Position numbers and translations under genes: made by a program
Assembly (NCBI GenBank): GCA_963575655.1
Contig: CAUYTY010000194.1
Span: 1-32,952, forward strand
Direction: 5' to 3'
Source of the DNA: Gammaproteobacteria bacterium
GTDB lineage: Bacteria; Pseudomonadota; Gammaproteobacteria; CAIRSR01
Length of the DNA: 32,952 nt
Notes under the pieces: generated by a model
What the model was told of the DNA's origin: nothing
The model's database searches: none
Seen by the model: only the letters and a program-made list of their open reading frames with translations
Part shown: piece after piece, positions 1 through 32,952 of the stretch
Position numbering within the stretch: the first letter of the stretch is position 1
Layout: every line of letters starts with the position of its first letter

Positions 1-50
1 CCCCTTTCCTCCCCGCCCTCAAGGGCGGGGTTTCTCGGGGACACTGATGA
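1..50 (+). repeat. IS200/IS605-like terminal hairpin, copy 1
   Basis: GC-rich palindrome (CCCCGCCCTCAAGGGCGGGG) followed by TTTCTCGGGGAC. It aligns with 15363-15411, where the same layout (CCCCTTTCCTCC, palindrome, TTTCTCGGGGACA) recurs. Imperfect terminal hairpins of this kind are typical of the right ends of IS200/IS605 or TnpB-type elements. No tnpA or tnpB is visible; the rest of this copy would lie left of the window. The shared sequence runs to the start codon of the following broken gene. The repeat is directly visible; the family assignment is inferred. Confidence 0.5.
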
Positions 51-449
51 AAATTGCGGTGACGAGTCAAAATTTTCGCACTATTTCAGAACACGCTGGC
101 AAGGCGCGCCGCTTCCTTATTTTTGAGGCGGATTCCTTGGGTTGTCCACAAGAAATTGGACGACTAGATCTGCTCAAGGAACAATTGTTTTCATGAATGG
201 CAGGGACACGACAACACTCCCCATCCACTAGATGAAGCTCAGGTTCTTATTACCGCCGGTTGTGGACAGGGATTCATCAATCGGATGAATCGCCGCAATA
301 TTCGTGCGCTGATTACCGAAGAAACCGATCCGACTACTGCGGTGCGTTTATTCCTAGAAGGTCAGTTACCCATCATCTCACCAGAAGCTGCGCACCACGG
401 GCAGCACACCGCTGAGAAAGTAGTTATACCGGTTAGCGCAATTCGATGA
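47..449 (+). pseudogene. Frameshifted NifX/NifB-family iron-molybdenum cluster-binding protein
   Basis: Starts MKIAVTSQNFRTISEHAGKA and reads to a TGA at 194-196. The homologous continuation (HEWQGHDNTPHPLDEAQVLI, then a glycine-rich ITAGCGQGF motif) is in the +1 frame and runs to TGA at 447. Removing one T from the TTTT run at 188-191 restores a single ORF of about 133 codons, the usual size for the dinitrogenase iron-molybdenum cofactor domain family (Pfam PF02579). Members bind Fe-S/Mo cluster precursors or act as small redox-cluster carriers; no nif gene is nearby. The frame break may be a real mutation, a sequencing error, or less likely a programmed shift, since the slippery TTTT sits just before a TGA. 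The domain assignment is fairly sure; functional status is not. Confidence 0.7.
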
Positions 450-609
450 AACGTCGTCACTTGGTGTATCAACGGTGGTCGTACTAGAGATTTTCCGGTA
501 TGCTTTTTGGGTATGTTGTCGCAGCCATAGAAACGATTGGGCAGTCGGTGAAAACTGTCGTTGTCTCTGTGGCGCTTGATTCCTACCCAACACACTGAGA
601 ACCCAAGGC

Positions 610-1794
610 GTGGACGTGAGACTCTCCCAACGCATACAGCGCATCAAACCATCCCCTACCTTGACCATGACCGCTCGCGCCGCTGCGCTTAAGGCGGCGG
701 GCCGTGACATCATTGGTTTAGGGGCCGGTGAGCCGGACTTTGACACCCCCGTTCATATCAAAGAGGCGGCAATCGAGGCCATCCGTCGCGGTTTTACCAA
801 GTACACCGCCGTGGACGGCACCCCTTCCCTCAAGCGCGCCGTTGTTGAGAAATTTTCCCGAGAGAATCATCTGAGCTACACCCCCGCTCAGGTAATCGTG
901 TCTGTGGGGGGCAAGCAAAGCTTCTACAACCTTGCCCAGGTACTCCTCGATGCGGGCGATGAGGTCATTATTCCCGCGCCTTACTGGGTTTCCTACCCCG
1001 ATATGGTGCTGCTCGCGGACGGGGTACCGGTCATTGTGCCCACGAGCATCAGCCAGGGCTTCAAAATTACCCCGGCCCAGCTTGAAGCCGCTATCACCAC
1101 TCGTACTCGGTTGTTTGTCATCAACAGTCCCTCCAATCCCACTGGCGTCGGTTACACGCGGGCGGAACTGGTCGCTTTAGGCGAGGTGTTACGTCGGTTT
1201 CCCCAGGTACTCATTGCCAGCGACGACATGTACGAACATATTCGCTGGAGCAGTGACCCCTTCTGTAACATCCTCAATGCCTGCCCGGATCTGTACGACC
1301 GTACTGTGGTTCTTAACGGTGTCTCTAAGACCTATGCCATGACGGGATGGCGCATTGGTTACTGTGCGGGTCCGGCGCCGTTGGTTACCGCTATGGCCAA
1401 CCTCCAGTCACAGAGCACCTCCAACCCCACGTCTATTGCCCAGGTGGCGGCCCAAGCAGCCCTGGAAGGGGGGGTGGACTGCATCAAGCCAATGCTAGTG
1501 GCCTTCCGTGAACGTCATGACTACATGGTCGCAACCCTCAACCGCATGACTGGCGTGCGCTGTCTACCCAGTGACGGGAGTTTCTATGCCTTCCCCGATA
1601 TGAGTGAGGCGATTGCCGCCCTTCCTGGGGTGGATGACGACATCGGGCTTGCCGAATATCTCATTGAACGAGTCGGTGTGGCGGTAGTTCCGGGGACCGC
1701 ATTCGGTGCTCCGGGTTATGTCCGGTTATCATTTGCCACCAGCATGGCCAATCTGGAAACGGCCCTGGGACGCATGGCCTCTGTGTTCAATTAA
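610..1794 (+). CDS. aspC: Aspartate aminotransferase, class I fold (PLP-dependent)
   Basis: 394 aa, full length for the type Ib aspartate aminotransferase subgroup. It transfers the amino group between aspartate and 2-oxoglutarate in the cytosol, using pyridoxal phosphate. The N-terminal block IKPSPTLTMTARAAALKAAG and the GLGAGEPDFDTP motif at 36-47 mark the subgroup. Also present are PAPYWVSYPD (123-131), the INSPSNPTG loop (171-179), the cofactor-contacting SDDMYEH (204-210) and the Schiff-base lysine K240 in NGVSKTYAMTGWR. The start is a GTG whose product MDVRLSQRIQRIKPSP matches the usual N-terminus. The gene stands alone, 160 bp after the NifX relic, and ends at a strong bidirectional terminator. 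Some relatives also accept prephenate, which cannot be judged here. Confidence 0.93.
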   Translation: MDVRLSQRIQRIKPSPTLTMTARAAALKAAGRDIIGLGAGEPDFDTPVHIKEAAIEAIRRGFTKYTAVDGTPSLKRAVVEKFSRENHLSYTPAQVIVSVGGKQSFYNLAQVLLDAGDEVIIPAPYWVSYPDMVLLADGVPVIVPTSISQGFKITPAQLEAAITTRTRLFVINSPSNPTGVGYTRAELVALGEVLRRFPQVLIASDDMYEHIRWSSDPFCNILNACPDLYDRTVVLNGVSKTYAMTGWRIGYCAGPAPLVTAMANLQSQSTSNPTSIAQVAAQAALEGGVDCIKPMLVAFRERHDYMVATLNRMTGVRCLPSDGSFYAFPDMSEAIAALPGVDDDIGLAEYLIERVGVAVVPGTAFGAPGYVRLSFATSMANLETALGRMASVFN

Positions 1795-1798
1795 AACG

Positions 1799-1854
1799 AA
1801 AAGGGCAACCGCTTAGCTCTCCTCATAGAAGAGAGGTGAGCGGTTGCCCTTTTT
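1799..1854. terminator. Bidirectional rho-independent terminator
   Basis: Long stem: AAAAGGGCAACCGCT pairs with AGCGGTTGCCCTTTT, with a second inner pairing (CTCTCC with GAGAGG). A-tract on the left and T-tract on the right let it serve aspC on the plus strand and the convergent glycosyltransferase gene, which ends at 1863, on the minus strand. Confidence 0.9.
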
Positions 1855-1862
1855 CGATGAAG

Positions 1863-2750
1863 CTACCACATCGCGTAGAATTCAGCCTGTTGCGCCCAAT
1901 AGCTCAACGACAAACGCCGCAGATCGTAATAACGTGCGCGTATCTCACGTGCGCTGGCGGCTAGATCCATAGTCAGCAAATCCTCCCAGCGTTCGATTAC
2001 CAGCAGCGGCAGCCCTTTGTGGCATTCGAGATATTCAGCCGAGGTAATTATCGGGATACACCCCAGGTAAAGCGCCTCCCAGAGTCTGTGGGTATCGATG
2101 CCGACCCCACGCGGACAGATACAAAAGTCAAATTTCGCCAACGCCTGTAGATAGCGAATAAAGGCTGATAACGTCGGAGCTAAAGCTAGTTCCGTTGCCT
2201 TCTCGGTACCGGCGAGTACCCGACGGGCATGGGCACGACTCGGATGGCTATTATCATTGAAGCATATCAGCGCCTGACTATTACGCTGCGTCCGCCCCGG
2301 ACGATATTGGAGGATCAGATCGGTATTTCCGCAGATCAAGTGAAAATCGGAATAGTTGCAAAAATCATTGAGTCCCAACGGCAGTGAAATCACCCGACCA
2401 TCGCTACAAGTCTTGTTGGTTGCCAACCAAAAGAATTTAGCGGGAAGGTGGTGCTCGATCTTACGAATCCAGTCATCGGTAACTTCGAAATCATATTCAC
2501 AACGCCCCACCACCACCTTGGCCTTTTGCTGCACACATAGCGCCGCGCCGATAAATTGTTCGGTTTGCATACAATCGATGTCAAGCCCCTGTTCGGCCAA
2601 CATCGCCATGCGGGTACGCAATCCACGAAACTGCAACAACTCATGACGAGGTACTGGCGGTGGCGTATTAAAATCAATATCGCGTAATGCCTGGAGCGTC
2701 TGGTGGTCAATCGGGTCACACCAGCGATTTGCTTGTCGGATAATTGCCAT
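1863..2750 (-). CDS. Exostosin-like glycosyltransferase family protein
   Basis: 295 aa, no signal peptide or membrane segment evident. The signature is near the C-terminus: FDFCICPRGVGIDTHRLWEA (208-226) followed by LYLGCIPII (228-235). This nucleotide-sugar-binding motif is shared by the exostosin/GT47-like and RXYLT1-like C-terminal domains found in bacterial polysaccharide clusters. Start is supported by GAGGAGA placed 5 bases before ATG. It is convergent with aspC and downstream of rep on the same strand with a 126 bp gap. No polysaccharide cluster surrounds it, so the acceptor is unknown. The fold assignment is fairly sure, the substrate is not. Confidence 0.65.
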   Translation of the reverse strand: MAIIRQANRWCDPIDHQTLQALRDIDFNTPPPVPRHELLQFRGLRTRMAMLAEQGLDIDCMQTEQFIGAALCVQQKAKVVVGRCEYDFEVTDDWIRKIEHHLPAKFFWLATNKTCSDGRVISLPLGLNDFCNYSDFHLICGNTDLILQYRPGRTQRNSQALICFNDNSHPSRAHARRVLAGTEKATELALAPTLSAFIRYLQALAKFDFCICPRGVGIDTHRLWEALYLGCIPIITSAEYLECHKGLPLLVIERWEDLLTMDLAASAREIRARYYDLRRLSLSYWAQQAEFYAMW

Positions 2751-2876
2751 CAGTTCTCCTCAAACAATTTAAGTAAGCGAATCCCCTCACGTTTAAAGTA
2801 ACGTGCGTTTCATGCAAGATTCGTTATTCCTATGGTAGCCATTCAGATTCCCCGGAGAGGATGAACGATTACCTTC

Positions 2877-4892
2877 CTATTTCATCAGCATCGCTTTCAG
2901 ATTGGCCAGATTTGCCCGACCGCGTTCTTTGAGTTCCTCTGGGGCAAGTGGCTTGCCCATTCCCATCCCTTGCCACTCCAGTGACTCTTCGGGAAGCTCA
3001 TTCAAGAATCGGCTTGGCTCACACGCTATTTCCTCGCCGTAGCGCCGCCGTCTTTTTGCCAGGGTAAAGGTAAAAGACTTGCGAGCGCGCGTAATACCAA
3101 CATAGGCAAGACGGCGTTCTTCCTCCACATTATCCTCCTCCAGACTCACTCGGTGTGGGAGCAATTCCTCCTCCATCCCCACCAAGAAGACGTGGTCAAA
3201 CTCCAGCCCTTTAGCGGCGTGGAGGGTCATCATATGTACTGCATCGGAACGATTCTCATCACCGTCCCGCTCCAGGATGCCGAGTAGCGTCATGCGCGAC
3301 ACCATTTCTGCCAACGTATTGGGCTGCTCCTCGTTATCGCGCATCCGTGCCAACCAATCGACCAATTCGCCGACATTTTCCATCTGCCGCCTCGCTTGGT
3401 TGAGATTTTCACAGTTATCCTCCACCCACCCCTGGTAATTAACCTCTTGGATCAGCTCGCGGGTCGTGCGTACCGGGTCTCCATGATTACCACGCGCGCC
3501 AATCTCCGTTACCCAATGGCAAAAACGCCGTAACCGTTCGATGGCACGCACCGGCAGTAGGCTCTCCACCCCCAAATCGTGACAGGCCGCAAAGAGGCTA
3601 ACGCCACGTTCAGCGGCATAGGCACCCAGTTTCTCCAAAGTAGCGGTACCGATCTCACGGCGCGGGGTATTGACCACGCGCAGAAAAGCATTGTCATCGT
3701 TGTGATTTACCATGAGCCGCAGGTAGGCAAGAATATCCCGGACCTCTCCCTTTTCGAAAAAGGAATCACCACCACTCAGATGATAGGGAATATGATAGGT
3801 ACGTAGCGCCTTTTCTACAGGATGTGCCTGGTGGTTGCCTCGATAGAGAATGGCGTAGTCACGGAATTCAGTACGATGGCGGAAACGGTGGGCAAGAATC
3901 TCGGTAGCAACTTTCTCGGCCTCCAATTCGGAGTCGCGGCAGGCAATTACTCGTAGCGGGTCGCCCCATCCTAACTCGCTCCACAGACGTTTCTCAAAGA
4001 GGTGGGGATTGTTGGCAATCAAATGGTTGGCAGCCTTGAGAATATTACCGGTGGATCGATAATTCTGCTCTAACTTGATTACCTTGAGCCCGGGATAGTC
4101 CTTTTTCAGTTCCGTCAGATTCTCCGGTCGGGCGCCACGCCAAGCATAAATCGATTGGTCATCGTCTCCCACTGCAGTAAAGGCACCACGCGCCCCCAAG
4201 AGTAAACGCATCAATTCATATTGGCAGGCGTTGGTGTCTTGATACTCGTCCACCAACAGGTAACGAATCCGCCCTTGCCAGACATCTAACGCCTCGGGGT
4301 CGGTATGAAACAACACTACCGGTAAACGGATCAGGTCGTCAAAGTCCATGGCGTTGTAGGCCTTGAGATGGCGGTCGTATTCCTCGTAGAGGCGTGCCGC
4401 TAATTCTTCCAACGAATCCGAGGCAATTTTCAACGCTTGTTGCGGGGCGATGAGGTCGTTTTTCCAACGTGAAATCCGATGACGGATCAATTCCTCTTGG
4501 CCGAGGGCATTATTCTGCTCCTTGCGTAGTAGCTCGCGCACCAGGGCGGTAGAGTCATGGGCATCGAAGATGGAAAAACCCGCCTTGTAGCCAATTCGTT
4601 TTAGCTCACGTCGGAGGATGGTGAGGCCAAGCGTGTGGAAAGTGGAGACCTGGAGCCCACGCTTTTCATTGGCCGCAAGGAGATTACCCACGCGCTCCTT
4701 CATCTCGCGTGCGGCCTTATTGGTAAAGGTGACTGCGGCAATGTTACGCGCCGGAATATCGCACTGGCGCACCAGGTAGGCAATTTTCTGGATAATGACT
4801 CGGGTTTTACCGCTACCTGCACCGGCTAGCACCAGCAATGGCCCATCGATATAGAATACAGCAGCGTTTTGGGGTGAATTAAGGTCGGCCAT
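2877..4892 (-). CDS. rep: ATP-dependent DNA helicase Rep (superfamily 1, UvrD/PcrA type)
   Basis: 671 aa, against 673 for E. coli Rep. A 3'-5' helicase that helps replication forks pass bound proteins. All SF1A motifs are visible: Walker A AGAGSGKT (23-30), motif Ia VTFTNKAAREMKERV, the DEYQDT Walker B, GDDDQSIYAWRGA, NYRST, TLHAAKGLEFDHVFLVGMEE and RLAYVGITRAR. The C-terminal tail is short, as in Rep rather than UvrD, and the N-terminal half reads closer to Rep (DIPARNIAAVTFTNKAARE). It lies 198 bp downstream of dciA on the same strand; the gap holds a hairpin plus T-run that probably separates the transcripts. Confidence 0.92.
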   Translation of the reverse strand: MADLNSPQNAAVFYIDGPLLVLAGAGSGKTRVIIQKIAYLVRQCDIPARNIAAVTFTNKAAREMKERVGNLLAANEKRGLQVSTFHTLGLTILRRELKRIGYKAGFSIFDAHDSTALVRELLRKEQNNALGQEELIRHRISRWKNDLIAPQQALKIASDSLEELAARLYEEYDRHLKAYNAMDFDDLIRLPVVLFHTDPEALDVWQGRIRYLLVDEYQDTNACQYELMRLLLGARGAFTAVGDDDQSIYAWRGARPENLTELKKDYPGLKVIKLEQNYRSTGNILKAANHLIANNPHLFEKRLWSELGWGDPLRVIACRDSELEAEKVATEILAHRFRHRTEFRDYAILYRGNHQAHPVEKALRTYHIPYHLSGGDSFFEKGEVRDILAYLRLMVNHNDDNAFLRVVNTPRREIGTATLEKLGAYAAERGVSLFAACHDLGVESLLPVRAIERLRRFCHWVTEIGARGNHGDPVRTTRELIQEVNYQGWVEDNCENLNQARRQMENVGELVDWLARMRDNEEQPNTLAEMVSRMTLLGILERDGDENRSDAVHMMTLHAAKGLEFDHVFLVGMEEELLPHRVSLEEDNVEEERRLAYVGITRARKSFTFTLAKRRRRYGEEIACEPSRFLNELPEESLEWQGMGMGKPLAPEELKERGRANLANLKAMLMK

Positions 4893-4997
4893 GAGGTGGG
4901 GAGGGTAACGTCTCTGAGTGTGATTGTTTATCGATGGGACGACCCGCTCGTGCTCCCAGGGGAAGTGAATGGTTATGAGCGTGATGCTGACGAATCA

Positions 4998-5082
4998 ACA
5001 AATTCTCGCCCTCACCCCAACCCCTCTTCAAGAGGGAGAGGGACTTTTTCGTTTCTCATCGCATAGGTAGCAGCTTGGATTA
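4998..5082. repeat. GC-rich intergenic repeat ending in the AACCCAAG-type end motif (partial)
   Basis: A hairpin-forming stretch (CCCTCTTCAAGAGGG followed by GACTTTTTC) is followed by TTTCTCATCGCATAGGTAGC and AGCTTGGATTA. This is a degenerate version of the right end GGTGGCAACTTGGGTT found at 23621, 23774, 31739 and 32074. No matching left end was found here, so this copy is partial. The hairpin and T-run may act as a terminator after dciA. Confidence 0.5.
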
Positions 5083-5090
5083 GATAACAA

Positions 5091-5579
5091 TCATGACTGT
5101 CGGTCACGATTAGCCAACCGTTCCCAAGCGGCCCGAAATTCCGGGTCATGACACTCTTGAGCCACGGAGCGTAGAAATTCAACAGTTTCTGATTTCATTA
5201 CGGCGCGAGGTATGGGAGGGGGAGGAATCTTTGGAGACCCCATCCGTATCCGAATATCCTTCAATTCTGGCCAGCCATTTTCCTTTAAATGCTCCAGCAG
5301 TGCCGGACATTCATAACGCAAACGCAACACCCATGCCGACGATTCAACCTCCATTATCAATGTGTTCCCTTGTAGATTGAGCACTTGGCAGTGGGATAGC
5401 AAATGAGTTGGTAGGACAACCGTTACCTCTCGCGTAATCTCGGAAATCTTCCGTATTTGAGGTAACAAATGAGAGATGCCCTGGGAATTTTTCGCCAACA
5501 ATTTTCTCAGCGGATGCAGCGGACTCTCACGCGCGGCTCCGGGTGAGGCTACTTTCTTGGTTGGGCGATCATCATCCAT
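5091..5579 (-). CDS. dciA: DUF721/DciA-family protein (putative replicative helicase loader)
   Basis: About 162 aa from ATG at 5579; an upstream in-frame ATG at 5627 would give 178 aa but lies deeper inside msbA. The preferred start overlaps the msbA stop (AATGGATGA), a usual coupling arrangement. The core VLPTHLLSHCQVLNLQGNTL followed by EVESSAWVLRLRYECPALLE matches DUF721. DciA is the widespread bacterial DnaB loader where DnaC is absent. The C-terminal third has a proline stretch (IPPPPIP) and an acidic-basic helix (FLRSVAQECHDPEFRAAWER), not part of the core. Family membership is clear; the loader role is by family only. Confidence 0.75.
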   Translation of the reverse strand: MDDDRPTKKVASPGAARESPLHPLRKLLAKNSQGISHLLPQIRKISEITREVTVVLPTHLLSHCQVLNLQGNTLIMEVESSAWVLRLRYECPALLEHLKENGWPELKDIRIRMGSPKIPPPPIPRAVMKSETVEFLRSVAQECHDPEFRAAWERLANRDRQS

Positions 5580-7344
5580 TGACTGTTTCTCGGAATTGAA
5601 GTCGATACAAGGCCGCGTAGTGGCCATCTAGGGCAAGTAGGGCCGCATGGTTGCCCATCTCCACAACCCTCCCTCGATCCATAACCACGATCCGATCGGC
5701 ACCCTCGATGGTGGATAGACGATGCGCAATGACCAAGGTAGTACGTCGACGCATTAAACCTTCCAAGGCCGTTTGAATGTGTCGTTCAGATTCGGTATCA
5801 AGGGCCGAGGTGGCTTCGTCCAGAATGAGTACCGGTGCGTCTTTGAGTAAGGCACGGGCGATGGCAATCCGTTGCCGCTGACCACCGGAAAGTCGTACAC
5901 CGTTTTCTCCCACCAGAGTGTTGAATCCTTCGGGCAGGGCTTCAATAAATTCCAGGGCACAGGCATCACGGGCGGCGCGTTCAATATCAGCCTGTGAGGC
6001 GCCCGCCATGCATCCATAGGCAATATTGCGCGCAATGGTATCGTTGAACAACGTTACATGCTGAGTGACCACCGCAATCTGGTCACGCAGACTCGTCAAT
6101 TGGAGCGTCCGTAGCTCGTGCCCGTCCAACAAAATAGCGCCTTGCTGAGGGTCATAGAAGCGCGCCAGAAGGCTCACCAGGGTGGTCTTACCACTCCCCG
6201 AACGTCCCACGAAAGCTACCGTCTCCCCCGGTGCGACGGTAAAGCTCACCTCCTGCAACGCCGGGTTGTTTCCCTCTTGATAGGTAAAAGAGACATCACG
6301 GTATTCCACCTCTCCATTGGTGCGTGACAGGACCACGGTCCCCGTATCGTTTTCCGTCTCTTCGGCCAACAAGCTAAAGATGCTCACCCCCGCAGCAACG
6401 CCACGTTGAACGCTGGCGTTCACCGTAGTGAGACGTTTAAGCGTGGGCAACAGCAGCATCATTGCAGCCATAAATGACATGAAGGTGCCCACCGTAATAT
6501 GGGTGAGCATGTTAGGTAGGGTCGCCACGTAGATCACCCCCGCCAGGGCCAAAGAGGCGATGAACTGAATCACTGGAGAACTAGCCGCACTGGTGGCGGA
6601 ATATTTCATGACTTGGCGACGATTTCCCTCGTTGGCCTGCTCAAATCGTTGATGCTCATAGCGTTGTCCGCCGAAGATCTTGATCACGTCGTGACCGTCA
6701 ATCGCCTCGCCGGCGGTCTGGGTAATCGCCCCCACCGAAGACTGGATACGTCGGGCGATCCGTCGAAAGCGACGACTGGCATAGACCACCAACGCACCAA
6801 TAGGCGGTCCCATTACCAAGAAGGAAAGCGTCAGACGCGGGCTTAGATAGAACATCCAACCCGCCAATCCCAATGCAGTGAATCCATCGCGGACCACGGT
6901 GGTAACGGTACTGGTTGCGGCGTCGGATACCTGCTCTACGTCATAAATGAGCTTGGAGAGCAGAGTTCCCGAGGGATGGTCGTGGTAGAAACGGGTGGGT
7001 AGGGCCAGCAGATGGCTAAATACACGTCCACGGGTGTCCTTTACTACGTGCCGGCCGATCCAGTCCATGCCGTAACTTGATACAAAGGTGGCGACTCCCC
7101 GTATTATGAAGATCGCCATTAACCACATCGGAACAGCGTGAATTGTAGTAGGATCCTTGTCCACGAAACTACCATCGAGCAAGGGCTGCATTAGCGCAGC
7201 AAAGGCTGTCTCCGTAGCAGCAGAAGCAGCCATCGCGATGGTGGCGAAAACGAACACCAACCAATAGGGCTTGGCCAAGAGCAAAACCCGACGATAAACC
7301 TCAGCGGCCCCGAAGGTGTGCGTATCGATAAAAGGATCAGGCAT
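5572..7344 (-). CDS. msbA: Lipid A export ABC transporter/permease MsbA
   Basis: 590 aa from the preferred ATG at 7344 (MPDPFIDTHTFGAAEVYRRV). An upstream start at 7437 would add 31 residues encoded by the truncated exbD copy and is unlikely to be native. Six N-terminal membrane helices fused to one nucleotide-binding domain: Walker A GRSGSGKTT, Q-loop, signature LSGGQRQRIAIARAL, Walker B VLILDEATSALD and H-loop IAHRLST. The homodimer flips lipid A-core across the inner membrane. It followed exbD directly before the insertion; now a foreign ATPase gene and a partial exbD separate them. Expression must come through the insert or from a promoter near the junction; none was clearly seen. Confidence 0.9.
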   Translation of the reverse strand: MPDPFIDTHTFGAAEVYRRVLLLAKPYWLVFVFATIAMAASAATETAFAALMQPLLDGSFVDKDPTTIHAVPMWLMAIFIIRGVATFVSSYGMDWIGRHVVKDTRGRVFSHLLALPTRFYHDHPSGTLLSKLIYDVEQVSDAATSTVTTVVRDGFTALGLAGWMFYLSPRLTLSFLVMGPPIGALVVYASRRFRRIARRIQSSVGAITQTAGEAIDGHDVIKIFGGQRYEHQRFEQANEGNRRQVMKYSATSAASSPVIQFIASLALAGVIYVATLPNMLTHITVGTFMSFMAAMMLLLPTLKRLTTVNASVQRGVAAGVSIFSLLAEETENDTGTVVLSRTNGEVEYRDVSFTYQEGNNPALQEVSFTVAPGETVAFVGRSGSGKTTLVSLLARFYDPQQGAILLDGHELRTLQLTSLRDQIAVVTQHVTLFNDTIARNIAYGCMAGASQADIERAARDACALEFIEALPEGFNTLVGENGVRLSGGQRQRIAIARALLKDAPVLILDEATSALDTESERHIQTALEGLMRRRTTLVIAHRLSTIEGADRIVVMDRGRVVEMGNHAALLALDGHYAALYRLQFRETVNG

Positions 7345-7362
7345 GGTTAGCGTTTCGCCAGG

Positions 7363-7807
7363 GAGGTGAAAATATTCTTTTGGATCATGGCTGGTGTGAT
7401 GAGGGAGGGGAAGGGAATGGCGACTGGCGCGTGGCAAAGGTGAGGTGAGTAAGTCCTACCTGGCGTGCGGCGTCCATTATGGTCACGACCGACTGGTGAG
7501 GCGCATGACCATCCGCATTAACCACGACCAATAAGTCTTGTTCGTTGGTGGCGTTCGGAGAGGAGAGGGGACGGGAGCGAGATTTTTCAATGGTCTCGAC
7601 CGCCTCCTGCAATGCCGCACGTATCGTCGCGGGGTCCTGATCAGCCAACGCCCGTTCGCCTTGATGCTCGGTCAGATAGTAACGACCCTGGGCATCTATC
7701 GTCACTTCAATCATGCGCTCTTCGTGGGGGGGCTGGCCGGACTCCGCTGTGGGTAGGTCGAGCGAGATCTCGGTCGCCCGGTTAAAACTGGTGGTGACCA
7801 TGAAAAA
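7363..7807. repeat. Long direct repeat, copy 1 (3' part of exbD), msbA-proximal
   Basis: 445 bp matching 10113-10563 in the same orientation. Positions 7481-7807 are identical by eye to 10237-10563 (327 bp). The remaining stretch next to msbA (7363-7480) differs at many positions and by small indels, for example ATCATG added in the other copy. Homology stops abruptly at 7807/7808 (CCATGAAAAA then ATACTTT). Confidence 0.92.
7385..7807 (-). pseudogene. exbD: Truncated exbD (C-terminal part only)
   Basis: Encodes FFMVTTSFNRATEISLDLPT through the periplasmic domain to the stop, but lacks the first 29 or so residues of the intact copy, including the membrane helix and its essential aspartate region (SLIDVVFNLLL). 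An ATG at 7834 would give a 149 aa ORF whose first residues (MVYHLRIKY) come from the inserted DNA. Without the membrane anchor it cannot work as an ExbD-type proton-channel subunit. Its tail reads RQSPFPSPPSSHQP, against RQPPSSPSPSLRQP in the intact copy. Confidence 0.85.
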
Positions 7808-7860
7808 ATACTTTATTCTGAGATGATAAACCATGTATCGTGTCCGACTCCATATTCAAC

Positions 7861-7946
7861 TGCATTACTATGTGATTATGCTGTTGCATACCACGAAGGA
7901 GCACTGGGAGTACGACGCCCCCCTCCCAGTTCTGTGGCGTAATGCA
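7861..7946. other. Hairpin at the exbD-distal side of the insert
   Basis: Outer pairing TGCATTAC (7861-7868) with GTAATGCA (7939-7946). Inner pairings are CCAC with GTGG, and ACTGGGAG (7903-7910) with CTCCCAGT (7923-7930). It could be a structured RNA or a DNA end structure. A 47-codon frame (MYRVRLHIQLHYYVIML...) crosses it, but nothing supports it as a gene. Confidence 0.5.
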
Positions 7947-7993
7947 ATGGAGCAGAGGACGCGAGGAAAATTCTGAAGCCGCTGCCATTGAGG

Positions 7994-8301
7994 TTCAGCC
8001 AGCCCGCCGTCCTTTGACTTTTCTGTAGAAATGCCGGTCTTTCCCGGCTGTCAACCCGTAAGGGTAACTTGGCTTACGCCAGTAAAGGTCTCCTCGCCCA
8101 GAACAAGAAGGTCGGTCAGACTAAGGATTGGGTCTTATACCGTCTCTCGACCGTCATTCCTTTCGTCGTCAGAGCCTGGGACTGGAGAAGCATCCCAGGG
8201 TGACTCGCTTTCGCTTCACTTCTTGTCGGCTGCCTTTCGGCGGGCTGGTTGAATCTCAAACTTTTCAGCCAGCGGAATGGATTCCGCTAGGTTGAAAAGT
8301 T
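7994..8301. repeat. Nested inverted repeats upstream of the ATPase-nuclease gene
   Basis: TTCAGCCAGCCCGCCG (7994-8009) faces CGGCGGGCTGGTTGAA (8238-8253), one mismatch over 16 bp, about 230 bp apart. Directly after, 8259-8301 forms a 43 bp hairpin: AACTTTTCAGCCAGCGGAA, loop TGGA overlapping the turn, then TTCCGCTAGGTTGAAAAGTT. Both left arms share TTCAGCCAGC. No ORF of note lies inside. These may be element ends, binding sites or RNA structure; the role is unknown. Confidence 0.6.
8031..8100 (-). other. Structured segment homologous to 15233-15320 (putative IS605-type RNA scaffold relic)
   Basis: Read on the minus strand this segment runs GACCTT ... CCCTTACGGGTTGACAGCC, then GGGAAAGACCGGCA. 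The plus strand at 15233-15320 has the same order with GACCTT, CCCTTGCGGGCTGACAGCC and GGGAAAGACCGGCA. The core GCCGGGAAAGACCGGC is self-complementary. At 15.3 kb this segment is followed by an IS605-like terminal hairpin; here it is not. Homology is visible; the RNA interpretation is a guess. Confidence 0.35.
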
Positions 8302-8501
8302 AGGCGGCGACTCAACGTAGTCCTGTACCGCAACAACCCTTATACCGCTTTTGATGCCCCCATGGCGATGAATCTATAGGGACAGTGATTTTGCCTTTTG
8401 TTCGTTAGTGAGGTTGGTTTTGTTTCTACGTTGAAGGAAGCCACGAAACCGGAACACGGCGCGCCTTAGGCGCGCGAGAGCGAGCCTGAGGAATCGTACT
8501 C

Positions 8502-10079
8502 ATGCATTTCTTTAACACCGAAGGCCCGAACCGGGCCAATGATCATTACTGTCTCCCCCCTCTGCAACGCTGGGATCTGGAAGAAATCCTGGACCTAATC
8601 GACCAGAAAAAATATTTCCTGCTGCACGCCCCTCGGCAAACCGGCAAGACCACCTGTCTGCTGGCGTTGATGGAGCATTTGAATCGAGAGGGACGCTACC
8701 GGGCGTTGTATGCCAACATCGAAACTGCCCAGGCAGCACGGGAGAATGTGACTCTGGCCATGACCGGCATCGTTCAAGCCCTGGCCAACAGCGCCCGTCT
8801 GTGGCTGAAAGACCCCCACGCCGAGGCGATCGCGCGCAGTGTGCGGGCTGACCATGCCGCAACGGTCGCCTTGGAACAGTTCTTGGCCCATTGGTGCGAA
8901 CAGTCACCCTTGCCGGTGGTCCTGCTGCTCGACGAGGTCGACGCCCTGATTGGTGACACCTTGATTTCGTTGCTGCGCCAACTGCGCGCCGGTTACCCCC
9001 AGCGGCCCCGAAGCTTTCCCCAGACGGTGATCCTGTGCGGGGTACGGGATCTGTGCGACTACCGCATCCACGCCAGTTCCGAGTCTTCCCCAATTACCGG
9101 CGGCAGCGCCTTCAACATCAAGGCCAAATCGTTACGATTGGGTGATTTCACGGAGGCCGAAGTTAGCTTGCTACTTCAAGCGCATACCCAAGAGACTGGC
9201 CAGGTCTTTACCCCGGAGGCGCTGGCGCAGGTTTGGACCCTAACGCTTGGCCAGCCTTGGCTGGTCAATGCCCTGGCCTACGAGACCTGTTTCGAGATGC
9301 GTGAGGGGCGCGATCGCAGTCGAGCCATTACCCGCGACGTGATCGACCAGGCGAAGGAAAATCTGATTCTGCGGCGGGTGACGCATTTGGATCAGTTGGC
9401 CGACAAACTGCGCGAGCCGAGGGTACGCCGGGTCATTGAGCCGATGCTGGCCGGTACCGCCCTTGGCGAGGTACCCGAGGAGGAACGGAGTTATCTGGTC
9501 GACCTGGGTCTACTGCGCCGGGATGACGGTAGCGGCGGATTGGTGATCGCCAACCCCATTTATCGGGAAGTGCTGCCGCGCGCCTTGGCCGGCGGACCCC
9601 AGGATTCGCTGCCCCGTATCACCCCAACTTGGCTAAATGCGGATGGCAGCCTGAACTCGTTGCAGTTGCTTGAAGCCTTTCTGCGTTTCTGGCGTCAACA
9701 CGGCCAGCCATTGCTCGGTAGTGCGCCCTATCACGAGATCGCCCCCCATCTGGTGCTGATGGCCTTTTTGCATCGAGTCGTCAATGGTCACGGTACCCTG
9801 GAGCGCGAATACGCCATCGGGGCCGGTCGGATGGATCTATGCCTACGCTACGGAACGGTAACGCTCGCCATCGAATTGAAGGTCTGGCGCAATGGCGAGC
9901 CGGATCCCTTGAATGAGGGACTGACCCAATTGGATGGCTATCTGGCCGGACTGGGCCTACCCGGCGGCTGGCTGATGATCTTCGATCGCCGCGCCGGACA
10001 GCCGCCGATCCGTGACCGCACCACCTGCACCGAGGTCACCAGTCCCAAGGGTCGGCAAGTTATCGTGGTGCGTGCCTGA
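8502..10079 (+). CDS. AAA-like ATPase with C-terminal PD-(D/E)XK nuclease domain
   Basis: 525 aa, cytosolic. Walker A APRQTGKT at 43-50 and Walker B VVLLLDEVDAL at 139-149 define an ORC/STAND-like AAA module. A middle helical, winged-helix-like part (YLVDLGLLRRD, NPIYREVLPRAL) follows. The C-terminal end has the nuclease pattern: E437, D445 in GRMDL, E458 and K460 in IELKVW, then QLDGYL. Such ATPase-nuclease proteins are often multicopy in environmental genomes and of unproven function, possibly mobile or defensive. It opens opposite to the exb-msb operon it interrupts. ATG is preceded by GAGGAA 9 bases upstream. The 700 bp before it is non-coding and hairpin-rich. The domains are sure, the activity untested. 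Confidence 0.82.
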   Translation: MHFFNTEGPNRANDHYCLPPLQRWDLEEILDLIDQKKYFLLHAPRQTGKTTCLLALMEHLNREGRYRALYANIETAQAARENVTLAMTGIVQALANSARLWLKDPHAEAIARSVRADHAATVALEQFLAHWCEQSPLPVVLLLDEVDALIGDTLISLLRQLRAGYPQRPRSFPQTVILCGVRDLCDYRIHASSESSPITGGSAFNIKAKSLRLGDFTEAEVSLLLQAHTQETGQVFTPEALAQVWTLTLGQPWLVNALAYETCFEMREGRDRSRAITRDVIDQAKENLILRRVTHLDQLADKLREPRVRRVIEPMLAGTALGEVPEEERSYLVDLGLLRRDDGSGGLVIANPIYREVLPRALAGGPQDSLPRITPTWLNADGSLNSLQLLEAFLRFWRQHGQPLLGSAPYHEIAPHLVLMAFLHRVVNGHGTLEREYAIGAGRMDLCLRYGTVTLAIELKVWRNGEPDPLNEGLTQLDGYLAGLGLPGGWLMIFDRRAGQPPIRDRTTCTEVTSPKGRQVIVVRA

Positions 10080-10112
10080 AGGAGAAGGTCCAGGTTCACC
10101 CCGTCAGTTCTC

Positions 10113-10563
10113 GAGGTGAAAATATTATTTTGGATCATGATCATGGCTGGCGTAGTGAGGGAGAGGGAGAGGATGGTGGCTGGCGCGTGGCGAAGGTGAG
10201 GTGGGTAAGTCCTACCTGGCGTGCGGCGTCCATCACGGTCACGACCGACTGGTGAGGCGCATGACCATCCGCATTAACCACGACCAATAAGTCTTGTTCG
10301 TTGGTGGCGTTCGGAGAGGAGAGGGGACGGGAGCGAGATTTTTCAATGGTCTCGACCGCCTCCTGCAATGCCGCACGTATCGTCGCGGGGTCCTGATCAG
10401 CCAACGCCCGTTCGCCTTGATGCTCGGTCAGATAGTAACGACCCTGGGCATCTATCGTCACTTCAATCATGCGCTCTTCGTGGGGGGGCTGGCCGGACTC
10501 CGCTGTGGGTAGGTCGAGCGAGATCTCGGTCGCCCGGTTAAAACTGGTGGTGACCATGAAAAA
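10113..10563. repeat. Long direct repeat, copy 2 (within intact exbD)
   Basis: 451 bp partner of 7363-7807. Its right limit is inside exbD at CCATGAAAAA/GAGCAGC, its left limit just past the exbD stop at GAGGTGAAAATATT. Together the copies bound the unit 7808-10112. Confidence 0.92.
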
Positions 10564-10647
10564 GAGCAGCAAATTGAATACCACGTCAATGAGGGACGTA
10601 AGATTGATGAAGCGCGGACACTCTTTGCGGCGGGGACGCAGGTTCAC
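10141..10647 (-). CDS. exbD: Biopolymer transport protein ExbD/TolR family
   Basis: 168 aa. A short cytoplasmic N-terminus (MNLRPRRKECPRFINLTS) is followed by one membrane helix LIDVVFNLLLFFMV carrying the proton-path aspartate. A periplasmic domain follows, ending in VVVNADGHAPHQSVVTVMDA and a Ser/Pro-rich tail. With ExbB it forms a proton-driven inner-membrane motor. GTG start at 10647 overlaps the exbB stop (GTGA), so translation is coupled. Next to msbA such pairs are common in gammaproteobacteria and may energise envelope transport rather than TonB. The last 325 or so bases are duplicated at 7363-7807. Confidence 0.9.
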   Translation of the reverse strand: MNLRPRRKECPRFINLTSLIDVVFNLLLFFMVTTSFNRATEISLDLPTAESGQPPHEERMIEVTIDAQGRYYLTEHQGERALADQDPATIRAALQEAVETIEKSRSRPLSSPNATNEQDLLVVVNADGHAPHQSVVTVMDAARQVGLTHLTFATRQPPSSPSPSLRQP

Positions 10648-11273
10648 AAATCCGCCCCCACTCTTTGTACTCGTTCGCTGTGAAGAGTCTCGACCAGGCG
10701 CAGGGCCTCTTGCTCCATGGTAATCACCAAAGCGTCCACCTTGGACTGAAAATAGCGATGGCAGAGCAACGCCGGGATGGCCACTGACAGCCCCGCTGCC
10801 GTAGTAATAAGGGCTACCGCGATACCACTCGACATGAGCGCTGGGTTGCCCACCCCGTGGGCGGAAATGACATTGAAGGTTTGGATCATGCCGAAGGTGG
10901 TGCCGAGTAACCCGAGCAACGGGGAGACCTCGGAGATGGTCCCCAAGGTATTGAGGAACCGCTCTAACTCCGCCACTACATGGCGTCCGGTTTCCTCGAT
11001 GCTCTCCTTCATCACCTCGCGACTGTCCTGATGATGGATCAGTCCCGCCGCCAGAATCCGTCCCAGGGGGGAGTTGCTACGCAGGGTATCAATATGAGTG
11101 GTATCAATCTGTTGGGTGTGGATCCATCCCAACACCTGGGGCACCAGATGGGGTGGGGCGACACGATGACGTCGCAATATCCAGGCGCGCTCTAGGACAA
11201 TGGCCATAGCTATCACCGAACAACCCAGGATGGGCCACATCAACCAACCGCCAGCACGGATAATCTCAAACAC
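10644..11273 (-). CDS. exbB: MotA/TolQ/ExbB proton channel family protein
   Basis: 209 aa, typical of the short ExbB2-type proteins. Membrane helix 1 (MWPILGCSVIAMAIVLERAW) is followed by a cytoplasmic stretch. Helix 2 contains ISEVSPLLGLLGTTFGMIQT and helix 3 GIAVALITTAAGLSVAIPAL, the conserved MotA/TolQ/ExbB core. It forms a pentameric channel around an ExbD dimer in the inner membrane. It is the first gene of the exbB-exbD-(insert)-msbA-dciA series; upstream lies a decayed IS, so the promoter should be within 11274-11497. Confidence 0.92.
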   Translation of the reverse strand: MFEIIRAGGWLMWPILGCSVIAMAIVLERAWILRRHRVAPPHLVPQVLGWIHTQQIDTTHIDTLRSNSPLGRILAAGLIHHQDSREVMKESIEETGRHVVAELERFLNTLGTISEVSPLLGLLGTTFGMIQTFNVISAHGVGNPALMSSGIAVALITTAAGLSVAIPALLCHRYFQSKVDALVITMEQEALRLVETLHSERVQRVGADL

Positions 11274-11497
11274 GGAAGCAATGTCCTCGCAACGGGGGCA
11301 CCGGCCAAGGTGCCGGAGGGATTAGGCTACTTTCGAACGCTTCACGCCCACCAATCTGAATGATCTACGCAAGTTACTCACAAAATCAACAACTCAGCGA
11401 GAGGCTCCCTTACCACTTGCCTGGTTCGGTGGCGTGGATAGCGGTTTGGGGACAGTTATTGTGGGTCATGGAGGTTAATGGAAGCAATTGGATGTTG
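11274..11497. other. Intergenic region upstream of exbB
   Basis: 224 bp between exbB and the left end of the decayed IS. It contains a small hairpin (GGCACCGGCCAAGGTGCC) about 20 bp before exbB. No convincing gene was found. A clear -35/-10 pair for exbB was not recognised. Confidence 0.4.
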
Positions 11498-11614
11498 TAG
11501 GACTTACGCATTGACGAATGCCGTAGAATATGCTCATCAAAAATCTGTCCAGATGGAGAGCGCCACGCCATGGTACGTAAAATAAGCCGTCCTTCGACAG
11601 CCCGCTGCACATTA

Positions 11615-11711
11615 GACCTTATCGGAAACCTCCTCATCACCCACCACAGTCAATATAAATCATGAGGTTGCGTTGTCCGGCAGAGCTAGGTAGGGGGTTT
11701 CCGATAAGGTC
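11615..11711. mobile_element. TA-flanked miniature inverted-repeat element 1
   Basis: 97 bp with ends GACCTTATCGGAAACC and GGTTTCCGATAAGGTC, perfectly inverted over 16 bp and flanked on both sides by TA (11613-11614, 11712-11713). No coding capacity. The TA duplication points to Tc1/mariner-IS630-type mobilisation. It sits in the 5' part of the decayed IS. Confidence 0.7.
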
Positions 11712-11719
11712 TATTGTCG

Positions 11720-12364
11720 ATGTACGTGGGATTTTTGTTGAGCGAACCAAACTTACCCAGTTACAGCCGCATGTCAGAGGTGATGGGAATTTCGTATGAC
11801 AACGCGAACAGTTTTTGCATAGGGAAACGTATTCACCTCAAGATCTGTTTAACGAAGTCAAAACTGGATTGAATTTGAAAGGTAGCGTTCTAGAGCATTT
11901 CCCGATTAGTTTGGCGTATACCCAGAGTAACAGTCCCCTGGGAGTGCAGGCATTCTGCCCGCTTGCGGTTCCGGATGCGCCAACCTAATTGGGGAATGCT
12001 CTAAACGTAGACGATAGCGTACTGGACAAACCCTACGGTGAGAAGATGGCCTTCGTCGAACATTTCTGGTCGGGCAAACACCATCAAGTGGCCAAGGGAA
12101 TTGGTACAGTATCATCGAGCGATCAAGCAGGTTTGTCACATCGAGCATTTCCAAGTGCGCACCCCGGCAGCTATACAGAATCATGTGTTCGCCGCTACTT
12201 GCGGCTACGTCCAATTGCAGCGGATGCGCTTCATGGATGTGCTCAAAAATTGTTACTAGGTACAGCGGAATCTATTCAACGGCGTAGTCGCCGAATTTAT
12301 CCGTTCCTTTATGCCAGGTAAGGAGCACCTCAGCCCACAGATCTGTTCCACTGTCAATGCGTAA
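11720..12364 (+). pseudogene. Broken transposase of the decayed IS
   Basis: Pieces read in order: MYVGFLLSEPNLPSYSRMSE, then a frame change at a T run near 11812-11816, then SPQDLFNEVKTGLNLKGSVL. A 109 bp insertion with TA duplication follows, then NVDDSVLDKPYGEKMAFVEH followed by FWSGKHHQVAKGI. An internal deletion near 12100 joins this to YHRAIKQVCHIEHFQVRTPA and CGYVQLQRMRF. An in-frame TAG lies at 12257. The tail is VQRNLFNGVVAEFIRSFMPG to TAA. DDxxLDKPY and WSGKHH are hallmarks of an IS4/IS701-like DDE transposase. At least four independent lesions make it non-functional. Confidence 0.8.
11893..12001. mobile_element. TA-flanked miniature inverted-repeat element 2, inside the transposase gene
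   Basis: 109 bp, bounded by TA at 11891-11892 and 12002-12003. Left arm GAGCATTTCCCGATTAG pairs imperfectly with right arm CTAATTGGGGAATGCTC, and the similarity continues inward (GTTTGGCG with CGCCAAC). Removing the element plus one TA restores the transposase reading GSVL-NVDDS, which proves insertion into the gene. The outer ends TAGAGCATT match the right end of the IS630 relic at 27776. Confidence 0.8.
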
Positions 12365-12438
12365 ATCCTAAGTTGCAAAACCAAGACGGTCTCCGGTCAG
12401 ACGCTAGACGAATCCCGAAAGTAGCCACATACATAACT

Positions 12439-12530
12439 AACCCAGGTTGTCCCCTAGCGCGACCCCCTCCAATCCCACTCCGGCGGAGTTGTTTTTTCAT
12501 TTCTCACCACATAGGTAGCAACTTGGGCTA
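12439..12530. repeat. AACCC-type short element, variant A
   Basis: Left end AACCCAGGTTGTCCCCTA continues TAGCGCG. The right end is ATAGGTAGCAACTTGGGCT followed by A. Inside is ACTCCGGCGGAGT followed by TGTTTTTTC, which can act as a terminator. The same plan (TAGCGCG, hairpin, T6, TTTNTC..CC, GGTNGCAACTTGGG) recurs at 23522-23621. The flanks carry an approximate duplication (ACATAACT on the left, ACATACT on the right). Confidence 0.6.
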
Positions 12531-12750
12531 CATACTGCGTGCGACCTCAATAAACTATTGGTCTATATGAAGTTGCTGGAAAGAACAGACTCGCCGTGCC
12601 CAACCCTTCCTATCAGTTCTTCCATGTTCATCATGGACGATTTTTGACATGAACGAAAAATCATTAAATAATTCGCCGCTGATACATTATAAAGTTACGA
12701 AAACTACCTAAATTTCCCTGCCTGGACCCACAGGTACCCCGGAGGGGTCA
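12531..12750 (+). other. Upstream region of sucC
   Basis: 220 bp without a gene, the last part AT-rich. It contains the promoter at 12644-12672 and the strong ribosome binding site CCGGAGGGG shortly before the sucC ATG. Nothing else was recognised. Confidence 0.5.
12644..12672 (+). promoter_or_regulatory. Sigma-70-type promoter for sucCD
   Basis: TTGACA (12644-12649), exactly 17 bases, then AATAAT (12667-12672; five of six matches to TATAAT). It is oriented towards sucC, leaving about a 70 base leader. Confidence 0.72.
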
Positions 12751-13914
12751 ATGAATTTACACGAATATCAATCGAAGAAGTTGTTTAGAGAATATGGTCT
12801 GCCGGTTCCCGCTGGAGCCCCTGCGCGTACGCCTGAGGAAGCACGTGCGGCGGCGATCCAGATCGGTGGCGAGGCTTGGATGATAAAGGCCCAAGTTCAC
12901 GCTGGGGGACGCGGCAAGGCGGGTGGAGTAAAGCGCGCCACAAGCCTCGACGCCGTGGAGGCGGCCGCAAAGGAACTATTGGGGAAGCGTCTGGTGACCC
13001 ACCAGACTGGCCCGGCAGGACTGCCCATTGAAACAGTGCTGATCGAGGGAACTCATACCGTTGCACGCGAGTTGTATCTGAGCGTCCTGACCAATCGTGC
13101 CCGTGAGCGTCTGGTGTTCATGGTTTGTGCGGCGGGAGGCATGGATATCGAGGAGGTTGCTGCCCATCGCCCACAAGACCTGCTGACCCTAGAGATCAAT
13201 CCTGTTGTCGGACTCCAACCCTATCAGTGTCGGCGAGCAGCCTTCAAGCTTGGCTTGGCCGGCGCTCAAGTCGGTCAGCTAGTTAGTCTCATGGATGGGC
13301 TCTATCGCCTGTTCGTGGAGCGTGACTTGAGTCTGGCTGAGGTCAATCCGTTGGCAGTCACCGCCTCCGGCGATCTGTTGGCCCTCGATGGCAAGGTGAA
13401 TCTGGATGAGAACGCCCTCTATCGCCAAAAAGCGCTCGAAGCCTTGCGTGATACCGGTCAGGAAGACCCCACCGAAGTCGCGGCCCGAGCCCATGACCTT
13501 AATTATGTGAGCATGGACGGAGACATCGCCTGCATGGTCAATGGCGCAGGTCTGGCCATGGCAACGATGGACTTGATCAAACTCCATGGTGGTGCCCCGG
13601 CAAACTTCCTGGATGTAGGTGGTACGGCTACGGCGGGACGGGTAGCGGAGGCGTTCAAACTTATCCTCTCCCAGGGGTCGGTACGCGCCATTTTGGTCAA
13701 CATCTTCGGTGGCATCGTGCGTTGTGACCTCATTGCTGAAGGCATCATCCAGGCAGTGAAGGAGATCGGTGTGCAGGTACCGGTGGTAGTGCGCCTTGAA
13801 GGGACCAACGTCGACCGTGGCCGTGCACTGCTCGACGCAAGCGGACTTTCCCTCATCACCACCAACGACCTCACCGAAGCTGCGGAAAAGGTCATTGCCG
13901 CCAGTAAGCAGTAG
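12751..13914 (+). CDS. sucC: Succinate-CoA ligase (ADP-forming) subunit beta
   Basis: 387 aa (E. coli 388). It forms the alpha2beta2 TCA-cycle enzyme that interconverts succinyl-CoA and succinate with ADP/ATP phosphorylation. The N-terminus [20 protein letters not shown] is the family hallmark. The ATP-grasp part carries [16 protein letters not shown] and ends in [10 protein letters not shown] and [15 protein letters not shown]. The C-terminal ligase domain has [24 protein letters not shown] and [15 protein letters not shown]. Start is fixed by GGAGGGG closely before ATG. It is 11 bp upstream of sucD. It is not linked to sucAB or sdh genes here. Confidence 0.96.
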
Positions 13915-13925
13915 GGAGTGAGACT

Positions 13926-14798
13926 ATGAGCATTTTGATCGATAAAACCACAAAAGTAATTTGCCAAGGTTTTACTGGCAAGCAGGGTACCTTTCACTCT
14001 GAACAGGCGATTGCCTACGGCACAAATCTGGTGGGAGGAGTAACCCCAGGCAAGGGGGGACAGTCACACCTCGGACGGCCGGTCTTCGACACCTGCCACG
14101 ATGCCGTGGCTGCGACAGGGGCCGATGCCACGATGATCTATGTCCCTGCACCTTACGCGGCAGACTCCATCCTGGAGGCAGCGGATGCAGGGATTCGCGT
14201 GGTGGTGTGCATTACTGAAGGTATCCCGGTCCGCGATATGCTGCGTGTCAAAGCAGCTTTGGCAGGGAGTGGGGTACGTCTGGTTGGGCCTAATTGTCCG
14301 GGGATCATCACCCCTGGCGGGTGCAAGATCGGCATCATGCCGGGGTTCATCCATCAACCCGGCAGTATTGGGATTGTCTCTCGTTCCGGCACGCTCACCT
14401 ACGAGGCCGTGCGTCAGACCACCCAGGTGGGACTGGGGCAGAGTACCTGCGTCGGGATGGGGGGAGATCCTATCCACGGTGTAGGTTTCATCGATTGCCT
14501 GGAGCTGTTTGAGGCCGACCCACAGACCCGTGGGGTACTGATGGTGGGAGAGATTGGCGGTACCGACGAAGAGGCAGCGGCAGAGTTCATCGCCAGATCA
14601 ATGACCAAGCCGGTAGCGGCGTACATTGCCGGGGTTACAGCGCCTCCCGGGAAGCGTATGGGTCATGCTGGGGCCATCGTTAGCGGTGGGGCAGGTACGG
14701 CGGCGGGCAAGATCGCGGCACTCGAGCGTGCTGGTGTGACCGTAGCCCGTTCTCCCGCGCAGATGGGAGCCGCCATACTCAGTCGCCTTACGGCGTAA
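13926..14798 (+). CDS. sucD: Succinate-CoA ligase (ADP-forming) subunit alpha
   Basis: 290 aa (E. coli 289). It carries the CoA-binding Rossmann domain ([41 protein letters not shown]) and the phospho-acceptor histidine H247 in [35 protein letters not shown] is also typical. GGGAGTGAG just after the sucC stop serves as the ribosome binding site, so both subunits come from one transcript. No T-run terminator follows immediately; a strong hairpin lies at 14929-14953. Confidence 0.96.
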
Positions 14799-15232
14799 AA
14801 ATTTGCCGATCATATCGGAAGTAGGTCAACTACCGTTCTCCGAAACTTACCCATCTATCACGATGATAAATGGTGTTCGGTTCCTGCTTCATCGAGGCTG
14901 CCCAGGGAATGGCTTGGTTTTCGCCAGTAAGACTCCCCTTAGCGGGGAGTCTTACGCGGATTGCGCCGCAGCCGACAACTCCCCCAGGTCTCACGACCTC
15001 TCCACAGGCTTAAGATTCCGTGGAACTCACGGTACGTTAATATTGTTGACTATCCAGTTTGGTTTAGTAAACGAGCCGAGGTGGATAAAAACATCCAGTG
15101 GTCCTATGTCGAGGGGTGTATTTGTGAATGTATGTCCACAAAAGAGCACATACCTGACACCTGTCGATTACCCCCCCAAAGGGCGAGGCTTGTGAAAGCA
15201 AGTCTTAACGAAGTTGACCAGCTCTGTCGCTT

Positions 15233-15320
15233 TGCGACGAGACCTTATCGTGGAATCGGCCCAAGCGGTGTAATAGGCACTTAGGCCCTTGCGGGCTGAC
15301 AGCCGGGAAAGACCGGCAAC
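15233..15320 (+). ncRNA. Putative omega-RNA-like scaffold relic of a TnpB-type element
   Basis: Contains GGCCCTTGCGGGCTGACAGC and the self-complementary GCCGGGAAAGACCGGC. It is followed by AACTTTATAAGATTTTTTGC and, 45 bp on, a terminal hairpin of IS605 type. A homologous segment is found at 8031-8100 on the minus strand. In TnpB elements the guide RNA scaffold overlaps the right end in this way. No tnpB is present, so this is low-confidence inference from layout. Confidence 0.3.
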
Positions 15321-15362
15321 TTTATAAGATTTTTTGCTATCCCAAGGGGCGGAGAAAACCGT

Positions 15363-15411
15363 CCCCTTTCCTCCCGTCCTGGAGGGCGAGGTTTCTCGGG
15401 GACATTGATGA
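15363..15411 (+). repeat. IS200/IS605-like terminal hairpin, copy 2
   Basis: CCCCTTTCCTCC, the imperfect palindrome CCGTCCTGGAGGGCGAGG and TTTCTCGGGGACATTGATGA. It aligns along its whole length with 1-50. Presumed right end of a decayed element extending left from here. Confidence 0.55.
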
Positions 15412-15501
15412 TATTTATACCCACATTGCCATCATGCATGTTGGCTCTCATGGGACTCTGATGGGTTGACCGAACATTTACCGATGTATTGGTCCATATT
15501 G

Positions 15502-15529
15502 TTGTTTTTACGAGAGAAATTAATATAAT
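15502..15529 (+). promoter_or_regulatory. Sigma-70-type promoter for ldtD-ycbK-hldD
   Basis: TTGTTT (15502-15507), 16 bases, then a perfect TATAAT (15524-15529) in a very AT-rich stretch. It would give a leader of about 75 bases to the GGGAGG ribosome binding site at about 15600. Confidence 0.55.
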
Positions 15530-15795
15530 TTAAATTGTAGTTATTTGTTCCCCTACAAGAGATTGTAATTCTCTATCGTACTAACACTGCACTTGGGCCA
15601 GGGAGGCAAAGCTTGTGTGCGTGGTCTTTTGCGATAAAATCGCGGCACTTGCGGGGTCCGAGTGGAGGACCGGTGGCCGCAGTGGGAATCCGGTTATTTC
15701 AGTCTGTACAACGCCATCCAGGCCCTTTTTCAGCCTTCAGCACACCAGCATTGGTGTTCTCGCTTTGGGCTGTGCGGAATTCATACCTAAAACCT

Positions 15796-17598
15796 ATGTG
15801 TTGTCCCAAATTCTCCGTTCTCGTCGTCCTGATGATACTTGCCGGTCCGGCGATGGCTGTTAGCTCCGTTACACCCCAGCAATGGATTCAGGATCACGTT
15901 GCAGGATACGAGGAGCCGTTTACCCTTACTGTGGGCGGTAAACCTCTGCGTGTCTGTCCAGCCTTGGTAACTTTCTATCGAGGCCGTGACTATCAACCGG
16001 CATGGACAGATGGGCGCGTCCCGCTGCCTCGTGCCAATCAGTTGATTCAGGCTTTGAAGGCCGCTACGCGAGAGGGACTGAACCCTGCGGATTATCAGAC
16101 CGATCGAGTCGAGGCGGCCCTGGCCGAATTGCTCCAACCAAGGGCGACGATTCAGAGCGATCCGAAGGTATTAACGACTCCCGCACCGATACCACCGGGG
16201 GGAGACCCGACGGTTCTGGCAGAATTAGATGTGTTATTGAGTCAGACCTTTATGCACTACGCCTCCCACCTTGGGGGATGGCGGGTGGACCAGCCGAATA
16301 ATGTGGACTCCGATTGGTTCGTAAAGCGTCCGTTTTTAGATCTATCCACCACGTTAACAAATGCTGTGGCCTCCGATCAGATCGAAGAAACTCTTTTCAA
16401 GTTGCTGCCACAGCACCCTGGCTACACGCGGTTGCGGGAAGCCTTGGCACGTTACCGTGGGTTGGCTGCTGTTGGAGGGTGGCCTCGCATCTCGAATGGA
16501 CCGAAATTGCAGATCGGCAGTCGTGGTGTGCGGGTGGCGGCCCTGCGCGCGCGCTTGGCGGCCGAGGGATTGTTGCCCGCTACGCGGGGAAGTGATGTCT
16601 TTGATGATGGCCTTCGCCAGGCAGTGAAGACCTTCCTACGAACGCATGGTCAGGAGCCTAGCGGTGTGGTGGGACCAGCAGCCCTGGAAGCGCTCAATCT
16701 CCCGGTCGAAGAGCGGATCCGCCAGATCGAGGTTAACCTCGAACGCTGGCGCTGGCTGCCCCGCGATTTGGGGAAAAACCATATCATGGTCAACGTAGCA
16801 GGCTACGAGCTAGAGGTCGTTGACGATGCGCACACCGTGATGTCGATGCGGGTCGTGGTGGGAAAACCATATCTACGCACCCCAGCATTTAGCGCGGAAA
16901 TGAGTTACCTGGTACTGAATCCCTATTGGAACGTTCCCCCTACGATTGCTGGTAAGGAAATTCTACCTGAACTACGCAAGAATCCTGACTACTTGACCCG
17001 TCACAATATGGAGTTGAGCACTCTAGGTGCGCCTCATCAGGAGATTAATCCGGCCGGTGTTGATTGGTCTCGGGTGAGTGCCGGCAATTTTCCTTACCGC
17101 CTACGCCAACGACCGGGATTAAAGAATCCATTGGGCACAGTGAAATTTATGTTTCCTAATCAATTCAATGTCTATCTTCACGATACTTCCCAGCGCAATC
17201 TCTTTGCGCGTACTGAAAGAGTATTTAGTCATGGCTGTATTCGTGTCGAGAAACCGATTGAATTGATGGAGTATGTCCTCGGGGCGCATTCGCGTTGGAA
17301 TCGCAATACTGTGAAGGAGCTCGATAGTCAACGTGAACGCATTATTGGAATTCCTCAACCGATCCCCGTGCATATCCTCTATTGGACAGCTTGGGTGGAT
17401 GAGGAAGGGAATGTCCAATTCCGTAAAGATGTCTACGGTCGAGATAAACTTTTGGATGCAACACGTGGGGCAGGATCTTCCGTATCAAGTATCGGGGTTG
17501 ACTCTAATACTTCGAACGGCAGGCGAGCGAACCATCCTAATGTCAGCCCGAGCGGGGGGAGACACACTCCCGACAATGAAGCTGGTGGCCGTACGTAA
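15796..17598 (+). CDS. ldtD: L,D-transpeptidase of the YcbB/LdtD type, secreted
   Basis: 600 aa from ATG at 15796 (E. coli YcbB 615). The signal peptide is MCCPKFSVLVVLMILAGPAM with cleavage after AMA. An N-terminal scaffold domain is followed by a peptidoglycan-binding domain (about 237-300, IGSRGVRVAALRARLAAEG). The YkuD catalytic domain (about 327-505) has VVVGKPYLRTPAF, LNPYWNVPPTIAGKE and the active-site cysteine C481 in VFSHGCIRVEKPIEL. It makes 3-3 peptidoglycan cross-links in the periplasm. An in-frame TTG at 15613 with GGGAGG just upstream would add 61 residues before the signal peptide; no good ribosome site precedes 15796. A gene for a YcbK homologue follows after 36 bp. Confidence 0.88.
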   Translation: MCCPKFSVLVVLMILAGPAMAVSSVTPQQWIQDHVAGYEEPFTLTVGGKPLRVCPALVTFYRGRDYQPAWTDGRVPLPRANQLIQALKAATREGLNPADYQTDRVEAALAELLQPRATIQSDPKVLTTPAPIPPGGDPTVLAELDVLLSQTFMHYASHLGGWRVDQPNNVDSDWFVKRPFLDLSTTLTNAVASDQIEETLFKLLPQHPGYTRLREALARYRGLAAVGGWPRISNGPKLQIGSRGVRVAALRARLAAEGLLPATRGSDVFDDGLRQAVKTFLRTHGQEPSGVVGPAALEALNLPVEERIRQIEVNLERWRWLPRDLGKNHIMVNVAGYELEVVDDAHTVMSMRVVVGKPYLRTPAFSAEMSYLVLNPYWNVPPTIAGKEILPELRKNPDYLTRHNMELSTLGAPHQEINPAGVDWSRVSAGNFPYRLRQRPGLKNPLGTVKFMFPNQFNVYLHDTSQRNLFARTERVFSHGCIRVEKPIELMEYVLGAHSRWNRNTVKELDSQRERIIGIPQPIPVHILYWTAWVDEEGNVQFRKDVYGRDKLLDATRGAGSSVSSIGVDSNTSNGRRANHPNVSPSGGRHTPDNEAGGRT

Positions 17599-17634
17599 AA
17601 TGTAACTAGTAATTTATATCAGGGGGTATGAACT

Positions 17635-18507
17635 ATGGCAGATTGGTCGGACATCCAGCCGATTGTAGAGCAGCCGGTGAGCCGTCGCCAGTTTCTGAAG
17701 CTGGGGGGTGCGGTACAGTTGGGTCTTTTTACCGGTATGGGGGGACTGGCCGCAAATTTGCTTTTGCCCTCGTCGGAGGCCTTGGCACGTACCGAAAAGA
17801 ATCACCAAAAAGTATCGAATCACAAAGAAAATAATCAGCTTGGTCACCACCGCCAGGATTCCCACCATTCCAAAGATGTTCACACTAAGGGGCATGATTC
17901 CAGGGAGGTTCATGCCAAGGATCATCATTCCAAGGACATTCATATCAAGGGCCATAATTCTAAGGAGGTTCATGCCAAGGACCATGATTCCAAGGATCAT
18001 CATTCCAAGGTGGTTCACGTCAAGGACCATCATTCCAGGGATCGTCATCAGGCACGCCACAACAGGGAACGCATCTTGCGTCTCCACAATATTCATACCG
18101 ATGAGACGGTGAATGCGGTCTACTGGTCGCAGGGACGTTATGTTGCGGGGGGACTCAAAGAATTAAATTTCTTAATGCGTGATCACTACACTGGCGAGAT
18201 GGTGAATATTGATCCTAGGCTTTTTGACCTTCTCTATGCCTTGTGTGGTCGAGTCAATTACGGTAAGCCGTTTCACGTCCTTTCGGGTTATCGTTGCCCA
18301 ACGACCAATGCCATGCTTCGCGAACAGAGTGATGGCGTAGCCTCACACAGCTTGCACATGGATGGAATGGCGGTGGACCTGCGTGCCCCGGGGATGCGTA
18401 CGCGCTATCTACATAAGGCTGCGATGCAAATGCAATCTGGTGGTGTTGGTTATTATCCAGATTCTGACTTTGTTCATGTAGACACTGGGCCGATACGTTA
18501 CTGGTAG
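17635..18507 (+). CDS. ycbK: YcbK-family (DUF882) Tat-exported zinc peptidase-like protein with His-rich repeat linker
   Basis: 290 aa. Twin-arginine signal [10 protein letters not shown] at 16-25, hydrophobic to about 46, cleavage near SEALA. Residues 70-141 are a His/Lys/Asp-rich linker of degenerate decapeptides such as [10 protein letters not shown] and [10 protein letters not shown]. The catalytic-type domain follows: [20 protein letters not shown] and the metal-ligand pattern [12 protein letters not shown] (H241, D248) with H281 in FVHVDTG. This resembles M15 D-Ala-D-Ala peptidases, so a peptidoglycan-trimming role beside ldtD is likely. The E. coli ycbB-ycbK pair has the same order. 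The long linker is unusual; family members normally have a short one. Confidence 0.85.
17863..18042 (+). repeat. In-frame 30 bp minisatellite encoding His-rich decapeptides
   Basis: About six units with a 30 base period (consensus CATCATTCCAAGGANGTTCA, then TGCCAAGGAC) and one half unit (CATGATTCCAAGGAT). Two alternating subtypes, ending in KG or KD, suggest a 60 bp duplication step. It codes for [H][H/D/N]SK[D/E][V/I]Hx K[G/D]. Confidence 0.9.
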
Positions 18508-18530
18508 CGCCCTCCTGCGGGGAATTTAAT

Positions 18531-19487
18531 ATGATAATCGTTACTGGTGGCGCCGGCTTTATTGGCAGCAATCTCATTAAAGCCCTCAATGCCAAAAACC
18601 AAACTTCCATACTGGTGGTAGATAATCTTAAGAACGGAATTAAATTTAAGAATTTGGTAGATTGTGCTGTCCATGATTTTATGGACAAGGACGAGTTTAT
18701 TTCCCATATTCAGCATGGAACGACCTTTGAATCTCCTGTGGAGGTAATTTTCCACCTGGGGGCCTGCTCCTCAACCACGGAATGGGATGGCCGCTATATG
18801 ATGGCTAATAACTATAGCTATTCTCGGGTCCTCTTCAATTATTGTTTGTTGCGACGCATCCCTTTTATCTATGCCTCTAGCGCCGCAATCTACGGAGGAG
18901 GGACGGTATTTCGGGAAGAACCAACCTGTGAGGCCCCTCTCAACGTCTACGGTTATTCCAAGCTATTGTTTGATCAGTATGTTCGTCGTCATCTTCCTCA
19001 TGCCCGCAGTCAAGTGGTAGGGTTGCGTTATTTCAACGTCTACGGTCCCCGTGAGGCCCATAAGGGCACAATGGCGAGCGTGGCCTCTCACCTCCGCCGT
19101 CAGCTTCTTGCCGGTGAGTCCGTGCGTCTTTTTGAGGGAAGTGGTGGTTATGGTCCGGGGGAGCAGCATCGTGATTTTGTTGATGTTGCCGATACCTGTG
19201 CCGTAAAGTTATGGTTTCTGAATCATCCTAACCGTTCTGGAATCTTTAACGTAGGTACCGGTCGTGCCCAAACCTTTAATGATGTGGCTCGTGCTGTTAT
19301 CAATCACTATGGACGAGGCGCGATCTCCTACATCCCTTTTCCCGATCACCTCCAGGGCCATTATCAAAGCTATACCCAAGCCGACCTTTCTGCTCTACGA
19401 GCAGTGGGCTATGGCGATCCCTTCCGTACCGTTGAAGAAGGTGTATCGGCCTATATGGCATGGCTCGATCAATATGCAATTACCTAG
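18531..19487 (+). CDS. hldD: ADP-L-glycero-D-manno-heptose 6-epimerase
   Basis: 318 aa. Short-chain dehydrogenase-type epimerase that converts the ADP-D-glycero form to ADP-L-glycero-D-manno-heptose for the LPS inner core. NAD(P)-binding [10 protein letters not shown] at 5-14; catalytic Y140 and K144 in [14 protein letters not shown], the same positions as in E. coli. Further hallmarks are [19 protein letters not shown] and the [20 protein letters not shown] stretch. It starts 23 bp after ycbK with GCGGGGAATTTAAT before ATG and is probably the last gene of the ldtD-ycbK-hldD unit. Confidence 0.95.
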
Positions 19488-19521
19488 CTAAAAAACCAGA
19501 AAGACGTATCAACGCATAGAA

Positions 19522-19612
19522 AAAAGCAACGGCTTTGGTCGCAAGAGTAGAGATTTTTTTCTAATCATTAAGAGGAAAAATCTTTAGTTTTCTGGCCGGA
19601 TCCGTTGCTTTT
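19522..19612 (+). terminator. Nested double hairpin terminator after hldD
   Basis: Outer stem AAAAGCAACGG (19522-19532) with CCGTTGCTTTT (19602-19612) followed by GTTCTT. An inner independent hairpin pairs AGATTTTT with AAAAATCT around TAATCATTAA. It may be a terminator with a second one inserted in its loop. Confidence 0.65.
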
Positions 19613-19646
19613 GTTCTTACTTTACTGCTGATGGTGGCTATTTGAG

Positions 19647-20933
19647 ATGAGTTGGTCGCGGTGGGTCTATTCATTGATCCTCTGCCTACTGGTCCCTCTG
19701 GTTGTAGCGCGGCTATTCCTGCGTAGTGTGCGCGCACCGGGGTATCGGCGGCGTATGGGGGAACGTTTCGGTTTTGGACTTCCTCTATTAGGCGAAGGAC
19801 AGACTCTATGGATCCACGCCGTTTCCGTGGGAGAGGTCCAGGCGGCGTTGCCGCTGGTGCGTAGTCTCCGCGAACGTTATCCCCTAGCGCGGCTTCTATT
19901 GACCACCACGACTCCCACCGGGGCTGAGTGTGTGCATACCTCCTTTGGTACCGAGCCGGCGGTGCTCCACCGTTATGCTCCTTATGATTTGCTTGGTGCG
20001 GTTCATCGTTTTCTGGATCGAACTCGGCCGCAGTTATTGATCATCATGGAGACCGAGTTGTGGCCCAACCTCATTCGTGTCTGCCGACAACGGAGAATAC
20101 CCGTCATTCTGGCTAACGCCCGACTCTCTGAGCGGTCCGCCCGTGGGTACCGGCGTTTTCCTACCCTCACGCGAGAAACTTTGCAGGACCTGAGTGCCAT
20201 TGCCGCGCAGGCTAGTACGGATGCCGAGCGTTTTAAAGACCTCGGTGCATCGCCAGAACATCTGCGGGTCACTGGCAATATCAAGTTCGATCTGCGCCTA
20301 CCGGCGAGTCTACGGGAGGAAGCGGCGACCCTGCGGCGCGATCTGGGTCCCAATCGACCGATATGGATCGCTGCGAGCACCCATGAGGGGGAAGAAGAGG
20401 TCATTCTCGCCGCGCATGCCGAGCTACGTCGAGTCCTTCCCGATGCTTTGTTGTTGTTGGTGCCACGTCACCCCGAACGTTTTTCGCGAGTTGCCGCGCT
20501 GTGTCGACGTGTTGGTTTTCCTCCCATAACCTGGACCGACCACCGCCCGGTACCCATGCAGAGTGCGGTCTATCTGGGCGATACGATGGGACGTTTGCCT
20601 CTGTTCTACGCGGCTGCGGATGCGGCCTTTGTCGGCGGTAGTTTCGTGCCGGTGGGTGGCCATAATCCTTTGGAACCGGCGGTCCTCGGAATCCCTGTTG
20701 CTTTTGGACCCCATCGATTTAACTTCTCGGAGATCAGTTGTTTACTGCTGGAGGCGGGGGCTGCGCAAGGGGTAACAGATGCCTCGACCCTTACCACCAC
20801 TATGACCCACTGGCTCCAGGATGCGAACTTACGTCATGCGGTGGGTGAACGGGGACGGCAGGTGGTAGAGGCCAACCGTGGGGCATTGGCGGCACTCATA
20901 GAGGTGGTGGAAAGGTGTCGAGGCGATAGCTGA
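19647..20933 (+). CDS. waaA: 3-deoxy-D-manno-octulosonic acid (Kdo) transferase
   Basis: 428 aa (E. coli 425). It adds Kdo from CMP-Kdo to lipid IVA at the cytoplasmic face of the inner membrane. An N-terminal anchor (residues 5-25, VYSLILCLLVPLVVARLFLR) is followed by RRMGERFGFG. Then comes the acceptor motif WIHAVSVGEVQAALPLVRSL with the catalytic glutamate, and LLTTTTPTGAE. The C-terminal GT-B half has LLLVPRHPERF, YLGDTMGRLPLFYAAADAAF and GGSFVPVGGHNPLEPAVLG. It has its own upstream terminator, so it is likely transcribed separately from hldD; galU follows after 49 bp. Confidence 0.95.
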   Translation: MSWSRWVYSLILCLLVPLVVARLFLRSVRAPGYRRRMGERFGFGLPLLGEGQTLWIHAVSVGEVQAALPLVRSLRERYPLARLLLTTTTPTGAECVHTSFGTEPAVLHRYAPYDLLGAVHRFLDRTRPQLLIIMETELWPNLIRVCRQRRIPVILANARLSERSARGYRRFPTLTRETLQDLSAIAAQASTDAERFKDLGASPEHLRVTGNIKFDLRLPASLREEAATLRRDLGPNRPIWIAASTHEGEEEVILAAHAELRRVLPDALLLLVPRHPERFSRVAALCRRVGFPPITWTDHRPVPMQSAVYLGDTMGRLPLFYAAADAAFVGGSFVPVGGHNPLEPAVLGIPVAFGPHRFNFSEISCLLLEAGAAQGVTDASTLTTTMTHWLQDANLRHAVGERGRQVVEANRGALAALIEVVERCRGDS

Positions 20934-20982
20934 TGCCTATTCCATGTAAAATACACGATAATTTCTCACCTTTGAGGGTACA

Positions 20983-21885
20983 ATGAATCAAAAAATTCGT
21001 AAGGCAGTTTTCCCCGTGGCCGGTATGGGAACGCGCTTTCTGCCCGCCACCAAGGCCAACCCTAAAGAGATGCTTCCCATCGTTGATAAACCTCTCATCC
21101 AGTACGCAGTGGAGGAGGCGATCTCTGCGGGCATCACCCAAATGGTATTCGTCACCAGTTCTACCAAGCGTGCCATTGAGGACCACTTCGACTCTAACTT
21201 CGAGTTGGAAACCCTCTTGGAGAGCAAGGGAAAGAAAGAGTTGTTGGAAATTGTGCGTGGAGTGCTACCCAAAGGGGTGAGTTGTGCCTACGTGCGTCAG
21301 CCCGAGGCCTTGGGACTAGGTCATGCCGTGCTTTGTGCCCGAGAGGTCGTGGGGAATGAGCCCTTTGCCGTAATCCTGGCGGACGATCTTATTGATGGCG
21401 GTGATCACGGAAGCTGTCTGGAACAAATGGTGGAACGCTATGAGGCGTGTGGTTGCAGCATCCTTGGGGTAGAGCAGGTACCTCAAGAAGAGACCCACCG
21501 CTACGGTATCGTCAAGGCCGAATCGATCACGGAGCGGGTCGCTCGGGTCCACGAGATTGTAGAAAAACCAACACCGGCCAAGGCACCTTCCAATCTGGCG
21601 GTGGTTGGGCGTTACCTCCTGACCCCGCGTATTTTTGAGTTGCTCGCAGCTACCGAGCGTGGTGCCGGTGGTGAAATTCAACTCACTGACGCTATTGCAA
21701 AACTTTTAGATGAGGAATCAGTGCTGGCCTATCGTTTTTATGGTCGACGCTATGATTGTGGTAATAAGTTGGGCTTCCTGGAGGCAACGGTGGAATACGG
21801 CCTCAAGCATCCCGAATTACATGAAACCTTTCTTAACTACCTAATTCGTTTCCGTCAGCCTGATCTTTTTCGGCCACCGACGTAG
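20983..21885 (+). CDS. galU: UTP-glucose-1-phosphate uridylyltransferase
   Basis: 300 aa (E. coli 302). It makes UDP-glucose for polysaccharides. Nucleotide-binding [20 protein letters not shown], substrate motif [13 protein letters not shown], then AEAL-type [27 protein letters not shown] with the metal aspartates and EKP in [15 protein letters not shown] preceded by TTTGAGGGTACA. It lies 49 bp after waaA in the same direction. Confidence 0.95.
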
Positions 21886-21940
21886 GTGTTTCGTGGGAGG
21901 AATACCAGAATAGCCTGTGGTTGTACGAGACATCACGCTA

Positions 21941-22055
21941 GGAGCCTGTCTGACTTGACGGGTAGGTTGCTGATTAATGATTAATCATTGCATTAATGGT
22001 GTTTTGTCGAACACACTGCAAATCAAAAACTTGCATGACGAGTCAGACGGATTCC
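21941..22055. mobile_element. TA-flanked miniature inverted-repeat element 3
   Basis: 115 bp flanked by TA (21939-21940 and 22056-22057). Ends GGAGCCTGTCTGACTTGACG and the facing TGACGAGTCAGACGGATTCC are inverted with a few mismatches. The interior is AT-rich (TTAATGATTAATCATTGCA). No coding capacity. Confidence 0.6.
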
Positions 22056-22101
22056 TAAGAGCTAATCATCGTTATCTGAAAAATGGAGAGATATCAGAAT
22101 C

Positions 22102-23109
22102 ATGAAATTTGAACATTGCAGAAAATGCGTAATTAAAGCTGGGCAGACAGATTTCTTTATTGCGTTAGCCCAGGCGATTTTTAGAAGCCTCCTTGGTTGG
22201 ATATCCGGCAGCATGGGCTTGGTAGTTCAAGGACTCTATTCTTTTGGTGATGCCCTCGGGAAGGGGATTACTCTGATTAGTGTGCAGATTGCCAAACGGC
22301 CTCCCACTAAAACATTCCCATTTGGTTACGGGAAGATTTTGTTTGTCTCTTCTCTTGCGATTAGTTTATGGTTATTATTTGGTGGAATTTCGCTGGGTCT
22401 AACCAGTTTTAATGATATTGAAAGTGTTCAATCAATTCCATCCATTATCACCGTTTGCGGTGTTATATTGTCGGCATTTGCTAGTGAATTGACGTATCTT
22501 TTTCTGACCTGCGTTGCAAAAGAGAACAGCAATGGGACGATCGAATCGTCCGCGATGGATAATCGAGTCGATGCCTTCTCATCAGTGATCGTGCTCTTTG
22601 GTATTGTGTTATCGAACTTGGGTGTTCCTGCGGCTGATCATATCGCTGCGTTTGTCGTTTCTCTAATGGTGATTAGGATTGGTGGGATAATTGCGTGGGA
22701 TGCGATAAAGGGTTTGCTAGATGTCACTGTGTCGCAAGAAAATTTAGATAGAATAGTCCGCATTTCTCGAACAACTTCGGGGGTTCATGACGTAAAATTG
22801 GTTCGAGGTCGCAGTCTCGGTGAGTACTGGGAAATTTACTTGCATATCGCTCTTGACGAAAACATTTCGATTGGAGAAGGGTATGGCATAACGAAGAATA
22901 TTAAAAAACGTATCCAGGAAGGAGTTGAAAAGGTTCAACACGTTTGGATCGTGATCGTCCCGCAAGAACCCGAAAAGGATAAAGAATCTGATTATTGGAA
23001 AGGCCATTTATTCTCGATTCCACGTAGTAAAGTGACCACCAACTCTTCTGCTGATGAATCGGTGGTGGTCCTCGATAACCCACAAAATATCGCCAACAAC
23101 AACCTCTGA
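22102..23109 (+). CDS. Cation diffusion facilitator (CDF) family transporter, MamB-like
   Basis: 335 aa, six predicted membrane helices followed by a cytoplasmic ferredoxin-like domain (about 205-295) and a polar tail. The N-terminal MKFEHCRKC and FPFGYGK, CVAKEN and DNRVDAFSS blocks recall magnetosome MamB more than common zinc exporters. Metal-site positions on helix 2 read Q43, Y46, D50 where MamB-type proteins have D, H, D; helix 5 keeps D153 and D157. CDF proteins export Zn, Fe or Mn by proton antiport. AT-richer than its neighbours. It forms a pair with the CZB gene 9 bp downstream. CDF membership is sure; the MamB link rests on recalled sequence. Confidence 0.8.
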   Translation: MKFEHCRKCVIKAGQTDFFIALAQAIFRSLLGWISGSMGLVVQGLYSFGDALGKGITLISVQIAKRPPTKTFPFGYGKILFVSSLAISLWLLFGGISLGLTSFNDIESVQSIPSIITVCGVILSAFASELTYLFLTCVAKENSNGTIESSAMDNRVDAFSSVIVLFGIVLSNLGVPAADHIAAFVVSLMVIRIGGIIAWDAIKGLLDVTVSQENLDRIVRISRTTSGVHDVKLVRGRSLGEYWEIYLHIALDENISIGEGYGITKNIKKRIQEGVEKVQHVWIVIVPQEPEKDKESDYWKGHLFSIPRSKVTTNSSADESVVVLDNPQNIANNNL

Positions 23110-23118
23110 GAAATTCTA

Positions 23119-23469
23119 ATGATAGACATATCTAGGGCGCGGCTAGTTCATTTGAAGTGGTTGTTGCAACTGGAAAAGTTGTTGCGACAAGAAACCATTC
23201 CTCACTTGCAATCGTACAAGTCGTGCGATCTTGGAATGTGGCTTTATCAAGGAGGGATAAAAAAATATGGGAAATATCCAGAGATGTCATTTCTCGAAAA
23301 ACGCCACAAACATTTTCATGAAACAGCAGACTTGCTGGTCGATCTTTTCAAGGAACGCAATTATGTGGAAGCGGAAGTTGCTCTTGATGAACTGAAACGC
23401 AACAGCCAAGACTTGATCTTCATGTTGACCATGATCGAGTATCGCATGTCAGAAAATGTGAACTCTTAG
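23119..23469 (+). CDS. Stand-alone CZB (chemoreceptor zinc-binding) domain protein
   Basis: 116 aa, cytosolic, all helical. It shows the CZB pattern: H11 (RLVHLKW), C36 in SCDLGMWLYQGG, and H63 and H67 in KRHKHFHETADLL, the usual His-Cys-His-His zinc site. CZB domains normally sit at the end of chemoreceptors or diguanylate cyclases and sense zinc; here it is the whole protein. Nine bases after the CDF stop, so surely co-transcribed. It may sense or buffer the metal moved by the transporter. No ribosome site stronger than GAGAAATTC is seen. Confidence 0.75.
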   Translation: MIDISRARLVHLKWLLQLEKLLRQETIPHLQSYKSCDLGMWLYQGGIKKYGKYPEMSFLEKRHKHFHETADLLVDLFKERNYVEAEVALDELKRNSQDLIFMLTMIEYRMSENVNS

Positions 23470-23521
23470 GGCTACCCACCTAACCCGCGACATTTATTTT
23501 ACTTAACTCAATCATCTGCTT

Positions 23522-23621
23522 AACCAAAGCTGCTACTCTAGCGCGCTTTTCTCCCCTATCCCAGGGGTCCAGGGGAAGAGGGGCTTTTTTGTTTATCGCC
23601 GCAAAGGTGGCAACTTGGGTT
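23522..23621. repeat. AACCC-type short element, variant A, second copy
   Basis: 100 bp. Left end AACCAAAGCTGCTACTCTA then GCGCG. The interior CCCCTATCCCAGGGGTCCAG and GGGGAAGAGGGGCTTTTTTG form a hairpin with a T-run. The right end is AGGTGGCAACTTGGGTT. Its layout matches 12439-12530. Abuts element B, sharing AATCT between them. Confidence 0.65.
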
Positions 23622-23626
23622 AATCT

Positions 23627-23774
23627 AACCCAAGTTGCCGCCTACTTGCCCCCTTCCCCAGCCCTCCCCGTAAACGGGGAGGGAGTAGGCCGCAGACCTC
23701 CCCCCGTTTACGGGGGGATTGAGGGGGGACGATTGGATGCGATCCCGAATTTTGAATAGGTGGCAACTTGGGTT
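23627..23774 (+). mobile_element. AACCC-type element, variant B, copy 1
   Basis: 148 bp. Left end AACCCAAGTTGCCGCCTA, right end TAGGTGGCAACTTGGGTT: an 18 bp inverted repeat with one mismatch. Flanked by AATCT on both sides (23622-23626, 23775-23779). The interior has two hairpins with CCCCGTAAACGGGG cores. Nearly the same sequence recurs inverted at 31593-31739 and directly at 32882 to the window end. No coding capacity. The last two bases plus the first flanking A form the sbcC stop codon. Confidence 0.82.
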
Positions 23775-26700
23775 AATCTAATATCCTGACACGGCTTCGC
23801 CCATTACCCAAGGCCTGCACGCGGACCTGAACGCCAATGCGTTCGGTGAGTGCTGGGACATGGGAAATGATACCTACCTTGCGCCCTTGCGCTTGGAGGG
23901 CATCCAAGGCAGCGAGGGCGATATCTAGCGTATCCGGGTCCAGGCTACCGAATCCTTCGTCGATGAATAGTGATTCCACTTGAGCCGTCTGCGAGGATAA
24001 CGAGGCCAAACCCAAGGCCAAGGCCAGGGACACTAGAAAAGTTTCCCCTCCCGACAAACTATGAACGCCGCGAATCTCATTCCCTAATTCCCGATCGATT
24101 ACTTGTAATTCCAATTCAGCCCCCGGAACGCGGGCGAGGCGATAACGTCGGGCCAGATCCTCCAAATGACGATTGGCATGGGTAAGCAAAACCTCCAAGG
24201 TCAGACTTTGGGCGTAGGTTTTGAATTTGTTCCCATCCGCCGAACCGATTAATTCTCGAAGTATCTCCCAGCGTCGCCACTCCTGTTCTTTGGCCTCACA
24301 GGCGGTAAGTAGCTCGGCGCTCTGACTACGGCGTTGATCGTCGGACCGCAATCGCAATTGAACATTGGCAAGGTCTTCCTGCATCGTCGCTTCCTTTTGC
24401 CGGGCCTGCTCCAAGGCTGCGTCCACCTCGGTTACGGCGAGGGTTGGCGTATTCTGGGTGGCGAAGTCTTCTCGCTCGCGTCGTCGGTCGGCGAAGCGAG
24501 TACTCGCGGTCTCTACCCCACGCTCCAGGGCATCCAACGCCGCCCGCTCCTGTTCCAACCAATCGGTCCCCTGCTCTAGGTGTTTCCGTAGAGTGGACAG
24601 GTCTATGTGATGGGCAGCGAGCAAGAAGGTGAGTTCGGTTTGAGCGGTCTCATGCGCACGGTGCTGTCGCTCTCGGTCGTCAACACCGAGGGTGCGTTGG
24701 GTCTGGGCCGCGATCAGGGCCTCCTTGGCCTGACCCAGGGCCGTGGCTGCACGCTCCTCAGTAACTTGGGCCTGTCTCAGCTCGGTTTGGAGTCCCTTTT
24801 CCACGGCATCCGCCGGACGGCCATCCAACAATAACGCACGCTCTTGAGCCAAAACCGTCGCAGCGGCCTCGGCCTCGGTCGCTTTTTCGACGGACTGGCG
24901 TGCGGTCTCTTGGGTCAATCGAGCGGTAGTATCAGCCTGCGCCACCTCGGTTTGGCCACGAGCGATGGCCTGCGCCAGATCGGCAAGGGTCGCTTGATGG
25001 TCGCGATAGGCGCGAACATTCGCCTCACAACGAGTACGAAAGGCCGCCGAGTCGGCATCCAGGGCACTTTGCCAGCACTCGATGCCTGCCAAAGGAACGG
25101 CCAACGTCTCCCGTGCCGACGCTACCTCTTGAGTCTTGCGAGTGACCTCGACCACGGCGGCACTGCGGCGCTCGGTGACCGTGGCGGTCTTGTGTTCCAA
25201 ATCCGCCAAGTTGCTACGGGCCGTTGTCTCGGCACGAATAGCCGTGTCCAGGGCGGTTCGAGCGCTAGTAATGGCGGTCTGTGCGGCGCGTGCGGCGGTC
25301 TCGGCGTGGGCAATGGCCGCAAGTTGGCGGCGTAACTCCTCCTCTCGAACACTCAGACGTTGTGGAAGGTCTGGAGCGAGGGGTCCCTCCTTTTCCCCCG
25401 TATCTTCTTGCCCCGCCGCCAACGGAAAAGGCGCCAACGCCCAAGCCCGCTCCGCCTCCGTGAATGCCATCGCCCGGGTATCCGCCTGCATCTGTTGTAC
25501 GTTGGTCTGGTGCTGGGCCGCCTCGCGGGTGGTCTGGGCACGAGTCAACTCGGTGGTAAGTTTTTCCAGTGCTTGACGTAGCTCCGCCGCTCGTTGTCGT
25601 TGGTCTTTTACTAACTCATCGAAGGATGTCGAGAGATGAGTCCAGGGATGAGTCGAGGAGCCACACACCGGGCAGGGGGCGCCATCGCTGAGACGAGCCC
25701 TCAAGGCCGTCACATCCTTACCAGCGGCAAGCATCGCCCGTTCTAGGGCCGCCTCCGCCTCGCTATAGGCGGCACGCATCGGGACCAATTCGACCGTACA
25801 ACGCTGTATCACCCCCTCAGCCGTTGCTGCCTCGGTTAGGGCCGTATCACGCGCCGCCAGAGCCTCATCCAACCCGTGACGCGTACGACGTATCGCCGCG
25901 ACCTGGTCGGCACAGCGTCGCACCTGTTCACGCTCACTCTCCAGCAGCACGCGGCGACGCGCCAATTCCGCGCTATCGTGATGGGCTGCCGCTGCTTCAC
26001 ACGCCGTTAGATTGGCTTGTTCTCGTTCTAAGGCGGCGGCGCTGGCTCTTGCCGCTTGGCGGGCGGGATCCAATCGAGCAACAAGACCATTGATCTCCCG
26101 TTCCGCAGTAGTAACGGCCCGCTGGGCGTCTCGTTCCGCCTCCAGTAGGGTGCGAATGCGACGTAACTCGGCGTCCCAACGCGGCCATTGATCGGCTAGG
26201 TGGGCGTGATGGGCATGGGTAGTGAGCCAGTCGGCCGTCGCGGCGTGTTGCCGCTCGCGTTCAACCTGGATCTGGGCGGCAACCTGGTGGACCTTGGCAA
26301 CCTCCTGAGCGACACGCTGCGTCGTTGTGGCCTCTGCGAACGCCACCTCGTGCCGGCGGCGGGCATCGATCAAACGAACATCAAGGGCACGCGCACGCAG
26401 TAGATCGGGGGTGATTTGGGAGATACGGGTAGCGACGGCGATCAACGCGGTGCGAACAGCATCCAGGTTTCCCTGAGCGGTCGCGACGGCTTGGGATGCC
26501 TGTTCTTCGGTAGCGAGGGCGCTAGCGAGCACACCTTCGGCATGGGTCAGGGCGGCGCGATAGCGATCAAGGTCCGCCAGGGGGATACGCAAGGCCTGAG
26601 CACGGGAGACCTCCTGCCAGGCGAGCTGTCGAGGGGCAGCAACGGATCGCTGTGCCGTAGCAGCGGTAAGCTCGGTCGCGGCCACGGTTTCGGCGTTGGT

Positions 26701-27507
26701 GAGGCGCTGGTGATGGGTGTGCCAATCGCGGGCACGTCGCGCCTCTTCCAAGGCAACCTGTGCGGTATGTAGCGCCGTGAGGCGGATTGCCTGTTCGGCC
26801 TCAAGCTGGGCGCGTACATCCGTCGCCAGAGGATTGAGGTCTTTGAGCCGATCCTTCAACCGGATTAGCTCTTCACTCTCCGATTTGGCTCGATTGTGGG
26901 CTGCAACGGAGATTCGGCCATAGAGTTCGGTGCCGGTGATCCGCTCCAAGAGGTCGGCGCGTTCCTTTTCGCGGGCCTTGAGGAAGGCGGCGAATTCGCC
27001 TTGAGCGAGGAGCACGGAGCGGCGGAATTGGTCGAAGTTCAGGCCAAGGCGGGTGGCAATGCCCCCCAGAACCTCACTCTTGGTTCGACCGATAGGGATA
27101 TTGGTCGCCAAATCGTGGAGGGTCATCGATTGGCGTTGGTGCTTACCATCGGCACGCCCTCGGGCGCGCCGAACCTCCCAGCGGGCACGATAGTGGCCTC
27201 GGTCGGATCCGACAAAGTCCACCTCAGCCCAGCCCTCAACGGTGCCTTGACGCAATAGGTTGCGCACGTCGTTGGCAGGAAGGCGGGTATCAGTCGACCC
27301 CACCATCACCTCCGGGCCGCCTACCAGCCTTGGCACAGTATCAAACAAGGCCAAGCAGAGGGCATCTAGCAGAGTGCTTTTGCCCGCCCCAGTGGGTCCG
27401 GTAATGGCGTAGAGATTAACTCGAGCCAGGGAACCTTGCTCTAGCTCAATAGCAAAATCTCCGGCCAGACTCGCCAGATTTCTTCCCCGAATGGCAAGAA
27501 TTCTCAA
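23773..27507 (-). CDS. sbcC: Exonuclease subunit SbcC (SMC-like ATPase)
   Basis: 1244 aa from the TTG at 27507 (LRILAIRGRNLASL), which has GGGAG 8 bases upstream; an ATG at 27549 adds 14 unconserved residues. Walker A GPTGAGKSTLLDAL near the N-terminus, Q-loop LLAQGEFAAFLKAR, long coiled coils, the zinc hook CPVC in the middle (DGAPCPVCGSSTHPW). At the C-terminus are the LSGGETFLVSLALALGL signature and FIDEGFGSLDPDTLDIA Walker B. With SbcD it cleaves DNA hairpins and processes ends. sbcD normally lies directly upstream but is missing here; an IS630 relic occupies that spot. Stop codon TAA is partly made of element B. Confidence 0.93.
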   Translation of the reverse strand: MRILAIRGRNLASLAGDFAIELEQGSLARVNLYAITGPTGAGKSTLLDALCLALFDTVPRLVGGPEVMVGSTDTRLPANDVRNLLRQGTVEGWAEVDFVGSDRGHYRARWEVRRARGRADGKHQRQSMTLHDLATNIPIGRTKSEVLGGIATRLGLNFDQFRRSVLLAQGEFAAFLKAREKERADLLERITGTELYGRISVAAHNRAKSESEELIRLKDRLKDLNPLATDVRAQLEAEQAIRLTALHTAQVALEEARRARDWHTHHQRLTNAETVAATELTAATAQRSVAAPRQLAWQEVSRAQALRIPLADLDRYRAALTHAEGVLASALATEEQASQAVATAQGNLDAVRTALIAVATRISQITPDLLRARALDVRLIDARRRHEVAFAEATTTQRVAQEVAKVHQVAAQIQVERERQHAATADWLTTHAHHAHLADQWPRWDAELRRIRTLLEAERDAQRAVTTAEREINGLVARLDPARQAARASAAALEREQANLTACEAAAAHHDSAELARRRVLLESEREQVRRCADQVAAIRRTRHGLDEALAARDTALTEAATAEGVIQRCTVELVPMRAAYSEAEAALERAMLAAGKDVTALRARLSDGAPCPVCGSSTHPWTHLSTSFDELVKDQRQRAAELRQALEKLTTELTRAQTTREAAQHQTNVQQMQADTRAMAFTEAERAWALAPFPLAAGQEDTGEKEGPLAPDLPQRLSVREEELRRQLAAIAHAETAARAAQTAITSARTALDTAIRAETTARSNLADLEHKTATVTERRSAAVVEVTRKTQEVASARETLAVPLAGIECWQSALDADSAAFRTRCEANVRAYRDHQATLADLAQAIARGQTEVAQADTTARLTQETARQSVEKATEAEAAATVLAQERALLLDGRPADAVEKGLQTELRQAQVTEERAATALGQAKEALIAAQTQRTLGVDDRERQHRAHETAQTELTFLLAAHHIDLSTLRKHLEQGTDWLEQERAALDALERGVETASTRFADRRREREDFATQNTPTLAVTEVDAALEQARQKEATMQEDLANVQLRLRSDDQRRSQSAELLTACEAKEQEWRRWEILRELIGSADGNKFKTYAQSLTLEVLLTHANRHLEDLARRYRLARVPGAELELQVIDRELGNEIRGVHSLSGGETFLVSLALALGLASLSSQTAQVESLFIDEGFGSLDPDTLDIALAALDALQAQGRKVGIISHVPALTERIGVQVRVQALGNGRSRVRILD

Positions 27508-27573
27508 TGGGTTACTCCCGTAAAAGGCGGATTCAATCTCGAAGTGCAACGGATGAGTTAGCGTGGGATCAAA

Positions 27574-27776
27574 CTACTACCCCCTTACAGCCCGGATTTC
27601 AATTCGATTGAACAAGCATTTTTCAGGCTGAAAGCGTTGTTCCGTAAGCAGCTGAACGGACACGCGAGGCCCTTTGGAATACCGTTGGCGAAATACTGAA
27701 TGAATTTCCCCCGACGGAATGCGAGAACTACCTGCGGAAGCTGGCTATGCCGTACGGGTAAAATGAGAATGCTCTA
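27574..27776 (+). pseudogene. IS630-family transposase C-terminal relic and right end
   Basis: LLPPYSPDFNSIEQAFFRLK is the DDE motif region (Tc1/mariner-IS630, catalytic E in the EQAF block). A frame change follows, then AAERTREALWNTVGEILNEF and PPTECENYLRK. The relic ends with GAGAATGCTCTA, whose inverse TAGAGCATT equals the end of the TA-flanked element at 11893-12001. The 5' two thirds are absent. It lies between patZ and sbcC. Confidence 0.8.
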
Positions 27777-27806
27777 GTTGTTGGAATCCGTTATATCCAA
27801 TGCTCG

Positions 27807-30485
27807 TCAACGTAGCTGTTTGTGAATGCGTCTAATCAAGGCATCGTCGGGAACTTCGGTAATAGCAAAACCGTGCCTCTCCACCATCCGCAGCATGTCG
27901 TCGTTATTTGCAATTACGTTGCCCTCCATCACCTCCAAGCCGTAGTCACGGGCGCGGCTCATGAGTCGTTCGAGGAGATGGTGGCCAATGCCACGTCTTT
28001 GCCAATCGTCTGCCACAACAATGGCCATCTCACAAGTCTTACCGTCCGGGTTTGTGGTATAGCGGGTGACGCCGATCTCGATCTCCTGGCCATTCTGTTG
28101 CACCGTAGCGATCAAAGCCATCTCGCGGTCGTAGTCGATCTGGGTAAAGCGCGCCAACATAGCAGGCGTAAGGTCCTCCAGGGATTGCATGAAGCGGAAG
28201 TATTTCGACCGCACGGACAGGTTGTGGACGAAGGTGTATCCGATCTTGGCGTCCTCCGGGCTAATGGGGCGAATGGTCACGTCGGTGCCGTCGGGAAGCT
28301 GCCAATGGCTAACCAGATAGTGCGGGTAGGGGTGGATGGCCATGTGGTCGTAGGGCCGCATAGTGCCCGAGTGATAACCAACGACAATCCGCGCGTCTAC
28401 CGCGATGGCCCCAGTCTCATCCACGATCAATGGGTTGATATCGAGTTCCTTGACCAAGGGAAGCTCGCAGGCGATCTCCGAGACACGCAACAGAACCTTC
28501 TCCAGGGATTCCATGTGTACCGGCGGTATTTGGCGGAACTTACCCAGAGTTTTAGCGATACGGGTGCGCCCAATCACCTCGCGGGCAAGGTCTTTATTGA
28601 GGGGCGGCAAGGTCACGGCGCGGTCTGCCAAGGCCTCTACCGCAGTACCGCCAGCACCGAAGGTGACCACCGGGCCGAACAGATCATCACGGGTGATCCC
28701 CACCAGAATCTCGCGCCCGTTGGGGCGGCGCAGCATAGGTTCTACCGTCAATCCTTCGATGCGAGCGTCGGGGCGGTTGCGTTTGACCGTCTCGATCAGA
28801 TCCAGATAGGCGCTCCGTACCGCTTGGGCGCTTGACAGGCCGAGCCGCACACCACCAACGTCGCTCTTATGGGTAATGTCTGGGGAGTTAACCTTTAGAG
28901 CCACTGGCATACCGATAATCTCGGCCTGGACGAGAGCTTCGGTCGGGGTATGCACCACCACCGCCTGGGCGGTACGGATGTGAAAGGCCCCCAGTACGGC
29001 CTTAGATTCAGACTCGGAGAGGATCGTGCGCCCCTCGGACAGTGCGCCCTCGATGATCATTCGTGCCCCCTCGGCGTCCGGCGGGTCACCACGCGAAATG
29101 GCGCCTGGGGTCTGTAGGAGCATGTTCTGGTTGCGATAGTGAGCAACCAGGAAGGCGAAGGCCTCGACCACTGTTTCCGGGGTGTGGTAGGTAGGAACTC
29201 CTGCGTTGCGCAAGACCTCGCGTCCGGGTTCCACCTGTACATGCCCCATCCAACAGGCAAACACCGGCTTCTTTTGGGCCATGGCAATGCGCGCCACCTC
29301 TTCGGCCACTCCGGTGGGGTCGGTCATCGCTTGTGGGGTGAGAATCACCATCACCCCATCGACCCCATCATCCTTGAGGCAGATCTCCAGGGCATGGGCG
29401 TAACGATCCGGCGTGGCGTCACCGATGATATCCAGCGGGTTGCTGTGGGACCATGTGGTCGGCAGGAATTGATTGAGCGCAGCCAGAACATCAGTGGAGA
29501 GTTCGGCGAGTGGAATATTGAGGTCGGCGGCCCGATCGGTGGCCATCACACCTGGACCGCCACCGTTGGTGATGATGGCGAGTCGTTCGCCTTGTAGCCG
29601 GAATCCAGCGGTGAGCGCGGTAGCAGCGGAGAAAAGATTGGTGATCCGCGTTCCACGCACCACACCGGCACGACTGAGCGCGGTATCAAAGACATCATCG
29701 GCCCCCACCAATGCCCCAGTGTGCGACATCACTGCCTTGGACCCAGTGGCGTGTCGCCCCACCTTGATCGCAATCACTGGCTTAACACGCGCCGCAGCAC
29801 GCAATCCACTCATAAAGCTGCGTGCGTTATGCACCCCCTCGATGTAGAGCAGAATACTAGAGGTTTTTGGGTCATTGACTAGGTAGTCGAGGATCTCTCC
29901 AAAATCGGCGTCAGCGGAGATCCCCATTGAAACCACTGTGGAAAAGCCAATGTCCTGGGCGGCGGCCCAGTCAAGAATGGCCGTACAGATCGCCCCAGAC
30001 TGAGAGACCAAGGCAAGCTGCCCAGATCGGGCTGATCCTTTGTTGAAGGTGGCATTAAGACCCACGCTGGGACGCATCACCCCCAAGCAGTTAGGGCCGA
30101 TGAAGCGCAAATTGTAGCGGCGGGCGTTTTCCATCAACATACGTTCGAGTCGCACGCCCTGGGGACCGGCCTCACGAAAACCGGCAGAGAGGATGATAGC
30201 GTTCTTAATGCCATGCACGCCGCACTGCTCAATGATCCCCGGTACGCCGGCTGCAGGAGTTGCGATCACCGCTAGATCAACGGGCTCGTCCAAGGCATCC
30301 AAGTTGGGGAACGCTGGTTGCCCCTGGATCTGGCTGTGCTTGGAGTTGATCGCGTAGACCTTGCCCTGAAAGCTCTCAAGCATGTTCTGAAAAACCAACA
30401 TGCCAACCGCCCCAGGACGCTCGCTGGCACCAAAGACAACAACGGATTTGGGCTCGAAAAACCCGCTAAGGAAGTGTTGAGTCAT
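27807..30485 (-). CDS. patZ: Bifunctional acyl-CoA ligase (ADP-forming)/GNAT protein acetyltransferase, PatZ-like
   Basis: 892 aa (E. coli PatZ 886). N-terminal CoA-binding domain (FEPKSVVVFGASERPGAVG), ligase domains with GPNCLGVMRPS and SQSGAICTAI, H255 in SHTGALVGADDVFD, an ATP-grasp domain (ALKVNSPDITHKSDVGGVRL), and a C-terminal GNAT domain from about 735. The GNAT acetyl-CoA site is VVADDWQRRGIGHHLLERL. Such proteins acetylate lysines, for example on acetyl-CoA synthetase, to shut down acetate activation. H255 is the position used for phosphotransfer in true ADP-forming ligases, so the ligase half may be active; this needs comparison with PatZ. Single gene, divergent from none. Confidence 0.9.
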   Translation of the reverse strand: MTQHFLSGFFEPKSVVVFGASERPGAVGMLVFQNMLESFQGKVYAINSKHSQIQGQPAFPNLDALDEPVDLAVIATPAAGVPGIIEQCGVHGIKNAIILSAGFREAGPQGVRLERMLMENARRYNLRFIGPNCLGVMRPSVGLNATFNKGSARSGQLALVSQSGAICTAILDWAAAQDIGFSTVVSMGISADADFGEILDYLVNDPKTSSILLYIEGVHNARSFMSGLRAAARVKPVIAIKVGRHATGSKAVMSHTGALVGADDVFDTALSRAGVVRGTRITNLFSAATALTAGFRLQGERLAIITNGGGPGVMATDRAADLNIPLAELSTDVLAALNQFLPTTWSHSNPLDIIGDATPDRYAHALEICLKDDGVDGVMVILTPQAMTDPTGVAEEVARIAMAQKKPVFACWMGHVQVEPGREVLRNAGVPTYHTPETVVEAFAFLVAHYRNQNMLLQTPGAISRGDPPDAEGARMIIEGALSEGRTILSESESKAVLGAFHIRTAQAVVVHTPTEALVQAEIIGMPVALKVNSPDITHKSDVGGVRLGLSSAQAVRSAYLDLIETVKRNRPDARIEGLTVEPMLRRPNGREILVGITRDDLFGPVVTFGAGGTAVEALADRAVTLPPLNKDLAREVIGRTRIAKTLGKFRQIPPVHMESLEKVLLRVSEIACELPLVKELDINPLIVDETGAIAVDARIVVGYHSGTMRPYDHMAIHPYPHYLVSHWQLPDGTDVTIRPISPEDAKIGYTFVHNLSVRSKYFRFMQSLEDLTPAMLARFTQIDYDREMALIATVQQNGQEIEIGVTRYTTNPDGKTCEMAIVVADDWQRRGIGHHLLERLMSRARDYGLEVMEGNVIANNDDMLRMVERHGFAITEVPDDALIRRIHKQLR

Positions 30486-30918
30486 ACTGCTGCGCCTCGT
30501 GATGGAAAGAGTGAATGGTGATTTCTAGGAAAGGGACGAAAGCAATCAACCTGCGTCACATATTCACATTGAGAATGCATATTATATTCCTGTTATATGA
30601 AATACTCTTTGTGCGCAAAATTAAAAGGAGAGCAATGATATCAACAAGAGCCTATTGACTTCGTGGCGCTTTAGAATTGAATCTGTACACGATAAGGCCG
30701 TACCAAGGACACAACCGCATTTATTCCGCAGCCCCTTGACGCAGCAAAGATTCGTCTGACACAGAAACTAGCGCACCTCGCTCACTTACTCAACCAACTG
30801 TTAATTCAAGAGTTGCACTTCGAGTTTGAATCCACACGTCAAACTCAGGTTGACTACTTCACATTCCACAGACAAAAAAGCGGCAGACCTTCATAGCCTG
30901 CCGCCTTTGTCGTTAGTT
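30486..30918. other. Intergenic region upstream of patZ
   Basis: About 430 bp. It contains a TATAAT on the minus strand near 30580 that might serve patZ, without a clear -35. AAAAGGAGAGCA precedes ATG of a seven-codon frame (MISTRAY) near 30635. A 60-codon open frame with no start (from about 30690, LTQKLAHLAHLLNQLLIQEL) may be a gene fragment. A terminator-like hairpin lies at 30874-30907. The end motif AACTCAGGTT is present at about 30842. Nothing here is certain. Confidence 0.4.
30874..30907. terminator. Terminator-like hairpin
   Basis: AAAAAAGCGGCAG ... CTGCCGCCTTTGT with a loop of about 11 bases. A-tract and T-tract allow either direction, the minus strand (T6) being the better. It lies just outside element 30919-31124, so it may end the small secreted protein gene. 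Confidence 0.6.
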
Positions 30919-31124
30919 AACCTGAGTTCGACGTAAGAAACGCACTAACTCGCTGTATTTATTATCCTTATAACAATCCACACAAAGACGGTCAACTACC
31001 TGTGACGCTTGATTCCACGTTATGAGGTGGTGTAGGTCAAATCAATAGTTGACTGTCTTGTTAGAGTCTAACTAAGCCTAGCTGATACAGCAGGCTACAT
31101 TATCCCTTACGTCGAACTCAGGTT
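30919..31124. mobile_element. Inverted-repeat element with AACCTGAGTT ends
   Basis: 206 bp. Perfect 19 bp terminal inverted repeats AACCTGAGTTCGACGTAAG, flanked by AGTT on both sides (30915-30918, 31125-31128). The interior is AT-rich and unlike the other elements. No ORF. The outer ten bases follow the same AACC(Y)(R)AGTT pattern as the AACCC-type elements. Confidence 0.8.
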
Positions 31125-31137
31125 AGTTACAACACCA

Positions 31138-31542
31138 TCAACAAGTACTTGCCGTAAATGTTGCCCTGAACGAACCATAGACTCCGTTTGGTGGGTCCTG
31201 AACAATATTAAAATTCATGTACTGTCCGGTAATCATCGTTTTGGTAAGCATATGACCAAACGCACTAAATGCTACACCTTGGATGACTTCGCCGATTGTT
31301 CCTGAAAAGTTTATATCTTTACCGTCTTGTGCCCAACTGCCGTGCCCTGGTAATGTCGGACCAGTGGCCCATGTGTGATCTTGCTGTAAGCAGATACTCT
31401 TTGTTGCCACCATACCAAACCCTGGCCCTTGATAAAAATAGAATGTCCAGGCGCCTAGTCTTGGCGTTAGATCGGGCGTAACGGCATTGACCACATCAAT
31501 CAACCCAAACATTGCCACAATGCCTAATAATATTCTCTTCAT
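31138..31542 (-). CDS. Small secreted protein of unknown function
   Basis: 134 aa from ATG at 31542, which has GGAGGG 4 bases upstream; a TTG four codons earlier is less likely. The signal peptide is MKRILLGIVAMFGLIDVVNA with cleavage after VNA. The mature part is Gly- and aromatic-rich (GAWTFYFYQGPGFGMVATK, GHGSWAQDGKDINFSGTI, VYGSFRATFTASTC), suggesting a small beta-sandwich or barrel. Two cysteines, one in KSICLQ and one at the very C-terminus, could form a disulfide. I do not recognise the family. It is enclosed by repeat elements on both sides and could be lineage-specific. Confidence 0.6.
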   Translation of the reverse strand: MKRILLGIVAMFGLIDVVNAVTPDLTPRLGAWTFYFYQGPGFGMVATKSICLQQDHTWATGPTLPGHGSWAQDGKDINFSGTIGEVIQGVAFSAFGHMLTKTMITGQYMNFNIVQDPPNGVYGSFRATFTASTC

Positions 31543-31592
31543 TTTGCCCTCCAAGTTGTTTTACCGTTTAGGCGGAGGTTAAAGGAATAATT

Positions 31593-31739
31593 AACTCAAG
31601 TTGCCACCTATTCAAAACTCGGGATCGCATCCAGTCGTCCCCCCTCAATCCCCCCGTAAACGGGGGGAGGTCTGCGACCTACTTCCTCCCCGTTTACGGG
31701 GAGGGCTGGGGAGGGGGCAAGTAGGTGGCAACTTGGGTT
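31593..31739 (-). mobile_element. AACCC-type element, variant B, copy 2 (inverted)
   Basis: 147 bp, nearly the exact reverse complement of 23627-23774, including the CCCCGTAAACGGGG hairpin cores and the GGGATCGCATCCA stretch. Flanked by AATT on both sides (31589-31592, 31740-31743), unlike AATCT at copy 1, so these were separate insertions. It lies about 50 bp upstream of the small secreted protein gene. Confidence 0.85.
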
Positions 31740-31834
31740 AATTAACTGCCATAAATTCCCATCTATATCCATAATGCCCCCATTGGACGATTATGATAGC
31801 TGGCGGTTAAAGATTAATTTCTTGAAACCTATAT

Positions 31835-32074
31835 AACCCAAGTTGCTACCTACATTGAGTAATTCTTTGATCACCCTCCCCTCCCCTCCCCCTCTCCCTG
31901 GTCTGTACACTCCCGGTGGAAGGGGGGAGAAAACAACGCCAGCCATTGAGATTGGCCACTAGAGCTAAATATCCTCACTCCCCCTCCCAACGGGAGGGTT
32001 GGGGAGAAGGCGATCAAAAAAACTACTTGTCTGAAAAGAATTATGGCTTGAGACCGTAGGTGGCAACTTGGGTT
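31835..32074. mobile_element. AACCC-type element, variant C
   Basis: 240 bp. Left end AACCCAAGTTGCTACCTAC, right end GTAGGTGGCAACTTGGGTT, flanked by ATAT on both sides (31831-31834, 32075-32078). Its interior differs from variant B: GC-rich tracts, a CCTCCCAACGGGAGG hairpin, and an inner inverted pair TTTGATCACC with GGCGATCAAA. The right end plus the flanking A forms the hisA stop codon. Confidence 0.78.
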
Positions 32075-32843
32075 ATATATTCTTATCGTGCAAGGGGTGT
32101 GTATGTATCTCCGTAAGTTCATCGGCCAAACGCTGACCTACGGAAAAGTCTAGGGTTCCCTCATAGAGGGCACGTCCGGTAATTGCCCCGAGGATGCCCT
32201 CACCAGCAACGGCACACAACGCTCGAATATCATCCAGATTGGTAATCCCACCGGAGGCAATAATCGGAACAGTTAGTGCCCGCGCCAAAGCCAGCGTAGA
32301 ATCTACATTAACTCCCGTCATCATTCCATCACGACCGATGTCGGTATAAATAATACCACTTACTCCCATTTGTTCAAAATTGCGAGCCATGTCAATGATA
32401 TCGTGCGAGGATATCTTGGACCAACCCTCAATGGCTACTTTCCCACCCCGCGCATCTAGTCCCACCAAAATGTGGCCCGGAAACGCCTTGCAGGACTGCT
32501 CCACGAATTCAGGATTGGTCACCGCTTTGGTGCCAAGAATGACATAGCTGACCCCCATTGCCAAATATTCGGCGATGGTATCCATATCACGAATCCCACC
32601 CCCTACCTGGATGGGCAACTCCGGATATGCCTGGCTAATTGCCTCGATGACCTTACCATTCACTGGTCGACCGGCAAAAGCCCCGTCAAGATCGACGAGA
32701 TGCAATCGCCGCGCCCCCGCCTCTACCCAACGGCGCGCTACTGCGCGTGGGTTGTCAGAGAAAATGGTCTCGTCGTCCATTCGACCCTGTCGTAGTCGTA
32801 CACATTTTCCATTTTTGAGGTCAATCGCAGGAATCAGCAACAT
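32073..32843 (-). CDS. hisA: Phosphoribosylformimino-5-aminoimidazole carboxamide ribotide isomerase
   Basis: 256 aa (E. coli 245). TIM-barrel isomerase of histidine synthesis, fourth step. Catalytic D8 in [16 protein letters not shown] and D130 in [15 protein letters not shown]. Phosphate sites GGGIRD (81-86) and [19 protein letters not shown] precedes ATG. hisH and hisF, usual partners, are not visible; element B copy 3 begins 38 bp upstream. The C-terminal tail (about ten residues, [12 protein letters not shown]) is longer than usual and ends in a stop codon TAA made jointly with element C, so the native end may have been altered by the insertion. Confidence 0.95.
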
Positions 32844-32858
32844 TACACTCTCCTCGTT

Positions 32859-32874
32859 TCAGAAATATTTCTGA
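32859..32874. promoter_or_regulatory. 16 bp perfect palindrome upstream of hisA
   Basis: TCAGAAATATTTCTGA lies 16 to 31 bases before the hisA start codon. It may be an operator or only a flank of the insertion site of the next element. No regulator match known to me. Confidence 0.3.
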
Positions 32875-32881
32875 TATTTTT

Positions 32882-32952
32882 AACCCAAGTTGCCGCCACC
32901 TACTTGCCCCCTTCCCAGCCCTCCCCGTAAACGGGGAGGGAGTAGGCCGCAG
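32882..32952 (+). mobile_element. AACCC-type element, variant B, copy 3 (cut by the window end)
   Basis: Begins AACCCAAGTTGCCGCCACCT and continues as 23627 does, through the CCCCGTAAACGGGG core and GGGAGTAGGCCGCAG. It has a CAC insertion and one missing C relative to copy 1. The right end lies outside the window. Confidence 0.8.

Follow-up and report, generated by a model that had tools for sequence, protein, structure and literature searches.

The closest described relatives of the transporter considered here are the magnetosome CDFs. Two of them, MamB and MamM, are essential, and the membrane site of MamM, tested by mutation, comprises Y46, D50, H155 and D159 (PMC3905215). MamV of strain AMB-1 is accessory to these two; its gene is described as one of unknown function (PMC10470508), its deletion had no observed effect (PMC4306944), and mamV is viewed as a recent acquisition of Magnetospirillum that the cocci MC-1 and IT-1 do not have (PMC3934378). 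More distant are the FieF/YiiP exporters, which have the superfamily and topology in common with the magnetosome CDFs and build their metal site from D46 and D50 on TM2 and from H and D on TM5.

The second protein of interest belongs to the CZB family, whose domains as a rule regulate chemoreceptors or enzymes of c-di-GMP turnover; known members signal zinc, and whether the ligand cysteine is oxidized, to the output domain (PMC8262984). Control by zinc and redox is established for DgcZ and TlpD, and the CZB of DgcZ, which acts as a regulator, has a sub-femtomolar affinity for zinc; 27.1% of CZB sequences carry no further domain (PMC8262984).

Here we describe a locus in which a CDF gene is directly followed by a gene for a stand-alone CZB protein. 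It lies in a window, i.e., the whole stretch of DNA analyzed, of 32,952 nucleotides. As the sequence-only reading of this window had proposed, the two genes are on the same strand and the stop codon of the first is separated from the start codon of the second by nine bases; their features are collected in Table 1.

Table 1. Features of the CDF-CZB locus, with positions in the window
Feature	Position	Strand	Evidence
CDF transporter of the CZB-linked clade, 335 aa; six TM helices and a cytoplasmic ZT_dimer domain	22102..23109	+	Pfam, NCBIfam, ML tree, AF2 topology (low confidence)
TM2 half of the CDF metal site, QGLYSFGD (Q43, Y46, D50)	22228..22251	+	Invariant set in sampled CZB-linked CDFs
TM5 half of the CDF metal site, DNRVD (D153, D157)	22558..22572	+	Sequence comparison
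CDF C-terminal tail motif YWxxHLF (298-304), proposed CZB docking motif	22993..23013	+	Invariance, clade-specific
Stand-alone CZB protein, 116 aa, four-helix bundle	23119..23469	+	Pfam PF13682, AF2, nearest folds
CZB zinc ligand H11	23149..23151	+	Invariant
CZB zinc ligand C36	23224..23226	+	Invariant
CZB zinc ligands H63 and H67	23305..23319	+	Invariant
CZB helix-4 segment 82-109, proposed partner-binding face	23362..23445	+	Near-invariance confined to CDF-linked CZBs

The window holds no mam genes, and the genes flanking the pair are unremarkable, namely those of a KDO transferase, a nucleotidyl transferase (GalU-like) and, on the opposite strand, an SbcC-like protein. No sigma-70-like promoter was found on the + strand ahead of the CDF gene, where scan counts stayed at chance level, and no insertion scar (tRNA, flanking repeats) is present at the pair. 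Its GC content, 0.431 for the CDF and 0.416 for the CZB gene against 0.543 for the window, is the lowest of the 19 genes. The AT-richness that had suggested acquisition is thus real, and acquisition itself is plausible given this composition and an occurrence that is patchy and restricted to three lineages of magnetotactic bacteria. Elsewhere in the window, a palindromic repeated element (23605-23781), with a 24-nt direct repeat and inverted copies, is located in the intergenic stretch that leads from the pair to the sbcC-like gene. A 300-nt direct repeat (96%) occupies 7383-7682 and 10139-10438, where an N-truncated and a full copy of exbD flank an AAA-ATPase-like ORF (8502-10079), and a DUF882/M15 peptidase (17635-18507) carries before its domain a tract of about 70 residues, made of repeats rich in His, Lys and Asp, that could bind metal.

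In the host genome (G000), which measures 4.2 Mb and is 98% complete, contigs C201 and C41 bear a mam island with mamH, E, K, M, N, P/O-like, A, Q, B, S and T, so that the organism is magnetotactic by gene content. The genome encodes its own MamB and MamM together with a second CDF resembling MamV, one part of which is at the end of C201 and the other on contig C226; the CDF-CZB pair lies outside the mam contigs. The two mam contigs contain overlapping copies of mamH-mamE-mamK-mamM (L019 and L020), frameshifted in C201 and intact in C41, which is probably assembly redundancy. A second CDF/CZB neighborhood of this host is found on contig C197 (L021, 2799-5947), in which a FieF-type CDF gene is divergent from, and some 120 bp away from, that of a chemoreceptor with HAMP and a C-terminal CZB.

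Regarding the transporter, both Cation_efflux (PF01545, E 1.4e-36) and ZT_dimer (PF16916, E 1.2e-9) match above cut-off, and these domains, along with the acidic residues D50, D153 and D157 of TM2 and TM5, whose retention had been pointed out from the sequence, place it in the CDF superfamily. Among the NCBIfam models the best is MamV (NF040994), with 384 bits, followed by MamB (NF033616) with 264, MamM (NF033615) with 170 and FieF with 95; all four scores are below the respective cut-offs of 500, 350, 350 and 420 bits. In a maximum-likelihood tree of 61 CDFs, the protein falls within a clade of 13 CZB-linked members (support 100/99) that joins the AMB-1-type MamV on a common branch (100/99), apart from MamB, MamM, general CDFs and FieF. 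MamB and MamM share the superclade and form clades of their own, and FieF is far outside it. The protein had been described as MamB-like, and the N-terminal CxxC (C6, C9), FPFGYG and DNRVDAFSS that motivated this view are indeed there; the phylogeny and the model scores bear out a magnetosome-type rather than a FieF-type CDF, but it is not the MamB orthologue, as MamB of this host is encoded separately, on contig C201. The AF2 model of the CDF (pLDDT 65) was used for topology and for the disordered tail only.

For these comparisons we take G411 to be AMB-1 and G395 to be MSR-1, with mam synteny as a further guide. The CZB-linked CDFs are sister to AMB-1 MamV and are not nested within it, and the split between the two clades is deep. 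The two have in common the best NCBIfam model, the DNRxD motif of TM5 and a standing accessory to MamB and MamM. They differ in that AMB-1 MamV has H43 and H46, lacks both a CZB partner and the YWxxHLF tail, and is located behind MamT and directly behind MamU, a place in the mamAB operon that the CDF of the window does not occupy. A plain MamV orthologue, in that strict sense, does not fit, because AMB-1 MamV belongs to a different clade and has no CZB. Since NF040994 scores members of both clades highly (562 bits for AMB-1 MamV, 607 bits for the CZB-linked CDF of MSR-1), the database name MamV spans two distinct lineages. In the host's order there is also a second MamV type (L007 1300-2265; L027 1492-2394; L135 7630-8541), in which V43 and L46 replace the usual TM2 residues.

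In and beside the metal site, at positions 43, 46, 50, 153 and 157 (window numbering), CZB-linked CDFs have Q, Y, D, D, D; MamB has D, H, D, D, D; MamM D, Y, D, H, D; AMB-1-type MamV H, H, D, D, D; the second MamV type of the host's order V, L, D, D, D; and FieF T/S, D, D, H, D. Every sampled CZB-linked CDF has Q43, Y46 and D50, a set that differs from those of MamB, MamM, MamV and FieF. The sequence-only reading had counted two of three helix-2 ligands as changed, which overstates the case: Q43 is unusual, but Y46 is the normal ligand of MamM and position 43 lies beside the site, so the site is not one with two lost ligands. Instead, Y46 and D50 match MamM while D153 and D157 match MamB, and the site is MamM-like on TM2 and MamB-like on TM5. 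One diverged CZB-linked paralogue, VK2_b (L124 1480-2454), has ENRxN in place of DNRxD and keeps both its CZB and the tail, as YWxDHLF; judged by these residues, it is possibly a non-transporting form.

The partner is a single-domain protein that matches PF13682 (E 8.3e-10; 39.3 bits against a gathering cut-off of 29.4), and the complete zinc site lacking a receptor domain, as anticipated, is present: its four ligands are invariant across 17 aligned relatives. AF2 predicts a confident four-helix bundle (pLDDT 92.7), and the nearest PDB folds are the CZB of DgcZ (3T9O), with the same His-Cys-His-His ligand set, and the CZB-like MID of DosC (4ZVC), at TM scores of 0.65-0.77. Those domains are fused to a diguanylate cyclase, whereas the window protein stands alone and is encoded with a transporter; likewise, it shares the CZB domain, for which zinc and redox sensing is known in characterized members, with TlpD-type chemoreceptors, but has no receptor. 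A tree sets the magnetosome-cluster CZBs apart from the sampled receptor CZBs, which is a hint only, given the short domain, weak support (by SH-aLRT alone), limited receptor sampling and a midpoint root.

The CDF and CZB genes form a conserved two-gene unit that, within the genomes sampled, occurs in magnetotactic bacteria only. Each of the 15 loci found, which belong to 13 genomes of three lineages, has the two side by side in the same orientation, far more often than chance would allow, and the survey thus found the CZB neighbors whose absence from orthologues, together with a FieF grouping, would have spoken against the pairing. Across 55 genomes of the Magnetospirillum family, the eight CDF matches (E < 1e-130) and the eight CZB matches (E < 1e-60) are in the same eight places. 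Three of the four genomes of the host's order have both genes and the fourth (G232) has neither; among 48 genomes of the class of the Magnetococcales bin, linked pairs occur in G369, G371 and G455, and a divergent one in G431. Genomes without one gene also lack the other, including AMB-1, whose unlinked MamV goes with no such CZB, and in a sample of 385 genomes spread over the class of G372 this CZB was found in the query genome alone. The relatives in the class of the Magnetococcales bin qualify the view of mamV as a recent Magnetospirillum acquisition. The two genes overlap in KR_bin-4016 (by 4 nt) and in G431 (by about 100 nt); at the other extreme, they are separated by about 76 nt. Distances between CDFs and between CZBs correlate closely (Mantel r 0.94, p 0.0001), as is expected from co-inheritance alone. 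Taken together, a CDF lineage of accessory magnetosome type, distinct from MamB, MamM and AMB-1 MamV, that forms a two-gene unit with a CZB is very probable. The literature searched, of partial coverage, holds no relevant report of a CZB with magnetotactic bacteria or with a CDF, and the pair is apparently unreported as such.

The surroundings of the unit in other genomes involve magnetosome and iron transport genes. In MSR-1 the order is CDF-CZB-MamR (131.7 bits, cut-off 100), between mamXY and mamAB and inside the magnetosome island. KR_bin-4016, deposited as an uncultured Thiotrichales bacterium and identical in sequence at this locus to G330 of the host's order, reads mamE-mamA-mamQ-CDF-CZB-tandem CZB, with feoB on the same contig, and G116 reads CDF-CZB-HDOD-FeoB with a PilZ protein also nearby. 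Other CZBs, single or tandem, recur in magnetosome clusters as well, including those of magnetotactic cocci. In G462, which we take to be MC-1, a stand-alone CZB of 138 aa (L199 14088-14504), 37% identical to that of the window, lies in the magnetosome island about 0.7 kb from mamH, and tandem CZBs (about 280-320 aa) are found on mam contigs of at least 10 other genomes of the class of the Magnetococcales bin, beside feoB or feoAB in two. Tandem-CZB loci include L053 11400-12284, L095 4661-5599, L204 12505-13335 and L205 15987-16817; in Magnetospirillum they are beside a MamD/Mms6-like GL-repeat protein. Mms36, considered for its size, is not supported as the identity of the tandem CZB, because the NCBIfam Mms36 model gives no match and the MSR-1 copy is beside feoAB1 and the GL-repeat protein, not behind mmsF.

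Two segments of the pair suggest how the proteins may meet. In the predicted disordered tail of the CDF, after residue 287, the sole invariant positions are Y298, W299, H302, L303 and F304; the motif is absent from MamB, MamM, AMB-1 MamV and FieF, and its exact form is also missing in the divergent G431 pair. In the 11 CDF-linked CZBs, 79% of residues 82-109, in helix 4, are invariant versus 41% of residues 1-81, and the same segment is only 32-39% identical in magnetosome-cluster CZBs without an adjoining CDF. A short tail motif and a constrained helix suggest a docking pair. The explanation we favor, with a probability of roughly 55%, is an accessory CDF for iron or zinc whose CZB partner would sense metal or redox state and dock to it by helix 4 and YWxxHLF. 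The cargo of the CDF would be a divalent metal, in all likelihood Fe(II) but perhaps Zn(II), carried out of the cytoplasm into the magnetosome or periplasm by way of Y46, D50, D153 and D157; the odds that iron is the main substrate are about even. The CZB would be a dedicated cytosolic regulatory subunit holding zinc or a related metal at H11, C36, H63 and H67. Oxidation of C36 or occupancy of the site would decide whether helix 4 binds the tail beside the cytoplasmic dimer domain of the CDF, and docking would open or damp transport. By analogy with known CZBs, which signal zinc and cysteine oxidation to their outputs, the protein would gate the CDF, reporting the metal or redox state of the cytosol to a transporter instead of a chemoreceptor or diguanylate cyclase. 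Direct regulation of this kind has, in our estimate, a one-in-two chance; to our knowledge, the CDF would be the first transporter under CZB control. Points that weigh against this explanation are the MSR-1 deletion strain considered below, the AMB-1 MamV deletion with no observed effect (PMC4306944), the location of the host's pair away from its mam contigs, the inexact tail of the G431 pair, and VK2_b, which retains its CZB with D153 and D157 lost.

Other roles for the CZB have to be weighed against this. A small, soluble, single-domain protein encoded directly behind a transporter, with an invariant 3His-1Cys site, might supply the CDF with metal, as a metallochaperone or buffer, rather than be a sensor. 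We consider this unlikely, since the zinc affinity and regulator role of the DgcZ domain (PMC8262984) are those of a poor donor and the strongest constraint is in helix 4, outside the zinc site. It is similarly unlikely that the CZB acts elsewhere, in chemotaxis, c-di-GMP or magneto-aerotaxis signaling, and merely shares the transcript of the CDF. The usual outputs of CZB domains (PMC8262984), the single and tandem CZBs of magnetosome clusters without this CDF and the HDOD and PilZ proteins near the pair in G116 all fit such a role, but the strict one-to-one linkage to the CDF over three lineages and a helix-4 invariance seen in linked CZBs only do not.

Somewhat less probable still is a dispensable passenger, a horizontally moved pair whose redundant extra CDF has little present function. 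Its patchy presence, its AT-rich DNA and the loss of D153 and D157 in VK2_b are in line with this, as is a deletion in MSR-1: the ΔA4 strain, lacking mgr4106-4146 between mamAB and mamXY, had a wild-type magnetic response, crystal size and crystal number (PMC3197154). By map position, ΔA4 would remove the CDF-CZB pair and ΔA5 (mgr4151-4174) the tandem CZB, and the wild-type phenotype of ΔA4 then makes the role of the pair accessory or conditional at most in MSR-1. Against a passenger, the metal site, the tail motif and especially the CZB are tightly conserved over large distances (between the window and MSR-1, 51% identity for the CDF and 67% for the CZB), which indicates purifying selection. 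An ordinary exporter of the FieF type that merely has an unrelated CZB gene next to it, for which superfamily membership and the 95-bit match of the FieF model could be cited, is refuted by the tree and the neighborhood survey and, in view of the MamV and MamB scores and the recurrent adjacency, has next to no probability left.

Returning to the CZB as a sensing partner of the CDF, the idea may be extended, tentatively and at well below even odds, to CZBs as an unrecognized metal- and redox-sensing layer of the magnetosome, in which a CZB subunit would gate the accessory CDF and single or tandem CZBs would do likewise for iron transport by MamB/MamV or FeoB. A transporter with a CZB sensor of its own, if true, would be a direct control point for adjusting magnetosome iron flow to metal and oxygen status, and the pair is present in MSR-1, a workable model organism. 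Transporters would then join the outputs already known for CZB domains, and some of the CZB sequences without a second domain (PMC8262984) could be explained in this way.
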